A stretch of 64,000 nucleotides of DNA from an uncultured Alphaproteobacteria bacterium (GTDB lineage: Bacteria; Pseudomonadota; Alphaproteobacteria; Rs-D84), in the NCBI GenBank assembly GCA_944389525.1, contig CALXMR010000001.1:159698-223697 (forward strand). Reading direction: 5' to 3'. Under the pieces are notes generated by a model. That model was not told the DNA's origin. It was given only the letters and a program-made list of their open reading frames with translations, and did not search any database. The stretch's first letter is position 1. Each line of letters starts with the position of its first letter. Shown here piece by piece: positions 1 through 64,000 of this stretch. The translations under genes were made by a program, and so were the position numbers.

Positions 1-1308
1 GTCCAATGCATCCGTTAAATCGCGCAACTTTTCGTTTATTTGGTTGTCTAAATCGGTATCACGCGCACCCGCCACTGGGACTGTATCGCCAAAGTTTTTG
101 TTTGTTAATTTGCAAACGCGCGACACAAAGTTCCCCAACATACCGTTCAGGTCTTTGTTCACAATATCGGCAAAACGTTCGAACGTAAAGTTCGTATCGT
201 CGGTCTCGGGCGCAGATGCCATCAGCGCATATCGCCACGCGTCCGCCGGCGCGATTGAAATCGCATCATCCAAAAACACACCGCGATTTTGTGATTTGGA
301 AAACTTGCCGCCTTCAAAATTCAGGAAATTCATGGCCTTTAATTGATCGACAGTTTTCCAGTTATCGGCCAATGCCAATTGCTGTTCCGGGAATAAAACA
401 GCGTGGAATTTTACGTTATCCTTGCCCATAAATTGCGCATAGTGCGTATCATCATTTTTCCACCAAGACGCCCAGTCATCGGTCGCCGCCTGGGATATAG
501 AAACATATCCCCATGGCGCCTCAAACCATACATAGAATACTTTGTTTTCATATCCTGGCTTGTTTACAGGCACGCCCCACGACAGGTCGCGCGTAATAGA
601 ATAATCCAACAGTCCTGTTTTTTGCCACCCGTACGCAATACTTTTTGCTGTTTTAGACCAATTGTCTGAATGTGTTTTTAACCAATCATCCCACAGTTTT
701 TGCGCGGATGCCGCCAAAAAGAATAAATTTTTTGTCGGGCGCAGTTCGATATTTGTACTGCCAGAAATTGTGCTGCGTGGGTTTAATAATTCTGGGGCCT
801 CGTACGTTGCGCCACATTTATCGCATTGGTCGCCACGTGCGTTTTCGTATCCGCATTTTGGACAGGTGCCCTCGATTTGCCTGTCGGCCAAAAACATATT
901 GTCATCGACCGAGAAAGGCTGTAACGTTTCGCGTTCGTCGATTAATCCCAATGTGTCCAGACGTGTAAATAAATCCTGGACCAATTTTTCTTGTAATTGG
1001 GTATGTGTGCGGCCATACAGGTCAAATGATAATTCAAAATCACGTACCGCGCGCAAATGTTTTTCGTAATATTTATTATTGTATTCCAAAATGGGCATAT
1101 TTTCTTTTATTGCGCCGACCGCGGCGGGGGTACCATGTTCGTCTGCGCCACAGACATATAATACATCGCGTCCGCGCGCACGGCAGAAACGTGCATATAC
1201 GTCCGACGGTAACCAGCATCCCACTAAATGCCCCAGATGTAATTCACCGTTCACATACGGTAATGCGGATGTAATCAGATACTTTTGTTTTTTATTATTT
1301 GTTGTCAT
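1..1308 (-). CDS. metG: methionyl-tRNA synthetase, C-terminal part cut off by window edge
   Basis: Charges tRNA-Met with methionine in the cytoplasm. Reading in from the ATG at 1306-1308, 436 codons are visible and the reading frame leaves the window at base 1. The class I signature HLGH is at residues 24-27 and the second signature KFSKS at residues 335-339. A four-cysteine knuckle (CPKC...CDKC, near residues 145-162) marks the zinc-bearing MetRS form. The anticodon-binding domain starts near the left edge, so the end of the gene is not seen. The gene lies downstream of tRNA-Val(GAC) on the same strand; a hairpin at 1336-1357 probably separates the two transcripts. The identification is secure; only the missing C-terminus is unknown. 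Confidence 0.97.
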   Translation of the reverse strand, partial: MTTNNKKQKYLITSALPYVNGELHLGHLVGCWLPSDVYARFCRARGRDVLYVCGADEHGTPAAVGAIKENMPILEYNNKYYEKHLRAVRDFELSFDLYGRTHTQLQEKLVQDLFTRLDTLGLIDERETLQPFSVDDNMFLADRQIEGTCPKCGYENARGDQCDKCGATYEAPELLNPRSTISGSTNIELRPTKNLFFLAASAQKLWDDWLKTHSDNWSKTAKSIAYGWQKTGLLDYSITRDLSWGVPVNKPGYENKVFYVWFEAPWGYVSISQAATDDWASWWKNDDTHYAQFMGKDNVKFHAVLFPEQQLALADNWKTVDQLKAMNFLNFEGGKFSKSQNRGVFLDDAISIAPADAWRYALMASAPETDDTNFTFERFADIVNKDLNGMLGNFVSRVCKLTNKNFGDTVPVAGARDTDLDNQINEKLRDLTDALD

Positions 1309-1335
1309 TGTGTTATGCCCTTTTGTAAAAATATA

Positions 1336-1357
1336 TGGGCGCCCAACGGGGCGCCCA
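1336..1357 (-). terminator. hairpin terminator between tRNA-Val(GAC) and metG
   Basis: TGGGCGCC pairs with GGCGCCCA around a short loop. On the minus strand the hairpin is followed by an A/T-rich stretch with five T (1326-1335). It would end the tRNA transcript just before metG, or act as an attenuator in the metG leader. Confidence 0.55.
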
Positions 1358-1431
1358 GGAATCCCGTCAGAATTTTTGATTAAGATTAATTATACATTCG
1401 CATCATCTTTTATAACTTTATTTTTTACGCT

Positions 1432-1527
1432 GTGTGGCTTGTCACCTGCAACCTTCGGCGAATGTGTGGCTTGCTGCCCGCAACCTTCGGCGAAAGTGTG
1501 GCTTGCCACCCGAAGCCTTGGCGAAGG
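1432..1527. repeat. three imperfect 32-bp tandem repeats
   Basis: Three successive units start at 1432, 1464 and 1496, each beginning GTGTGGCTTG and ending in a CTTCGGCGAA-like block. The second half of each unit is variable. They lie directly downstream of tRNA-Val(GAC) in its direction of transcription and just before metG. No open reading frame explains them. Confidence 0.8.
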
Positions 1528-1528
1528 G

Positions 1529-1605
1529 TGGTGGGTGGTATTGGACTCGAACCAACGACCTTTACGATGTCAACGTAACGCTCTAACCAACTGAGCTAAC
1601 CACCC
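1529..1605 (-). tRNA. tRNA-Val(GAC)
   Basis: On the minus strand a full cloverleaf can be drawn. The acceptor stem is GGGTGGT/ACCACCC. The anticodon stem TTACG/CGTAA closes the loop TTGACAT, which gives anticodon GAC (valine). The T arm contains GGTTCGAGTCC. The CCA end is encoded at 1529-1531. A second valine tRNA (TAC) lies at 28735. Confidence 0.95.
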
Positions 1606-1697
1606 AAAACTTCCCAAAACTGTCCACAGAGCCCAGGGATTATATCAAACAAAATCCAGATTGCAATATTATTTTTTATACGCGCCATTGGCACATT

Positions 1698-1728
1698 AAA
1701 AAAAAACACCGGCGTTTGCCGGTGTTTT

Positions 1729-1731
<3 letters not shown>
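1698..1731. terminator. bidirectional terminator downstream of mreB
   Basis: The hairpin ACACCGGC-GTTT-GCCGGTGT (1706-1725) is flanked by an A run on the left and a T run on the right, so it can work on either strand. It sits at the end of mreB. Its core recurs at several other gene ends in this window. Confidence 0.85.
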
Positions 1732-2847
<1,116 letters not shown>

Positions 2848-2902
2848 TTAAATTTTATGCTTTTTTGTTTGCATATTTCTATAATTTGTTATTATTGCAG
2901 AT

Positions 2903-3256
2903 ATGAGAAATACGATAAAAAAACATGCTGATTTTGTTTCATCAGACGCAGATATAAACGCACGCAGCGAATTTTTTTATGTGCGCGCCCGTCCGGCCAA
3001 GATTGCAGACGATGCGCGATATGGCGTGATGGTGACCAAGCGGATATTTAAACTGGCGGTTGACCGCAATCGTGCAAAGCGGCTGTTGCGTGACTGGATA
3101 CGGCACAGTGAAAAACATATGCATCCTGGGCTGGATTATATCTTTTTGGCCCGGCACAGAATTTTGGCGGCATCCCGCCCAGATGGTCGCGCCGCCATGC
3201 GCCGCGCATTGAATTATATTAAAAAGCAATATGATAAAAACACACCAGAAAAATAA
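2903..3256 (+). CDS. rnpA: ribonuclease P protein component
   Basis: Small basic protein (117 residues) that binds RNase P RNA and helps remove tRNA 5' leaders. The family motif [11 protein letters not shown] is clear near residues 53-63, and the N-terminus is rich in Lys and Arg. The usual upstream neighbour rpmH (ribosomal protein L34) is absent: the 112 bases before the start contain no L34 frame. A TATAAT box at 2880-2885 lies about 17 bases before the ATG, so the leader is very short. The end overlaps the start of yidD by 26 bases. Confidence 0.95.
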
Positions 3257-3482
3257 TATTGGGACTGTGTCGCGCATGGCGATTGGATTGGTGCGCATGT
3301 ATCAATCGTGCATATCGCCGTTTATCGGTGCGCGCGCGGCATGTCGTTTTACCCCATCATGCAGTGAATATACCGCCCAGGCAATTGCCAAATATGGCCC
3401 AGTGCGTGGCACAATAATGGGAATTCGGCGTATACTGCGGTGCAGACCGGGTGGTGATTTTGGGTACGACCCTGTGCCTTGA
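3231..3482 (+). CDS. yidD: membrane protein insertion efficiency factor YidD
   Basis: An 83-residue protein of the YidD family, a small inner-membrane-associated factor that helps membrane protein insertion. The hallmark motifs are visible: [11 protein letters not shown] and the C-terminal [14 protein letters not shown]. It overlaps rnpA by 26 bases, the classic rnpA-yidD arrangement, so the two are probably translationally coupled. The usual third member, yidC/oxaA, does not follow; accB is next instead, 74 bases downstream. Confidence 0.95.
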
Positions 3483-3556
3483 CATATGTGATGATTGTGG
3501 TAAAATCGTTGGCACATGCGAAATAAAAAAGCAGTTTATTTATAAAAGGATTGAAA

Positions 3557-4012
3557 ATGTCATTTCGTGCAACCGTTGAATCCATGTCGAAAATTATGGA
3601 TGAAATGGGTATTACAGAACTAGAACTGGAACGTCAATTTTTGTTTGGCGTGTATCGCAAGCATATTCATTTGTCAAAGCAACAGGCCACGGCCACGGTC
3701 GCAATGCCAAACTTTCCGGTATCTGCGGATGCCAAGAATACAAACAGCGAACCGGCCAGTGATGACGAAAAAATTACGGGTTATGCATTAAAATCACCGA
3801 TGGTGGGTGTGGCATATCTGGCCCCGGAACCGGGCGCAAAGCCATTTACATCAGTCGGCGCACAAATCAAGGCTGGTGATACAGTCGCATTGATAGAGGC
3901 AATGAAAACATTCAACCCGATAAAATCTGACAAGGATGGCGTGGTCAAAGAAATATTGGTTTCTGACGGCCAGGCGGTTGAATTTGATCAACCAATAATT
4001 GTTATTGAATAA
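3557..4012 (+). CDS. accB: biotin carboxyl carrier protein of acetyl-CoA carboxylase
   Basis: Carries biotin between the carboxylase and carboxyltransferase sites of acetyl-CoA carboxylase, the first step of fatty acid synthesis. The protein is 151 residues: an N-terminal helical part, a charged linker near residues 55-75, and the biotinyl domain. The biotinylated lysine sits in IEAMKTFNPI; most homologues have EAMKMMN or EAMKLMN, so the Thr-Phe pair is unusual. The ATG at 3557 has AAAGGA seven bases upstream; a TTG at 3551 is less likely. It lies 9 bases before accC, the standard operon order. Confidence 0.95.
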   Translation: MSFRATVESMSKIMDEMGITELELERQFLFGVYRKHIHLSKQQATATVAMPNFPVSADAKNTNSEPASDDEKITGYALKSPMVGVAYLAPEPGAKPFTSVGAQIKAGDTVALIEAMKTFNPIKSDKDGVVKEILVSDGQAVEFDQPIIVIE

Positions 4013-4021
4013 GCATAGAAA

Positions 4022-5395
4022 ATGTCACAGATAAAAAAGGTTTTAATTGCCAATCGTGGTGAGATTGCGTTGCGTATTATACGCGCGTGCCGCGATATGG
4101 GAATACGCACAGTTGCGGTATATTCAACTGTTGATAAAAACGCCATGCATGTGCAATTGGCGGATGAATCTGTATGTATTGGCCCCGGCCCGTCCAAGGA
4201 TTCTTATTTAAATGAATCTGCAATACTAACGGCGGCATTACTGACCAACGCGGATGCAATTCACCCAGGGTATGGATTTTTATCTGAACGCGCCGATTTT
4301 GCACAAAAGGTTGAACAACATGGGCTAATATGGATTGGGCCATCGGCCGCCATGATTGAAAAGATGGGGGACAAGGTTAACGCCAAACAAACCGCGATTA
4401 AATGTGGTTTGCCGGTTGTGCCGGGATCTGATGGTGCGGTTGAAACACTAGAAGATGCGCTTAGCTGGGCCGAAAAAATCGGATACCCCGTTATGTTAAA
4501 GGCCGCCGCCGGTGGTGGTGGACGTGGTATTCGCCCTGTTATGTCAGCAGATCAAATGGCCGAAGCGTTCCAGATGACCAAGAACGAGGCTAAATCCGGT
4601 TTCGGTGATGATACGCTGTATATGGAAAAACTTTTGATGCATCCGCGTCACATAGAATTCCAGGTGTTGGGCGATAAACACGGTAATGTCGTGATTTTTG
4701 GTGAACGCGATTGTTCGTTACAGCGTAAAAATCAAAAAGTTATGGAAGAATGCCCCGCGGCTATTTTGACACAAAAACAGCGCGATGACATGATTGCAAT
4801 TTGCAAATCTGCGGCCAAGAAAATGGGGTATGTTAACGCCGGTACATTTGAATTTATGTTCGAAGACGGTAAATTTTATTTCTTGGAAATGAACACGCGC
4901 CTGCAGGTGGAACATCCAGTTACTGAAATGGTTTATGGGGTTGACCTGGTTCGCGAACAGATTCGTATTGCTGCGGGCGAGAAGTTGGGATATACCCAAT
5001 CGAATGTTATTCCGCACGGGCATGCAATTGAATTTCGTATCAATGCCGAAGATCCAGAAAATTTTACCCCAAATCCGGGTAAAATCACACTGTATGCGCC
5101 ATCGGGCGGTTTGGGTGTGCGTGTGGACAGCGCGGTATACACAGGCTATACAATCCCACCAACATATGATTCGATGATTGCAAAATTGATTGTTCATGCA
5201 CAGTCGCGTCCGGCATGTATAATGCGTGCGGCGCGTGCACTGGACGAATTTGTTATCGAAGGGGTCAAAACAACGATTCCATTGCAACAAAAATTATTAA
5301 AGAATCGCGATGTCAAGACATTGAACTTTGATAACCATTGGCTGGAAACTTTCTTGAAATCAGAACAGGACAAGGCCGCCAAAAAATCCAAATAA
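4022..5395 (+). CDS. accC: acetyl-CoA carboxylase biotin carboxylase subunit
   Basis: ATP-dependent carboxylation of biotin on AccB. The protein is 457 residues, slightly longer than the roughly 450 usual for the family. It opens with VLIANRGEIALRIIRACRD (N-terminal domain). The ATP-grasp glycine loop AAAGGGGRGIR lies near residues 160-170 and the active-site segment EMNTRLQVEHPVTEM near residues 287-301. It follows accB after 9 bases and ends at a terminator, so accBC form one unit. Confidence 0.98.
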   Translation: MSQIKKVLIANRGEIALRIIRACRDMGIRTVAVYSTVDKNAMHVQLADESVCIGPGPSKDSYLNESAILTAALLTNADAIHPGYGFLSERADFAQKVEQHGLIWIGPSAAMIEKMGDKVNAKQTAIKCGLPVVPGSDGAVETLEDALSWAEKIGYPVMLKAAAGGGGRGIRPVMSADQMAEAFQMTKNEAKSGFGDDTLYMEKLLMHPRHIEFQVLGDKHGNVVIFGERDCSLQRKNQKVMEECPAAILTQKQRDDMIAICKSAAKKMGYVNAGTFEFMFEDGKFYFLEMNTRLQVEHPVTEMVYGVDLVREQIRIAAGEKLGYTQSNVIPHGHAIEFRINAEDPENFTPNPGKITLYAPSGGLGVRVDSAVYTGYTIPPTYDSMIAKLIVHAQSRPACIMRAARALDEFVIEGVKTTIPLQQKLLKNRDVKTLNFDNHWLETFLKSEQDKAAKKSK

Positions 5396-5402
5396 ACAAC
5401 GA

Positions 5403-5446
5403 TAAAAAAACAAAAAAACACCGGCAAATACCGGTGTTTTTTATTA
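5403..5446. terminator. bidirectional terminator between accC and pal
   Basis: The hairpin ACACCGG-CAAATA-CCGGTGT (5418-5436) has A tracts before it and T tracts after it. It lies between the convergent genes accC and pal and can serve both. Its core is nearly the same as those at 1706, 7318 and 11673. Confidence 0.9.
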
Positions 5447-5458
5447 TTACAAACACAA

Positions 5459-5875
5459 TTATTTAACTGTGGTTGTCGCGTTACGGTTCCATTTCCATAC
5501 TTCTTCGCCAGTACCCTGGACCAATGGACGTTCTTTACCATACGAAATGGTCGAGATACGCGCCGGGTCGATACCATCATCAACCAATACTGATTTGGCG
5601 GCATTCGCACGGCGTGCGCCCAGTGCCAAATTGTATTCAGTAGAACCGCGTTCGTCACAGTTACCTGCGATTTGAATCTTGGTATCTGCGTGATTCTTCA
5701 TGTACAGCGACTGACCCAACAGGTTGTCGCGCGCTTCGTCAGAAATTTCAGACGAATTGAACGCAAAGAATACGCGTTGTTCGTTCAAATCAGCTGGTTC
5801 AACAATTGCTGATCCGCCGCATGCGGCCAACATGCCTGCAACACCAGCCAACATAGCAAAGTTTTTTATTTTCAT
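5459..5875 (-). CDS. pal: peptidoglycan-associated lipoprotein Pal
   Basis: Outer-membrane lipoprotein that anchors the envelope to peptidoglycan as part of Tol-Pal. The protein is 138 residues. It has a lipoprotein signal peptide ending in the lipobox LAAC, so the mature protein starts near Cys19. The OmpA-like domain contains GNCDERGSTEYNLALGARR, the canonical Pal peptidoglycan-binding segment with its Asp and Arg. The usual tolQRAB and ybgF neighbours are absent; pal stands alone, convergent with accC. Confidence 0.96.
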   Translation of the reverse strand: MKIKNFAMLAGVAGMLAACGGSAIVEPADLNEQRVFFAFNSSEISDEARDNLLGQSLYMKNHADTKIQIAGNCDERGSTEYNLALGARRANAAKSVLVDDGIDPARISTISYGKERPLVQGTGEEVWKWNRNATTTVK

Positions 5876-5954
5876 GAAAATACTCCCTTGAGTTTCTGTT
5901 GCTCGTGTTCTAGTCTATAATAAAAGGTTTGAAAAATCAAGGGAAAAACGGAAA

Positions 5955-6704
5955 ATGAACGATTATGATTTGCGCGATTTGACTTTGGCCGGGGTCAGAT
6001 GGGAATTAACAGACGCGCCATTTGTATCGACATCTGCACGTGCGGTAACACCAGCAGCAGAACCGGCACCTGTGCGGACCATGACATCAATTGTCCCGCC
6101 GATTGCGCCGACCCAGACAATATCTGTTGAAACTGCCGCCGCGATGGCGGCGCGCCCGTCTGATATAGATGCGCTGTGTCGTATGATTTCTGAATTTAAT
6201 CATCCGTTGCGTGCGGCGGCAACAAATGTAGTCTTGCCACACATCGCCACAAACCCAAATGGCATGATTATTGTTACTGACATTCCTGGCCCAGACGATG
6301 ATGCCACAGGGCGTATTTTATCTGGGGCGGCGGGTGAATTGCTGGACAAGATGTTGTCGGCAATTGGTATGACGCGTGACAATGTCTCGATTGTGCCGTT
6401 GGTGTTTTGGCGCACACCTGGGGGGCGTACACCAACGCGCCCAGAACTGGATTTGGCGCGTCCATTCGTAAATCGTGTAATTGAACTGGTGCATCCGCGG
6501 TTGATTTTAACACTGGGGACAACGGCGGCGGCAGAAATTGGTGGGATTACCCTGCCCCGGGGTCATGGGGTGGCGGTTGAATTGTCTGGGGGTATGTCTG
6601 TGATGCCAATTTTTCACCCGAACTATTTGATGTTAAAACCGGCCGCCAAACGCGATGCATGGACCGCATTACAGTCTGTTGAAAAAATGTTGAAAACAGT
6701 ATAA
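5955..6704 (+). CDS. uracil-DNA glycosylase, family 4-like, without iron-sulfur cysteines
   Basis: Likely removes uracil from DNA. The protein is 249 residues with a Pro/Ala-rich N-terminal extension of about 70 residues, then the UDG fold. Motif 1 appears as TDIPGPDDDATGR, where family 4 has GEGPG. Other conserved pieces are the segment GGRTPTRPELDLARPFV and the C-terminal motif IFHPNYLMLKP. The four cysteines that bind the 4Fe-4S cluster in thermophilic family 4 enzymes are not found at the expected places: VFWRTPG replaces VKCRPPG and LARPF replaces xCRPF. This resembles shorter alphaproteobacterial variants. It stands between the divergent pal gene and infC. Confidence 0.82.
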   Translation: MNDYDLRDLTLAGVRWELTDAPFVSTSARAVTPAAEPAPVRTMTSIVPPIAPTQTISVETAAAMAARPSDIDALCRMISEFNHPLRAAATNVVLPHIATNPNGMIIVTDIPGPDDDATGRILSGAAGELLDKMLSAIGMTRDNVSIVPLVFWRTPGGRTPTRPELDLARPFVNRVIELVHPRLILTLGTTAAAEIGGITLPRGHGVAVELSGGMSVMPIFHPNYLMLKPAAKRDAWTALQSVEKMLKTV

Positions 6705-6748
6705 AAATAGATAATAATTGGCATATTAAGTTATAAAAGGAGCATACA

Positions 6749-7297
6749 ATTAAACCGCAATTTAACCGTGATAATCGGCGGGATACCGGTCCGCGTATTA
6801 ATAATCGGATTTTTGCAAAATCTGTCCAGGTAATTGACGAAAATGGCCAAAATATGGGGGTTATGCCCACATCAAACGCGTTACAGATGGCGTCTGACGC
6901 GGGGTTGGATTTGGTTGAAATTGCATCAAATGGCACCACGCCAATTGCAAAAATTATGGATTATGGCAAATACAAGTACGAACAGAAAAAACGCGCGGCC
7001 GAGGCACGAAAAAACCAAAAAACAATCGAAACGAAAGAAGTCTGGGTAAAGCCGTTTATCGAAGAAAATGATTTGAATATCAAAATGAAAAAAGTTTTTG
7101 AATTCTTGGGCGATGGGAACAAGGTTAAAATTGCCGTCATGACCCGTGGTTCAAAAAAGGTTTTGGCCCGTGGCAAAGATGCTGTACCTGAACTGTTTGC
7201 GCGTATTATGGAAATTGTCGGCGATCGTGGAACAATTGTTTCCCAGTCAAAGCCAGATGAACGAACCAAATCGATAATAATTGCCCCGGCAAAATAG
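6749..7297 (+). CDS. infC: translation initiation factor IF-3, AUU start codon
   Basis: IF-3 binds the 30S subunit and checks start-codon pairing. The first in-frame ATG is at 6854, but the frame is open upstream and clearly encodes IF-3 N-terminal sequence (NRDNRRDTGPRINNRIF, then VQVIDENG). The best start is ATT at 6749-6751, 6 bases after the ribosome site AAAAGGAG. This gives 182 residues, the normal IF-3 length. AUU starts on infC are known from other bacteria, where IF-3 discriminates against its own start codon and so limits its own synthesis. The usual downstream rpmI and rplT are absent; a terminator follows directly. Confidence 0.95.
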   Translation: MKPQFNRDNRRDTGPRINNRIFAKSVQVIDENGQNMGVMPTSNALQMASDAGLDLVEIASNGTTPIAKIMDYGKYKYEQKKRAAEARKNQKTIETKEVWVKPFIEENDLNIKMKKVFEFLGDGNKVKIAVMTRGSKKVLARGKDAVPELFARIMEIVGDRGTIVSQSKPDERTKSIIIAPAK

Positions 7298-7307
7298 CGC
7301 AAAAAAA

Positions 7308-7345
7308 ATATAAAAAAACACCGGCATTTACCGGTGTTTTTTTTA
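7308..7345. terminator. bidirectional terminator between infC and macA
   Basis: The hairpin ACACCGG-CATTTA-CCGGTGT (7318-7336) lies between an A run and a run of eight T. It serves convergent infC and the tolC-macA operon. Confidence 0.9.
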
Positions 7346-7350
7346 TGTTT

Positions 7351-8526
7351 TTATCTGGGTGGACCCATACGCGCCGAACCAGTCGATTGCATACCATATC
7401 TGCCGAATATTATCCTATCGCCATCCTGGATACCATCAGATATAATTTCCGTTTCTGTTGCCGTGACCAGTCCTTTTTCATACGGCACCAGAACGACTGT
7501 TTGTTCGCCATCAACCATGCGTTGTATTGCCAGATGATTATCTGGGGTTGCTTCACCGGCATTTTCAACTATGCCGTCAAAATTGCGCAGTATTAATGCG
7601 GAATTTTGCACTTTCCACACATCTGTTTTTTCAGAAATCAAAATCGTCACGAATGCGGTCATGCCTGGCTTTAATTTTAAATCGCTGTTATCAACATCAA
7701 TAACAACCGTGTACACAACGACATTCGATGTAATTGTCGGCGACAGACGCACCTGGCGTACAGTTCCTTCGAATGTTTGTGTTGGATATGCATCAACCGT
7801 AAATGTCACAGGTAATCCTTCGGTAATCATGCCAATATCTGCCTCTGATACAGCGGTTTCAATTTGCATTTTTGATAAATCTTCGGCAATTTCGAATAAA
7901 TCAGGCGTTTGGAACGATGCCGCAACAGTTTGTCCCACATCAACCTGGCGTGAAATAACGGTGCCGTCAACCGGCGATGTAATTGTTGCATACCCCAAAT
8001 TGGTCACCGCGCGATCATATTGAGATTTCATGCGGTTAACCGATTGTTCGGCCTGTTCATAGGTTGTCTGGGATTGTTCCAGTTCTGCGCGTGATATAAA
8101 ACCATCATCATACAGTGTTTTATTTCTTTCGTATTCACTTTTTGCATAGTTGCGTTGTGATTCTGCACTGACCAGTGATGCATACGCTTCGTCCACAGAT
8201 GCCTGTAATACAGACGGTTCAATTTCCAATAAGACATCACCTTTTTTTACCTTGGAATTATAGTCTACATAAATCGCCTCTATCGTGCCACTGACCTGGG
8301 AACCAACATTAATCGTGTTCAGCGGTTGTATTTCACCGGTTGCAGTCACCACCTGGCGCAGATCGCCCCGCATAATTGTTGCGGTTGCAAATCCAGTACC
8401 ACTGTTGTTTGATGCGCCACCCATAAAATACAAAAATCCACCCGCAACAAGGATGAATAAAATAATCCACCATTTGCGCCGCCGCACCCACGACCAGAAT
8501 TTTTTCATTTTTGATTCTTTATTCAT
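7351..8526 (-). CDS. macA: periplasmic adaptor of a MacAB-TolC type exporter
   Basis: Membrane fusion protein that links an inner-membrane ABC transporter to TolC. The protein is 391 residues. A cytoplasmic Arg/Lys-rich tail is followed by one membrane helix (about residues 19-37). Next come a lipoyl half-motif (GEIQPLNTINVGSQVSG), a helical hairpin of about 80 residues, the second lipoyl half (ITSPVDGTVISRQVDVGQTV), and a beta-barrel domain. Its ATG overlaps the end of tolC by 8 bases and is preceded by the very strong ribosome site GGAGGGGG. The matching MacB-like permease and ATPase are not next to it but 10 kb away (18357-20357). Confidence 0.9.
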   Translation of the reverse strand: MNKESKMKKFWSWVRRRKWWIILFILVAGGFLYFMGGASNNSGTGFATATIMRGDLRQVVTATGEIQPLNTINVGSQVSGTIEAIYVDYNSKVKKGDVLLEIEPSVLQASVDEAYASLVSAESQRNYAKSEYERNKTLYDDGFISRAELEQSQTTYEQAEQSVNRMKSQYDRAVTNLGYATITSPVDGTVISRQVDVGQTVAASFQTPDLFEIAEDLSKMQIETAVSEADIGMITEGLPVTFTVDAYPTQTFEGTVRQVRLSPTITSNVVVYTVVIDVDNSDLKLKPGMTAFVTILISEKTDVWKVQNSALILRNFDGIVENAGEATPDNHLAIQRMVDGEQTVVLVPYEKGLVTATETEIISDGIQDGDRIIFGRYGMQSTGSARMGPPR

Positions 8527-9853
8527 CGATTACCCCCTCCTCTATTAATCCTTCTTTTATATCACCAACGGCCAGTGCCAACGCGGCGCGTTTTGAAAAC
8601 AGATCGTATTTGGCCGCATTATTTTGCTTGTGCGCATCGGCCAGGTCAGCCAATGCCTGTTGCCAATCCAGCATAGTCGCCTTGCCCACCTTGTACATAC
8701 CGGCGGTAACATTTTCCGTTTCCTTGGCCGATTCCAGTAATGTTTCTGTTTGTGTCAAAACAGTCTGGGCCGTTTTATAATTCTGGTACGCCGTAAATAC
8801 ATCCAGCATGGCATTATCCACGGTCTGTCTTTCTTGTTCTTTGGCGCGTTCATAGTTCGCCTGGGCGGCACGACTGTTATAAAAATTCGAAAAACCGGTA
8901 AATATCGGCATAGACGCACGGATACCGATGCTGCCGCTCCATTCATCTTGGCCGGCGTTATACACATCAGACGGGACATTATTCCACGACAAACTGCCAC
9001 TGGCAGAAATGGTCGGCAGATTTGCCAAGAATGTACTGTTTCTGCGATGCCATGCCGCGTCTTTATTTGCGGTTGCACGCAGCAAGTCCGGCCGTTTTTC
9101 GCGTGCGATTGCGATTAATTCATCAATACTTTTGTTTTCCGCCTCGCTGCCGAAATCGGACGGCATATCAGCAATCTTGATATCCTGGTCTGCGGGAAAA
9201 GACAGTTTGGCCAACAGTGTGCCCTTGGCAACTTCGCGATTGTTTTTTGCCCGTTCCAGTTCCAATACGCTGCTGGCCAATGTGACATCGGCCTTTAAAA
9301 CATCGGCCTTGGCCACAGCGCCTGCCTTGAACTTTTTATCTGCGGTGTCTTTTGCGGTTTTTGATACCTGCATCACGGCGTTTGCAGTGATAACATCGGC
9401 ATCCGCATTCAGTAATGCATAATACGCACCAATTATACTGTATACATAGTTTTGTACAGATTCACTGTAATCAAAGCCGGTTGCCCGCCATGTATCGATT
9501 AATTGATTAACATCAGACAGACGCTTGCCAAAATCGAAAATCAAATACGATGCGGATAAAGATGCCCCATATGACCAGTCATCCCATTCGCGATTTCTGT
9601 ACGGCAGTGATGCCGATGCAGACGCACTGACCGATGGCAAATAGTTAGAATAACCGGCGTTTTTGTTGAACCGTGCTGATTCCAGTGATAAATACGCCGA
9701 TGCTGTTTCTGGATTCCGACACAATCCCAATTCTATCACCTGTTGCAGGGTTAATTCCCCATCTGGCACGGTGGTCATTGTGCGGCAATTTTCATCTGTT
9801 GCGGCCAACACACTGGTCGGCAACAGAAACATTACGATTAACAGTTTTTTCAT
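8519..9853 (-). CDS. tolC: TolC family outer-membrane efflux protein
   Basis: Outer-membrane channel with a periplasmic helical tunnel for type I secretion and drug export. The protein is 444 residues, with a signal peptide (KLLIVMFLLPTSVLAA). Two homologous halves are visible: LTLQQVIELGLCRNPE at the start and a second half near residues 225-410 with long amphipathic helices rich in Ala, Gln and Glu. It is the first gene of the tolC-macA operon and overlaps macA by 8 bases, which suggests the two proteins work in one exporter. Confidence 0.92.
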   Translation of the reverse strand: MKKLLIVMFLLPTSVLAATDENCRTMTTVPDGELTLQQVIELGLCRNPETASAYLSLESARFNKNAGYSNYLPSVSASASASLPYRNREWDDWSYGASLSASYLIFDFGKRLSDVNQLIDTWRATGFDYSESVQNYVYSIIGAYYALLNADADVITANAVMQVSKTAKDTADKKFKAGAVAKADVLKADVTLASSVLELERAKNNREVAKGTLLAKLSFPADQDIKIADMPSDFGSEAENKSIDELIAIAREKRPDLLRATANKDAAWHRRNSTFLANLPTISASGSLSWNNVPSDVYNAGQDEWSGSIGIRASMPIFTGFSNFYNSRAAQANYERAKEQERQTVDNAMLDVFTAYQNYKTAQTVLTQTETLLESAKETENVTAGMYKVGKATMLDWQQALADLADAHKQNNAAKYDLFSKRAALALAVGDIKEGLIEEGVIDE

Positions 9854-9914
9854 CTACATTCTCTTGTGATTTCGAAATTCATACTATTATATCGCAAGTA
9901 TTGCAATTTTTCAG

Positions 9915-9943
9915 TTGAATTACAAATTTTTTTTGCTTAGTAT
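9915..9943 (+). promoter_or_regulatory. probable promoter of tRNA-Cys
   Basis: A TTGAAT box (9915-9920) and a TAGTAT box (9938-9943) are 17 bases apart, placing the start about 12 bases before the tRNA. The -35 box matches consensus well; the -10 box is weaker. Confidence 0.5.
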
Positions 9944-9961
9944 TACTGCACAATCTCAGTT

Positions 9962-10035
9962 GGCCTGGTGGCAGAGTGGTTATGCAGAGGACTGCAAATC
10001 CTTGTATGCCGGTTCGATTCCGACCCAGGCCTCCA
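9962..10035 (+). tRNA. tRNA-Cys(GCA)
   Basis: The acceptor stem is GGCCTGG/CCAGGCC with discriminator T, as usual for tRNA-Cys, and an encoded CCA at 10033-10035. The anticodon stem AGGA/TCCT closes the loop CTGCAAA, giving anticodon GCA. The T arm contains GGTTCGATTCC. A hairpin terminator follows at 10043. Confidence 0.95.
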
Positions 10036-10041
10036 AAATTT

Positions 10042-10068
10042 AACGCCCGCGAATGCGGGTGTTTTTTA
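10042..10068 (+). terminator. terminator of tRNA-Cys
   Basis: The stem CGCCCGC/GCGGGTG with loop GAAT is followed by TTTTTT. It lies 7 bases after the tRNA CCA end. Confidence 0.85.
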
Positions 10069-10117
10069 TGAACAACGAAATATTGTTTTTTTTACGTAAT
10101 TGGTGTATTATCGGGCC

Positions 10118-11197
10118 ATGATTGAAACAATAACATTAACTGATTTTCGTAATCATAAAATGTGTCGTTTGCATACGCACGGTCGGCATAATGTTATTAT
10201 CACAGGTCCAAATGGCGCCGGTAAGACCGCCATCCTAGAAGCGGTATCAATGTTATCTGGCGATCGCGGTATGCGCGCCGCACCAATGACAGATATCGCG
10301 CGATTTAACGGCAATGGCGGTTTTTCTGTATTTGCCGCGTTAAATGACGACACAGAAATATCTGTGTTTTTCAATGCAGGTGATACAAATCGCCGTGCAC
10401 GCATTGATGGTGATGCGGCAACATTATCGGATTTATCGTCACTGGTGCGTATGGTGTGGCTGACCCCGCGCGAAGACAGACTGTTTGTTGATTCTGCGGC
10501 CGAACGCCGTGCGTTTTTTGACAGATTGGTGACCAGTTTTGATTCATCGCACGCGCCACGTGTTGGGCGGCTGTCAAAACTGTTATCAGAACGCGCATTT
10601 GCGCTAAAAAACGGCCGTGATGCGCGTTGGATTGATGCGCTGGATACCCAGATTGCGGGCGCGTCTGTGGCGATTGCGGCGGCACGGGTTCAGTATGCGG
10701 GGGAATTAAACTATTATCTGGCCGATTGCGCGGTGACTGTATCGGGCATGGTTGAACAGATGTTGATTGATGAAAACGCCCCTGCGGCCGAACGAAAATA
10801 TCTGGCGTATCTGCATGATGCGCGTGATTTAGTTGGGGACAAAATGGTTCTGGATGGGCCACATCGATCAGATTTTGGTGTCTTTAACCGTATGCTAAAT
10901 CTGCCGGCGGCATTAACCAGCACGGGCCAGCAAAAGACCGTATTGTTGGATTTGATATTGGCGCATGCACGATTGATTCGTACCAAGACACATTGCCAAC
11001 CACTGATTTTACTGGACGAAGCGGCCGCGCACCTGGATGCGGATGCGCGGGCGCGTCTGTTTCGCGATTTGGCCGAAACAGATGCCCAGGTTTGGGCAAC
11101 CGGCCTGGACGCAAATGTTTTTGCCGATGTTGCGGATGCTGTATTTGTTACTTGCATGGATGGGGAAATAAATAATATACTATTCCCCAAGGATTGA
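10118..11197 (+). CDS. recF: DNA replication and repair protein RecF
   Basis: SMC-like ATPase that loads RecA at single-strand gaps. The protein is 359 residues. The Walker A motif GPNGAGKTA lies near residues 33-41, the ABC signature region TSTGQQKT near residues 267-274, and Walker B LILLDEAAAHLDA near residues 295-307. ATG 10118 starts the conserved MIETITLTDFRNH; an in-frame upstream start at 10100 would add only MVYYRA. RecF is often near dnaA and dnaN, which are not in this window. It is followed after 4 bases by sspB, probably in one operon. Confidence 0.95.
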   Translation: MIETITLTDFRNHKMCRLHTHGRHNVIITGPNGAGKTAILEAVSMLSGDRGMRAAPMTDIARFNGNGGFSVFAALNDDTEISVFFNAGDTNRRARIDGDAATLSDLSSLVRMVWLTPREDRLFVDSAAERRAFFDRLVTSFDSSHAPRVGRLSKLLSERAFALKNGRDARWIDALDTQIAGASVAIAAARVQYAGELNYYLADCAVTVSGMVEQMLIDENAPAAERKYLAYLHDARDLVGDKMVLDGPHRSDFGVFNRMLNLPAALTSTGQQKTVLLDLILAHARLIRTKTHCQPLILLDEAAAHLDADARARLFRDLAETDAQVWATGLDANVFADVADAVFVTCMDGEINNILFPKD

Positions 11198-11201
11198 TTA
11201 T

Positions 11202-11669
11202 ATGAGCAGGATTGACTATCAAACATTATTGGATAATGCGCTGAAATCGGTGGTCAAAGACGCATTGATTCATGCGCAATTTAATGGCTTGGGCGATGGC
11301 GCGCATTTTTATATAACTTTTAAAACGCGCACGCCTGGGGTGGTTTTGCCGGATTTTTTACGCATACGATACCCAGACATAATGACAATTGTGTTACAGT
11401 ATTCGTATAATAACCTGCATGTGTCTGACAAAGAATTTGGTGTTCAATTAACATTTGATGGCCGGCCGTTTTTCATACGCGTTCCGTTTTCTGCATTAAT
11501 TGAATTCAAAGATCCATCGGTCGATTTTATGCTGTCTTTTCAGCCAAAGGGTGATACCGCTGCCGATAATGATATGGAACTGCCGCTGGATGAAAAGGCA
11601 AATCCAACGCCAGACACTGGTCGTGTTGTGTCGCTGGACGAATTTCGCAAGAACAGAAAAAATAGTTAA
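11202..11669 (+). CDS. sspB: ClpXP adaptor SspB, alphaproteobacterial type
   Basis: Delivers ssrA-tagged and other substrates to the ClpXP protease. The 155-residue protein has the SspB fold core (IRYPDIMTIVLQY, FGVQLTFDGRPFFIRVPFSAL). It then has an acidic flexible linker and the C-terminal tail VVSLDEFRKNR, which resembles the ClpX-binding XB tail of the alpha-type SspB known from Caulobacter. It starts 4 bases after recF, an unusual pairing. It ends at a strong terminator. Confidence 0.88.
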   Translation: MSRIDYQTLLDNALKSVVKDALIHAQFNGLGDGAHFYITFKTRTPGVVLPDFLRIRYPDIMTIVLQYSYNNLHVSDKEFGVQLTFDGRPFFIRVPFSALIEFKDPSVDFMLSFQPKGDTAADNDMELPLDEKANPTPDTGRVVSLDEFRKNRKNS

Positions 11670-11697
11670 AAAACACCGGCAAATGCCGGTGTTTTTT
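11666..11697. terminator. terminator after sspB
   Basis: The hairpin ACACCGGC-AAAT-GCCGGTGT (11673-11692) is followed by TTTTTT and preceded by a run of A. A second, weaker hairpin, GCCGG..CCGGC, at 11735-11750 lies at the 3' end of convergent parB. Confidence 0.9.
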
Positions 11698-11766
11698 GTC
11701 ATATTATTGATAGTGTACACATAGATAGAAAATTGCCGGCATTTACCGGCTTTTTTTAGTGTTTTT

Positions 11767-12642
11767 CTACCGTGTCAATTTATCGACCAATTCTTGCATT
11801 TGTGTGCGTGTTGCAAATGATAAAACTATTTGCCCTGCCCCGCCGCGTTTTTCGTGTAATTTGACATTTACACCAAATTTTGCACTGATACGCGATTCGA
11901 TGTCGCGTACAGCGTCTGCATCAATGGTTTTTGTGGTATATGCACGACTGGTTGTGCGGCGACCAGAATTTTTAACCATTTTTTCTGTTGCCGAAACAGA
12001 CATATTTTCTGATATAATTTTTTTTGCCAATGCGCTGGGGTCGGCAGCCACCGCAATCGCGCGGGCATGTGATGCGGATATATCGCCCCGCTTTACCATT
12101 TCTTTAACATCTGTTGGCAATGTATCCAGACGCATGATATTTCTGATATAACTTTCTGATTTTCCAATCAGGCGCGCAACATCTGCCAATTCATATCCGC
12201 ACTTTTCCATGATATTTTTATATGCATCTGACTCTTCGATTGCGTTCAGATTTTCACGCTGGACATTTTCAATCAGCGCAATTTCCATCGCATTTTCCGG
12301 ACTAAGTGTTTTCACCAGCGCGGGAATTTCCGCCAATCCGGCCAATTTGCTGGCACGATAGCGGCGTTCGCCGGCGACAATTTCATACATATATGGCCGG
12401 CCAGATACCGCGCGCAACAGTATTGGTTGTAATACACCCTTTTCCCGAATAGATGCCGCTAATTCCGCCAATTCTGCATCAGAAAATGTTTTACGTGGCT
12501 GGTCTGGATTTGCACCAATCTGTACCAGTGGAATTTGCTTTACAACAACGCGCCCCACACCGGTCAGCGCCGATATGTCTGGTATGTTTTTCATTTCCTG
12601 CTGTAAATCCGCCAATCCGCGGCCCAATCCAAATTTAGACAT
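11767..12642 (-). CDS. parB: chromosome partitioning protein ParB
   Basis: CTP-dependent DNA clamp that loads at parS sites and spreads to organise the origin region. The protein is 291 residues. The N-terminal nuclease-like domain holds the CTP-binding signature GERRYRASKLAG and the segment LIENVQRENLNAIEE. The helix-turn-helix region is VARLIGKSESYIRNIMRL. A Ser/Thr/Arg-rich linker and a C-terminal dimer domain follow. It starts 2 bases after parA ends, so both are one operon. Two parS-like sites lie upstream of parA. Confidence 0.97.
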   Translation of the reverse strand: MSKFGLGRGLADLQQEMKNIPDISALTGVGRVVVKQIPLVQIGANPDQPRKTFSDAELAELAASIREKGVLQPILLRAVSGRPYMYEIVAGERRYRASKLAGLAEIPALVKTLSPENAMEIALIENVQRENLNAIEESDAYKNIMEKCGYELADVARLIGKSESYIRNIMRLDTLPTDVKEMVKRGDISASHARAIAVAADPSALAKKIISENMSVSATEKMVKNSGRRTTSRAYTTKTIDADAVRDIESRISAKFGVNVKLHEKRGGAGQIVLSFATRTQMQELVDKLTR

Positions 12643-12644
12643 AC

Positions 12645-13424
12645 TTATTCCTCTTGGCTTTGTTGTAATTTATTAACAACTTCGGTTGCGACACGCAAAT
12701 ATGCCTGGGCGCCGGCTGAATCAAAATCATAATACAACGCCGGGATTCCATGACTGGGTGCCTCAGACACACGGACATTGCGCGGTATAACTGTTTTAAA
12801 TACAGTGTCGCCAAATGTGCTGCGTACTTGGTTTTCAACCTCGCGCGTTTGGCCATATCGCCGATCATACATGGTTAACAACACCCCCAGTATTTCCAAA
12901 TTCGGGTTCCATTTTTCTTGGATTCCGCGAATATTGTTCACCAGATGTATAATACCTTCCAGGGCAAAGAATTCCGGCTGTAACGGTATTATAACATTAT
13001 TTGCCGTGGTCAATGCATTTATGGTCAGTGGCCCCATCGCCGGTGGACAATCCAGCAAAATATAATCATAGTGCGGATAAACCGCCGTCAACGCATCGCG
13101 CAGGCGGTAAACACCAGATTCATCGTCCATCAGATAACTTTCCACCGTGCTTAGTTTTGGTGACGATGGCATGATATGTAACCCTGGGATTGCCGTGCTT
13201 AAAATATTATCTGTGGCCGACGCCGCGCCAGTTAACACGCCATATACACTTTGCGGACACGAATCGCGAACAAACCCCAACCCTGTGCCGGCATTTCCCT
13301 GGGAATCCAGGTCGATTAGCAGCACGCGTTTTTTTATAGATGCCAACGAAGTGCCCAGATTTATTGCGGTTGTGGTCTTGCCCACCCCGCCCTTTTGATT
13401 TGCAAATGCGATAATTTCTACCAT
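12645..13424 (-). CDS. parA: chromosome partitioning ATPase ParA
   Basis: Walker-type ATPase that binds DNA non-specifically and pulls ParB-parS complexes. The protein is 259 residues. The deviant Walker A motif KGGVGKTTTA lies near residues 10-19 and Walker B DYILLDCPPAMG near residues 118-129. The N-terminus IIAFANQKGGVG is typical of chromosomal ParA/Soj. The gene is followed by parB. Upstream it is normally adjacent to rsmG, but here a 930-base gene of opposite strand stands between them. Confidence 0.97.
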   Translation of the reverse strand: MVEIIAFANQKGGVGKTTTAINLGTSLASIKKRVLLIDLDSQGNAGTGLGFVRDSCPQSVYGVLTGAASATDNILSTAIPGLHIMPSSPKLSTVESYLMDDESGVYRLRDALTAVYPHYDYILLDCPPAMGPLTINALTTANNVIIPLQPEFFALEGIIHLVNNIRGIQEKWNPNLEILGVLLTMYDRRYGQTREVENQVRSTFGDTVFKTVIPRNVRVSEAPSHGIPALYYDFDSAGAQAYLRVATEVVNKLQQSQEE

Positions 13425-13533
13425 GTATTTCTTGCTTCCTTTCTTGAAAATCAGATTACAATAAAGCCACCGATTCGGTCAAGATAATATATGTCTGTAT
13501 TTAAAAATACACTAAAAACAATTTGTTGTGGTT

Positions 13534-13549
13534 AATTTCATGTGAAATA
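13534..13549. promoter_or_regulatory. parS-like ParB binding site 1
   Basis: The 16-mer AATTTCATGTGAAATA has the core TTTCATGTGAAA. It differs from the core of the widely conserved parS consensus (TGTTTCACGTGAAACA) by one base. It sits between parA and the divergent gene at 13597, inside a larger inverted repeat (AAAACAATT near 13515 and AATTGTTTT near 13549). A second copy lies 1 kb away. Confidence 0.65.
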
Positions 13550-13596
13550 ATTGTTTTTGTTGACAAAAATATATTTTTGGATGATGATTTGCCATC

Positions 13597-14526
13597 ATGA
13601 AGTTTTGGAAATTTTTTTATTTTAGTGCGGCGTTTGTTGTGTGTGTTGAACTGGGGGCGTTTGTTAGCAGTGACGCCACGTGTGATAAAAATATCAAAAA
13701 AACGCCGGTAAATACCGGTAAATATATTGTGTGTCCACATATTAAAGTACAGTATGACACGGTGAATGTCACCGATAAAATGGTCAGGAATTTTGGTATT
13801 ATATCCGCAGGAACATTCAATCCGAATTCTGGCAAGGTTCTGGTATCTTATTTTCAAACGGACAGTCACAATCCATTGACGCGCCGTTTTTGTGATGTGT
13901 CTAATACACAAATCAGATTAGTTCAACGGCACGAAATGGAACATGCGCGCAAGGCAAATTTGACCAAAAATGTCGGAATGTATTCGCCAGCGGTGCGCGC
14001 GGCAATTGCGGCCCAGAATGAAATTATGGCACCGGCTGCCGAAATTATCGAGGCAATGGATTATCGATATAAAACCGGGACACCATACCCGTCCCAGCGG
14101 TCATATATATTGAACGCGGATGCAGAAATAATGGATTTGTCGCGGCGTGAAAACCTGGCGTGGCCACTGGATTATAATGACACGCGTGTCGCGGACATTG
14201 TGATGAAACATGCCGCCGCACGTTTTTTTAGTGAAATCAAACGTGGTGTATATCGCAATACTTTGGTTCGTGCTGCACAACCCAATACGAACTTTTTTCC
14301 ATATATAACAAACGACATGTGCGATCCGTGTGCAGTGGCGTTGTTTAATCCAGAAATGGGGATGTGGGCACCATTGTGGCAATTTCAATCACTGCGTGGC
14401 AATGTAAATTTGTGGAATGCCGCGTCCGCATCACAACGCGATGCAATGATGGATTCTGTGGCGAGTATTGTTCACAAATTTACCGGCCAAAAGTTGAAAA
14501 ATTACAAAAACACGAAAACGCGCTAA
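13597..14526 (+). CDS. putative exported zinc metalloprotease-like protein
   Basis: I do not recognise a named family. The 309-residue protein begins with a likely signal peptide or membrane anchor (KFFYFSAAFVVCVELGAFV). It contains one HExxH motif, HEMEH at residues 112-116, in the setting VQRHEMEHARK. Possible third-ligand glutamates follow at residues 142, 149 and 152, as in gluzincin proteases. Six cysteines, including a CDPC pair at 242-245, could form disulfides in the periplasm. It is on the opposite strand between rsmG and parA, where most alphaproteobacteria have no gene, and is framed by two parS-like sites. Bases 13700-13717 inside the coding region resemble the window's recurrent terminator hairpin. 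The protease call is inference from the motif alone. Confidence 0.55.
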   Translation: MKFWKFFYFSAAFVVCVELGAFVSSDATCDKNIKKTPVNTGKYIVCPHIKVQYDTVNVTDKMVRNFGIISAGTFNPNSGKVLVSYFQTDSHNPLTRRFCDVSNTQIRLVQRHEMEHARKANLTKNVGMYSPAVRAAIAAQNEIMAPAAEIIEAMDYRYKTGTPYPSQRSYILNADAEIMDLSRRENLAWPLDYNDTRVADIVMKHAAARFFSEIKRGVYRNTLVRAAQPNTNFFPYITNDMCDPCAVALFNPEMGMWAPLWQFQSLRGNVNLWNAASASQRDAMMDSVASIVHKFTGQKLKNYKNTKTR

Positions 14527-14544
14527 AAACAAGTTGTTATTTGT

Positions 14545-14560
14545 TATTTCATGTGAAATT
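14545..14560. promoter_or_regulatory. parS-like ParB binding site 2
   Basis: The 16-mer TATTTCATGTGAAATT carries the same TTTCATGTGAAA core as site 1. It lies between the convergent ends of the gene at 13597 and rsmG. Two identical 12-base cores within about 1 kb beside parAB strongly suggest ParB binding. Confidence 0.65.
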
Positions 14561-15119
14561 ACCGGCATTTTTTGATAATAATTATATATCCATCGCCAGT
14601 GCGTGATTTTATCAATTCGTAATCAAATTTATATTTTTTCTGTGCGGTTTCAATTTCTGCCGGTATTTCCCGGCCTTTTAGTAAAAAAAGCCGGCAACCA
14701 GTTTTGCCAACATAGTCCAGTATTTTTACCAGTGGTGCAAATGCGCGTGCCGTAAAGACAATGTTCTTTTTATCGCGGGGCAGGGCGGCGACATAGTTTT
14801 CCACCCGACCGTGATAGATTTCCAGGTTGTCCAGCCCCAGTTTTTCTTTTACGGCGATTAAAAAAGCAACTTTTTTACCGATTGATTCAATTGCGACAAC
14901 ATTCCACCCCAGTATGGCCAGCACCGCCGCAGGGAATCCAGCACCACTGCCCAGATCAACGATTTTTGCATCGCGGGGCAGGACATCGGCCAATTGTGCA
15001 CAGTCGGCAAAATGGCGGTTATAGATATCGGCCAATGTGCTGGGGGCGACCAAGTTCATTTTTTTTGACCACTCGCGCAACAATTGTGCATATAAATCAA
15101 ATTTTGCTTTATTATTCAT
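14559..15119 (-). CDS. rsmG: 16S rRNA (guanine-527-N7) methyltransferase RsmG
   Basis: Methylates G527 of 16S rRNA using S-adenosylmethionine. The protein is 186 residues, slightly short for the family. It has the typical N-terminal NRHFADCAQLADVL, the SAM-binding motif VDLGSGAGFPAAVLAI, and VESIGKK-like sequence AIESIGKKVAFL. The conserved FTARAFAPL segment lies near residue 123. Its place upstream of parA-parB is classical, but here a reverse-strand gene intervenes. Its start is 26 bases from the divergent TPR gene. Confidence 0.95.
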   Translation of the reverse strand: MNNKAKFDLYAQLLREWSKKMNLVAPSTLADIYNRHFADCAQLADVLPRDAKIVDLGSGAGFPAAVLAILGWNVVAIESIGKKVAFLIAVKEKLGLDNLEIYHGRVENYVAALPRDKKNIVFTARAFAPLVKILDYVGKTGCRLFLLKGREIPAEIETAQKKYKFDYELIKSRTGDGYIIIIKKCR

Positions 15120-15145
15120 AAAGATTATTGTAGCATAACTTCCGC

Positions 15146-16759
15146 ATGAGAAAAACAGAAACTTTATTTATTGGTGCGGCACTGGTTGCCATTATTGCGG
15201 TGACTGGTGGTGCGATATGGTACCAGCATCGCAACACGGCGGCGGATAATTATCAGTATCCAACGACCCAGTTTGGCGCGTTCTTGGCGGCCCAACATGC
15301 GATATATGTAAATGATTTTGATGCGGCATCGAATTTTGCGGCGCAGTTAACGAATACGGAATATGCCACGGTCCAGACAACGAAATTTTTGTCTGATTTT
15401 TTAAGTGGTCGTATGCCGGACCAGGTTTCAATACTAGAAGAAGAAAAATTGCCGGCATCGCGCTTGATATATGATGCATATTTGGTCCAGCACGACCATT
15501 GGGACGAGTTGTACCAACGGCACAAGAAAGATGAATCTGCGCTGGCGGCGCCGTTGCGTATATGGGCGTCTGTTGCCACAGATCGGCGCAAAGACGCGTT
15601 AAAATTCATCAAGACATTGCCAACAAACCAGGCGTGGCAAAACTTTATCAGCGGTCAAATTTATGCCGAAACTGGCGACATAGACGATGCGGCGGCGGCG
15701 TTTGCCGATGTTCGTACAGATTTTTTGAACATAAACGATTATTTGTATCTTATGTCGTTTTATCGTGCGCATGATATGGATGCGGCGGCCGAAAAGTTGC
15801 ATGATGAATTTACCGCGCGACCAGGTGGGATGTTTATGCTGGATTTCCAAGACATTCCTGATTGGTCGGTATATTCTGGGATGAAAAACGCATTGGCGTT
15901 CAGTTTGGTTCAGACCGTGTCGCACACCCAGATTATGATGTATTCTGACCTGGCGATATTATTGTTGCGTTTTGCGCAATTAACTGGGCCCAATTTTGGC
16001 AATGACAGCGATGCGGTAAATTACTATCTGGGGCAGTTTTTTTATAATAACACCGGTGATTTTGAACAGTATTTTGATTCAATTCCGCCGGCCAGTCCAT
16101 TTTATGCCTTTGCTGCGATGCGCATGGCAGAGGGGACAGGTGATATAGCCGCATTAAAAGAACTGGTCCAGACACATCCGCTGTTTGTTCCGGCGATAAA
16201 CAAGCTGATTGCCTATGATGTACAGCATGGCAATCGGCGCGCGGCGTTACGCACGGTGAACAGGGCGCTGGATGATGAAAATTTAAATGAAATTGGTCGT
16301 GCGTTTTTCTTAAAGAGCAGGGCGCACATCTATTACATGTTTGGCGATTATGACGATGCCCAGTCTGATTTACATGATGCATCGGCGGTCTTGCCACTGG
16401 ATGGCGAAATTTTGTCGTTACAGGCCAAATTATGGGCCGCCCGTGGCCGTGAAATAGAAAACGCCTATGATTATGCCATGACATTGGTTCGGCAAGATCC
16501 AACAGACGTTATGGCGTGGGATACATTGGGGGTTGTAATCACTGTCCGCGAAGGGGTGGACCCCGCACTGGATGTATTGGCGCGGGTCGCAGATGTTGCG
16601 GCATCGTGTTCATCGTTATTCGAGCATTTGGGTGATTTATATGTGGCAACTGGGGACGACAGGTTGGCGCGTGATGCGTATCTGCGTGCGATTGAATTGT
16701 CCGATGATGGTTTGGTTGTTGTCCCGGTTATTGAAAAGAAACTAAGGAAAATAAAATGA
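15146..16759 (+). CDS. membrane-anchored TPR-repeat protein
   Basis: 537 residues with one N-terminal membrane helix (about residues 6-26, ETLFIGAALVAIIAVTGGAIW). A long helical domain follows, with TPR-like repeats clearest in the last 200 residues (for example RAHIYYMFGDYDDAQSDLHDA and HLGDLYVATGDDRLARDAYLRA). The protein probably lies mostly in the periplasm and acts as a protein-protein scaffold; no catalytic motif is visible. Alphaproteobacterial TPR proteins of this size exist, but I cannot name this one. It overlaps gpsA by 4 bases (ATGA), so it is translationally coupled to it. Confidence 0.8.
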   Translation: MRKTETLFIGAALVAIIAVTGGAIWYQHRNTAADNYQYPTTQFGAFLAAQHAIYVNDFDAASNFAAQLTNTEYATVQTTKFLSDFLSGRMPDQVSILEEEKLPASRLIYDAYLVQHDHWDELYQRHKKDESALAAPLRIWASVATDRRKDALKFIKTLPTNQAWQNFISGQIYAETGDIDDAAAAFADVRTDFLNINDYLYLMSFYRAHDMDAAAEKLHDEFTARPGGMFMLDFQDIPDWSVYSGMKNALAFSLVQTVSHTQIMMYSDLAILLLRFAQLTGPNFGNDSDAVNYYLGQFFYNNTGDFEQYFDSIPPASPFYAFAAMRMAEGTGDIAALKELVQTHPLFVPAINKLIAYDVQHGNRRAALRTVNRALDDENLNEIGRAFFLKSRAHIYYMFGDYDDAQSDLHDASAVLPLDGEILSLQAKLWAARGREIENAYDYAMTLVRQDPTDVMAWDTLGVVITVREGVDPALDVLARVADVAASCSSLFEHLGDLYVATGDDRLARDAYLRAIELSDDGLVVVPVIEKKLRKIK

Positions 16760-17622
16760 TTGTTGGTGTTATTGGCGCCGGCGCGTGGGGAACGGCGCTG
16801 TCTGTTATTGTTGCGCGTGGCGGTTCTGATGTTGTGCTGTGGTCGTATGATGGTAAATACAAAGAATTTGATGATGTGGAAAAGCCATCAAATATTCAAA
16901 TAACAACAGATATGTCACAGATGCGTGATTGTGATGTATGGTTGGTGGTGACACCGGCGGCATTCTTTCGCGAAACAATGCGCAATGCGGCAGGTTTTTA
17001 TAATAACCAGCCAGTTATAATTTGCACCAAGGGCGCAGAAAGTGCAACTGGCGATTTTATGTCAGAAATAATTCGTTCAGAATTACCATCTGTGGTGGAT
17101 TTTGGTGTTTTATCCGGCCCCCAGTTCGCGGCCGAGGTTGCACGCGGTGTCCCCACGGGCTCTACACTGGCGGGAACCCGGCGGGCCATAGACGCGGGCC
17201 GTGCGGTATTAAACCAGTTGTACATTAACCCCAGTGATGATGTTATCGGAACAGAATTCTGTGGGGTTGGTAAAAATGCGGTTGCGCTGATATGCGGATA
17301 TAATTCGGTTGCGGCCGCGGGCGAAAATGAACGTGCAATGATATTTACACGCGCCTGGAACGAGGTTATGAATCTGGGGCTGGCGTGTGGGGCAAAAATG
17401 CGTTCGTTTTTGGATTTGTGCGGAATAGGGGACTTGTTTTTATCTGCGACATCGGAAACCAGTCGTAATTTTGCCGGTGGCATGGCAATTGCGCGCGGTA
17501 ACCCACCCGCCGGCACGGTCGAGGGGATTTTCGCCCTGAACGGACTAATCCGCCGCGCAGCAAGTGTTAATGTTGATGTGCCAACATTGCGTCAGATGCG
17601 CCAGAAAATGGGTTTGGCATAA
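16756..17622 (+). CDS. gpsA: NAD(P)-dependent glycerol-3-phosphate dehydrogenase
   Basis: Makes sn-glycerol-3-phosphate from dihydroxyacetone phosphate for phospholipid synthesis. The N-terminal Rossmann motif is VIGAGAWGTALSV. Other family segments are VLSGPQFAAEVARG, the catalytic-lysine region EFCGVGKNAVALICG, and LDLCGIGDLFLSATSETSRN. At 288 residues it is about 40 shorter than usual, mainly through a short N-terminal domain and a trimmed C-terminus; all key motifs remain. It is coupled to the TPR gene upstream and ends at a terminator. Confidence 0.95.
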   Translation: MIVGVIGAGAWGTALSVIVARGGSDVVLWSYDGKYKEFDDVEKPSNIQITTDMSQMRDCDVWLVVTPAAFFRETMRNAAGFYNNQPVIICTKGAESATGDFMSEIIRSELPSVVDFGVLSGPQFAAEVARGVPTGSTLAGTRRAIDAGRAVLNQLYINPSDDVIGTEFCGVGKNAVALICGYNSVAAAGENERAMIFTRAWNEVMNLGLACGAKMRSFLDLCGIGDLFLSATSETSRNFAGGMAIARGNPPAGTVEGIFALNGLIRRAASVNVDVPTLRQMRQKMGLA

Positions 17623-17634
17623 ATACGCGCAATA

Positions 17635-17668
17635 TAAAAAAATCCCGCGACACGCGGGATTTTTTTAA
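17635..17668. terminator. terminator between gpsA and XRE regulator
   Basis: The hairpin AATCCCGCG-ACA-CGCGGGATT (17641-17661) has A residues before it and TTTTT after it. It can serve both convergent genes. Confidence 0.9.
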
Positions 17669-17679
17669 TGATGACATCT

Positions 17680-18030
17680 TCACCCTTTGTGCGCCAATCG
17701 CTGGATTAGTTTTAAGATATATCGCCGGTCATCTGTCCCCAGTGCCAAAAATTGTTTTAACATTTTTCGCAGTGCATCATCAATCAACAGCCCATTATCG
17801 ATTTCATTAAAGAATCGCGCAACTGGAACCTGGAAAACATCGGCAATCTGGTGCAAACGCGATGCCGATATACGATTTTCCGCGGATTCATATTTTTGAA
17901 CCTGTTGAAATGTCACCCCCAGATGCGTTGCCAAATCCTGTTGCGACATGCCAAGTTTATTGCGCATTAAATTAATCATTTCACCAATACAAATATCCAT
18001 TTGTGATGGTACAAACTTTTTCCCCGCCAT
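17680..18030 (-). CDS. XRE-family transcriptional regulator
   Basis: 116-residue regulator with a Cro/C1-type helix-turn-helix. The DNA-binding part reads MSQQDLATHLGVTFQQVQKYE followed by ENRISASRLHQIADVF (about residues 27-65). This matches the short alphaproteobacterial XRE regulators whose N-terminus is MAxKKxxPxxxDxxxG. The C-terminal half (ARFFNEID...) is likely a dimerisation helix pair. The ATG at 18028-18030 fits the family; an in-frame TTG at 18066 would start inside a terminator-like hairpin. A highly structured RNA lies directly upstream, ending in that hairpin, so the regulator may be controlled by transcription attenuation. Confidence 0.88.
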   Translation of the reverse strand: MAGKKFVPSQMDICIGEMINLMRNKLGMSQQDLATHLGVTFQQVQKYESAENRISASRLHQIADVFQVPVARFFNEIDNGLLIDDALRKMLKQFLALGTDDRRYILKLIQRLAHKG

Positions 18031-18043
18031 TTCAGTCCCCGTG

Positions 18044-18080
18044 TAATTAAAAACAAAGACCATCAAAAAATCTGATGGTC
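18044..18080 (-). terminator. terminator or attenuator upstream of XRE regulator
   Basis: GACCATCA (18058-18065) and TGATGGTC (18073-18080) form a perfect 8-bp stem with a 7-base loop. On the minus strand the stem is followed by TTTGTTTTT. It lies 28 bases before the regulator's start codon. One arm, ATGGTC, can instead pair with GACCAT at 18153-18158 as part of a 12-bp helix, so the two structures exclude each other. Confidence 0.65.
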
Positions 18081-18265
18081 GGGGTGTTAAACAATCGCTC
18101 TAGTCGACCTGGTGGTTTTCGGAAAATCCTGTTGTATAACCACCAGCACCCCGACCATATTCGGGGAACCGCGATGCAAATATGCACCGCAAATTACTTT
18201 ATGGTGCAATCTGCACCGACTAGAGGAGGCTGTTTAATGCCCCGAACCCTTTATAATCAGGTTCA
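18050..18265 (-). ncRNA. candidate structured RNA (leader or small RNA)
   Basis: Dense nested complementarity without a coding frame. The closing helix is built from CGGGG 18080-18084 with CCCCG 18240-18244, TTAAACA 18087-18093 with TGTTTAA 18231-18237, and CTCTAGTCG 18098-18106 with CGACTAGAG 18217-18225. Inside it are hairpins CTGGTGGTT/AACCACCAG (18109-18146), CCCCGA/TCGGGG (18149-18166), GCGATGCA/TGCACCGC (18171-18190) and GGTGCA/TGCACC (18203-18217). This makes a five-way junction. The minus strand is preferred because a promoter-like sequence lies at 18272-18301, a T-tailed terminator at 18044-18080, and one helix gains a G-U pair on that strand. However, two wobble pairs in the closing helix would favour the plus strand. 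It does not match tmRNA, 6S, SRP or RNase P RNA motifs that I know. Confidence 0.6.
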
Positions 18266-18271
18266 CCGCGT

Positions 18272-18301
18272 ATTATATATCAATAATTTTATAAATGCCA
18301 G
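18272..18301 (-). promoter_or_regulatory. possible promoter of the structured RNA / XRE transcript
   Basis: On the minus strand a perfect TATAAT (18272-18277) is preceded, at 18 bases spacing, by CTGGCA (18296-18301), which matches four of six -35 consensus positions. Transcription would start near 18265, just before the structured RNA. Confidence 0.45.
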
Positions 18302-18330
18302 TGTTTTGGCATTATACCAAACGCGCACAT

Positions 18331-18359
18331 AAAAAAACGCCTCGTGGGGCGTTTTTTTA
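18331..18359. terminator. terminator after the macB-type permease gene
   Basis: ACGCC/GGCGT closes a small loop, with seven A before and seven T after. It serves the minus-strand permease gene, whose stop lies at 18357, and could also stop plus-strand transcription. Confidence 0.85.
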
Positions 18360-19574
18360 TTCATAACGCAGACTGTCAATCGGGTTCAGTTTTGCCGCCT
18401 TCATCGCGGGCATAACACCTGATGCCAGACCCACAACAACGGCCACAGATACCGACACCACCACCGGCCATATACTGAATGGCACATCATAGCCCATAAC
18501 AAAACGACCAACCCCCTGGGACAGGCCAACCCCGAATATCAACCCGACCATAGAACCAATGAAAGATATCAACAGCGCTTCGGACAAGAATTGAATAACG
18601 ATATGCCGTTCGCGCGCACCAATGGCCTTGCGTATGCCGATTTCGCGTGTGCGTTCTGCAACCGATACCAACATCATGTTCATAATTCCGATTGATCCCA
18701 CCAACAGCGACACCGCCGCGATTGCGATTAACAGCATTGTCATATATCCAGTGACGGTATCCATCGCCTCCATCATTTGTTTCATGTCCATGATTTGGAA
18801 ATCATCGGCCTCGTCATCTGCCAATTTATGCCGATCGCGCAACAGGGCGGTTATTTGTTCGATTACCAACGCATTATCCGCATTTTCGTTTAATTTCAAT
18901 GTTACTGTACTGACCGAATTTGGAAACCGACTGCCTTGCAGACGCTTTTTCAATGTGGTGATAGGGATTATAATCATGTCGTCTTGGCTGAACATCCCAG
19001 AATCACCGCGTTCGCGCGTCATGCCAATAATGGTAAACGGCATGTTTTGCACACGAATAATTTCACCAACCGGGTTTTCAGGCATTTGCAGTTCTTCGGC
19101 GGTTTGGGGACCAATAATTGCGTATGTTGACCCATTTCGTACCGCCGCCTGGTTAAAGAAAGTTCCGTATTCCATTTCCAGATTTTGCACCTGTTCATAT
19201 CCAGGATATGCACCCACCATTGATGTTGCCCAGTTTTGGTTGCCATAAATAACCTGGGCAGATGCGTTTTGTATCGGGCTGTATGCCGCGACATCGGGCA
19301 ATCGACCGATAAATTCGGCATCATCGATGGTCAGCGTTTGTCTGTTTCCTGTGCGTACACCCGCGCTTTGTGCCGCGCCGGCGCGTATGGTTATGGTATT
19401 TGTCCCCAGGGATGAAAACTGGTCACTGACCTGTTTAGATACTGTTTCGCCAACCGCGACCATAATCACCACCGCCATAACCCCGATAATGATGCCCAAA
19501 ACGGTCAGGAATGAACGAATTTTGTTTCCGCTGATTGACAGCCAAGATTCTTTAAATATATCGTTAAATGTCAT
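18357..19574 (-). CDS. macB: MacB-like ABC transporter permease
   Basis: Inner-membrane permease of the MacB/LolE family (405 residues). The N-terminal membrane helix (RSFLTVLGIIIGVMAVVIM) is followed by the periplasmic MacB core domain (about residues 40-270). Three C-terminal helices form the FtsX domain (VAERTREIGIRKAIGA, the conserved cytoplasmic loop, near residue 315). In E. coli MacB the ATPase is fused to the N-terminus; here it is a separate gene 27 bases upstream. The likely adaptor and channel, MacA and TolC, are encoded 10 kb away. The complex probably exports a peptide, lipid or toxin, but the substrate cannot be read from the sequence. Confidence 0.9.
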   Translation of the reverse strand: MTFNDIFKESWLSISGNKIRSFLTVLGIIIGVMAVVIMVAVGETVSKQVSDQFSSLGTNTITIRAGAAQSAGVRTGNRQTLTIDDAEFIGRLPDVAAYSPIQNASAQVIYGNQNWATSMVGAYPGYEQVQNLEMEYGTFFNQAAVRNGSTYAIIGPQTAEELQMPENPVGEIIRVQNMPFTIIGMTRERGDSGMFSQDDMIIIPITTLKKRLQGSRFPNSVSTVTLKLNENADNALVIEQITALLRDRHKLADDEADDFQIMDMKQMMEAMDTVTGYMTMLLIAIAAVSLLVGSIGIMNMMLVSVAERTREIGIRKAIGARERHIVIQFLSEALLISFIGSMVGLIFGVGLSQGVGRFVMGYDVPFSIWPVVVSVSVAVVVGLASGVMPAMKAAKLNPIDSLRYE

Positions 19575-19601
19575 TTAAATGCCTGTTTGGTATATGTGTT
19601 G

Positions 19602-20357
19602 TTACAAGTGTTTTTGCAGTACGCGTTCATCGCGCGGCACGCGTCCATCGTATGTTATGCGTCCGTCATAGATATGGATTAATCGGTTTGAATACTGGGC
19701 AATTTCAAATTCGTGTGTAATCATAACGATTGTAATACCCATATCCTGGTTCAACTGTTTCAAGAAAGTTAAAATATCGTTACCCATTTTACTGTCCAGC
19801 GCGCCGGTCGGTTCGTCTGCCAGAATCAGTTTTGGATTCCCGGCCAGTGCGCGCGCGATTGCAACGCGTTGTTTCATTCCCCCCGACAGTTGTGTTGGCA
19901 AATATGTTTCGAATTTTTCTAGTCCTACGCGTTTCAGCATTTCTCGCGCGCGGCGCACGCGTTCATCCATGGGCAGCCCCCGATACATCAGTGGCAACAT
20001 TACATTGTCCAACACACTTCGTTTAGACAACAGATTAAATTGCTGGAACACGAAACCGATATATTCGTTTCGCACCATGGCCAGTTCATCCGTATCCAGA
20101 TGGGCAACATCTTTGCCATACAGTTTGTATGTTCCGCTGGTCGGTGTATCCAGTGCGCCAATTATGTTCATACATGTGGATTTTCCACTGCCTGATGGTC
20201 CCATGATGGACACAAATTCACCCTGGTTTACATCAAATGTGATATCAAACAAGACCTGTTGTTCACCACCCATTTCCAACGGGAAACTTTTACATATTTT
20301 GTTCATAGAGATAATTTTTACCGATTTTGAATTTTCAGGCTGTTTTTTCATACGCAT
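19602..20357 (-). CDS. MacB/LolD-type ABC transporter ATPase
   Basis: ATPase partner of the permease that follows it (251 residues). Walker A is GPSGSGKSTCMN, the Q-loop FVFQQFNLL, the ABC signature LSGGMKQRVAIARAL, Walker B LILADEPTGALD, and the switch histidine lies in VMITHE. These match the MacB/LolD/FtsE group. The ATG at 20355-20357 follows an AGAGAGA ribosome site; an ATG at 20351 is also possible. The gap to the permease is 27 bases, so both form an operon. Confidence 0.92.
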   Translation of the reverse strand: MRMKKQPENSKSVKIISMNKICKSFPLEMGGEQQVLFDITFDVNQGEFVSIMGPSGSGKSTCMNIIGALDTPTSGTYKLYGKDVAHLDTDELAMVRNEYIGFVFQQFNLLSKRSVLDNVMLPLMYRGLPMDERVRRAREMLKRVGLEKFETYLPTQLSGGMKQRVAIARALAGNPKLILADEPTGALDSKMGNDILTFLKQLNQDMGITIVMITHEFEIAQYSNRLIHIYDGRITYDGRVPRDERVLQKHL

Positions 20358-20481
20358 TCTCTCTGTTCTCGTTGGTGCGCATTGTATCACACAGACGCGA
20401 AAAAAGCATTAAAAAATATTTATTTTGATTGCGTTTTAGTGTTTCTTTTTGTATCGTTTGCATAAAAGTAAAGGGACACAA

Positions 20482-20685
20482 ATGGACGACAAAAAATTAT
20501 CATTCGAAGAAGCGTACAAGCAATTAACTGAATTGGTGAAAAAGATGGAATCTGGGGAATTACCACTGGCAGATTCTGTGGCGGCATATGAACAGGGTAT
20601 AAAGTTAAAGGCGTACTGTGAACAATTGTTAAAAGAAGCCGAATTGAAAATCGAAACATTACAGGTTACCCCTGTGCAAGCATAA
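20482..20685 (+). CDS. xseB: exodeoxyribonuclease VII small subunit
   Basis: Small helical subunit that wraps the large XseA nuclease subunit in ExoVII. The protein is 67 residues. The family pattern is clear: SFEEAYKQLTELVKKMESGELPL then DSVAAYEQGIKLKAYCEQLL. The ATG at 20482 has AAAGGGA upstream, and no earlier start fits. It overlaps mutS by one base (TAATG). The large subunit gene xseA is not in this window. Confidence 0.93.
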   Translation: MDDKKLSFEEAYKQLTELVKKMESGELPLADSVAAYEQGIKLKAYCEQLLKEAELKIETLQVTPVQA

Positions 20686-23240
20686 TGGATTTTGTCGTGG
20701 CGGATAAAAGTAAATTAACCCCAGTTATGCAGCAATATGTTGATATGAAATCGGAAAATCCCGATGCGTTGCTGATGTTTCGTTTGGGCGATTTTTACGA
20801 GGCATTCTTTGAAGACGCCAAAACAATCAGTGCGACATTGGGGTTGGTTTTGACCCAGCGGGGCACCGATGGCGATGGGGAAAATATTCCTATGTGTGGG
20901 ATACCGTGGCATGCGGCCGATAATTATTTTGGACGCCTGGTGCGGGCAGGGTTTCGGGTTGCGCTGGTCGAACAGATGGAAACACCGGCCCAGGCCAAGG
21001 CCCGCGGACACAAGTTTATTGACAGGAAAATTATCCGCGTTTTAACGCCGGGTACACTGACAGACGAAAATTTATTAACACCAAAAAATTCTAATTTTTT
21101 AATCGCAATCACACCGTTGTCAGATGGCTTATTTGATATTGCCGGGTGCGATATATCCACTGGGGAATTTTTTGTCGGCAAAACAGGCGATGTGATGGAT
21201 GATTTGGTTCGTATTAACCCGGCCGAGGTTATTTATCCCACCCACATTGCCGAAAATGAAACAGTTATGCATCTGCGCGATGTGTTTAAAACAACCCCTG
21301 TATATGAAAAACTGTATCAGCGCGGCGATATTGACCAGATTGTATCACGCGTATTTGGTGGGGCAATAGATACCCACGCCACCACAACAAATTGCGACAG
21401 TGCGGTTGCATTACTGGCGGGATATTTATTTAATACCCAGCGCGATGCCGCGATAACATTTCGTGCGCCATATGTGTATAAATCTGGGCGCCAGTTGTTG
21501 ATTGATTCTGCAACATGGAAAAGTTTGGAAATCGATGCACCAATAAATGATGGTGGGGTATGCCTGGTTGATGTCCTGGATAATACAAAAACAGCGGCGG
21601 GTGCGCGCAAGTTGCGGTCGTATATGCGTACGCTGTCGGGGGATGCGGATGAAATTCGCCGCCGCCAAGAACACATTGGGCATTTGATTTTGAATCCTGA
21701 TGTAATGGGCGCGGTTGCGGCGGCATTGGACGGTGTGCCAGATGTTGGCCGGTGTCTGTCGCGGTTATTATCAGGGCGGGGCACACCGCGCGATATGCGG
21801 CATATTGCAGATTTTATGATTGAACTGCCAAACGCCCAGATGTTGGCCACGCGATTAGATGCGAATTTGGCCGAACAGTTTGCGGGTATAAAACCGCATA
21901 CGGAATTGGCACTGGAATTGCGATCTGCGCTGGCGGATGAATTGCCGACATTTTTTCGTGACGGCAATGTAATTCGTGCCGGATTTGATATTAGTCTGGA
22001 TAATATGCGATCATTGGCGCATGGTGCGCGTGAAACAATTGCGGCATTACAGTCTGAATACGCCACACAAACGGGCGTGCATAATTTAAAGATAAAATAC
22101 AACAATATCCTGGGGTATTTTATAGAGGTTCCATCCACCCGTGCCGATGCACTGATGGCACCAGAATCTGGGTTTATCCATCGCCAGACGATGGCCGGCA
22201 ATATGCGATTTACAACCGCGCGTCTGATTGATTTGGACAACGATGTTCGCGCGGCGGCAGAAAAGTCGGCGGCAATTGAATCAGAAATTATTAATGGGCT
22301 GGTTGAAAAAATTCGTACGGCGTCCGATGATTTATTGGCGGCGGCGGATACATTGGCTGATTTAGATACATGGTATTCTTTGGCCGCGGTTGCCAATCGG
22401 TATTCTTGGACGCGACCAACAATAACAGACGATGATGCATTTGATGTAACTGGTGGCCGACACCCGGTGATTGATTATGTCCTGCGTGCGCGTGGCGATA
22501 ATTTTGTAAAGAACGATTGTAACCTGGGTGTGCGTCCAATTGCACTGTTGACCGGGCCCAATATGGCGGGTAAATCAACATACCTGCGCCAGAACGCGTT
22601 GTTGGTTGTGTTGGCGCATATGGGATCGTTTGTACCGGCGGTGCGTGCGACAATCGGTATTTGTGATCAATTATTCAGTCGTGTTGGTGCATCAGATAAC
22701 TTGGCGGCGGGTCAATCGACATTCATGGTGGAAATGACTGAAACTGCAAATATCTTGCGCCGCGCAACACGACATTCGTTTATTATATTTGATGAAATCG
22801 GACGCGGCACGGCAACATATGACGGAATGGCCATTGCCCAGGCGGTATTAGAATTCTTGGACCAGATGCGGCCACGAACATTGTTCGCAACCCATTATCA
22901 TGAACTGACGGCGTTGGTTGGTAATGATGTGGGCCAGTTAAATAATGTTACATGCCTGACGATTGATGTTCGTGAACATAATAACGAGATAATATTTATG
23001 CATAAAATCGTGCCTGGCGTTGCAAATCGTTCATACGGCATCCAGGTGGCCAAAATGGCGGGTATGCCCGCATCAGTTGTTGCCCGTGCCGAAGAAGTAT
23101 TGTCCGGATTGGAATTGCGCGCCGCGCCCCCACCACGCCCGGACGCGCATGTCGCCACGCCAGGGACGGGAACTGATAAAAAAACACCCACTGGGGTGGC
23201 GGCACCCGCCCCGCGGGAACAGTTAAAGTTGTTCGGATAA
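20685..23240 (+). CDS. mutS: DNA mismatch repair protein MutS
   Basis: Recognises mismatches and starts methyl-independent or MutL-dependent repair. The protein is 851 residues, full length. The mismatch-reading Phe-x-Glu motif is in GDFYEAF near residue 34. The connector and lever domains follow. The ATPase has Walker A GPNMAGKSTYLRQ near residues 624-636, Walker B and signature FDEIGRGTATYDGMAIA, and THYHEL. The extreme C-terminus carries a Pro/Ala-rich linker and a short conserved tail (REQLKLF). It is translationally coupled to xseB. Confidence 0.98.
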   Translation: MDFVVADKSKLTPVMQQYVDMKSENPDALLMFRLGDFYEAFFEDAKTISATLGLVLTQRGTDGDGENIPMCGIPWHAADNYFGRLVRAGFRVALVEQMETPAQAKARGHKFIDRKIIRVLTPGTLTDENLLTPKNSNFLIAITPLSDGLFDIAGCDISTGEFFVGKTGDVMDDLVRINPAEVIYPTHIAENETVMHLRDVFKTTPVYEKLYQRGDIDQIVSRVFGGAIDTHATTTNCDSAVALLAGYLFNTQRDAAITFRAPYVYKSGRQLLIDSATWKSLEIDAPINDGGVCLVDVLDNTKTAAGARKLRSYMRTLSGDADEIRRRQEHIGHLILNPDVMGAVAAALDGVPDVGRCLSRLLSGRGTPRDMRHIADFMIELPNAQMLATRLDANLAEQFAGIKPHTELALELRSALADELPTFFRDGNVIRAGFDISLDNMRSLAHGARETIAALQSEYATQTGVHNLKIKYNNILGYFIEVPSTRADALMAPESGFIHRQTMAGNMRFTTARLIDLDNDVRAAAEKSAAIESEIINGLVEKIRTASDDLLAAADTLADLDTWYSLAAVANRYSWTRPTITDDDAFDVTGGRHPVIDYVLRARGDNFVKNDCNLGVRPIALLTGPNMAGKSTYLRQNALLVVLAHMGSFVPAVRATIGICDQLFSRVGASDNLAAGQSTFMVEMTETANILRRATRHSFIIFDEIGRGTATYDGMAIAQAVLEFLDQMRPRTLFATHYHELTALVGNDVGQLNNVTCLTIDVREHNNEIIFMHKIVPGVANRSYGIQVAKMAGMPASVVARAEEVLSGLELRAAPPPRPDAHVATPGTGTDKKTPTGVAAPAPREQLKLFG

Positions 23241-23256
23241 AACCAAAGGATAAACC

Positions 23257-23742
23257 ATGCGCCCATTATTTGTTTTCAGAACACCGTTTTACAGCCCACA
23301 ATACCAAGAATTTTACAATGCGGCGCAGTTAAAAGAATTTTTGATGGACTTTGACTTTATGCAACCACATAAAATCAGCAGATTGCCAACAGGATTGCCA
23401 GAATTTCAATTGGGAACCAAGTTGGTGTTTGAAATTGATGGATATTTCGGTGAATCTGATGTGCGATGGGGACCGCGTTTTATTGCTGGTCGCGATGTCA
23501 ATATCGATTCCCGTACAGGCCATGTATACGCAGATGTTCCACTGGATTCGCATGTGGGTCCACAAAACGGAATTATCAGACGCGAATATTGCAAAATACC
23601 ATTCCGCCGCAACATGGCAGATGCAGTAATAGATTTATCTAATTTGCGTCAACTGTGGCCGATATGTGAAAACAGTCGTTCTGAATTTATAAAGTTTTTA
23701 ACATATGTTTCGCGGGAACGATATAAAATACATAAACGCTAG
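23257..23742 (+). CDS. hypothetical cytoplasmic protein
   Basis: I do not recognise this 161-residue protein. It has no signal peptide, membrane helix or nucleotide-binding motif. The composition is mixed and slightly basic, with many aromatic residues, and ends KIHKR. The ATG has a good ribosome site (AAAGGA) and lies 16 bases after mutS, so it is probably co-transcribed. Its end overlaps the end of the convergent P-loop gene by 4 bases. The codon use (GTT, GCG, GAT, CGC) matches neighbouring genes, which supports a real gene. Confidence 0.65.
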   Translation: MRPLFVFRTPFYSPQYQEFYNAAQLKEFLMDFDFMQPHKISRLPTGLPEFQLGTKLVFEIDGYFGESDVRWGPRFIAGRDVNIDSRTGHVYADVPLDSHVGPQNGIIRREYCKIPFRRNMADAVIDLSNLRQLWPICENSRSEFIKFLTYVSRERYKIHKR

Positions 23743-24350
23743 TCCGCCAGGAAATTTAATACATTATCGGTAAATTTATTAATTTCGCCGTGATAGTTTG
23801 TTGATGTGTCAATAAATGGAATCCCCAGCCGCTCGGCATCGTGGGCCAGACGGCGACTGTTATTCACCAGGTTCGTTATCATGCGTTGCAACGCGGCATC
23901 ATCCTTGCGATTTGCGGGCGATGCGCCATCAAACCGGCGAATATCAGCCATTTTTTGATGTATGTCCGCGTTCGGATATCCAATCGCAACAATTTTAAAT
24001 CGTTTTTTATCAAAAATCCGCACCGCCTGCCATGGCGTCAGATACGCATCTTCGTATATAACGGTTGAAACATCGGCCTGTTCTGCCAAGAAACGCGCCA
24101 CCATATTATGTAAATCGCGCACCAGTGAAATTTTGTACGAACGGGCCATAAACGGTATTATATGTTTCACAGGCCGATAAATTGTGGCATAGAAAAAATT
24201 ACGCTTGCGAATTTGGGTCAGCCCGCCAATCAATGCATCAGCCGAGATCATGGATGTGGCATAACCTGTGGCGCCAATTTTTTGTGCAACAGATTTTGCC
24301 AGGGTTGTTTTCCCTGCGCGCGGAATCCCAATAATTATTAAATTTTTCAC
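23739..24350 (-). CDS. P-loop NTPase, nucleotide kinase-like
   Basis: A 203-residue protein that opens with a P-loop, LIIIGIPRAGKTTLAKSV. No known specificity motif for adenylate, shikimate or gluconate kinase is clear. A later segment, STVIYEDAYLTPWQAVRIF, may be the Walker B-like strand, and IVAIGYPNADIHQKM may contain the lid region. I choose the GTG at 24348-24350, which starts right before the P-loop. An in-frame ATG at 24423-24425 would add about 25 residues, and longer forms would run into truB on the other strand. Likely a small-molecule or polynucleotide kinase; substrate unknown. Confidence 0.65.
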   Translation of the reverse strand: MKNLIIIGIPRAGKTTLAKSVAQKIGATGYATSMISADALIGGLTQIRKRNFFYATIYRPVKHIIPFMARSYKISLVRDLHNMVARFLAEQADVSTVIYEDAYLTPWQAVRIFDKKRFKIVAIGYPNADIHQKMADIRRFDGASPANRKDDAALQRMITNLVNNSRRLAHDAERLGIPFIDTSTNYHGEINKFTDNVLNFLAD

Positions 24351-24440
24351 TGTATGCACCCGTTGTTTGTCTGATATTTTCCAGTATAACAGGAATTTTT
24401 TACTGTACAAAAGAAAAAAATCCATTTTAATATTTGTACT

Positions 24441-25319
24441 ATGAACAGCAAATCTGGATTTGTATTGTTGGACAAACCATCCGCGATGACCAGTCGCGCC
24501 GCCGGTGCGCGTGTGGCGCGTATGTTTGGTGCGCGTACATTTGGGCATATTGGCACGCTGGATCCGATGGCATCGGGTGTGTTGCCAATTGCGATTGGCG
24601 CGGCGACCAAGATGATACCGTTCATCGAAGATGTACGCCCCAGTACCAAGGAATATGAATTTTCACTGCAATTCGGATTTGAAACAGATACATTGGATAT
24701 AACAGGCACAGAAACCATGCGCACAGATATTGTACCCCAACGGGCGGCAGTATTGCGTACGTTGCCGCGGTTGATTGGCGACATAAATCAAACGCCACCG
24801 GTATACAGCGCGCTGCACATTGATGGTCGCCGTGCATACGAATTGGCGCGCCGTGGCGTTGCGCTGGATATTCCGCCACGCAGGGTACATATTGATTCAT
24901 TGGAATTAATTGATTCAGATGGCACAAACTGGACATTTCGGGTTCGTTGCGGGCGTGGAACATATGTGCGCGCCCTGGCGCGGGATATTGCATATCTGTG
25001 TGGCTCGTACGCCACGGTTACCATGATACGGCGCACAGAAACAATTGGGTTTAAAATAAAAAATACTGTACAACTTGATTTTTTGGAAAATCTGGTTAAT
25101 AATGGTGTGGCACCGTGGGAATACCTGGGTGCGGTTGATTCAGGACTGGGGGACATTCCGGTTTTGAATCTGGACGGTAATTCGGCCAAACTGTACAGGA
25201 ATGGCGGGTTTATCGCGACAAGTGGGGCAAACGGTATGTATCGTGTTTATTCTGGTGGCGAATTCATCGGCATTGGAATGATTGACGATAACACACTGCG
25301 CCCGAAACGAACAATTTAA
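24441..25319 (+). CDS. truB: tRNA pseudouridine-55 synthase
   Basis: Makes pseudouridine 55 in the tRNA T arm. The protein is 292 residues. The catalytic aspartate is Asp41 in [13 protein letters not shown]. The motif [15 protein letters not shown] and the RNA-binding [15 protein letters not shown] are also present. It is followed by rpsO and pnp, the conserved order. The rbfA gene that normally precedes it is absent, and infB lies 12 kb away. Confidence 0.96.
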
Positions 25320-25335
25320 ACCAAGGGAAAATACA

Positions 25336-25608
25336 GTGTCCATTACAAAGACAAGAAAGCAAGAATTAATTACGGAATTCAAAACCACTGATGTTGATAA
25401 TGGTGGTTCTGCGGCGGCCCAGGTTGCGGTTCTGACGGAACGCATTCGCAATTTGACCGAACATATGAAGAATAATCACAAGGATAAACATTCACGCCGT
25501 GGTTTGTTGTTGATGGTTAATCGCCGCAAGAAACTGTTGGCATACATCAAAAAGAACAGCGTAAATGAATACGAAGAACTGATTAAAAAATTGGGTCTGC
25601 GTAAATAA
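25336..25608 (+). CDS. rpsO: 30S ribosomal protein S15
   Basis: Primary 16S rRNA binding protein of the small subunit platform. The protein is 90 residues, standard length. Conserved pieces are [42 protein letters not shown] and [11 protein letters not shown]. The start is GTG at 25336, preceded by AAGGGAA; the longer ATG frame that begins at 25282 inside truB is not likely to be used. It is followed by a strong terminator, so pnp has its own promoter. Confidence 0.96.
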
Positions 25609-25637
25609 AAAACTCGCCCGTTTGGGCGATTTTTTAT
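25605..25637 (+). terminator. rpsO terminator
   Basis: The stem TCGCCC/GGGCGA with loop GTTT (25614-25629) is followed by TTTTT and preceded by A residues. Confidence 0.9.
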
Positions 25638-25639
25638 TG

Positions 25640-25960
25640 TGATGCACGGTAATGACAGGTGCGCATGGCCCCGTGCACTCCCTTGTCATTGCGGGGCGCG
25701 GGACCCACTCTCGTGTCATCCTGGGGCTTGACCCCAGGATCCAGGTAATAAAACTTGTCGCAACGCGACCCATATCGCATTTACTGGATCGCCACGGTCG
25801 TGTTGCTCCCTCGCGATGAATCCGAGTATGTGAAAACAAGCGACAGCGCAGTTTGAACAAATACGAGGATACGCACAGGACGCAACGCGTCCGAGCGACA
25901 CATATACGAATAACGAGTAACCACTTTGTCATTGCGAGCGCAGCGAAGCAATCCAGTCAT
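25640..25960. repeat. intergenic region with palindromic repeat elements
   Basis: About 320 bases without a supported gene. It holds a perfect 9-bp hairpin ATCCTGGGG-CTTGA-CCCCAGGAT (25718-25740). A wider inverted repeat runs from GATCCAGGTAA near 25738 to TTACTGGATC near 25781. A GTCATTGCGAGCG...GCAATCC element lies at 25928-25955, and a shorter GTCATTGCGGGGCGCG copy at 25685-25700. Such GTCATTGCGAG and GTCATCCTGGGG elements look like dispersed repeats seen between genes in many bacteria. The short open frames here lack ribosome sites and codon bias and are not counted as genes. Confidence 0.7.
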
Positions 25961-26024
25961 TTATGCTGTCGCGCATCGACACTATGTTAAAAAAATGATG
26001 ATTTTTTCACATAATGAAAAAAGT

Positions 26025-26052
26025 TTGCATATACGCAAATATTATTTATAAT
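26025..26052 (+). promoter_or_regulatory. probable pnp promoter
   Basis: TTGCAT (26025-26030) and a perfect TATAAT (26047-26052) are 16 bases apart. The same boxes and spacing precede nusA. The transcript would carry a leader of about 100 bases. Confidence 0.6.
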
Positions 26053-26076
26053 CACTGGGTGCGAAGGCGAAATTAT

Positions 26077-26114
26077 TCATTCTTGCATTTGTCCCAGAAT
26101 GCAAAAACGAATGA
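26077..26114 (+). promoter_or_regulatory. stem-loop in the pnp leader
   Basis: TCATTC and TTGCATT (26077-26089) pair with AATGCAA and GAATGA (26098-26114) across an 8-base loop and a 4-base A-rich bulge. PNPase in E. coli limits its own synthesis through an RNase III-cut leader hairpin, and this structure is placed to act similarly. That role is inference. Confidence 0.5.
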
Positions 26115-26157
26115 TTTTTCTTCGCATTGAAACTGAATTAAAAATATGGAGAAAATA

Positions 26158-28326
26158 ATGTTATTTGGTTTATTTAACAAGGGTGAAAAAACACATTTGA
26201 ATAATCCTGTTGCGGTTGAAATACCGTATGGTGATGAAACATTGCGTCTGGAAACGGGGCGCATGGCGAAACAGGCCAACGGTGCGGTTTTGGCAACAAT
26301 GGGTGGCACAATGGTTCTGGCCACAGTATGCGCCGAAAAAAACGCAGTCGAAGGGCAAGATTTCTTTCCATTGACCGTTGATTACCAGGAAAAGTTTGCG
26401 TCTGCGGGGCGTATTCCGGGTTCGCGTGACAGACGCGAAGGCAAGGCATCAACCGCCGAAACATTAACCGCGCGCTTGATTGACCGCCCAATTCGTCCGC
26501 TGTTTCCAGAAACATTTAAAAACAAGGTTCAAATTGTTGTCCAGGTGTTTTCATATGACCGCAAGAACCAGCCTGATATTTTGGCGATGATTGCGGCATC
26601 GGCGGCGCTGTCGTTGTCGGGTGTTCCATTTGCGGGTCCGATTGGTGCGGCGCGTGTCGGATATATGGATGGGAAATATATCCTAAATCCATCCAAAAAG
26701 GCAACCGAAGATTCAGAAATGGATTTGGTTGTTGCCGCGACCAAAGACGGTGTTTTGATGGTTGAATCTGAAATTGGCGAATTGGACGAAGCAACTGTCC
26801 TGGGGGCGGTGAAATTTGGTTTTGATGCGCAACAGGATGTTATTCGTGCAATTAACGAATTAACAGATGCCGCCGGTAAAGAACGCTGGGCGGTGCCTGA
26901 AAAATCTGGTGAATATATCGCCATGGAGCAAGATTTTGAATCTTTTGCGGGTGATATTGAATCTGCATTACAGATAAAAGAAAAATTGGTTCGTTTGGAC
27001 ACATTGGCGCAAATTCATGCATCTGCCAAGGCGCGTATCCCAGAACTGTTCCCAGAAACAGAAACTGCGGCATCCACATTGGAATCATGGGCGGATGAAA
27101 TTGTTGAAAATCTGACAGCGCGTATCATGCGCGGCAATATCTTGGCGGGTCACCCGCGTATCGATGGTCGCGATAACAAAACAGTGCGTCCGATTGAAAT
27201 CGAACTGGGGGTATTGCCACGCGCACATGGTTCTGCGCTGTTTACACGCGGCGAAACCCAGGCGTTGGTTTCATTGACATTGGGTGGCGGCAAAGACGCG
27301 TTGCCGATTGAAAGCCTGGATGGGGACGAAGAACGCGACTTTATCTTGAATTATAACTTCCCGGGTTATTCGGTTGGTGAATGCAAGGGATTAAAATCCC
27401 CGGGTCGCCGTGAAATTGGGCATGGAAACCTGGCGTGGCGCGCATTGCACCCGATGATTCCATCGCGCGAAAAGTTTGATTATGTCATTCGTGTTGTATC
27501 AGATATTCTGGAATCAAATGGTTCATCATCTATGGCGACAACATGTGGCGCAACATTGGCGATGATGGATGGCGGTGTGCCGTTAACACGTCCAGTTGCG
27601 GGTATCGCCATGGGCTTGATAAAAGAAGGCGATGACTATGCCATTTTGACTGATATCTTGGGTGACGAAGATCACTTGGGCGATATGGATTTCAAGGTTA
27701 CCGGTACCGCCCAGGGTGTTACCGCGTTACAGATGGATATTAAAATCACATCGATTACATTTGAAATTATGGAACGCGCCCTGGCCCAGGCAAAAGACGG
27801 CCGTATGCACATCTTGGGCAAGATTGAAAAGGCAATCAAGGCCCCACGTAAACATGTTTCAGAATACGCACCCCAGATGTATACTATGAAAATCAATCCG
27901 GACAAGGTTCGTGATGTTATCGGCAAGGGTGGTTCTGTTATCCAGGCATTGACCCGTGAAACAGATACACAAATCGATCTGGAAGATGACGGCACAGTAA
28001 AGATTATGGCAACATCCAAAGAAAACGCCGATGCCGCAATCGCGCGCATCAAAGACATCGTGGCCGAGCCAGAAGTTGGCGTAATCTATCCGGGTGTTGT
28101 ATCAGGTATCAAGGATTTTGGTTTGTTTGTAAAAATCTTGAATGGTTTTGAATCGATGGTTCATATTTCTGAAATCACCGGCGAACGCATTGCCAAAATC
28201 GAAGACACCGGCATCAAAGAAGGCGATCATGTTTTTGTTCGCTATCTGGGTGCAGACAGACGCGGTAAAACCCGTATGTCTATGGTCGGTATTGATCAAA
28301 AGACTGGTGCCGAGATTAAAAAATAA
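26158..28326 (+). CDS. pnp: polyribonucleotide nucleotidyltransferase (PNPase)
   Basis: Phosphorolytic 3'-5' exoribonuclease of RNA decay. The protein is 722 residues, full length. Two RNase PH-like domains are joined by a helical domain; FTRGETQALVSLTLG marks the second. The KH domain (VRDVIGKGGSVIQAL) and the S1 domain (GVVSGIKDFGLFVKI) form the C-terminus. I choose the ATG at 26158 because GGAG lies 9 bases upstream; the ATG at 26146 overlaps that ribosome site. The leader carries a promoter and a stem-loop. It follows truB-rpsO in conserved order. Confidence 0.98.
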   Translation: MLFGLFNKGEKTHLNNPVAVEIPYGDETLRLETGRMAKQANGAVLATMGGTMVLATVCAEKNAVEGQDFFPLTVDYQEKFASAGRIPGSRDRREGKASTAETLTARLIDRPIRPLFPETFKNKVQIVVQVFSYDRKNQPDILAMIAASAALSLSGVPFAGPIGAARVGYMDGKYILNPSKKATEDSEMDLVVAATKDGVLMVESEIGELDEATVLGAVKFGFDAQQDVIRAINELTDAAGKERWAVPEKSGEYIAMEQDFESFAGDIESALQIKEKLVRLDTLAQIHASAKARIPELFPETETAASTLESWADEIVENLTARIMRGNILAGHPRIDGRDNKTVRPIEIELGVLPRAHGSALFTRGETQALVSLTLGGGKDALPIESLDGDEERDFILNYNFPGYSVGECKGLKSPGRREIGHGNLAWRALHPMIPSREKFDYVIRVVSDILESNGSSSMATTCGATLAMMDGGVPLTRPVAGIAMGLIKEGDDYAILTDILGDEDHLGDMDFKVTGTAQGVTALQMDIKITSITFEIMERALAQAKDGRMHILGKIEKAIKAPRKHVSEYAPQMYTMKINPDKVRDVIGKGGSVIQALTRETDTQIDLEDDGTVKIMATSKENADAAIARIKDIVAEPEVGVIYPGVVSGIKDFGLFVKILNGFESMVHISEITGERIAKIEDTGIKEGDHVFVRYLGADRRGKTRMSMVGIDQKTGAEIKK

Positions 28327-28340
28327 CAACATCGTAACAC

Positions 28341-28366
28341 AATTGCGCCCACATGTGGGCGCAATT
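28341..28366. terminator. perfect palindrome between pnp and ybaB
   Basis: AATTGCGCCCACA/TGTGGGCGCAATT is a perfect 26-base palindrome. It has only a short T stretch after it, so it may be a weak terminator or an mRNA-stabilising hairpin at the pnp 3' end. Confidence 0.6.
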
Positions 28367-28386
28367 TAACCACGGGGGGAAATAAA

Positions 28387-28686
28387 ATGGATATGGATGC
28401 ATTAATGGCCCAGGCCAACGCACTGCAAACCAAGGTTGCGGCCGCCCAAGAAAAATTGGCGTCTATGCATGTCAAGGGTATTGCTGATTCTGGTGCATGC
28501 ATAATTGACATGACGGGTAAATATGATTTGGCCGATATAAAAATCAGTGCGGATGCACTGGCGCGTGGCCCGGATGTGGTTGCGGCATTAGTTGCCGCGG
28601 CGTATAACGATGCCAAGGCCAAGGCCGATGAACTAATCGATCGTGTAATGGGCGATGCCACGGCGGGAATACCATTGGGTGAATAA
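28387..28686 (+). CDS. YbaB/EbfC family nucleoid-associated protein
   Basis: Small DNA-binding protein, 99 residues, that forms a tweezer-like dimer in homologues. The family pattern is MDALMAQANALQTKVAAAQEKL, then an ADIKISADAL strand and VAAAYNDAKAKADELI helix. The classic neighbours dnaX and recR are not here; dnaX lies at 54.5 kb. It has a GGGGGAAA ribosome site before the ATG and is followed by tRNA-Val(TAC). Confidence 0.9.
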   Translation: MDMDALMAQANALQTKVAAAQEKLASMHVKGIADSGACIIDMTGKYDLADIKISADALARGPDVVAALVAAAYNDAKAKADELIDRVMGDATAGIPLGE

Positions 28687-28691
28687 AAAAC

Positions 28692-28720
28692 TGGACAATG
28701 GGTAAAAAATGATTTATATT
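28692..28720 (+). promoter_or_regulatory. promoter of tRNA-Val(TAC)
   Basis: TGGACA (28692-28697) and TATATT (28715-28720) are separated by exactly 17 bases. The start would lie about 8 bases before the mature tRNA. Confidence 0.65.
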
Positions 28721-28734
28721 CTACCCGCTGATAT

Positions 28735-28811
28735 GGATGTTTAGCTCAGTTGATTAGAGCATCTCGTTTACACCGAGAGGGTCGGGGGTTTGAGTCCCTC
28801 AACATCCACCA
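28735..28811 (+). tRNA. tRNA-Val(TAC)
   Basis: The acceptor stem is GGATGTT/AACATCC, discriminator A, with an encoded CCA. The anticodon stem TCTCG/CGAGA closes the loop TTTACAC, giving anticodon TAC (valine). The T arm has GGTTTGAGTCC. The last 17 bases, including CCA, are duplicated exactly at 28964-28980, which is typical of tRNA-based integration or of tandem duplication. Confidence 0.95.
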
Positions 28812-28890
28812 CAAAATACAATCGCCCAACGGGCGATTTTATTTTGTGCATGGGGATGTGGGACGAAAACCCCCGAAGTAAGGGGTTTGA
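28795..28890 (+). repeat. 96-bp direct repeat, copy 1 (includes tRNA-Val 3' end)
   Basis: This copy is identical over 96 bases to 28964-29059, 169 bases downstream. It starts in the tRNA T arm (TCCCTCAACATCCACCA). It includes the hairpin TCGCCC-AAC-GGGCGA with a T-rich tail, a probable tRNA terminator, and a block of ACCCCC/GGGGTTT complementarity. The spacer between copies (28891-28963) is unique and has no gene. Confidence 0.9.
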
Positions 28891-28963
28891 ACCGCAGACG
28901 AGAGGCAGACGGCAGTATGCCGGTTCATGCACAGCATGAACGAGTCAAGGTCGGCGAAGCCAA

Positions 28964-29059
28964 TCCCTCAACATCCACCACAAAATACAATCGCCCAACG
29001 GGCGATTTTATTTTGTGCATGGGGATGTGGGACGAAAACCCCCGAAGTAAGGGGTTTGA
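28964..29059 (+). repeat. 96-bp direct repeat, copy 2
   Basis: Perfect copy of 28795-28890, with a truncated tRNA-Val 3' end at its left edge. A third, 28-base partial copy containing only the CGCCC-AAC-GGGCG hairpin and TTTTATTTTGTGC tail is at 29159-29186. The stretch 29060-29158 holds short palindromes (for example CCGGCG/CGCCG) but no gene. Confidence 0.9.
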
Positions 29060-29180
29060 CAATGACTAGGCGAGATAAGCGTCAAGCGTAATCGAGCCGT
29101 CAGGAATGCCCCGCAGCCGGCGTGACAACGCCGTGCGAGGGAACCGCACCGCATAAATTCGCCCAACGGGCGATTTTATT

Positions 29181-29209
29181 TTGTGCTTTTTAAATTTTTT
29201 ATATATAAT
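29181..29209 (+). promoter_or_regulatory. promoter of the OmpA-like lipoprotein gene
   Basis: TTGTGC (29181-29186) and a perfect TATAAT (29204-29209) are 17 bases apart. The -35 box is the last six bases of the third partial repeat, so the repeat supplies part of the promoter. Confidence 0.65.
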
Positions 29210-29245
29210 CCTTGCACAGGGTTATCAAGAAAAGGAAATACGAAT

Positions 29246-29893
29246 ATGAAAAAATCTATTGTTTTTGCAGCATCTGTGTCGCTGTTGGCGGCATGCACAA
29301 CAGTTAATCCATACACGGGGCAATCCCAAACATCCAAGGCCGTATGGGGCACCGCAATTGGTGCGGCAACCGGCGCGGCAACGGGTGCATTGGTGTCAAA
29401 TAACCATGGTGCCGGTGCATTGGTTGGCGGTCTGGCGGGTGCGGCACTGGGCGGTGGTGTTGGGTATTATATGGACACCCAAGAAGCAGAACTGCGCGCT
29501 GAATTGGCGTCAACCGGGGTCAGTGTTATTCGCGATGGTGATAATATTCGTCTGGTTATGCCGGGCAATATCACATTCAAAACAGATTCTGCGGACATAA
29601 ACGCCGGATTTTATTCGACATTAAATTCAGTGGCCAAGGTTTTAAATAAATACGATAATTCAACCGTTATGGTTATGGGATTCACCGACAGCACGGGCAG
29701 TGCACAATACAACCAAACACTGGCCCAGAATCGTGCAAACGCGGTTGCCGCATATCTGCAAGGCCAGGGCGTTGCTGCCACGCGTTTTGAGATTTTATCT
29801 ATGGGCGCGTCTAATCCGATTGCGGATAATTCAACCGCCGCCGGTCGTCAACAAAATCGCCGCGTGGAAATCAAGATTATCCCAAATAAATAA
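29246..29893 (+). CDS. OmpA-family lipoprotein with glycine zipper (YiaD-like)
   Basis: Outer-membrane lipoprotein, 215 residues. The signal peptide ends at the lipobox LLAAC (Cys17). A glycine-zipper segment follows (about residues 35-78, with GAATGAATGALV and GALVGGLAGAALGGGVG), likely a membrane-inserted hairpin. The C-terminal OmpA domain (GNITFKTDSADIN to GRQQNRRVEI) should bind peptidoglycan. The ATG at 29246 follows AAAGGAAA. It is a single gene with its own promoter and terminator. Confidence 0.92.
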   Translation: MKKSIVFAASVSLLAACTTVNPYTGQSQTSKAVWGTAIGAATGAATGALVSNNHGAGALVGGLAGAALGGGVGYYMDTQEAELRAELASTGVSVIRDGDNIRLVMPGNITFKTDSADINAGFYSTLNSVAKVLNKYDNSTVMVMGFTDSTGSAQYNQTLAQNRANAVAAYLQGQGVAATRFEILSMGASNPIADNSTAAGRQQNRRVEIKIIPNK

Positions 29894-29926
29894 AATAAAC
29901 CCGCAAATGCGGGTTTTATTTTTTGT
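29894..29926. terminator. bidirectional terminator between OmpA-like gene and rlmN
   Basis: The stem AAACCCGC/GCGGGTTT with loop AAAT is followed by TATTTTTT. It overlaps the stop region of convergent rlmN. Confidence 0.85.
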
Positions 29927-31013
29927 GTTTCAGACGCAATTGTCCACACGCACTGCCAATATCGTTGCCGCGTTCGCGCCGTATTCGTGTATGCACACCG
30001 TTTTTAATCAAAATATCCTGGAACCGATGTACTGCATTACCAGATGGCGATATAAAATCGCGTTCGTCCACCGCATTCCATGGAATCAAATTCACCATGC
30101 AATTTTTACCGCGCAACAGTTCAGATAATTTTTCGGCATGTTCGGGCGTACAGTTTAATAATTCTGGTTCGCCATTTTCGCCCCGCACCGCCAACAATAT
30201 ATATTCAATCATCAATTGTCGGTTATGCAGCCCAGAAAATTCGAACGCCGCATCCAGTACTTCATTTATTTTATATTTATTATTTATCGGCATAATTTGA
30301 CTGCGCAGTGCATCCGTTGGCGCATGCAATGAAATCGCCAGGTTGATTGGTCGCCCCCACCGGGTCAGTTCGCGAATACCCGGCACAATTCCGCATGTCG
30401 ATACTGTAATCTTGCGCCATCCGATGCCCATGTCTGAATTTGCGCGTTCAATAAACCCGATAATATTTTCGACATTTTGCAGTGGCTCGCCCGTACCCAT
30501 AATAACGATATGCGATACATCGCCATTATTGGCATCACCGTTTGGTCGAATTGGCGTGACTGAAAATTTATCATTACGCAATTCCCACTGGGCGACCAGA
30601 ATTTGCGCATAGATTTCATTTACTGTTAAATTGCGCTTTAACCCCAACAGTGTGCTGGCACAGAATTTACACCCCATGGCACACCCGGCCTGGGAACTGA
30701 CGCATACGCTGTTTCCATAACTGGTGCGCATCAGAACGCATTCTATCTGTTCACCATCCCCCAGTTCCAATAAAAACTTGGTTGTTTGGCCATCTGATGA
30801 TTCCAGTTTTTTTACCACCCGCAGCGGCAGTGTTTGTGCCGCCGCATTTAAATCATCACGCAATTTTTCCGGCAGATTTTTCATCACCGAAAAATCCGGC
30901 GCCCCACGATTTAACCATTCGCGAATCTGTTTCGCACGAAAACGGGGCAATCCCATGTTTTCGACAAACTGGGTTAATTCAGCATCGTTCAAGTTAAATA
31001 ATACGGGCATCAT
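29916..31013 (-). CDS. rlmN: dual-specificity 23S rRNA/tRNA methyltransferase RlmN
   Basis: Radical-SAM enzyme that makes 2-methyladenosine at A2503 of 23S rRNA and A37 of some tRNAs. The protein is 365 residues. The iron-sulfur site is CAMGCKFC (CxxxCxxC). Other motifs are VSSQAGCAMG, VIMGTGEPLQN and ISLHAPTD. The catalytic cysteine near the C-terminus lies in IGSACGQL. It overlaps the upstream surA-like gene by 4 bases, an unusual coupling to the envelope operon. Confidence 0.96.
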   Translation of the reverse strand: MMPVLFNLNDAELTQFVENMGLPRFRAKQIREWLNRGAPDFSVMKNLPEKLRDDLNAAAQTLPLRVVKKLESSDGQTTKFLLELGDGEQIECVLMRTSYGNSVCVSSQAGCAMGCKFCASTLLGLKRNLTVNEIYAQILVAQWELRNDKFSVTPIRPNGDANNGDVSHIVIMGTGEPLQNVENIIGFIERANSDMGIGWRKITVSTCGIVPGIRELTRWGRPINLAISLHAPTDALRSQIMPINNKYKINEVLDAAFEFSGLHNRQLMIEYILLAVRGENGEPELLNCTPEHAEKLSELLRGKNCMVNLIPWNAVDERDFISPSGNAVHRFQDILIKNGVHTRIRRERGNDIGSACGQLRLKHKK

Positions 31014-31834
31014 AATTTATACCTGTCGTCATTGATAACAACAACTGCCTTGCGACGCAGTTGTTTCAGTTGTTGATCTGCAATAAACATCGCCTGTTTA
31101 AACGATGCATTTTGTTCGATAATATCGTCCAGTTTTCCGTATTCATCAGTTTTCTTTGTATCACATACCAACAATACCGAACGATCCACCACCGGCGACC
31201 AGGTCAGTTTTGGCAACCCCACCACGCGCGCGCGAATATCTTCGGCCAGTTCATATTGCAACGCGGTAAATTTTTGTGGCGCCCCGCCCAGGTTACGCGC
31301 CATTTGCATTGCGTCATCACAACTGGTGGGTTTGGTCAATTTTGCCGCCACATCAGCCGGAATATCAATCAGTCGAACAATGGTCATTTCTATGGGCAGT
31401 CCCTGGTCACGGGCAATCGCATTGCGTTCAGCGGCAATATCTGCATCTGTGATATCAACCGTTGGCAAAATTGTTCGTGCAACAATAATCTGCCATGCGA
31501 TTTCTGCGCGCAGTGCGCTTTTTGCCATGGCGCGTTCTGTTGCGGATAAGTCGCCCAGTTTCATTTTCTTTAATTCTTCATCCACCACCTGGTCATCGGG
31601 CACGGCGTTAAAGTTCGATGCGTATGCCAATTTAACATTGTCATCAATGATATTTTGTAATGCCTGGCGGCGATTATCAGTGGATGTTTTTCCCTGTTTG
31701 TTCATCAGTGTTACGCGTGCGGTAATATCTGCATCTGTGATTGGTTCGCCGTTGACCGATGCAACAACGCTGGCCCCGTGTGCCGCCCCAGACAGCACAC
31801 ACAGACACATTACAATAAATCCAAATTTTTTCAT
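31010..31834 (-). CDS. surA: SurA-like periplasmic chaperone lacking a clear PPIase domain
   Basis: Exported protein of 274 residues in the place of SurA, after lptD. The signal peptide is KKFGFIVMCLCVLSGAAHG. The SurA N-terminal chaperone pattern is clear: VVASVNGEPITDADITARV and RRQALQNIIDDNVKLAYA. No parvulin prolyl-isomerase signature is visible in the rest, and the length is well below that of SurA proteins with one or two PPIase domains (about 430). It probably chaperones outer-membrane proteins such as LptD. The ATG at 31834 follows GGGGA by 6 bases; 31840 is an alternative. Confidence 0.8.
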   Translation of the reverse strand: MKKFGFIVMCLCVLSGAAHGASVVASVNGEPITDADITARVTLMNKQGKTSTDNRRQALQNIIDDNVKLAYASNFNAVPDDQVVDEELKKMKLGDLSATERAMAKSALRAEIAWQIIVARTILPTVDITDADIAAERNAIARDQGLPIEMTIVRLIDIPADVAAKLTKPTSCDDAMQMARNLGGAPQKFTALQYELAEDIRARVVGLPKLTWSPVVDRSVLLVCDTKKTDEYGKLDDIIEQNASFKQAMFIADQQLKQLRRKAVVVINDDRYKL

Positions 31835-31860
31835 AAACATTCCCCTATTTTTCCCCCAGG

Positions 31861-33873
31861 TTAATATTGTTGGCCATTTATACTCATCCCGAATCTGAAT
31901 TGGAATGTCGTTGTTCCAACATAGTCTTCTTTGATTGCGTTATCGCGGCGATATTCAATCGACAGATAGTAACACGGATGGGTATAAAACAGCCCACCAG
32001 TGTGCCGCTGGAATTGGCCGTATGTCATGTTGTATATCGCATTAAAGCGTACCGACCACCGGTCTGTCAATTGGACACCAATCCCTGTGTTCAGTTCGTT
32101 TATATCATCGCCCTGGGTGTATGCGTCGATAAATTGCTGGGACCAGATGTGGCCGATGTTTATATAGTTACGCGATGTTCCAATTATTGCGGATGTTTCA
32201 ATATGGCGCATAGATAAATCTTCTTGGGCCATGCGGAAACGCGTTGTTAAATCCAGCCATTTCATATTGTTATATTCCAACCGCCCCACATAGTCAGATG
32301 CACCATTTTTAAACCCACTATTAGGGTCGGTGGTTTCGCGTTCGCGGAAATCATATGTTTGTCCGACAAAGACTTCGAACATATGTCCATCTGGGTTGAA
32401 CGCGGCGTACCGCACGCCATAGTCGGCATATGTCCCGTTTTCCCATAAATCCAACCCAGAAAAACGATTGTCCGAAAACAGTGTTGCATCAGACAGCAAT
32501 GCCCCGGCTGAATCGTTGTTCAGACCGTATTGATCTTTGTCCGTATGCCGCATCACGGTCAATCGTGCGCGTGGTTCGATAATCTGGGTCCATTTGTCTG
32601 ATGGGCGGAACATCGGCAACGACCATTCCAGATATCCACTGGGCAAGAAACGATTTTTCAGTCCAGAAAACTGTGACATATCGACCATTTCTGTATTGTG
32701 AAAGTTATACAGGTCATATCGCGCCGACACACTGGCGGTCAATCTGTTCCCGCCCCACAGTGTCCACGGTGATACCACGCGTGCGTCACCGATTAATCGC
32801 TGGGACGATGTGCCATCGCCGGATATGCCCAATACATCTGCATCCAATGCGATATATGTTTCTTTGAACAGTGGTGCACTTTGATATGTGGCGCGGATGT
32901 TTGGCAATATGTTGCCAGATGGTGCGGAATAGTGACCATATGTGCTGCGCAGTTCTTGGAACACATGCGCATCGGCGACAACATACCCAGATTGCCCGAA
33001 CAGTTCGATTTTTGCACCCGAATCCAAATATGGCTGGTCATCATAAAATCCATACTTTTGCAAGAATGTCTTGTCAGATGCGCGTTCCAAGAACACTGTT
33101 GCTCGCGCATAGTCGCCCAGTTCAATTACATCATTGTTGAATATATACCACCGATCTTCACCAGCGCGATTGTGTGTATATGCGCCGTGGGTGCGATATT
33201 GTGACTTGGCCAGGTTCAGTCGATGTTCTATTTGAAACAGTGGATTTTCTTGTGTCAGATATGATGTTGTCAGCGTCATATCGTGTGTATCTGAAAACGC
33301 GATATACAGCGGGATGTTTATCTGGGTTCCCATATTATTGGTTGAACCAAAATCTGGCATTAAAAAACCGGTTTTGTGCTTTACACCCGGGTCGGGCATT
33401 TCAAAGAACGGTAACCAAAATATCGGAATGTCATAGGTACGCAATACCGGACTGTAAAATCGCAGCATGCGCGTGTCCATATCATGCACGATGCGCCGTG
33501 TGGTTATTTTCCACGCGTCACCATACGCATCGCAATTGTCACATGCCGTAAATGTTGCATGATATGCGATCGTTTCGGCACCACTGCGCGTTATGTTATC
33601 TGATTCAATATACACATGATCGCCCAACCACAATTGTATATCATCCCCCGACAGATTTTCGCCGTTCTTTGTAAGATAAGAATCAGTCAGGGTCATCCGC
33701 TGGCCCGATGCATTAACAATTTCGGTATCGCCGGTAGTTTTAATTGTTTCTGATTTAACATCGTATTCGATTTTATCCGCAGTAATTGTTTTTGGTGCGT
33801 CAATGTCAACAGATGCCCCCATCACAGATACAGGCAGTGCAAAGAACAACAAAAATGCGGCCAACTTTCTCAT
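31861..33873 (-). CDS. lptD: LPS assembly outer-membrane protein LptD
   Basis: Beta-barrel that inserts lipopolysaccharide into the outer leaflet. The protein is 670 residues, somewhat short for the family (about 720-800). A signal peptide (LAAFLLFFALPVSVMGA) precedes the periplasmic OstA-like domain (ITADKIEYDVKSETIKTTGDTE). A beta-barrel with alternating aromatic strands follows; the segment IPIFWLPFFEMPDPGVKHKTG is typical. The protein ends in an aromatic-rich strand. Two pairs of conserved disulfide cysteines seen in E. coli are not obvious; only CDNCD near residue 112 is visible. It overlaps lptG by 4 bases. Confidence 0.95.
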   Translation of the reverse strand: MRKLAAFLLFFALPVSVMGASVDIDAPKTITADKIEYDVKSETIKTTGDTEIVNASGQRMTLTDSYLTKNGENLSGDDIQLWLGDHVYIESDNITRSGAETIAYHATFTACDNCDAYGDAWKITTRRIVHDMDTRMLRFYSPVLRTYDIPIFWLPFFEMPDPGVKHKTGFLMPDFGSTNNMGTQINIPLYIAFSDTHDMTLTTSYLTQENPLFQIEHRLNLAKSQYRTHGAYTHNRAGEDRWYIFNNDVIELGDYARATVFLERASDKTFLQKYGFYDDQPYLDSGAKIELFGQSGYVVADAHVFQELRSTYGHYSAPSGNILPNIRATYQSAPLFKETYIALDADVLGISGDGTSSQRLIGDARVVSPWTLWGGNRLTASVSARYDLYNFHNTEMVDMSQFSGLKNRFLPSGYLEWSLPMFRPSDKWTQIIEPRARLTVMRHTDKDQYGLNNDSAGALLSDATLFSDNRFSGLDLWENGTYADYGVRYAAFNPDGHMFEVFVGQTYDFRERETTDPNSGFKNGASDYVGRLEYNNMKWLDLTTRFRMAQEDLSMRHIETSAIIGTSRNYINIGHIWSQQFIDAYTQGDDINELNTGIGVQLTDRWSVRFNAIYNMTYGQFQRHTGGLFYTHPCYYLSIEYRRDNAIKEDYVGTTTFQFRFGMSINGQQY

Positions 33874-34928
33874 TTTTTACACAGTGCGACCAGCACCCCA
33901 ATCAATACGATAAATATCCCCATCACCAACAGAACAAAATCTGTTACGCTGTCAATCATATTTGACAATGACATAAATGCAGACATTGCGATTGCCATCG
34001 CGCCAACCGCCAGTGCGGGCGCAAAACTGGCCCGCCGGCGAAGTAACGATGTGCGCAACAGTATCACCGTACACAACGCCGCCAATATCAGATTCATAAT
34101 CGGGGTTAAAAATCGTGTGGCCAGTTCGGTCAAAACCATCTGGTGTTGTTTTTCTGATGGTGCATCCAGCACAGATTTTACCAGCGTCAATGTCGGTACG
34201 CGCCGCACACGGAACGATGATTCACCTTCTTTGTCGGCAACATTTAAATCCATATCAAAACTGTCAAATGTGCCGGTGGTCAGTGTATCGCCATGCGCCT
34301 GTAATGAACCGTTCGTCATCACAATAGACAGACCCCGCGATGTCGATACCAATTTTCCTTTTTCGGCAAATATTGTGATTGGCGTACTCTGGTCCCGCAT
34401 ATCAGACAACATTACCTGGGACAGGTCGTGTCCTGATACTTTATCGACATACACAACCAATCCGCCGGTCAGTTCTGTGAATGCAGATTCTTGCAATTTC
34501 AGATGTGCCAGCCCATATCGTAAATTCCATTGCGTGCTGTAAAACTGTGCCTGGGTTGTTGGAACAATCCACAGATTTAACACCAGGTGCATTAATGCCA
34601 GCACACCTGCCAGTACCAATGCCGGACGCGCAATTTGTCGCGGCGACAGGCCAGACGCCGCCATAACAGTTATTTCATTGTCGGTTATCAATTTGTTGTA
34701 TACAAATATAATCGCGATAAATGTGACAAATGGTATGATAATAGATACGATAAACGGTATCATTAAAACGGTCAGTCCCAAGAAACTGGTCAATTCAATG
34801 CCGTAATTCAGTAACAACTTCATCATTGACATGATTTGCATCATCCATGCCAATCCCGTCAGCACCAGCAACAGCATTATAAAAATCGCGACCAGTTGAC
34901 GCGAAAAATACCTGTTCAATATTTTCAT
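33870..34928 (-). CDS. lptG: LPS export permease, LptF/LptG family
   Basis: Inner-membrane subunit of the LptB2FG extractor of lipopolysaccharide (352 residues). The first helices (YFSRQLVAIFIMLLLVLTGLAWM and the following two) and the last three helices flank a periplasmic beta-jellyroll domain (about residues 130-255). The segment NKLITDNEITVMAASGLSPRQIA is the conserved cytoplasmic coupling loop. Only one such permease is present; its partner is not in the window, so it could be LptF or LptG. I prefer LptG by its position before lptD. The ATG at 34928 fits the family N-terminus (MKILNRYF). Confidence 0.9.
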   Translation of the reverse strand: MKILNRYFSRQLVAIFIMLLLVLTGLAWMMQIMSMMKLLLNYGIELTSFLGLTVLMIPFIVSIIIPFVTFIAIIFVYNKLITDNEITVMAASGLSPRQIARPALVLAGVLALMHLVLNLWIVPTTQAQFYSTQWNLRYGLAHLKLQESAFTELTGGLVVYVDKVSGHDLSQVMLSDMRDQSTPITIFAEKGKLVSTSRGLSIVMTNGSLQAHGDTLTTGTFDSFDMDLNVADKEGESSFRVRRVPTLTLVKSVLDAPSEKQHQMVLTELATRFLTPIMNLILAALCTVILLRTSLLRRRASFAPALAVGAMAIAMSAFMSLSNMIDSVTDFVLLVMGIFIVLIGVLVALCKK

Positions 34929-35014
34929 ATTTGTCAGTATAAAGCCCAAAACCGATACCGTCAAATATATTTAATAAATATTGCGCGAAATTTTGCAAAT
35001 TTTTCAGATTTTTC

Positions 35015-35042
35015 TTGCATTTACGCGATTCGTGAATATAAT
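35015..35042 (+). promoter_or_regulatory. promoter of nusA-infB
   Basis: TTGCAT (35015-35020) and TATAAT (35037-35042) are 16 bases apart, the same pair as at pnp. The transcript would begin near 35049 and carry a leader of about 88 bases. Confidence 0.65.
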
Positions 35043-35067
35043 AGGGATGTTCTTAAAAGTTTTTTTT

Positions 35068-35096
35068 AAGGGCGGGGTTGCAAGACCCCGCCTTTT
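35068..35096 (+). terminator. GC-rich hairpin in the nusA leader, possible attenuator
   Basis: GGCGGGGT/ACCCCGCC closes a 6-base loop and is followed by TTTT. It lies 40 bases before the nusA start codon and about 20 bases after the predicted transcript start. It has the form of an intrinsic terminator. NusA itself affects pausing and termination, so feedback is possible but is inference. Confidence 0.6.
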
Positions 35097-35136
35097 AAGT
35101 AAAGCAGAAGTACATACACAAATCAGAAGGAGAACT

Positions 35137-36678
35137 ATGATGTCTTTTGTATCGATGCCGCGCCAGGATTTGTTATTGGCAATTGATTCTTTGGCCCAAG
35201 AAAAACAGATAGATCGCGAAATTGTCATTGAATCATTAGAGGCTGCAATTGCCAAAATCGCAAAACATAAATACGGCGAAGAATTTAATATCACGGCCGA
35301 AATAGATCGCAAAAATGGCGCCATTCATGTAAAGCGTCTGTTCGAGGTTATTGAATCCCCTGCATCCAAGGGCGAAGAATACGATGCCAACACGATGTTA
35401 ACGGTTGATGCGGCCAAGAAATATGCCCCCAACCCCCAGGTTGGCGATATGGTCGAAGACCCACTGCCGGAACCAGAATTCGGCCGCATGGCATTCCAAA
35501 CCGCGCGCCAGATTATGACCGCACGCGTTCGCGATGCAGAAAAGGGCCGTCAATACGAAGAATTCAAAGACAATATCGGCGATATCGTCAGTGGTGTTGT
35601 TAAACGCATTGAATTCGGCAATGTATTCGTTGACATCAATGGCAAGGCCGAAGGCTATATCAAGGGTTCTGAATTAATCCCGGGTGAACGCCTGGCGGTT
35701 GGTGATCGTGTGCGTGCACTGATTATGGATGTTGCGCGTTCGAATTCTGGGCCGCAAATATTCCTGACGCGTACGCATCCGATGTTTATGGAAAAATTGT
35801 TTGTCCAAGAAGTACCCGAAATTTACGAAGGGGTTATTAAAATTAAATCTGTGGCCCGTGCCCCCGGCAGTCACGCAAAAATCGCCGTTGAAACCCAAGA
35901 TCCGTCCATCGATGCAGTTGGTATGACGGTGGGTATCAAGGGTACGCGTATCCAGCCGGTTATCAACGAATGTCACGGCGAAAAAATCGATGTTATTTTG
36001 TATTCAGATGACCCGGCGGTATTTATCGTTAACGCTATGCAGCCGGCCAAGGTTGCAAAAATCATTGTTGACGAAGATACGCGCACTGCGGCGGTTGTTG
36101 TTAACGAAGATCAACAGTCATTGGCAATCGGACGCCGTGGCCAAAATGTGCGTTTGGCGTCACAATTAACTGGCTGGAACATCGATGTCATGAACGAGGC
36201 CGAAGAACAAGAACGGCGCGCCAAAGAAGTCAAAGAAAAAACAGAATTGTTTATCCGTGGCTTGGATGTGGATGAAATGTTGGCGCACTTGCTGATTACC
36301 GAAGGGTTCCGCTCTATCGAAGAAATCGCCTTTGTTGACATTGGCGAACTGGAATCTATCCAGGGCTTTAATGCCGAACTGGCGACCGAATTACAAAATC
36401 GCGCACGGGCGTATCTGGAAAAACAAGAACAAGAATACAAAGATGCCGGTCATAAACTGGGCATGTCAGATGACTTGTTGAACTTTGACTTTATAAAACG
36501 GCCGGTTATAATGCAATTGGGTAACGCCGGAATAAAGTCATTAAATGACTTGGCAGATTTGGCGACCGATGAACTGATTGAAATTGTCGGCGAAGACACG
36601 ATGAGTCCGCGTCTGGCCGGTCGTGTTATTATGAAGGCGCGCGAACTGGCGTATGGCATAACCCAGGGCGAAGAATAA
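35137..36678 (+). CDS. nusA: transcription termination/antitermination factor NusA
   Basis: RNA polymerase-associated factor that controls pausing, termination and antitermination. The protein is 513 residues. The N-terminal domain (residues 1-130) is followed by S1 (GDIVSGVVKRIEFGNVFVDI). Next come KH1 and KH2 (AGxRGxRI-like VGIKGTRIQPVINE and AIGRRGQNVRLASQL). C-terminal helix-hairpin-helix/acidic repeats end the protein. The ATG at 35137 follows GAAGGAG; the 35140 ATG is also possible. Upstream open sequence to 34981 is leader, not protein. The rimP gene that usually precedes nusA is missing. Confidence 0.97.
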   Translation: MMSFVSMPRQDLLLAIDSLAQEKQIDREIVIESLEAAIAKIAKHKYGEEFNITAEIDRKNGAIHVKRLFEVIESPASKGEEYDANTMLTVDAAKKYAPNPQVGDMVEDPLPEPEFGRMAFQTARQIMTARVRDAEKGRQYEEFKDNIGDIVSGVVKRIEFGNVFVDINGKAEGYIKGSELIPGERLAVGDRVRALIMDVARSNSGPQIFLTRTHPMFMEKLFVQEVPEIYEGVIKIKSVARAPGSHAKIAVETQDPSIDAVGMTVGIKGTRIQPVINECHGEKIDVILYSDDPAVFIVNAMQPAKVAKIIVDEDTRTAAVVVNEDQQSLAIGRRGQNVRLASQLTGWNIDVMNEAEEQERRAKEVKEKTELFIRGLDVDEMLAHLLITEGFRSIEEIAFVDIGELESIQGFNAELATELQNRARAYLEKQEQEYKDAGHKLGMSDDLLNFDFIKRPVIMQLGNAGIKSLNDLADLATDELIEIVGEDTMSPRLAGRVIMKARELAYGITQGEE

Positions 36679-36716
36679 AAAAATAAAACTATAATATGTT
36701 GAACTAAGGTTGAAAT

Positions 36717-39125
36717 ATGGCGACATTAACACTTGGAAAATCTGTGACAATTGATCAGGTGGCCAGCAAAAAGGGCGATGCGGTGTTCGTTGAACGCCGC
36801 CGCCGTGTTGTTGCCCCTGGCAGCAAGGAACTGCGTGAAGAACCGGTTACGCCGGCTGCATCGCATAATGCGGCTGATGAAAAATTGCGTGCCGTTTTGG
36901 CTGCGGCCCGTGCCCGTGAAGAAGAACGCAAGCAGCGTGCCGCCGCAGAAGAGGCCGCCCGTGCCGCCCGTGCCGCAGAAATTGAACGCGAAAATCGTGA
37001 ATACGAACAGGTCAAAGAACAATTGGCCGCCCGCGAAAACAATGTCGCCACATCTGATGCGTCTGGCGCAGATACTGAAAAACCGGTCGCCACACCGAAA
37101 AAGCAATTCACAAATTCGTCCATCGCACGCAATCGTCAAAATCGCGATGACGATGATGGGGATGCATCTGTATCTGGGCGTCCGTCAAAGTTCGGCAATT
37201 CAAAGAAAGATTTTAAAAAGCCTGGGAAAATATCGCTGCACGACATTGTGATTGGTGGCGATGATGACGATGATGAAATTGGACTGCGTGGTGCAAATCG
37301 CCGCCGGTCCGAAGCGTCATTGAAACGTTTTCGGGAAAAAGCGCGCGCGATATTCACTGCACCGCAACGGGTTGAACATGTTGTCACACTGGGTGACACA
37401 ATCACCGTCAAGGATTTGGCGGCCGCCATGGCGGAAAAGGTTGGCAATGTTATCAAAAAACTGATGGAAATGGGCATGATGGTGTCCCAGAACCAGTCTA
37501 TTGATGCCGACACTGCGGAACTGATTGCCAGTGAATTCGGGGCCAAGGTAAAGCGTGTGGATGTAAAACCGTACGCCGATCAATTGGAACGCGAACCAAC
37601 CCCAGAAAATATGCAGCCGCGTTCACCAGTTGTGACGGTTGTGGGTCATGTTGATCATGGTAAAACATCATTGCTGGATGCGTTTCGTCATGCGAATGTT
37701 GCCGCCCGCGAAGCCGGTGGTATAACCCAACATGTTTCCGCGTACGAGGTCAAGACAAAATCTGGTGCGATGATAACATTCCTGGATACCCCTGGTCACG
37801 AAACATTTACAGCGATGCGTGCGCGTGGTGCCCAGATGGCAGATATTGTTGTATTGGTGGTTGCGGCGAATGATTCCATCATGCCCCAGACTATCGAGGC
37901 GATTAATCACATTCGTGCGGCAAATGTTCCGTTTATCGTTGCGATTAACAAAATTGATTTACCAGATGCAGACCCGATGCGCGTTAAAACAGACCTGTTA
38001 CAGCAAGAGGTCCAGGTCGAAGAAATGGGTGGCGATGTCCAATGCGTAGAAATTTCGGCAACGAAACATATTGGTCTGGAAAAACTAGAAGAAGCAATTT
38101 TATTACAAGCCGGAATAATGGACCTGCGCGCGGATCCAGATATGCCTGCGGTTGCCTATGTGGTAGAGGCAAAAATGGAACGCGGTCTGGGGGCGGTTGC
38201 AACAGTATTAATCCGCCAGGGCACATTAAAAATTGGCGATGTGTTCGTTGTTGGTGAAACATTTGGTCGTGTACGCGGATTGGTAAATTCGGCCGGTGAA
38301 CGTGTAAAGTCTGTCAAACCGGGCCAGCCGATTGTTGTTTTGGGGTTGAATGCTGTGCCGAATGCGGGCGATGAATTGCGTGTCATGGAAACCGAAGCGC
38401 AGGCACGCGAAGTCGCCGCATATCGTGTACAAAAGGCCAAAGACAAGGCAAATGCGGTGAAACGCTCGTCTCTGGAAGAATTATTTGCGCGCCGCGATGA
38501 AAACAAAAAATTGGTACTGCCAATCGTATTGCGTGCTGATGTCCAGGGCAGTGTAGAGGCAATTACCGATATGCTGCGTGGTATTAACACGGACAAGGTT
38601 GGTGTGGATATTTTGTCCGCGGGTGTTGGCCAAATTACCGAAGGTGATATTCGCCTGGCGTCTGCATCGGGTGCAATAATAATTGCATTTAATGTGCGCG
38701 CAGATTCTGCCGTGCGCGATATGGCGCGTGGTGCGGGTGTTGATATCCGCTATCACAGTGTGGTGTATCGTATCACGGACGAGGTCAAAGAAATCTTGGC
38801 CGGCAAGTTGGCCCCAGAAAGAAAAGAAAACTTTATTGGATACGCCGATGTTATCGCATTGTTCACAGTGGGCAAGGGCACACGCGTTGCCGGATGCCGT
38901 GTATCCGAAGGGGTGATTAAAAAGGATGCCTTTGTCCGTTTGTTGCGCAACAATGTTGTGATATACGATGGCAAGATTGGCGAACTGCGCCGTGAAAAGA
39001 ACGAGGTCAAAGAAGTATCTGGGGCGGGCGTTGAATTCGGTATGTCGTTTGATAAATATAACGATTTGAAAGAAGGCGACCGTGTCGAATGTTACGAGGT
39101 CGAAGAAATTCGTGCCAAGTTATAA
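36717..39125 (+). CDS. infB: translation initiation factor IF-2
   Basis: GTPase that brings fMet-tRNA to the 30S subunit. The protein is 802 residues. The N-terminal region is a long charged, Ala/Arg/Glu-rich helical stretch (about residues 55-105), then an IF2-N domain. The G domain has [14 protein letters not shown] near residues 311-324, DTPGHETF and NKID. Two beta-barrel domains and the fMet-tRNA-binding C-domain follow. It begins 38 bases after nusA. YlxR, often between them, is absent, as is rbfA after it. A strong terminator follows. Confidence 0.98.
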
Positions 39126-39135
39126 TTGTTCACAA

Positions 39136-39169
39136 AATAAAAAATCCCGGCAATTGCCGGGATTTTTTG
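39136..39169. terminator. bidirectional terminator between infB and der
   Basis: AATCCCGGCAA/TTGCCGGGATT is preceded by A and followed by TTTTT (hairpin 39143-39164). It serves convergent infB and der. Confidence 0.9.
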
Positions 39170-39190
39170 TGATCATGGATTGATAATATA

Positions 39191-40522
39191 TCAATCAAAT
39201 GGATTATCTTCTTTTTTATATTCTATTACAATTGGCAAGTGTTCCCATTTTAATTCAGATGCCAACCCGCGGCGCAGGTAACGCGTATATGATTCTGGGA
39301 TATCGGATGCACCGCCAACATTTATTGTAATTTTCATTGGGTGCCGCCCTGTCTGGCGCGCAAATTTTATTTTCATCGGGCGTTTCAGTCGCGACATTGG
39401 TGGTTGACGTGCATCAATCAATTTTTCAACAATTCTATTAATCAAACTGGTCGGTGCATCGGTATTTGATGTATCCCACTGTTCGTATATCCGGCGCATC
39501 ATATTGCGCACACCTGTGCCAGTCTCGGCAGATATTGCCAGTATCATTGGTTTTATAATTTGATGAAATGAATTTGTAAATTGATGTTTTAATTTCAATA
39601 ATTTTTCATCGCGAATTTCTGGTTCGACTAAATCCCATTTGTTTAATGCAACGCATAATATTTTACCTGCATCATATACACGCGCGGCAATCCCCAGTGC
39701 CTGGTTTTCAATATTGCGCGTGGCATCCACGACCAAGATAACAACATCCGTCTTGTCAATCGCGTCCAATGATTTTAACGCCGACAGCGTTTCTACATCA
39801 TCGCGCACACCCGCCTTGCGGCGCAGGCCGGCCGTATCCATCAGTATAATATCGCGGCCATAAAAATTGGTTGGAATTTTCACCGTATCCCGCGTGACAC
39901 CTGGGGCATCCATAACAATCTGGCGCGTGTGGCCCAATATGCGATTAACCAGTGTTGATTTTCCAACATTTGGTTGCCCCATTATTGCGATTTTTAATTT
40001 TTTATCTGGTGTTGTTGTGGTGGCAACATCTGGCTTGTCGCCGGCGATTTTGTCCATAAATGCATATATCTCGTCCAGGCCGGTTTTATGTTCGGCCGAA
40101 ATCATAACAGGTGCGCCAAATCCCAACTTATAGAATTCGTGTGTGTCCGCCATTCTGCGCCCAGATTCAGACTTGTTCACCAACAGCAGTACCGCCGCGC
40201 GTGTCTTGCGCCGCACCATACGCGCCCATTCCGTGTCCATTGGGGTTAATCCCACGCGTCCGTCAACCACAAACAATACCGCGTCTGCGGTGGCGATTGC
40301 ATCAATTGCCATATCTGTTGAATTTTTAGCGATACCATTGCGCGCGTTTTCCAATCCGGCGGTATCAAATACCGTCCACGGACGCGCACGCACTGTGCCA
40401 CTGATTGTGTCGCGCGTAACACCGGGTCGATCATGCACCAGTGCATCGCGCGTCCCCGTCAGCGCGTTAAACAATGTTGATTTTCCCGTATTCGGGCGAC
40501 CGGCAATTGCTATCTTTAACAT
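39191..40522 (-). CDS. der: ribosome biogenesis GTPase Der
   Basis: Double GTPase needed for 50S subunit assembly. The protein is 443 residues. The first G domain has GRPNTGKSTLFNAL near residues 8-21 and DTAGL near 54. The second has GQPNVGKSTLVNRIL near residues 179-193, DTAGLRRK and NKWDL. A C-terminal KH-like domain follows. In E. coli, der follows yfgM and bamB; here those two genes lie 2.7 kb away (43285-44681), so the cluster is partly kept. Confidence 0.97.
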   Translation of the reverse strand: MLKIAIAGRPNTGKSTLFNALTGTRDALVHDRPGVTRDTISGTVRARPWTVFDTAGLENARNGIAKNSTDMAIDAIATADAVLFVVDGRVGLTPMDTEWARMVRRKTRAAVLLLVNKSESGRRMADTHEFYKLGFGAPVMISAEHKTGLDEIYAFMDKIAGDKPDVATTTTPDKKLKIAIMGQPNVGKSTLVNRILGHTRQIVMDAPGVTRDTVKIPTNFYGRDIILMDTAGLRRKAGVRDDVETLSALKSLDAIDKTDVVILVVDATRNIENQALGIAARVYDAGKILCVALNKWDLVEPEIRDEKLLKLKHQFTNSFHQIIKPMILAISAETGTGVRNMMRRIYEQWDTSNTDAPTSLINRIVEKLIDARQPPMSRLKRPMKIKFARQTGRHPMKITINVGGASDIPESYTRYLRRGLASELKWEHLPIVIEYKKEDNPFD

Positions 40523-40588
40523 AACTTTTTTCCATTGATTTTTTGTAATTATAAAGCAAAAATATAAATAATCAAATGGGGGCGTAAA

Positions 40589-41185
40589 ATGATGCAGAAA
40601 TTTAAAAACGGCTTAAAACATATTCGCGATGTTCTGATTAATCCAAAGCGGTATTTTACCAAGATTGTTGCCGATGGCAATATGGAAGAATCTATGTTCA
40701 AGGCGTTTATATACGGTTTGTTGGGCGGATGCTTGGTATTATTGTTGCACTTGATTGGTGGGGCGACAATTACAATTGGTTCGGTATTTACCGCGATAAT
40801 AATTGTTCCGGTATTGGCGGTTGCGTTATTGTTCGTGATGGGCGGACTGATGATGTTGGTATCTGAAATTACGGGTGGTGAACGCGATTGGGAAATCGCG
40901 ATAAAGGGACTGGCATCTGTATTCTTTATTTATCCAGTTGTATTGGTATTGAATGCGTTGGCGTTTAATTGTACATCGATGTGGATAATCAGTTTATTGG
41001 TTGATGTGTATGTATTGTTCTTGTTCTATAACATTGCGGTATATTGCATGCGTGGTCGGCGCACAAATGTGATAATTGTAATCAGTGTACTGGCGTTGTT
41101 CTTGGCAACTGTATATGCCACAGATTACCGCATTGGTTGGTTCATGTTAAAGAATACCAGTGCGACATTGGCATGTTTGCTGTAA
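40589..41185 (+). CDS. Yip1-domain-like integral membrane protein
   Basis: 198 residues with about five hydrophobic helices, beginning near residue 38 (AFIYGLLGGCLVLLLHLIGG). The layout resembles bacterial Yip1-domain proteins of unknown function: a cytoplasmic N-terminal stretch with LINPKRYFTKI, then closely spaced helices and a short C-terminus. The start at 40589 (two successive ATG codons) has GGGGGCG upstream. It is a single gene with no clear partner. The assignment to the family is moderate; membrane location is secure. Confidence 0.65.
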   Translation: MMQKFKNGLKHIRDVLINPKRYFTKIVADGNMEESMFKAFIYGLLGGCLVLLLHLIGGATITIGSVFTAIIIVPVLAVALLFVMGGLMMLVSEITGGERDWEIAIKGLASVFFIYPVVLVLNALAFNCTSMWIISLLVDVYVLFLFYNIAVYCMRGRRTNVIIVISVLALFLATVYATDYRIGWFMLKNTSATLACLL

Positions 41186-41204
41186 CCAGTTGTCAACAGT
41201 AATT

Positions 41205-42305
41205 CTAGATTGTTAAACGCAAACCGGCGGCAACGAACGGTGTTTCAGTCGTCATGCCGGTTGACACCCACAGGTCGACATTTTCGCTGTATTTATACCG
41301 GAATGACGCAATTGCCGTATGATCCATATAATCATCGATATCGCGATTCCAAATACCTGTATCAGAAAAAATGTATGTCAGCGATATACTGTAATTCAAT
41401 ATATCATAACTGACCCCGGTGCCGACCGCCAGACCATCTGAGACCGGGCCGATTGGGTCATCATCATAAATCACGCGCGCGGTCAGTCCCCACATCCAAC
41501 TGTTATACTGTAAATTCATGCCCCCAGATATTTGGGCGCGCCAATCTGCATTCACGCGTGGGGTATATGCATCTGTGCGATAGTTGTCTGGGTGTGACAT
41601 GAATGATGCACCGAACGCGTACGCTGTTTTAACCTTGCCCGATGGGCGGCGAATTTTTATCCCCGCGTCCAGTGCATAATCATAATCATCTGTTATCCCA
41701 GACGCCGACAGTCCATATTGCGCCCCGTTTAACTGTACCGTGGCCAGGTTCATGCGTAATGCCGACCGCCCTGTGGTCAGTGTTGTGTCTGAAATCACCG
41801 GGCCGTTTGGGTGAATCTTTTTATAAAACAACGGTTTGTCATTCACGCGCAGTCCCCCAACATCGGGTAAACCAACACCCAGTTTGCGCGCAATAGAATC
41901 TGTAAATCCAACCTCCATACGGCCATAGTTTTTATTTTGCCAGAATGCAAAACCTTCGCGCATGAATTTATCTTCGTCCACCGCCGCGGCATCAATTGCA
42001 TAGACCGCGCCAAACGAATTTGTATTGGTGGCGCGCCAGGTCGCCTCGCCCCGAATGCGCCAATCGCCAATAAAATCAGGTGTTTCAAAATCTGGTTCCA
42101 GTATTCCTGCGGTGCCATATCCGTTTATTTTTAATCTGAATTTTTCGCCATTATATTGCAACGCACGCGCCGCCGCGCCTGGTAAATCAGATATTAATTG
42201 CGCCAATGTTGTCGCAGACAGTGTCCATGCATTGGCCGCATCTGATACAAACACAATACCCCCAAATACCGCCAGTGTTACACACGATTGTTTAAACAGA
42301 TTCAT
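41205..42305 (-). CDS. outer-membrane porin-like beta-barrel protein
   Basis: 366 residues with a signal peptide (CVTLAVFGGIVFVSDAANA). The body has alternating polar/aromatic strands typical of porins (FRLKINGYGTAGIL, GDWRIRGEATWRAT, YGRMEVGFTDS). It ends in VDLWVSTGMTTETPFVAAGLRLTI, an amphipathic final strand. The GRMEVGFTD segment resembles trimeric Gram-negative porins. I choose ATG 42305 because it starts the signal peptide; the frame extends upstream into rpoH. It starts 4 bases after rpoH ends, so the two may be co-transcribed, which is uncommon. Confidence 0.8.
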   Translation of the reverse strand: MNLFKQSCVTLAVFGGIVFVSDAANAWTLSATTLAQLISDLPGAAARALQYNGEKFRLKINGYGTAGILEPDFETPDFIGDWRIRGEATWRATNTNSFGAVYAIDAAAVDEDKFMREGFAFWQNKNYGRMEVGFTDSIARKLGVGLPDVGGLRVNDKPLFYKKIHPNGPVISDTTLTTGRSALRMNLATVQLNGAQYGLSASGITDDYDYALDAGIKIRRPSGKVKTAYAFGASFMSHPDNYRTDAYTPRVNADWRAQISGGMNLQYNSWMWGLTARVIYDDDPIGPVSDGLAVGTGVSYDILNYSISLTYIFSDTGIWNRDIDDYMDHTAIASFRYKYSENVDLWVSTGMTTETPFVAAGLRLTI

Positions 42306-42309
42306 GATA

Positions 42310-43218
42310 TTATCCTTGGGCTTCGGCCAAAATTGCATCGCGCAGTTTTTTATATGCGCGTTCTTCGATTTGGCGCACGCGTTCGCGTGATATTCCATAT
42401 TTTTGTGACAATGATTCCAGCGTCAACGCCGGGTCCGACAGACGCCGCGCAACCAAGATTTCCCGGTCGCGCGCCGGCAATTCGTCCAGATGCCGGCGCA
42501 ACAATTCATAACCACGCCGGCGAAATTCCATTTGTTCCATATTATCCTGGATACTGTTTTTTTCGTCCGGCATATTGGACAGAATATCGCGCGCATCGTC
42601 ATCGCTGTGCGCGGGCGCATTCAGTGACACATCACGCGCAGACATTCGCGTTGACATACGCCGCACATCGTTTTCTGGCACATTCAGGTAATCGGCAATT
42701 TGTTTTGTCTGGTCATCTGACAGATTGCCATCCATTATACCCAACGCGCGCCGTGCCCGTGCCAGGTTAAAGAAGACCCGCTTTTGATTTGCCGATGTTC
42801 CAATTTTAACAATGGACCAGTTTTGCAAAATTGTTTCATAAATTTCCGCGCGTATCCAGAACATCGCGTATGTAGAAAAACGAAAGCCCTTTTCTGGGTC
42901 GAATTTTTGCAACGCCTGCATCAGCCCCATATTGCCACTGGCAATTAAATCACCAAATGGCACACCATAATTACGAAAGTCATACGCCACCGACACCACC
43001 ATGCGCAGATGACTGGCCACCAGTTTTTCAGCCGCGGCCGCGTCATGTTCGCGCGTCCATTTTGTCGCGTATTCATATTCTTCGGATGCCGACAGAATCG
43101 GTATTTTTTGTACATTTTGGATATATTGTGCCAGACTGGTTTCGTCATTCACCCCGCGGGCGGCAACCAGGTTGGAATTTTGTACAGTTGGTAAAGCGTT
43201 CTTGATTTGCTTTTTCAT
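42310..43218 (-). CDS. rpoH: heat-shock sigma factor RpoH (sigma-32)
   Basis: Directs RNA polymerase to heat-shock promoters. The protein is 302 residues. Region 2 contains ASHLRMVVSVAYDFRNYG and GNMGLMQALQKFDPEKGFRFSTYAMFWIRAEI. The RpoH box appears as QKRVFFNLARAR. Region 4 has LTLESLSQKYGISRERVRQIEERA. Alphaproteobacteria often carry one or more RpoH proteins. It is followed by the porin gene. Confidence 0.95.
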   Translation of the reverse strand: MKKQIKNALPTVQNSNLVAARGVNDETSLAQYIQNVQKIPILSASEEYEYATKWTREHDAAAAEKLVASHLRMVVSVAYDFRNYGVPFGDLIASGNMGLMQALQKFDPEKGFRFSTYAMFWIRAEIYETILQNWSIVKIGTSANQKRVFFNLARARRALGIMDGNLSDDQTKQIADYLNVPENDVRRMSTRMSARDVSLNAPAHSDDDARDILSNMPDEKNSIQDNMEQMEFRRRGYELLRRHLDELPARDREILVARRLSDPALTLESLSQKYGISRERVRQIEERAYKKLRDAILAEAQG

Positions 43219-43284
43219 AACTTTTATAGTATAGCAATAAATTAAGATTTATCAAGACACCATATTAAAACAGGAGATTTTTCC

Positions 43285-43935
43285 ATGGCATCTATTTTGG
43301 AAAGAAATAAAAAAATTGCACAAAAGAAAAAAACACGCGAAGAATACGCCGAAGACGCCCTGTATCGCGAGGTTTGGGAAGAAGTAAACAACGAAAAAAC
43401 AATGGCGTTCGTCAAGAAATATTCCCGATACATTATCGCGGTGGCATTGGGTATACTGATTATCACAACCGCGATTGTTATTGGTGTACGCACATATCGG
43501 GCGCATCGTGTGGCGGTGGCCGAAACATATGAAACGGCAATAAATAAAATGGATGCCAATATGCTGAATTCGGTCGCAGAAAACGCCGGTGGTGCCACGG
43601 GTGATTTGGCATTGTTCCAGGCATATTTGCTGGATAATGATATAAACAAACTGGAACAGTTGGCCACAGACGGTGATACGCGTGATCTGCGCGATTTGGC
43701 CCGTGTGCACATTGTTGGACTGCGTGGGGACGATATGACGGCCGCCGCGGTCGAAGATTATCTGTCGCCCTTGGACACCAAGCAGTCGCCGTATTATTAC
43801 ACCAGTCGTCTGATGGTGGCGCAAAAATATCTGGCCGATGGGAATCGTAATATGGCGAATAAATGGCTGGATGTGATTATAAATGATGCAGATGCACCTG
43901 CGTCTATTTCGGCCGCCGCACAAACATTACGATAA
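43285..43935 (+). CDS. YfgM-like membrane-anchored TPR protein
   Basis: 216 residues. A charged cytoplasmic N-terminus (residues 1-40, with RNKKIAQKKKTREEYAEDA) is followed by one membrane helix (YIIAVALGILIITTAIVIGV) and a helical periplasmic domain. This matches the TPR_21 / YfgM type, an ancillary chaperone of the SecYEG and BamB neighbourhood. It is followed after 20 bases by a BamB-like lipoprotein, as in many proteobacteria, which supports the call. Confidence 0.75.
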   Translation: MASILERNKKIAQKKKTREEYAEDALYREVWEEVNNEKTMAFVKKYSRYIIAVALGILIITTAIVIGVRTYRAHRVAVAETYETAINKMDANMLNSVAENAGGATGDLALFQAYLLDNDINKLEQLATDGDTRDLRDLARVHIVGLRGDDMTAAAVEDYLSPLDTKQSPYYYTSRLMVAQKYLADGNRNMANKWLDVIINDADAPASISAAAQTLR

Positions 43936-43955
43936 TATAAACAAGGGAACGCATC

Positions 43956-44681
43956 ATGCGCAAATTTGTCGCGATTACAACATGTCTGTTTTTACTGGGC
44001 GCGTGTTCGGAACACGACCCAATTTTACCAGGGGTGCGAACACCGGTATTCGATGTGCCAGATGTAACGGTTATGAACACAGAAATAGATAACTTGCCTG
44101 ATACATTGGATATGACGACCGATGACTGTCCGTATACGCGCGACAAGAATAATGTTATATGGGATGGTGACCGCAAGGTATTCAGTGGTTTTCCCACGAA
44201 CAATTCGGTTGCCTCTGATGCCGCACCGGTATGTGCCGGCGGCTATGTTTATGCCGGTCTGACCACAGGCGAGGTGGTCAAGGTCGCGCCTAAATCGCGC
44301 AAGATTATGTGGATTGCCGATGTTTTCCGCCCCAGCAATATGACCGGCGGTGCATCTATACTGGATATTGTTGCGCCGATTGTTGTTCGTGGCAATGCGG
44401 TCTATGCCGGCGGATTGGGCGATGCGTTTTGTCGGATAAATAACGCATCAGGGGCGATGAAATGGTGCGTGCCAATCAGTACGGCGTATCCATTTATTAT
44501 TACAGATACTGCGGCGTTTGTTGTTGCATCAGATAACAATCTGTATGCCATTCGTACATCTGATGGTGCGGTCTATTGGCGCACAGAAATTGATTCGCAA
44601 TCCGTACCAATGTACGAAAACAAAATCATTACTGTTGGTAAACAGAACATAGACGCCGCAACGGGTCGTATTGTGCCGTAA
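43956..44681 (+). CDS. short BamB-like lipoprotein with PQQ-type propeller repeats
   Basis: Putative outer-membrane lipoprotein, 241 residues. The signal peptide ends in the lipobox LLGAC. Propeller-type repeats are visible: GYVYAGLTTGEVVKVAPKS, AVYAGGLGDAFCRINNASG and NNLYAIRTSDGAVYWRTEI. BamB normally has eight blades and about 390 residues; only about four blades fit here. It may be a reduced BamB or a different propeller lipoprotein. Position after a YfgM-like gene supports the BamB link. Confidence 0.65.
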   Translation: MRKFVAITTCLFLLGACSEHDPILPGVRTPVFDVPDVTVMNTEIDNLPDTLDMTTDDCPYTRDKNNVIWDGDRKVFSGFPTNNSVASDAAPVCAGGYVYAGLTTGEVVKVAPKSRKIMWIADVFRPSNMTGGASILDIVAPIVVRGNAVYAGGLGDAFCRINNASGAMKWCVPISTAYPFIITDTAAFVVASDNNLYAIRTSDGAVYWRTEIDSQSVPMYENKIITVGKQNIDAATGRIVP

Positions 44682-44732
44682 ATCAAAATCAAAAATAATC
44701 TGGATTTTTTTCGCGCGCGCGGTTGCGTTACC

Positions 44733-46955
44733 TTATTTTTTAATCGGTTCCAGTTCTTTTATTTCTTTGGTTTGTGGGATATACATACGCGGGTTACCAG
44801 AATAGCCCAACACCGCATGATGCGATGGAATTAAAAATTCCGGCAACGGGCTGCATGCGCCCATGGCCATAAATCCGGCCAGACGCGGGTCGTTGAACGC
44901 GAACTGCTTATCCGCCTCGATCGGGCGGTGGTACCATCCCTGGAATATGACCAGTTGTTTTTTGTCATCCAGTTTCATGATATCCATTGGCGTATATAAT
45001 AATTCTTCGGATTTTTCTTCTTTTTCCTTGCCGTCTGGTCCCTTGACGGTCTTCAGTTTCATTTTATATCCCATCATTTCCGAAAATCTTTTTGCGGTAT
45101 CTGGATCGTTTTGACGCATAACAATTTTTGCAGCGGTTGTAGAAATTATTGTTGCGGCGGCATCTGCGCCGTATTTTTCCTGAATCTGGTGGATATCTTG
45201 GCCGATAATCAGGTATGAAATCTTTTGCCCACGCCCCAGGTCAGGTCCCTGAATCACAGCCTGTAACTTTTGCATTTTTGGCATTTCGTCCAACACGAAC
45301 AGCACCGGATACGGCCCCAGTCTTTTCCCGGCGTGCATATCTTCGGGTTTGTTTGCCAACAGAAAGTTTGTCATCAATTCGATAAATATCCCGGTAATTG
45401 GGTTTAACGCCTGGGCGTCAACCATATTGATAGACAGATATACGGTCACGGGTTTTACCTTGCCATCGCGGGGATCGACCATACCACGCAAATCAGCAAA
45501 GTGAAAATCCGAATGACTGGTACGATTGCGCACGGCGGCATTGCGGAAAATGGACAGTCCTTCCATGACGGTGGAAATAATAGATCCGCGTTCTTTGTCT
45601 GGTGTGTTCGCCAACTGGGTTAATTCCAGCACGGCGCGATGCGAATATGCGTATTGGCGTGCCTCGTCCACGGCGCCCATAAACAGACGGTTCATCGGAT
45701 CTTCCAGTGCAACCATCTGATCGCCGGCGCGGCGTCGTTCTTCGGACTCTTGGGCCAGTGCGATTTGTGCCCCATTCAACCAGTCCATAATCATTGACAA
45801 CGATGCTTCGTGTCCAATCCATGCATCTGGGATATTTTTCCATGTCCCAATATGGACATAGTTCATCGCGTTCAGTTCCCCACGCTGTAACAACGCCAGT
45901 GCCGCATACGCATTTGGGTCATTCATCATAGACATGTAATAATCTGCCAACACGGCGGCATCATCAGAATCAAACGCGCCCGATGTTATGCGCGAATAAA
46001 AATAATCATCGGCCTTGGCGCGTTCTACCTTGGACACCATGAATTGTACCAATCCAGACAGTGCCGCACGCCCCGAAATTGTCCAGTGCGGGTCCGCGGA
46101 CGATGCCTGTTTGTCCGAAACCAGCACATTGCACATTGAATCGATATACAAATCGCGCTGTTCCGGGTTAAACGGCACATGTTCCGGCGACAGCGGGTTC
46201 CACGATGGATAATATATACCGCGTTCTGGGTCATCCTGGCCCGCCCAGTTCATAATAAACACCGGCCCAATTGTCGCGCGATACGCGGATGACTCCTGGT
46301 ACAATTCAGGCTTTGGGTCGTTAATAATCATCGATACAGTATTGCATTCAAAAATTGTTGGAAATACCACACCCTGTGTCTTACCAGTTCCCGGGGGCGC
46401 AACGCACAGTGCCGACAAACATTCGTTCATCATCAGTGGCTTTTTCTTGAAATATCCCAACACCATCATGAAACCCTTTAACAGGCCCATTTTTTCGATG
46501 TCGGCCTTGGTCGCCTTGTTAGAAGATTTATCATCAAATTTATCATTACCGTATGGATTAAATTCTTTGACCAGGGTACTGTCTGCCATAAAGAAATATA
46601 CGATCATCGGTAACAGCGGCACCATGCACGCAAAATCAGTCCGCAACAGCGACCGCATAAACCAGGCCGGAACCTCTGCAATAACTGACATCCCACCACT
46701 GGTTAACATGTTTTGAAAATACAACCCGGTCCAATGCGCGGTGGCCGGTGACCATCCGTATCGCCATATGTGTTCAATCCAGAACGACAGCGCAAACGCC
46801 AACGCGCATACCAGCCATATCCCCACTGCCCACCGCAGTGACCAAAACAGCGATGCCATCGGTGTACGCAGGCTTTCTTTATATGCGCTGGACTTGAATA
46901 TATTCAGTCCTTTGCCCTTGCCCCCGGCGGATAAAATCTTGAATTTTTCGACCAT
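44733..46955 (-). CDS. virD4: type IV secretion coupling ATPase, VirD4/TraG family
   Basis: Inner-membrane ATPase that feeds DNA or protein substrates to a type IV secretion channel. The protein is 740 residues. Two N-terminal hydrophobic regions (about residues 40-65 and 105-125) precede the cytoplasmic motor. Walker A is APPGTGKTQGVVFPT at residues 186-200. Walker B is VLFVLDEMPKM at residues 551-561, followed by QDIHQIQEKYG. No other vir/tra gene is near, so this gene is isolated from its channel in this window. It is bounded by the convergent bamB-like gene and by divergent rsmE. It could serve effector export or conjugation; the sequence does not decide. Confidence 0.92.
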   Translation of the reverse strand: MVEKFKILSAGGKGKGLNIFKSSAYKESLRTPMASLFWSLRWAVGIWLVCALAFALSFWIEHIWRYGWSPATAHWTGLYFQNMLTSGGMSVIAEVPAWFMRSLLRTDFACMVPLLPMIVYFFMADSTLVKEFNPYGNDKFDDKSSNKATKADIEKMGLLKGFMMVLGYFKKKPLMMNECLSALCVAPPGTGKTQGVVFPTIFECNTVSMIINDPKPELYQESSAYRATIGPVFIMNWAGQDDPERGIYYPSWNPLSPEHVPFNPEQRDLYIDSMCNVLVSDKQASSADPHWTISGRAALSGLVQFMVSKVERAKADDYFYSRITSGAFDSDDAAVLADYYMSMMNDPNAYAALALLQRGELNAMNYVHIGTWKNIPDAWIGHEASLSMIMDWLNGAQIALAQESEERRRAGDQMVALEDPMNRLFMGAVDEARQYAYSHRAVLELTQLANTPDKERGSIISTVMEGLSIFRNAAVRNRTSHSDFHFADLRGMVDPRDGKVKPVTVYLSINMVDAQALNPITGIFIELMTNFLLANKPEDMHAGKRLGPYPVLFVLDEMPKMQKLQAVIQGPDLGRGQKISYLIIGQDIHQIQEKYGADAAATIISTTAAKIVMRQNDPDTAKRFSEMMGYKMKLKTVKGPDGKEKEEKSEELLYTPMDIMKLDDKKQLVIFQGWYHRPIEADKQFAFNDPRLAGFMAMGACSPLPEFLIPSHHAVLGYSGNPRMYIPQTKEIKELEPIKK

Positions 46956-47012
46956 CGTTGCTATATTATACCAGAAAATTACTTAATGTTAAATCGCGAA
47001 ATAAAAAAGTGT

Positions 47013-47669
47013 ATGAAAAATATCCCGCGAATTTTTGTTGGTGATAATATTACAACTGGGATGACCGTTCCGGTGACTGGTGACATTGTGCATTATTTAA
47101 CCCGTGTGATGCGCCGGCGCGATTGCATTGTGTTTGGTGGCGGGCGCGAATATACGGCACAATTATCAGATGATGGAACATCCGTTATTGTTGGGGCGCA
47201 AACGGCGCACACGGACCCATCAAACGACATCACACTGATGTTTGCGCCGATCAAGCGAACAGACGATTTGTTAAACATGGCAACCCAAATGGGCGTTGCG
47301 ACATTTTTGCCCGTAATCACCCAGCGAACAAATGCCGAACACATAAACTGGTCGCGCATGCAAAAAATTATTATCGAAGCGGCCGAGCAGTCAAATCGTA
47401 ACACCGTGCCCCAGATTTTATCCCCGATAAAATTTTCAGAACTGGATTTATCGGGCATTGTCTTTGCGGATGAACGCGCGGCATATGGTGCGACATTGCC
47501 ACATTCGGCGCGCGGGGCAAAAAAAATCTTGGTTGGTCCTGCCGGGGGATTTTCTGATGATGAATTTGCGGCATTGGATGCGGCGGGCGCGGTCGGGATA
47601 TCATTGGGTAAAACAATTTTGCGCGCCGAATTGGCGGCGGCAATCGCAATCAGTCGGATAACAGAATGA
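47013..47669 (+). CDS. rsmE: 16S rRNA (uracil-1498-N3) methyltransferase RsmE
   Basis: SPOUT-class methyltransferase that modifies U1498 of 16S rRNA. The protein is 218 residues from the ATG at 47013, which gives the family start PRIFVGD; an ATG at 46986 would add nine residues. Motifs are MFAPIKRTDDLLNMATQMGV, the knot segments ILVGPAGGFSDDE and LGKTILRAELA. It overlaps the next gene by 4 bases. Confidence 0.93.
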   Translation: MKNIPRIFVGDNITTGMTVPVTGDIVHYLTRVMRRRDCIVFGGGREYTAQLSDDGTSVIVGAQTAHTDPSNDITLMFAPIKRTDDLLNMATQMGVATFLPVITQRTNAEHINWSRMQKIIIEAAEQSNRNTVPQILSPIKFSELDLSGIVFADERAAYGATLPHSARGAKKILVGPAGGFSDDEFAALDAAGAVGISLGKTILRAELAAAIAISRITE

Positions 47670-48364
47670 AAACGCGTATCGCAAAATTTATATCGGATTC
47701 TGGGGTGGCATCGCGCCGCGCAGCCGAAGATATGATTGCGCGCGGCATGGTGTATGTGAACGGCGAAAAAATTACAACGCCGGTATGTTTTGTTGATGCA
47801 TCTGACAGAATTGAAATAAACGGTACGCCAATTGTGGCGCGCACGAAAACAGAACTGTATGCATTTCATAAACCGATAAACACGATGACGACTGCGCATG
47901 ACCCGGCGGGTCGGAAAACAATTTATGATTGCATGTTACCAGAATATAAAAATCTGAAATATGTGGGTCGATTGGATTATAAAACAACAGGGTTGTTGTT
48001 GCTGACAAACGATGGCGAATTGGCGCGGCGATTAACATTGCCGACATCGCATGTACCGCGCACTTATATTGCCACGGTTAATCGGATTGATGCCGCCGGG
48101 TTGGTGCGTGCACGCGCCGGCACGATGGTTGATGGTATATCATATCGTCCGATGCAAATTGATATTTTATCAGATAACGAATTGCGCGTTTGCGTGGACG
48201 AAGGCAAAAAGAACGAGGTTCGAATTGTCTTGCGCGCATGCGGGTGTCCTGTACGCAAATTGCACCGTATATCATTTGGTCCGATTGAATTAGGAAATTT
48301 ATCCGTGGGACAAATTCGAAAAATAAATCAGAAAACAATTGACGCGTTGTTAAAAACTCTCTAA
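47666..48364 (+). CDS. pseudouridine synthase, RsuA/RluB/RluE/RluF family
   Basis: Isomerises uridine in rRNA. The protein is 232 residues. The N-terminal S4 RNA-binding domain is RIAKFISDSGVASRRAAEDMI. The catalytic aspartate lies in VGRLDYKTTGLLLLTND. The family C-terminal motif KKNEVRIVLRACGCPVRKLHR is present. It resembles RluB most, but the exact target cannot be told from the sequence. It is coupled to rsmE by a 4-base overlap, forming an rRNA modification pair. Confidence 0.9.
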   Translation: MKTRIAKFISDSGVASRRAAEDMIARGMVYVNGEKITTPVCFVDASDRIEINGTPIVARTKTELYAFHKPINTMTTAHDPAGRKTIYDCMLPEYKNLKYVGRLDYKTTGLLLLTNDGELARRLTLPTSHVPRTYIATVNRIDAAGLVRARAGTMVDGISYRPMQIDILSDNELRVCVDEGKKNEVRIVLRACGCPVRKLHRISFGPIELGNLSVGQIRKINQKTIDALLKTL

Positions 48365-48397
48365 AATCCAAATATATACCAGGAAGGGAGATTTTAC

Positions 48398-49396
48398 ATG
48401 AAACAGAATACCGCCAAGAAAAATATGAAATCGCGCCAGGTTAAATCCACGGCCCAATCGGTACGCACAACCGACAAGAAACAGGCTTGCTTTCATCCAT
48501 GGTCGATGTCGATTTATGTTTATTGGTTTATAATATTGTTTTTCATTGCGGCAACATTTTATATCTTGGGGCGCAGTCATGGTATCGCAACATCGGGTGT
48601 GAGTACTGCGAACAATGTTGAAATAACCGAAGAAGCATTGTTGCAACCATCAGACTATTACGAAAACGGTAAAACAAAATTACTGTCGGGCGATACTTTT
48701 GGTGCAATTACTGATTTGACAACGGCGATTGATTCTGGGGATGCGGATGTTAATACATACATCCTGCGGGGCGAAGCGTATATGCAGGTTGCAAACTATC
48801 GCGATGCATTGGCCGATTTTAATACAGCAATTGAAATGGATACCATGAATGCGATTGCATATTATGATCGCGCGTTGTTGAATATGCGCCTGGAAGATTA
48901 TAACAGTGCGCTGTCCGATATAAATAATGCACTGGCGGCACAGACATCAAATCCTGCTCAAATTCTGCAAATGCGCGATTTGTACGCCAAACGCGGCCAG
49001 TTGAATTTATGGTTAAAGAATTGGGAAGGTGCGATCGCAGATTACACCAATTCATTGGCGCGCCCAGATGGCGTGGTTAGTCCGTCTGTCTATGCCGAAC
49101 GGGCCGAGGCATATACAGCAATCGGTAATTATGCCGATGCGATTAATGATTATGCGGCGGCGATTCGTGTGATATCTGAACAGATACAGGGCGCAACCAC
49201 CGCCGAAGAACGCGAAAGTCAATCCAGTGCCGCAATGGGATACTTTGAAAAATCTGCGGCGTTGAATGTGGCGCTGGGCGATGTAGATGCCGCACGCAGT
49301 GATTTGGAATCTGCGTATACAATTGCGGCCGCATTGTTGGATGATACCAGCATGACCAGAATCCAGGGTGTGTTGAACAATCTGCAATCACAGTAA
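48398..49396 (+). CDS. membrane-anchored TPR-repeat protein
   Basis: 332 residues. A basic cytoplasmic tail (about 40 residues) and one membrane helix (YVYWFIILFFIAATFYIL) are followed by an outward-facing TPR domain. At least four repeats can be seen (for example AITDLTTAIDSGDADVNTYI, ALADFNTAIEMDTMNAIAYY and ALSDINNALAAQ). Such proteins usually act as scaffolds; no enzyme motif is present. The ATG follows the ribosome site AGGAAGGGAG. It is preceded by the rsmE-rlu pair and may be in the same transcript. Confidence 0.82.
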   Translation: MKQNTAKKNMKSRQVKSTAQSVRTTDKKQACFHPWSMSIYVYWFIILFFIAATFYILGRSHGIATSGVSTANNVEITEEALLQPSDYYENGKTKLLSGDTFGAITDLTTAIDSGDADVNTYILRGEAYMQVANYRDALADFNTAIEMDTMNAIAYYDRALLNMRLEDYNSALSDINNALAAQTSNPAQILQMRDLYAKRGQLNLWLKNWEGAIADYTNSLARPDGVVSPSVYAERAEAYTAIGNYADAINDYAAAIRVISEQIQGATTAEERESQSSAAMGYFEKSAALNVALGDVDAARSDLESAYTIAAALLDDTSMTRIQGVLNNLQSQ

Positions 49397-49413
49397 ATCC
49401 AGATTGCATTAAA

Positions 49414-49445
49414 CAAAAAAAATCCCGCATTGCGGGATTTTTCTA
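49414..49445. terminator. bidirectional terminator between TPR gene and fabZ
   Basis: The stem AATCCCGC/GCGGGATT around AT (49421-49439) has eight A before and TTTTT after. Confidence 0.9.
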
Positions 49446-49895
49446 TACCTGTTTTTCCATCGGATTATGGGAATCCATGATTGCGGTAAATGTTGCCTCG
49501 GACACTTTTTTACCGCTGACCATTGCGATACCGTGGAATTTGTACAAACGCATTTTTGACATAACCAGTTCGACATGCAATTCCAAAACATCGCCCGGGT
49601 GCACCATGTGTGAAAACTTTATTTTTTCCATGGTGGTAAAGTACCCCAATGTTTTACCGTCTGACACACCCATCCGCGCCAGGGCGATAAAACATGCGGT
49701 TTGGGCCAACGCTTCGATTGTTAATACGCCCGGCATGATTGGATTGCCCGGAAAATGTCCCGCGCACCAGAATTCATCATCACGAACATATTTGATACCA
49801 ACACCGCTGGTTTCATTATACTCACGAATTTCATCCACCAGACGCATTGCGCCACGATGTGGAATAACTTTTTCTATACCTGTTGCATCAACCAT
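49443..49895 (-). CDS. fabZ: 3-hydroxyacyl-ACP dehydratase FabZ
   Basis: Dehydrates 3-hydroxyacyl-ACP in fatty acid synthesis. The protein is 150 residues, one hot-dog domain. The catalytic His is in GHFPGNPIMPGVL and the Glu in EALAQTA. The early motif reads IPHRGAMRLVDEI where most have HRYPFLLVDRV; the substitution is moderate. It follows lpxD after about 20 bases, a standard pair; lpxA, usually next, is absent. Confidence 0.95.
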   Translation of the reverse strand: MVDATGIEKVIPHRGAMRLVDEIREYNETSGVGIKYVRDDEFWCAGHFPGNPIMPGVLTIEALAQTACFIALARMGVSDGKTLGYFTTMEKIKFSHMVHPGDVLELHVELVMSKMRLYKFHGIAMVSGKKVSEATFTAIMDSHNPMEKQV

Positions 49896-49916
49896 ATTAA
49901 ATTCCCCCTGGATATT

Positions 49917-50960
49917 TTATTTTTTTACATTCTTGCGCAACCATGCATAGTGGCGCATAAATTCTGTACCTGGACCCGCCGGATATCCCATAATTCTGCC
50001 ACCGTCTGGGACATTGCGGAACACGCCACTGTGTGCGCCAACTTCGGCATCGTTGCCAATGTGTACACCGTTTGCGATACCCACCTGGCCGGCCAACAGC
50101 GCGCGATCACCAACAATCACGCCGCCCGCCAATCCAACACCTGATGCCAAAAAGCATTCGCGTCCAACAATCACACCGTGCGCAATCTGGCACAGGTTAT
50201 CAATCTTGGTCCCGTCCCCGATTTGTGTATCTGTCATTGCGCCGCGATCAATGCATGTATTTGCGCCAATTGACACACGGTCACCAATCACAACGCGACC
50301 AACATGTGGGATAAATATGTTATGCCCATCTTGGCGGGTATAACCGAAACCATCCTTGCCGATAACGGCGCCGGCGTTTATCACACAGTCTGCGCCAATT
50401 GTGGCATTTTCAATATGCGCGCCTGTTTGCACGACCGTGCCACGGCCGATTGTTACATTTTGACCGATATAGGCGTTTGGATAAATTTTTACATCTGGTT
50501 CGATAACGGCGCCGCGTTCAATTGTTGCAAATTGTCCAACATAGTTCGTACGCCGATTGCGAAAGAATACCCCACGTTCAATAACCGCACGGCGACTGAT
50601 ACCGCGGCGCGGCGGTGGCGCGTATATTTCGCCCAGTATTTTTACAATGTTTCCCCGCGGACTGGCGGTTACCAGCAGTGTTGCGCCATCTGGTGCGTCT
50701 GCGACATGTTCAGGTTGCACCAATATCACAGATGCGCGTGTGTTTTTCAACACATCAATCGGCAGTATTTTGAACGCCGCACTGTTCTGTTCGGTTGAAT
50801 AGAACGCCAGTTGTCCTGGGCGGGCATCGGCAATTGGTGCGACACCGCGCACAACTGTTGACGCGTCACCGCGCAATTCCAGACCGAATTTTTCGGCCAA
50901 CGCACCGGCCGTTGTCTGAACAGCCGCCGGCCTGATCAAAGATTTAATTTTATTTAACAT
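49917..50960 (-). CDS. lpxD: UDP-3-O-(3-hydroxyacyl)glucosamine N-acyltransferase LpxD
   Basis: Third step of lipid A synthesis: transfers a hydroxyacyl chain from ACP. The protein is 347 residues. The N-terminal uridine-binding domain precedes a left-handed beta-helix of hexapeptide repeats. The conserved IGKDGFGY and the active-site His in [12 protein letters not shown] are present. The C-terminal part ends [20 protein letters not shown] 50960 starts the family N-terminus (MLNKIKSL); the longer frame crosses a terminator hairpin. It lies between ompH and fabZ in the normal order. Confidence 0.95.
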
Positions 50961-50991
50961 GCCCGGATTATACCCAATATTTTTGAAAATA

Positions 50992-51026
50992 AAAGCAGAA
51001 AAACACCGCCCATCGGGCGGCGTTTG
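50992..51026 (-). terminator. hairpin between ompH and lpxD
   Basis: ACGCCGCCC-GAT-GGGCGGTGT on the minus strand (51003-51023) is followed by TTTTTCTGCTTTT. It probably reduces read-through from ompH into lpxD. Confidence 0.75.
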
Positions 51027-51045
51027 AATTTTGTATTTCACAGAT

Positions 51046-51714
51046 TTAGAAACCCTGGGGTTTTTGCATCTTGACGCTGGAAATCTTTTTATTCAGCGCA
51101 TTGATAACTTCATCTGTGATATCCAGGTTTTCTACATTCGCGCCAACGCGGGCAAAACGACCATCAATCACCAAGGACAGATTTTTCTTGGCAATGATAC
51201 CTTCGATTACAGGGTCCAGATGTTTTGTCTGGATATCGTTTAATGCCTGTTGGAAAGACACTTCGATGCTTTGTGCGCGTTCTGTCAAATCGCGTTGCAG
51301 TTCGTTCACGCGGTTTTGATAGTCAACAACACGGCGTTGCAATGCGTCACGCGACAGAACATCTTGGGATTTTTCGATTTCTGCCTTTTCTGATTCCAGT
51401 TCTTTTTGTCTGGATTCCAGTTCATCACGCAGTTCGTTTTCGTATTTCTGACGCTGCTGGGCCAGGTCTTTCAATGCATCTGCCTGGGTCTGGATTGCGT
51501 CCATGCGGATTATCGCCACGCGCAATTGATCCCCGGTTGCGGCATCTGTGCTGACAACCTGCATTGCTTCTTCGACTGTTGCGCCATTTGTGCCACCGCG
51601 CATTGCGCTGATGCCCCAGATGCCCAACGCCGCAATAACAATGACAACCGCGGCAATAATGCCAGTTTTAACATATTTTTTCACAGCCGGATTGGCCGGT
51701 GTTTTTTTTGCCAT
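51046..51714 (-). CDS. OmpH/Skp-like periplasmic chaperone
   Basis: 222 residues. A cytoplasmic tail (residues 1-18) and a single membrane helix ([19 protein letters not shown]) are followed by the Skp-like core. The core has the strand [10 protein letters not shown], a long coiled coil (about residues 85-160, rich in Glu, Gln, Arg) and a C-terminal return with [12 protein letters not shown]. Most Skp proteins have a cleaved signal peptide; this one seems to keep a membrane anchor, which is unusual. The ATG at 51714 follows AAGGA at 8 bases. It stands before lpxD and fabZ as usual, but bamA is absent upstream. Confidence 0.82.
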
Positions 51715-51794
51715 AATTTCCATCCTTTTTTGTTGTTCTGGTGGCAGTATAGCAATAAAAAATTCAAAAATAAAGTGAAACTTCTGCCTAAAAA

Positions 51795-52472
51795 TTACCG
51801 CGCCGGGACAATTCGAATTTCGACCCGCCGGTTGGTCAGACGGCCGATGTCATCCTGGGCGGCGATGGGACGCGCCGCGCCGCGCCCGACAATAAACATG
51901 CGGGCAGTGCTGATGCCGTATTGTGAAAAGAATACGCCAACACGCTGTGCCATGTCCAGTGACAGTGCATCGGCCGCCTGGCGGTTGCGCATCGCATCAG
52001 TGTATCCGGCAATTTCTAAAAATGTTGCATCATATTTCTTTAATATTTTTGTGATGGTTTTCAGTGTGTCTGCCCCATCGGGGGATATATCTGCCACATC
52101 CAGTTCCATAATCGCATCGCGCACCAGTATTATAACAACATCTGTGCCGGCGCGCTGGACAGAAATTCCCGGCTTGCGCAATGCGTCATATAATTCAAAT
52201 TCCAGGTTAGCCATATAATTAACGCTGATTGCGTTGTCGTTTGCGGCCTTGTCCCCATAATCCATTGCATCTGGCGCATCGATTGAACTGATTAATTTGC
52301 CACCTGCGCCCAAGAATACTGGTCGTTTGGCAATTCTGGCGGTTTCAGTCATGTCTGTAAAACTGGCCCCGCGCAGATATTGCGACCATGTATTGCGGGC
52401 CGGACTGTGATACTGGATGCATCCTGCCATCAAAGAAATTACCGCAAAAAGTATATATTTTTTTATCTGCAT
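51795..52472 (-). CDS. OmpA-domain lipoprotein in pilin operon
   Basis: 225 residues. The signal peptide ends at the lipobox SLMAGC. A middle region of about 90 residues has no known fold. The C-terminal OmpA domain reads LEIAGYTDAMRNRQAADAL to IGRLTNRRVEIRIV and should bind peptidoglycan. It begins 4 bases after the PilS-like pilin, which itself follows dnaX, so the three genes appear to form an operon. By position it could be a pilus-anchoring lipoprotein; this is inference. Confidence 0.85.
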   Translation of the reverse strand: MQIKKYILFAVISLMAGCIQYHSPARNTWSQYLRGASFTDMTETARIAKRPVFLGAGGKLISSIDAPDAMDYGDKAANDNAISVNYMANLEFELYDALRKPGISVQRAGTDVVIILVRDAIMELDVADISPDGADTLKTITKILKKYDATFLEIAGYTDAMRNRQAADALSLDMAQRVGVFFSQYGISTARMFIVGRGAARPIAAQDDIGRLTNRRVEIRIVPAR

Positions 52473-52476
52473 ATTC

Positions 52477-52941
52477 CTACTTTACAATAAATGACATCTG
52501 GTTTGTATCTGTGGAAAAACAGTTTTCTGTATCCGCCCCATCCAGTTTGACATTGTTTATCTGGATTTCTGTGGCCCATTTTGGACGCGATGTTGCAAAA
52601 TATTGACATTCGCCCTGGGTCAATTGTGTCAGGTTAATTGCAAAACCCACGCCATTATCAATTGATGTCACGGACCATCCGTCACCACCAATCGGTGCCT
52701 TTGCGTTGTCCAGTGCGCCCGCAGATATCAAATATTCAACCGATATGCCCGTATAATCCCCGCGCATACCCATCAGCATTTTTGTATCACGGACGATTTC
52801 TTCCATTTCAACGGCAGCGATTTTTCGCACCTGGTTTCCACGAATAACATTATACATTGCGATTGCAGCGCCACTCATCAGCCCGGCGATGGCCAGTACG
52901 CCAATAATTTCAATCATTGATGCACCATATTCGTGTTTCAT
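52477..52941 (-). CDS. PilS-like type IVb prepilin (putative major pilin)
   Basis: 154 residues. The leader is very short, MKHEYG, with cleavage expected after Gly6. The mature N-terminus ASMIEIIGVLAIAGLM has the essential Glu at +5. The body has the pattern of PilS-type class IVb pilins: an RGDYTGISVEYLISAGAL segment, a GWSV strand and two cysteines (near residues 112 and 141), likely a disulfide loop. It lies between dnaX and an OmpA lipoprotein. Prepilin peptidase, assembly ATPase and secretin are not in this window. Three long minor-pilin-like proteins are encoded just 2 kb away. Confidence 0.82.
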   Translation of the reverse strand: MKHEYGASMIEIIGVLAIAGLMSGAAIAMYNVIRGNQVRKIAAVEMEEIVRDTKMLMGMRGDYTGISVEYLISAGALDNAKAPIGGDGWSVTSIDNGVGFAINLTQLTQGECQYFATSRPKWATEIQINNVKLDGADTENCFSTDTNQMSFIVK

Positions 52942-52965
52942 ATGCGTGTCCTTTTATTTATGTGT

Positions 52966-54501
52966 TTATTTTACACCGACAATCTCGGCGTTTTCAAACA
53001 GACTCATTGCATTTGCAACCATGGGGTCTGATTCTAACTCTTCTTGCTTTTGTTCTGTGATTGTGTGCGCATGTGGCGATTCTGTTATGCGTTCCAGCGT
53101 CCATGTGTGTCCTGTTTTGTCATTCAACCATGCGGCCAACCGCGGTGCAAAATCAGCATCCCCACGGCGGTCAAAATATTTGATATGTCCGTCTGACAGT
53201 TCTAAAACCTCTATATTCCCGGTATAGTATGAATACAGCAATATTTCCTTGGACGCCTGTAACGCGCGCGCCAGTTCATCAGAATTGGTAATCTTGATTT
53301 GCGCTGGTGCGGCATTATGTTTTTTTGTGTCGCCCGCATCAGACCGCGATGCCGCAGATTTTGGTTGATTCAACAATTCTGGCACAGACGGCATGTCTGC
53401 GATATGCATCAGTCGCACAACCAGCATATCAAAACTCTGTTTTTGATTTCCAGCCGATTGAATTTCCGGAACAGATGCAACCATAACCTGCCATATGCGT
53501 GACAAAGTATTTAATGTTACGCGTTCGTTTATCTGGCGAATTTGTTCGCGTTGGTCTGCGGTGTATGGCGCACTGGTTACATCGCCGGCATGCAACGCCG
53601 GATGCATGCGCGTTGCCCAGTGTGTCCATTCCATCATGTCGGTCAACAGCATGGATAAATCTGCGCCATTGTTATAGATATCGTCTGCACGTGCCAGTGC
53701 CGCCGCCGTATCCCCCGACAACAGCGTATTCATAAAATCAATCACCACCCCGCGATCTGCGCGTTTCAGCATGTCCAACACGGCCACTTCGTCAACATGA
53801 CCGGCGGTTTGGGCAATTGCCTGGTCCAACAGGGACAGCCCATCGCGCACAGAACCATCTGCCGCGCGGGCCAGTAATTCATTCGCCCCATCGGTTAATT
53901 CGATTTTTTCTTGTTCGGCAATCCATGCAAAATGCTGTTTCAATGTCTCAACTGGCACCCGAACCAAATCAAAGCGTTGGCATCGTGACAAAATGGTAAC
54001 AGGCACGCGTCTGATTTCGGTGGTCGCCAAAATAAAGATTACATGTGCGGGTGGTTCTTCTAGTGTTTTCAGCAATGCATTAAACGCGCTGTTAGATAAC
54101 ATATGCACTTCGTCAATAATATAAACCTTGTACCGGCCATTGGTTGGACGATACTGTGCCGCATCCAGAATATCGCGCATATTATCCACGCCTGTATGCG
54201 ATGCCGCGTCAATTTCCAGAACATCAATATGTTGCCCCGCGGCAATTGCGCGACAATTTTCACATACCCCGCATGGTGTTGCGGTTGGACCATCAGACGC
54301 CAGACAGTTTAATGCCTTGGCCAGAATGCGGGCCGTGCTGGTCTTGCCAGTGCCGCGAATTCCAGTAAAAATATATGCGTGTGCAATACGGCCAGTATTA
54401 ATCGCAGTGGTCAATGTTTTGACCAATACATCCTGGCCGATCAGTGATTTGAAATCTTGGCTGCGGTATTTTCGTGCTAAAACAGTATAGTTATTTTCCA
54501 T
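52966..54501 (-). CDS. dnaX: DNA polymerase III subunits gamma and tau
   Basis: Clamp-loader ATPase of the replicative polymerase. The protein is 511 residues. It starts with YTVLARKYRSQDFKSLIGQ. Walker A GIRGTGKTSTARILA, the zinc-binding four cysteines (about residues 64-81), IDEVHMLSNSAFNALLK and the SRC motif SRCQRFDL are all present. The C-terminal tau region is short. The typical ybaB and recR neighbours are separated. It is followed 24 bases later by the PilS-like pilin, an unusual arrangement. No slippery A-run for a frameshift to gamma was seen. Confidence 0.96.
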   Translation of the reverse strand: MENNYTVLARKYRSQDFKSLIGQDVLVKTLTTAINTGRIAHAYIFTGIRGTGKTSTARILAKALNCLASDGPTATPCGVCENCRAIAAGQHIDVLEIDAASHTGVDNMRDILDAAQYRPTNGRYKVYIIDEVHMLSNSAFNALLKTLEEPPAHVIFILATTEIRRVPVTILSRCQRFDLVRVPVETLKQHFAWIAEQEKIELTDGANELLARAADGSVRDGLSLLDQAIAQTAGHVDEVAVLDMLKRADRGVVIDFMNTLLSGDTAAALARADDIYNNGADLSMLLTDMMEWTHWATRMHPALHAGDVTSAPYTADQREQIRQINERVTLNTLSRIWQVMVASVPEIQSAGNQKQSFDMLVVRLMHIADMPSVPELLNQPKSAASRSDAGDTKKHNAAPAQIKITNSDELARALQASKEILLYSYYTGNIEVLELSDGHIKYFDRRGDADFAPRLAAWLNDKTGHTWTLERITESPHAHTITEQKQEELESDPMVANAMSLFENAEIVGVK

Positions 54502-54568
54502 GCAAAAACTTCCTTTTGCGCCAGCATAGCAAAATGCATGAAAAATTCAACCATTAAAAGTATGAAAA

Positions 54569-54904
54569 TTACTTCATGTCAGTGATGAAATCAGGAAAAA
54601 TTGTTTCGTCTTCATCTGGGCCAGATTCTGTTTCTGGCACATCGTCCGTCACAGGTGTTTTTTCGCCTGGCGTACGCGTTGAATCAATTTTACCCTGTTC
54701 AGCGTTTACAATACGACCATAGTGTTCCGCCGCCTGCATCAAACGTTCGCGTTCGATTTCATCTGATGTTTGACGCGCCTGGTCCATGTATTGTTTTCTT
54801 TTCTGCCGCCACTTGTGGCAACGCTGTATCATCTGTCCCACAGACGATTGATTTTTTTTGTTTGGCATATTTTTTATTTCTTTATTATCAGGAAATTTAT
54901 CCAT
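54569..54904 (-). CDS. small charged protein, probable DUF4167-like
   Basis: 111 residues. The segment HKWRQKRKQYMDQARQTSDEIER and then LMQAAEHYGRIVNAEQ resembles the helical core of DUF4167 proteins of alphaproteobacteria (pattern: long helix, then QHAEHYxRI). Those proteins have a basic N-terminus and charged tail, as here; the acidic tail (VPETESGPDEDE) is low in complexity. Start at 54904 or at 54868 (MPNKK). Its function is unknown. It lies between dnaX and the divergent pilin operon. Confidence 0.55.
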   Translation of the reverse strand: MDKFPDNKEIKNMPNKKNQSSVGQMIQRCHKWRQKRKQYMDQARQTSDEIERERLMQAAEHYGRIVNAEQGKIDSTRTPGEKTPVTDDVPETESGPDEDETIFPDFITDMK

Positions 54905-55029
54905 TGGGTGTTTGTATCACACCCGCCTTTAACATCCCAGATAATAATTCATCTTAAAAGCAATTGCAATATTTTTTTTCAATTGCTACACTGCATAACA
55001 GTAACAGGGGCGGGGGAACTGTCTGTATC

Positions 55030-56385
55030 ATGCAACGACAGAGTGGAAATTTTTTATTACAGGCATTATTGGCATTGACGCTGATATTTTCGTTTATTCC
55101 GTTTTTTGCGGCGCGCCTGGCATCGCGTGATATGGATTCGCAAATGTATGCATCCACGCAAAAGGTTGATGTTGCCCAAACGGCGGCGCGCATATTTATT
55201 CGAAATCGCGCCAATGATTTACCATATAACACAACTGTTGTGTCGGGCGATGCGTTTTCTGATTTATTGGAACCGTATGGGTTGCCGTTGGGATTTATTC
55301 CGCGCACTGCATTGGGCCAGAATATATCGTTGGTTATAAACAAAACCGCCACTGCGGTCAATGCACATCTGCGACTGTCTGGGGGAAATTTGTCGGCCGT
55401 ACAATTGGCAGAACTGGCGCGGCGAATTGGATTTTATGCATCGGTATCAGGTGATGATATTTTGGTTGGACTGGCGTTGGATGCGGTGTATTCAGATGTT
55501 GTTCGCCGTAATGAAACGGATTTGGACAACAGTGCATTTTTAACAGATTTAGATATGGGCGGTTTTGTGTTTGATAACGGTGGCGAAATATTTGCGCGCC
55601 GTGGCGAATTTGACACGGGCCAGTTTAATACATTATCTATATTCGGCATCGAAGACGGCCACCGCACGCGTAATGAAATTGATGTTATGATTGCGGCGCG
55701 TACAGTGTTTCAAAATGCGCTGGGGGAATCTGCGCTGTCGTTGACGCGTGGGTCACTGTATGTTGGGTCTGTGGATGCCAAAACAGTATCACAATTCGGT
55801 GACACGGGCAGTTTTACATCCAACAGTGCATCTGTTTATGATTTTGCCATGACGGCGGGGCGTACCAGTTTTTCTGGTCCGTTGGACTGGACGGTTGGCG
55901 GCAATGTGTTAAGCGAGAATATGAGTTTCAGTACAGAACGACTGGAAATAGACTCTTATATCGATACCACCCGCGGCCAAGATGTTTATGTCGATCCAGA
56001 CGAACTGGAATACAGTTCGCGCAGTGGTATCGAAACAGGCTCTATTGTTGCATCGAATATAACAATGCGTGACCAAACATCTGATGCATTAAACAGCGGG
56101 GAAACAGGGGCCGTGATTTTAGACATTCGCCCCGCAGGCACATCGGTATTGCCAGACTTGTTGTTGGATTCGATTGATAATGGTGCGTTCAAAATAATAT
56201 ATAACCCATCAGACACGGATGGTAAAACAATTGATTGCCGTGCGATAATTGCGGACCTGGGCGGTCGTTATAACCAAAAATCTTTATCACAATATATAAT
56301 CTGCCAGTACGCATTTTGGCAGCGTTTGGAAAAAAGAATTGATATAAAACAATGCTTGATGGATGGGCGCAGTGACTGTATGTAA
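55030..56385 (+). CDS. large prepilin-like minor pilin (PilV-like) 1
   Basis: 451 residues. A short leader MQRQSG is followed by NFLLQALLALTLIFSFIPFF, which is prepilin-like in form, but has Gln instead of Glu at +5. A coiled or helical stalk follows (about residues 30-55), then a long beta-rich domain. A fibre-like motif, LDMGGFVFDNGG, lies near residues 171-183, and the last 60 residues hold cysteines (three CRAI..ICQY..KQC). It heads a tightly packed operon with two similar proteins. It could be a pilus tip adhesin component. A longer frame from 54964 contains leader sequence. Confidence 0.7.
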   Translation: MQRQSGNFLLQALLALTLIFSFIPFFAARLASRDMDSQMYASTQKVDVAQTAARIFIRNRANDLPYNTTVVSGDAFSDLLEPYGLPLGFIPRTALGQNISLVINKTATAVNAHLRLSGGNLSAVQLAELARRIGFYASVSGDDILVGLALDAVYSDVVRRNETDLDNSAFLTDLDMGGFVFDNGGEIFARRGEFDTGQFNTLSIFGIEDGHRTRNEIDVMIAARTVFQNALGESALSLTRGSLYVGSVDAKTVSQFGDTGSFTSNSASVYDFAMTAGRTSFSGPLDWTVGGNVLSENMSFSTERLEIDSYIDTTRGQDVYVDPDELEYSSRSGIETGSIVASNITMRDQTSDALNSGETGAVILDIRPAGTSVLPDLLLDSIDNGAFKIIYNPSDTDGKTIDCRAIIADLGGRYNQKSLSQYIICQYAFWQRLEKRIDIKQCLMDGRSDCM

Positions 56386-57580
56386 AACGAAAATTTTTGA
56401 CAATGCATCACGCGGGGCCAGCATGACCGAAGTTTTACTGGCCATGGCGATTGTCGCAATGGCGGCGCCGTTCTTGTACAGTCAAATTGCCAACACCAAC
56501 AATACATTGCGCGATATTGCGGTGGCAAACAAAATAATTGCATTGCGCGATACGGTGATGAATTTTGTACGCTTGAACCAGGCTGATTGGCCAGATGTTG
56601 CGCAAATCAGATTGTCAGATGACGAACTGGATGAAATATCCGAACTGCCAACGGCGGGATTTATTGATAAATATACCGTACACGGTGCAACAATCACAGA
56701 TGTATATTTGACATTTGATTTAAATGATACAGATTTGCGCACGAATCAAATTGCGCGACATATTGGTGGCGATGCCGCGGTTGTCGGAACAGATGGTGTT
56801 GCATATGGTGCAACATATGCGGTTGCCGCGCCAGACTTTAAACCCGGGGATTTGATATATAAAATATCGCGCGATTTGGACGGCGAAGATAAATCTAAAT
56901 ATTTGCATCGTACAGAAACAGGCGAAGAAAATCTGAACACCATGATGCGTGATTTGAATATGAACAATAATCGTGTATATGATGTCGGTGGTGTGATTGG
57001 CAAATCTGCGGAAATCAAGAATGCATCGGCGCAATTTGTCGAAATGCCAAACCTGGGTGCGGATACAATTTATTTTTCATCTGGGGCAAATTTAGATGGT
57101 GATACGGCGACATTTGGATCAATGCGCGTATCGGGCGATATATCTGGGTTCAGAAATATTTATGCAGATACAATGAATGGCCGCACATATACAACAGATG
57201 GGCGCATAATTACAGATCGTGCAACGGTTGTAAATTCTGTGAATGTTGCGAATGATTTGGTGTTAAAATCAGATTCTTCGCGTACAATCAGTGCATTTAC
57301 CGGTATTACTGCGCATACGGTTGTCACATCATATTTAACAACGGAAAACATAATATTTTATGATAATTTCGGATTGACCATATCGGGCGAGTTATTGATG
57401 TCAACCACGCCACCGATACGAATCGGGTCGTGGACATTTCCGTCACTGACGCCCCCGCGTTTTACAGAATTGCATCTGGCCCGGGCGGCGGTCCCGGCAA
57501 CACCCAACGCAGATGAATTTTCTGTAATATTGTCTGATGGATGGCAAACTGCACAACCAACAACGGGAATTTTGCAATGA
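56363..57580 (+). CDS. large prepilin-like minor pilin (PilV-like) 2
   Basis: 405 residues, overlapping the previous gene by 23 bases. The prepilin motif is RGASMTEVLLAMAIVAMAAPFLYS, giving Ala1 and Glu5 after cleavage; the leader is 18 residues. A helical stalk (about residues 40-70) precedes a beta-rich domain. The fibre-like motif LNMNNNRVYDVGG is near residues 196-208. No catalytic motif and no cysteine after the leader are seen. It is co-transcribed with its two relatives, so it probably joins the same fibre. Confidence 0.75.
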   Translation: MGAVTVCKTKIFDNASRGASMTEVLLAMAIVAMAAPFLYSQIANTNNTLRDIAVANKIIALRDTVMNFVRLNQADWPDVAQIRLSDDELDEISELPTAGFIDKYTVHGATITDVYLTFDLNDTDLRTNQIARHIGGDAAVVGTDGVAYGATYAVAAPDFKPGDLIYKISRDLDGEDKSKYLHRTETGEENLNTMMRDLNMNNNRVYDVGGVIGKSAEIKNASAQFVEMPNLGADTIYFSSGANLDGDTATFGSMRVSGDISGFRNIYADTMNGRTYTTDGRIITDRATVVNSVNVANDLVLKSDSSRTISAFTGITAHTVVTSYLTTENIIFYDNFGLTISGELLMSTTPPIRIGSWTFPSLTPPRFTELHLARAAVPATPNADEFSVILSDGWQTAQPTTGILQ

Positions 57581-58896
57581 TGCGAATACCACGAATCTTT
57601 GCCACAACACATCGTGCCCAACATGGCAGTATGTTGGTTGAATTGTTGATGAGTGTTGCATTGGCGGCAATCATTATGCCATTTATTTTCCGTTATCAAC
57701 AAGACGCGATACAGCGGGCTGAAAACATTGTCATTGCCGATAATATGGAAAATATTCAAAGTGCGCTGGAACGGTATATTGTTGCGAATCGTGAAGTGTT
57801 GCTGAACACCGTTGGTCGTAATATTGTTCGTGTAAATATTGCGGACTTGATAGATTATGGTGTGTCGATTGATTTGGCATCGCACGATGACGAATATCAA
57901 TTACGCGTGTTGAAATCTAATGACATAACTGGTCGCGCCACATTACAGGGTGTCGTTGTATTTTCGTCTGATGAAATTGACCCGATGCGCACGCGCGAGA
58001 TTGTGGCGATTGGTGGTGACGATATGGGGTTTATCGATGGCAATCGCGCATACGGAACATTTGGTGCATGGCATGCAAATACGCTGGATATGGGGCTGGA
58101 TGTATCAGACGGCATTGTTGAATTAACCGACATCAACCAGGATGCATCCCTGTATCTGTGGCGTGTGCCATCGGATAATGCATCAGATGCTACGATGATA
58201 TCTGGGCTGAATCTGGGCGGGCATGATATTACGAATGCATCATTCTTTAACGCATCAGCGGCCCAGTTTGACGAGACATTAACCCTGGGGGTTGGTGCGG
58301 CGTCAAATGTGATATTCCAAAACAGAACAACACTGGATAACTATTTTGAATCGACATCGGCCACGGTTGCCGGCATATTGTCATCAGATTCCCGCACGAT
58401 GGAGGTTTCGGGAAATTTTTCATTGGCAGATACCGGAAAATTCACCAGTTTTACCACCGGTGATTTGCTGGCAACAAACATGACATTGGGTGGTCTGTCG
58501 ATATTGTCTGATTTGGACGGGCCGGCGATATTACAGGTAAACAGGTCAATTGACATGACCGGTGGGCACATTGATGCGATGTATGTCACGGTTGGTTTTG
58601 CCGGGTCTATTGCGCCGCGGCTGGTCGTCAGGGACAGAATCGAAGATTCTACAAATCCAAATTATTTTTGGGATGTTGATTATGGTGTTGCGAACCTGGT
58701 GGATGTAACACTGCAAGAATTACATACCATGGCAATGGACATGGTTTATTCTGAAAATGCGCCTGATACGGACGCGGGGCGTATATTCAACGCGGTCGTA
58801 TCGAACAAGAACGCAACGGCATCTGATTACATGAACGCAATAACAGAAATTCAAAACGCGGTACGTGCAAAATATCGCCGGTTGAATTTAGAATAA
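57577..58896 (+). CDS. large prepilin-like minor pilin (PilV-like) 3
   Basis: 439 residues, overlapping the previous gene by 4 bases (ATGA). The prepilin motif is HGSMLVELLMSVALAAIIMPF, with Ser1 and Glu5 after cleavage; the leader is 17 residues. A helical stalk with DNMENIQSALERYIV precedes a long beta-rich part. The fibre-like motif LNLGGHDITNASFF is near residues 210-223. A C-terminal helix (ITEIQNAVRAKYRRLNLE) ends it. I choose ATG 57577 over 57541 because the first lies at the overlap. Confidence 0.75.
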   Translation: MMRIPRIFATTHRAQHGSMLVELLMSVALAAIIMPFIFRYQQDAIQRAENIVIADNMENIQSALERYIVANREVLLNTVGRNIVRVNIADLIDYGVSIDLASHDDEYQLRVLKSNDITGRATLQGVVVFSSDEIDPMRTREIVAIGGDDMGFIDGNRAYGTFGAWHANTLDMGLDVSDGIVELTDINQDASLYLWRVPSDNASDATMISGLNLGGHDITNASFFNASAAQFDETLTLGVGAASNVIFQNRTTLDNYFESTSATVAGILSSDSRTMEVSGNFSLADTGKFTSFTTGDLLATNMTLGGLSILSDLDGPAILQVNRSIDMTGGHIDAMYVTVGFAGSIAPRLVVRDRIEDSTNPNYFWDVDYGVANLVDVTLQELHTMAMDMVYSENAPDTDAGRIFNAVVSNKNATASDYMNAITEIQNAVRAKYRRLNLE

Positions 58897-58904
58897 AATA
58901 TGCT

Positions 58905-59429
58905 ATGAATTATCGTATGAAAACAATTTGTGATTTTTGCAAGACAGAATATTCAATTGACGCCGTGCCAAACATGCCGGTGCGTTGCGCGGTATGTGGG
59001 CATACATGGGTTGTTCCGCATCCACCACGGCGCAGTCCGTGGCTGGTCTTTATTGCGGCGTTGTGTGCATTGTTGGCGGCGATTGTGTTTGCGGTTGCCG
59101 TTATCGCCCAGAATAAAATTACCGAAATTCGTGAAAATCCATTGGTTGCCGAAATTGGCGAGATTACTACTATCACCGGCGATGATGATATAACACGATT
59201 TGTGGTTGATGGTCGTGTGGTAAATCGTTCTGACCAGATTTATGGTGTACCAGGTCTGATTATCACATCGTATGGGCGCGATGGCATCCTGGTTGATCGC
59301 CAGCGGTTTATGCCATCGGCGACATTACTAGACGCGGGTGCTGCGGTGGAATTTTCACATGTTTTATCCGTGCCGATTGCGGGCGTGGACAAAATTGCGG
59401 TTGAACTGGAACAGACGGGGGGGCAATGA
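58905..59429 (+). CDS. zinc-ribbon single-pass membrane protein
   Basis: 174 residues. The N-terminal zinc ribbon has CDFC...CAVCGHTW (MJ0042 type, about residues 9-33). One membrane helix follows (WLVFIAALCALLAAIVFAVAVIA). The outer part (about residues 80-170) resembles the DUF3426-type beta domain. Alphaproteobacteria often have such proteins; their function is not established. It lies 8 bases after the third pilin-like gene in the same operon and overlaps the next gene by 4 bases. Confidence 0.75.
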   Translation: MNYRMKTICDFCKTEYSIDAVPNMPVRCAVCGHTWVVPHPPRRSPWLVFIAALCALLAAIVFAVAVIAQNKITEIRENPLVAEIGEITTITGDDDITRFVVDGRVVNRSDQIYGVPGLIITSYGRDGILVDRQRFMPSATLLDAGAAVEFSHVLSVPIAGVDKIAVELEQTGGQ

Positions 59430-59908
59430 TGCGGAATTTACTTTTATCAATTTGTGTAATATTATCTGCATTGCCGGCATTCGCGGCAGATGCGCCATCT
59501 GGCGGGGACAGCGCGCCCGCCCCACGAATCAGCATTTTTTCCACCAGTTCGGATTGGCAGGCGTTAACCGGTCTGCGTTATTCTGAATATCGTGGCGAAT
59601 TCATCCCCAGTTCGAACATTGTTGGTCGTGGGTTGGTTTTGTATTATCTGGATGGTTTTCCATGCTATGGCCTGGGCGAAGGGGTACGCGTTTGGATTGG
59701 TCCAAATGGCAAACATGACGGGGAATTGCGCCTGGCATGCCTGTACGCGCCCACAGAAATCAAGTTCACATGGCGCAACGCCACCCGTGATGCCGACCAG
59801 GAACAGAGCACGGGCATCCTGACATGTCCGGTGGAATCAGACGGTCGTGAATTAACAATTGAATTATCACAATGTGACAAGGGCCCCGATTGGGACGAAT
59901 ACAAATAA
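59426..59908 (+). CDS. small secreted protein of unknown function
   Basis: 160 residues with a signal peptide (NLLLSICVILSALPAFAA). The mature part has four cysteines (FPCYG, RLACLY, LTCPV, SQCDKG), enough for two disulfides, and no known domain. It overlaps its operon neighbours on both sides, by 4 bases and 1 base. The setting suggests an envelope or pilus-linked role, but no function can be given. Confidence 0.65.
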   Translation: MMRNLLLSICVILSALPAFAADAPSGGDSAPAPRISIFSTSSDWQALTGLRYSEYRGEFIPSSNIVGRGLVLYYLDGFPCYGLGEGVRVWIGPNGKHDGELRLACLYAPTEIKFTWRNATRDADQEQSTGILTCPVESDGRELTIELSQCDKGPDWDEYK

Positions 59909-60867
59909 TGGCACAAAAATATGAATTTATTGTATCTGACACAGATGCCACCATGCGACTGGACAAGTTTTTATCGGCGTCTATGCCAGAATTTTCGCGC
60001 AGCGAGATTCAGCGCGGTCAAATTACCGTAAACGCGGCACCGGCAAAATCATCGTATCGGGTTCGTGCGGGCGATGTGGTGGCGATTGAGATGCTGGCAC
60101 GCGAAACGGCGGTTGCGTCCAAGAATATATCGTCTGATTTTAAACTGGATATTTTATACGAAGACGATGATATCATCGTAATAAACAAGCCGCGCGGGGT
60201 GGTCATGTACCCATCGGCCGGCAATTTAACGGGCACATTGGTTCAAAACATATTGTCGCATACGCATTTGTCTGCGCTGGGTGGGGAAACGCGTCCGGGG
60301 GTTGTTCATCGTCTGGACAAGGATACCAGTGGTGTAATGGTATTTGCAAAATCAGATGCGGCGTTTCGCGGTTTGGTAAAGATATTTTCGGCGCACGAAT
60401 TAACGCGTAAGTATCTGACGTTTGTTTGGGGTGTGCCGAATTGGGACGGTGCCGACATCACGGGCAATATTGCGCGTTCATCCCGCAATCGCCAAAAAAT
60501 GACAATGGTCAAAACAGGGGGCAAACCGGCGCACACAATCGTGAATGTCGCGGACGCATGGCCGCGCGCGGGTGTATCGCTGTTTCGGTGCACATTAATG
60601 ACGGGGCGCACGCACCAGATACGCGTGCATTTGTCGGCGCATGGTTTTCCGGTGTTGTGTGACCCAATATATGGCCGCGGCGCCGCGCGCCTGGGCAGTG
60701 TCAAGGCCCCAGACATGCTGGAATTCATAAAAACGCATGATGGACAAATGCTGCACGCAGAAATACTAGACTTTGCACACCCGGTCAGTGGGGAAAAGAT
60801 GCATTTTCGTGCGCAAATGCCGTCTGATATGTTGGAACTGAAAAGCATATTGAATGACATCGGATAA
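59908..60867 (+). CDS. RluC/RluD-family ribosomal pseudouridine synthase
   Basis: 319 residues. The S4 domain is near the N-terminus (MRLDKFLSASMPEFSRSEIQ). The catalytic Asp137 lies in VVHRLDKDTSGVMVFAK. The C-terminal motif LMTGRTHQIRVHLSAHGFPVLCDPIYG is typical of RluC/RluD. It starts at 59908, overlapping the previous stop by one base (TAATG). Target sites cannot be told without comparison. It is the last gene of the pilin-like operon, followed by a terminator. Confidence 0.93.
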   Translation: MAQKYEFIVSDTDATMRLDKFLSASMPEFSRSEIQRGQITVNAAPAKSSYRVRAGDVVAIEMLARETAVASKNISSDFKLDILYEDDDIIVINKPRGVVMYPSAGNLTGTLVQNILSHTHLSALGGETRPGVVHRLDKDTSGVMVFAKSDAAFRGLVKIFSAHELTRKYLTFVWGVPNWDGADITGNIARSSRNRQKMTMVKTGGKPAHTIVNVADAWPRAGVSLFRCTLMTGRTHQIRVHLSAHGFPVLCDPIYGRGAARLGSVKAPDMLEFIKTHDGQMLHAEILDFAHPVSGEKMHFRAQMPSDMLELKSILNDIG

Positions 60868-60895
60868 CATCGGACAAATTTGTCCGATTTTTTTA
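60868..60895 (+). terminator. terminator of the pilin-like operon
   Basis: ATCGGACAAA/TTTGTCCGAT is a perfect palindrome (60869-60888) followed by TTTTTT. Confidence 0.9.
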
Positions 60896-60982
60896 TGAAA
60901 TATTCGTTGGAATTTACATATTTTTCTTTATCAAATGATGAAAGTATGTTATACTTAAAGCAATAAATATGGAGTGAGTCTA

Positions 60983-63900
60983 ATGAATTTGCTGAAAAAA
61001 ACAGTTGGTTTTATGGCGGTTTTCTGCGTGATTCCGGCGGCAATTGCCTTGACCGCGCGCCCCAGTGTTGTTGGCACGGCGTCATCGCGTTTGCCGACAA
61101 TGACGGCGTATATAAACGCGGTTTCTTCATCGGGTTCATCGTCAACATCAAATTTGTTGGACAACGCCGAATGTATTGATGCGTACACCGCATGTTTAAA
61201 GGGTGGTGATGTCTGTGGTGCAAATTTCGAAGAATGCACGACCAAGGTTTTGTTCCATGCACAAATGCCAAAATGTTTAAGTACTTTGGCCCAGTGCAGT
61301 GCATCGGGTGTAAATGCGCTGTTTGGAACATCGTCAACAACGGCACTGTCGAATGTTGCATCACGAAATGAACATGACGAAGTGACGGATTATACATACC
61401 CCACAGACGGCAGTGTTCTGGGGCAAATGATAACTGGCGCGGCGATTTCAAACATGTACGATACCAGTGACTGTGTCCGCCGCTATACATCATGTCTGCA
61501 ACGCGATAATGTTTGTGGTTCAGAATTTGAATTATGCACAACAAATACCGAATTCAGAAAGCAAATGGTTTTCTGTGATTCCACATTGGCCCGGTGCCAG
61601 GCGGCGGGTAAAATTGAACTGTTTGGTTCAACATCTACAACAACCAACCCAACATCCGACAGTCGTGTTGGCATCATGATTGCCGAAGGTGCGGCCCTGG
61701 CGGCGGTGGACGCGGTATCTACATGTTATACCGTTGTTGACCAGTGTATTTTAAACGCATGTGCGGCCAATCCGTATAAATGTATCGCTGATTCATCACA
61801 GCGTGCGGTAAAATTGGTTGACGCGATTAACAGTGGTGTTTTGGCAGATACACCCAGTGCAATTTTGGTGTCGGCTGTTGACACGGTTAGCAATTCGTCC
61901 GTACAATCGTACATTAAAAATTCATGTTTGGATACAATTGGTGGCAATAAATATTGCTATGCAACATTCTTGGGTAATGGCATGATGCCAACATCTTCAC
62001 AATTAAGTGATGCTGACAACCAAGAAGACATTTTTGCCGAGGCGTATTCAGTGCGTATGAATGATTCTATGCGTGCCAGATTAAACGATTTAATCGAGGA
62101 TTTTGATACCGATGCCAAAGAAAAATGTTCTGAAACAATATCATCATGCGTAATGCGTGTTTGTGGTGGCGGTAATGGCGCGGCATGTTATTCATTGGTG
62201 CATGGGAATGTGGATAAATCCATTAACAATGATGCCGTTTATGATGAAATTCAAACGGGGTGTGCGGCAATTGTGAATACTGATCCATATTGCCAGTATG
62301 CGGCACAAAACCCGACCAGCACGGGCACATACACATATGCATATAACCAGGCGGATACATTTGCCACATTGTTCCCTGAATATGATGATAATGGCAGTGA
62401 TCCAATTGGTGTAATCGCATCATTGAATGCATCGTTGGCCACCAGTTACAGCGATGCGGCAATTGCCCAGATGCGCACACAATGCGAAAATGTCGCGAAA
62501 AGTTGTGTAAAATCCATGTGTGGTGATGAATATGTAAATTGCTATCGCAATCGTACGGATATTTATTCTTCGCTGACCAATACTGGCACGACGTCATTTG
62601 ATAACAGCATGAACAAGGTTGGTGGTGTTCTGGATTACACGGTTGTTTTGGGATTGTGTATGGATACGGTCAAGAATGCAAGCGTGTGTCAAGAACATCT
62701 GGCGATTGAAACGGCGAAAATGAACATTGCTGATAAAAACCAGACTGCTTCTTGGGGAACCAGTTCCAGTGTACGCCAGGGCTGGGTTGATGCCGGGTCA
62801 TCAGTTACTTTAAGCACGGTTACATCTGACCAGGTCCAGGCAACAGACTTTGACGGCAATCTGTTGTGCCGTGCCGATGATGGATCCCAGGGTGTTTGCA
62901 ACACAGTTACGGCCAGTGGCCAGATATATGACGAACCCGTGTATATAACATACAACACATATGCACAAAATCTGGCGGTGGAATCTTTGTTCAGTACATT
63001 GCTGTATGATATTGAAAAAGAAGCCCAGGCGATTTACAACAGTAAATTGACCCAGGAACAGAATATGTGCCTGGCGGCAAATGCAGGCGGTTTGTTGGCC
63101 AAGAATGATACTGGTGCAACATACATGTGGGCAAAATTGCGCAGCAATCGTGTCCCAGATGACTATTCCGTCATGGGGCTGGAACGCAATAACTTTGTGG
63201 CCAGTAACGATTTGTATGGTTCGTTCTGTGCGGTTAAGGTTACATTGCAGTCCGATGACCCAACTATTCAAACCGCAATGAAGGGTGCAGAATGGACTAC
63301 CGCGTACTTTGCGGTGGGTGATGCCTTCTCTTGCGGCAGCTGGATCCCGGTCGAAGATTTGGAAGCAATCGCAAATCGCGTTTCTTGCGAAAAGGCTGGC
63401 GGTGTATACGAAAATGGCAAATGTAATCGGAACGATAACCAAAAAACAGTAGAATTCTGGACTACAACATTGGGCACATTGGCAACTGGTCTAGGTGGTG
63501 CCTATTTGGGCAAGGGTATCCAAGATGGTTCTATCTTGGGTGGTCTGAGTGGTAAAAAGAAAACAACTGATAATAACAAAGTTTTATCCGATTATATAGA
63601 CAAAGTTGAAAGTGTCATCAGAAACAATGGTTCCTATGTTCCTGATGCAGTATCTGTCACAGCCTATATGTCGACAATAGCAAAAACAGCAGAAAAATTG
63701 AATGTGGACAATAGTATTGTACGCGATGCCGAAACAGATGTCACAGCGTGGTATAGCCAATACACCGCGGTGATGGATCTCAGCAGTACCAGGGCCAATT
63801 ATAGAACCGGGGTAACCGAGGAAAGTAAAAACGAGCTGACAAAATTGCAAGCAGAAGCACTTGCGTCGTTGTCTGCGCTGAATTTTGCTGTTGACAACGC

Positions 63901-64000
63901 AGAAGACAATTCGGAATCGGACGGAAGCTGGTGGGATCGTAATGGCGGAACACTGGTTGGCGGTGTTGTGACGGCGGGTGTTGGTGGTTTCTTGATAAAC
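60983..64000 (+). CDS. giant exported cysteine-rich protein, 3' end beyond window
   Basis: At least 1,006 codons stay open to the right edge. The start ATG has GGAGTGAG five bases upstream and a TATACT box at 60950-60955. A signal peptide (LLKKTVGFMAVFCVIPAAIA) is followed by two cysteine modules with the same spacing, C-x6-C-x6-C-x6-C-x12-C-x6-C, at residues 64-105 and 164-205. A third, C-x6-C-x4-C-x6-C, is at 248-267. More pairs (for example KCSETISSCVMRVC and SCVKSMC) lie before residue 520. Towards the edge Gly-rich hydrophobic stretches appear (TGLGGAYLGKG, LVGGVVTAGVGGFL), possibly membrane-inserting. I know no family with this layout. It follows the pilin-like operon. Confidence 0.85.
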   Translation, partial: MNLLKKTVGFMAVFCVIPAAIALTARPSVVGTASSRLPTMTAYINAVSSSGSSSTSNLLDNAECIDAYTACLKGGDVCGANFEECTTKVLFHAQMPKCLSTLAQCSASGVNALFGTSSTTALSNVASRNEHDEVTDYTYPTDGSVLGQMITGAAISNMYDTSDCVRRYTSCLQRDNVCGSEFELCTTNTEFRKQMVFCDSTLARCQAAGKIELFGSTSTTTNPTSDSRVGIMIAEGAALAAVDAVSTCYTVVDQCILNACAANPYKCIADSSQRAVKLVDAINSGVLADTPSAILVSAVDTVSNSSVQSYIKNSCLDTIGGNKYCYATFLGNGMMPTSSQLSDADNQEDIFAEAYSVRMNDSMRARLNDLIEDFDTDAKEKCSETISSCVMRVCGGGNGAACYSLVHGNVDKSINNDAVYDEIQTGCAAIVNTDPYCQYAAQNPTSTGTYTYAYNQADTFATLFPEYDDNGSDPIGVIASLNASLATSYSDAAIAQMRTQCENVAKSCVKSMCGDEYVNCYRNRTDIYSSLTNTGTTSFDNSMNKVGGVLDYTVVLGLCMDTVKNASVCQEHLAIETAKMNIADKNQTASWGTSSSVRQGWVDAGSSVTLSTVTSDQVQATDFDGNLLCRADDGSQGVCNTVTASGQIYDEPVYITYNTYAQNLAVESLFSTLLYDIEKEAQAIYNSKLTQEQNMCLAANAGGLLAKNDTGATYMWAKLRSNRVPDDYSVMGLERNNFVASNDLYGSFCAVKVTLQSDDPTIQTAMKGAEWTTAYFAVGDAFSCGSWIPVEDLEAIANRVSCEKAGGVYENGKCNRNDNQKTVEFWTTTLGTLATGLGGAYLGKGIQDGSILGGLSGKKKTTDNNKVLSDYIDKVESVIRNNGSYVPDAVSVTAYMSTIAKTAEKLNVDNSIVRDAETDVTAWYSQYTAVMDLSSTRANYRTGVTEESKNELTKLQAEALASLSALNFAVDNAEDNSESDGSWWDRNGGTLVGGVVTAGVGGFLIN

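Follow-up and report, generated by a model that had tools for sequence, protein, structure and literature searches.

The window analysed here, a stretch of 64,000 nucleotides, belongs to the 0.92-Mb genome of an uncultured bacterium whose relatives are Ca. Enterousia of the order Rs-D84. Its last gene encodes a cysteine-rich exported protein, referred to below as the cysteine-module protein. The gene starts at ATG 60983 on the plus strand, an in-frame GTG lies 5' of it at 60974, and its reading frame is still open at the window end. The remainder of the gene was recovered from the contig: 156 further bases lead to a TAA at G000:C1:223853, which gives a protein of 1057 aa without a frameshift. 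A frameshift or assembly artefact is ruled out, as the reading frame is likewise intact in the orthologs from dozens of independent genomes. The original prediction spoke of a giant exported protein. The signal peptide bears out the export, but at this length ‘giant’ is generous. The signal peptide has no conserved lipobox cysteine, Cys15 being found in just 23% of the orthologs. The features of the locus are as follows:

L126:2527-5198, L117:9857-14567 and window 52477-52941, minus strand: type IVb pilus genes (secretin, TcpQ, PilO, T2SSE, GspF-like, PilS-like pilin)
54964-56385, 56363-57580 and 57541-58896, plus strand: three large genes for pilin-like proteins, their order retained in 24 of 27 loci; the second gives a weak N_methyl match
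60869-60888, plus strand: terminator-like hairpin between the pseudouridine synthase gene and the cysteine-module gene; number of such hairpins near chance
60928-60955, plus strand: promoter-like site TTATCA-16-TATACT with TG before the -10, a consensus match only; number of such sites near chance
60983-64000, plus strand: cysteine-module gene, first 1006 of 1057 codons; orthologs in all 34 sampled genomes of the same genus
60983-61051, plus strand: predicted Sec signal peptide, residues 1-23 (...AAIA-LT), from the sequence; hydrophobicity maximum at residues 7-25
61142-61357, plus strand: unit 1, residues 54-125, C64/71/78/85/98/105, C6C6CG5C12C6C; invariant cysteines, predicted helix-loop-helix (pLDDT about 90)
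61442-61657, plus strand: unit 2, residues 154-225, tandem duplicate of unit 1 (hhalign 99.4%, 50% identity)
61694-62002, plus strand: unit 3, residues 238-340, C248/255/260/267...315/325 (ortholog alignment)
62096-62332, plus strand: unit 4, residues 372-450, C382/389/394/402...427/437 (ortholog alignment)
62453-62728, plus strand: unit 5, residues 491-582, C501/508/513/520...559/569 (ortholog alignment; the profiles of units 1 and 2 match it weakly, 31-43%)
62729-63382, plus strand: mixed alpha/beta region, residues 583-800, Cys 629, 639, 696, 749 and 784 (ortholog alignment, AlphaFold)
63470-64000, plus strand: fast-evolving helical C-terminal region

The same neighbourhood recurs 5' of the gene in 24 of the 27 loci: the pilin-like genes, a zinc-ribbon protein, a 160-aa exported protein and the pseudouridine synthase. 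The three pilin-like proteins are 405-473 aa long, cluster together by sequence and have a weak Pfam match or none. It had been stated that the cysteine-module gene lies next to a pilin-like operon. It does adjoin these genes in the 24 loci, but it has a promoter-like site of its own and is framed by terminator-like hairpins. The second of these, a strong hairpin with a T-run, lies 3' of the stop codon (L002:8853-8879). Both hairpins sit exactly at gene ends, though their number is near chance. Because of the promoter-like site 5' of the ATG and the hairpins at both sides, the gene looks monocistronic, that is, a transcription unit of its own. In relatives, a coiled-coil exported protein of about 590-740 aa with an N-terminal cysteine-rich stretch is found 3' of the ortholog, along with a second exported protein of about 250-280 aa without a named function (L036:11048-13915, L046:9519 onwards, L120:4010-6624).

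Two modules of six cysteines were described at the outset, and their positions (64, 71, 78, 85, 98 and 105; 164, 171, 178, 185, 198 and 205) proved to be exact. These modules, here units 1 and 2, have one spacing in common, C6C6C6C12C6C. The mature protein has 38 cysteines in the window genome's copy, and in 20000 random placements of these, two six-cysteine runs with identical spacing occurred 0 times. Likewise, 13 C-x6-C pairs are observed against 1.4 expected, the maximum in 20000 random placements being 7. All 12 cysteines of the two modules are kept in every ortholog row spanning the region. The repeat distance of exactly 100 residues is found in 44 of 52 orthologs, but it lies between 94 and 103 in the remaining ones. 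Further, the linkers between units vary in length among orthologs, and an exactly periodic 100-aa repeat is thus ruled out. A third, altered module had been noted at residues 248-267. Its cysteines are present, but they are part of a full six-cysteine unit that is followed by two more alike. There are thus five tandem units in all, two of the type C6C6C6C12C6C and three of the type C6C4C6-7C...C9C. Besides these, the five cysteines of the mixed alpha/beta region and one in the C-terminal tail (C1038, beyond the window end) are conserved. Hydropathy marks two glycine-rich hydrophobic segments in the C-terminal region, at about residues 832-850 and 985-1006.

Judged by sequence, units 1 and 2 are homologous, beyond mere likeness of spacing, because hhalign matches them at 99.4% with 50% identity. 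In a tree of modules they fall into one group, separate from the paralogs (the rows L018_M1 and L025_M1 are second modules, as the first modules there missed the pattern). They therefore arose by a single tandem duplication that predates the radiation of the genus. For units 3-5, direct homology with unit 1 was not detected by profile comparison, the match of unit 5 being weak. They appear to be linked to unit 1 through the likeness of spacing, through the ortholog L025 and through an alignment with a paralog. In L025, the loop of unit 1 has x4 instead of x6, i.e., a C6C4C core, so the two core types interconvert. The paralog group A aligns at 96% to the cysteine-module protein across unit 2 and into the first part of unit 3.

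AlphaFold modelling of residues 50-345 with 27 sequences gave a mean pLDDT of 83, rising to about 90 in both modules. In the model of unit 1, a helix bearing C64 and C71 is followed by a loop with C78 and C85, a helix with C98, a turn with C105 and a short helix; unit 2 is alike. Cysteines on one face of helices had been proposed. This agrees with C64 and C71, which share a helix, but C78 and C85 are placed in the inter-helix loop and C98 on the next helix. Repeated cysteine modules of mainly helical nature, as first suggested, are nevertheless what the five units and the predicted helix-loop-helix amount to. The model of the whole protein reached moderate confidence, with a low pTM (mean pLDDT 66.5, pTM 0.41). 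Its Foldseek matches were generic helical bundles, and no significant match was found against the PDB and viral models.

The ortholog alignment holds 53 sequences, nearly all from the genus Ca. Enterousia of the order Rs-D84, and the spacing was counted in about 52 of them. Each of 36 mature cysteines is kept in 92-100% of the rows. The spacing within the four-cysteine cores and between the last two cysteines of each unit is constant in essentially all of the orthologs counted. Mean identity is 66% for the ectodomain, 64-70% for the neighbouring pilin-like proteins, 75% for RluD and 37% for the C-terminal region. Since the ectodomain is conserved to a similar degree as the pilin-like neighbours, a conserved structural or docking role fits these sequences better than an immune-exposed, fast-evolving adhesin.

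Sequence searches of Pfam, NCBIfam and the PDB yielded no relative of the cysteine-module protein, and a profile search with the module itself matched no described domain family. With Foldseek also silent, the early remark that the pattern belongs to no named family has held. Weak matches to PTN_MK_N (2.7e-4), TCR, FTA4 and TFIIA were below their cut-offs; cysteine or coiled-coil composition looks responsible for them. A phage origin was also considered, and tblastn found no match in 50,697 phage records.

The module profile was made from an alignment of 17 diverse rows, in all of which the six cysteines and the glycine are invariant. The window genome has 11 matches to it at E <= 0.001. If weaker matches are counted too, some nine to ten ORFs with 290-1065 codons are reached; the module is thus found in other proteins of the genome, where the original proposal was to look for it. 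The profile matches 112 of the 114 genomes examined of the order Rs-D84, and in other genera of the family, open frames of similar length bear the module. Outside the order, samples of 385 genomes of the class and 398 of the phylum gave no match at E <= 0.001. In three genomes of the phylum sample, short partial matches at E 0.003-0.01 were taken as chance. As far as sampled, the module superfamily thus appears confined to this alphaproteobacterial order. Its motif, C-x6-C-x(4,6)-C-G-x5-C-x12-C-x(6,7)-C, is present in the cysteine-module protein (the x4 form is that of L025), and so are the signal peptide and the high, even cysteine number that go with it. The paralog groups A and B are tandem genes at G000:C3:41982-46731 with 558 aligned columns in common. 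The C-terminus of paralog A has a comparable glycine-rich segment and then a cysteine pair.

A cluster of cysteine-rich exported proteins was also seen at L105:6643-12195 on the minus strand, where members of 288 and 621 aa have six-cysteine units. A 980-aa protein of this cluster has a CarboxypepD_reg-like domain, EGF-like cysteine-rich stretches and a C-terminal OmpA domain. At L060:163-2133 on the plus strand, near tandem paralogs, lies an ORF open at the left, whose C-terminal part looks by eye like an autotransporter barrel.

The conserved cysteines bear the mark of disulfides, because their counts are mostly even and the extra cysteines arrive in pairs. Of 49 full-length orthologs, 39 have an even mature count and 10 an odd one. 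In the paralog groups A and B, every member sampled, 13 per group, has exactly 36 cysteines, even where the positions differ. Two variable columns were gained or lost together in 12 orthologs with zero exceptions, and private cysteines often occur as pairs, such as 802/814 in the window genome's protein. As the rows are related by descent, no probability is attached to the parity or the paired gains. The same even counts and paired gains suggest intramolecular bonds rather than a cross-linked net.

As for the machinery, a DsbA-like gene is present in the window genome at G000:C3:52698-53531 (L119:2698-3531, minus strand); among 41 relative genomes of good quality, 40 have DsbA. No recognisable match to DsbB or VKOR was found in the window genome. 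A membrane protein of 168-169 aa with an N-terminal CPxC and no Pfam match occurs in two copies, L117:2803-3309 (minus strand) and L109:3850-4359 (plus strand). Beside each copy lies a related gene coding for about 200 aa, and one copy is two genes upstream of a cysteine-rich paralog. This protein is a candidate thiol-redox partner.

Certain known proteins resemble the units in part. The twin CX9C (CHCH) mitochondrial proteins also have short helices with regularly spaced cysteines held by disulfides. Here, however, the pairs are C-x6-C, with six cysteines per unit and the units in tandem within 1057 aa; the pair of CX9C helices is absent, and no CHCH-type Pfam profile matches the module. The Helicobacter proteins HcpA-E (Sel1-like) are secreted helical repeat proteins with one disulfide clamp per repeat, whereas the present units have six cysteines each at another spacing, and the Sel1 repeat profile of Pfam has no match in the cysteine-module protein. 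The GDNF/GAS1 receptor domains of animals are helical, have many cysteines and contain a C-x6-C-x5-C motif. Neither PF02351 nor the PDB, by sequence or by fold, gave a match to them, the short module being hard for such searches.

There is a strong case, built from sequence and comparison, that the protein is a disulfide-stapled, helical-repeat scaffold exported to the envelope. It would leave the cytoplasm via Sec, and in the periplasm DsbA or an equivalent would introduce about 18 intramolecular disulfides. Three disulfides per unit would staple the five tandem helix-loop-helix units into a stiff scaffold, which the variable glycine-rich C-terminal region may anchor or oligomerise. Displayed at the cell envelope, the scaffold would serve, together with the type IVb pilus, the contact or attachment of an auxotrophic, partner-dependent bacterium to cells or surfaces. 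The disulfide pairing, anchoring, surface location and contact role are what we infer. A disulfide-clamped surface scaffold or attachment protein for contact, alongside the type IVb pilus, is accordingly proposed as a tentative reading, with chances somewhat short of even; the adhesin suggested at the outset is hypothetical. Uncultured Rs-D84 organisms are common in the gut, have genomes below about 1 Mb and are believed to live at the expense of other cells, and the lineage was inferred to be an obligate symbiont or parasite (PMC12306168). Its hypothetical membrane-bound proteins, so far unexplained, may have a part in its interactions with other cells (PMC12306168).

A different possibility, doubtful but to be taken seriously, is a structural envelope protein: stabilised by disulfides, the superfamily would form a layer in the periplasm or associated with the outer membrane and reinforce the cell wall without direct adhesion. 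The ten or so paralogs, their near-universal presence in the order and a conservation like that of the neighbour genes all agree with it, and one cysteine-rich neighbour of family members has an OmpA peptidoglycan-binding domain. Moreover, reduced-genome Chlamydia use disulfide-linked envelope proteins (PMC6752827). The chlamydial OmcA and OmcB are likewise exported, cysteine-rich and disulfide-dependent, in reduced-genome bacteria in which DsbA is present (PMC6752827). No sequence relationship to them was found, however, nor any Pfam or NCBIfam match to the chlamydial cysteine-rich envelope family, and the present protein has repeated helical units of fixed spacing. OmcA and OmcB form a cross-linked complex, whereas the even counts and paired gains seen here point to intramolecular disulfides. 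A wall-strengthening layer also leaves the conserved link to the pilin-like genes unexplained.

That link raises the question of the pilus itself. The window genome encodes a secretin lipoprotein, TcpQ, PilO, T2SSE, a GspF-like protein and a PilS-like pilin. The PilC/GspF-like (T2SSF) gene near T2SSE was recognised by sequence, the Pfam match being in the relative G029. TcpQ is found in 112 of 114 Rs-D84 genomes, and the two Rs-D84 genomes without a module match retain the pilus. In the published account of these lineages, type IV pili are mentioned for the UBA9783 lineage only (PMC12306168). Because pilin-like genes adjoin the cysteine-module gene, the protein could act with the type IVb pilus as its tip or accessory adhesin, like PilY1/PilC or the secreted partners of TCP/CFA-III, which is rather improbable. 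It resembles PilY1/PilC and TcpF-like proteins in being a large exported protein (about 1050 aa) encoded near pilin-like genes in the 24 of 27 loci, and in G029 a paralog follows the T2SSE-T2SSF genes. Yet it has no domain in common with them: there is no Pfam match to any PilY1/PilC domain, no beta-propeller is predicted, and the module region is helical in the AlphaFold model. Proximity to minor pilins is a trait of PilY1/PilC, but the gene here is apparently a separate transcription unit with its own promoter-like site and terminator-like hairpin. Most paralogs in the window genome lie away from pilus genes, and the high conservation also speaks against a tip adhesin.

Even less probable is a periplasmic protein that binds nutrients or host molecules for scavenging by an auxotroph. 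Rs-D84 organisms lack standard transporters and biosynthesis (PMC12306168), and many exported paralogs could bind different ligands; on the other hand, no binding-protein fold or family was recognised, no linked transporter genes were seen, and the architecture is alike and conserved in all orthologs. Metal or cofactor binding with the cysteines as ligands, suggested by the very high cysteine content, is about as improbable given export to an oxidising compartment, cysteines seven apart instead of CxxC knuckles, even counts with paired gain and loss, and no match to a known metal domain.

Cysteine-rich surface proteins are known as a kind; for a family with such an order-wide expansion no description was found, and no publication on cysteine-rich proteins in Rs-D84 turned up in the literature searched. 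The module lies outside all Pfam and NCBIfam models and therefore merits a family entry of its own. It also poses a biochemical question: how dozens of disulfides are made in a fermenting cell without a respiratory chain, as Rs-D84 organisms are reported to be, and without a recognisable DsbB or VKOR. In a bolder and unlikely extension, the order-wide cell surface of these partner-dependent bacteria, whose genomes range from sub-megabase to about one megabase, would be built from one private superfamily of disulfide-stapled helical repeats and, with the type IVb pilus, form a touch-and-feed apparatus, its disulfides being made without recognisable DsbB/VKOR in anaerobic, non-respiring cells. 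With roughly ten members per genome, the family offers a concrete candidate for the interface through which these bacteria make contact, and its members may provide markers for imaging or affinity capture.
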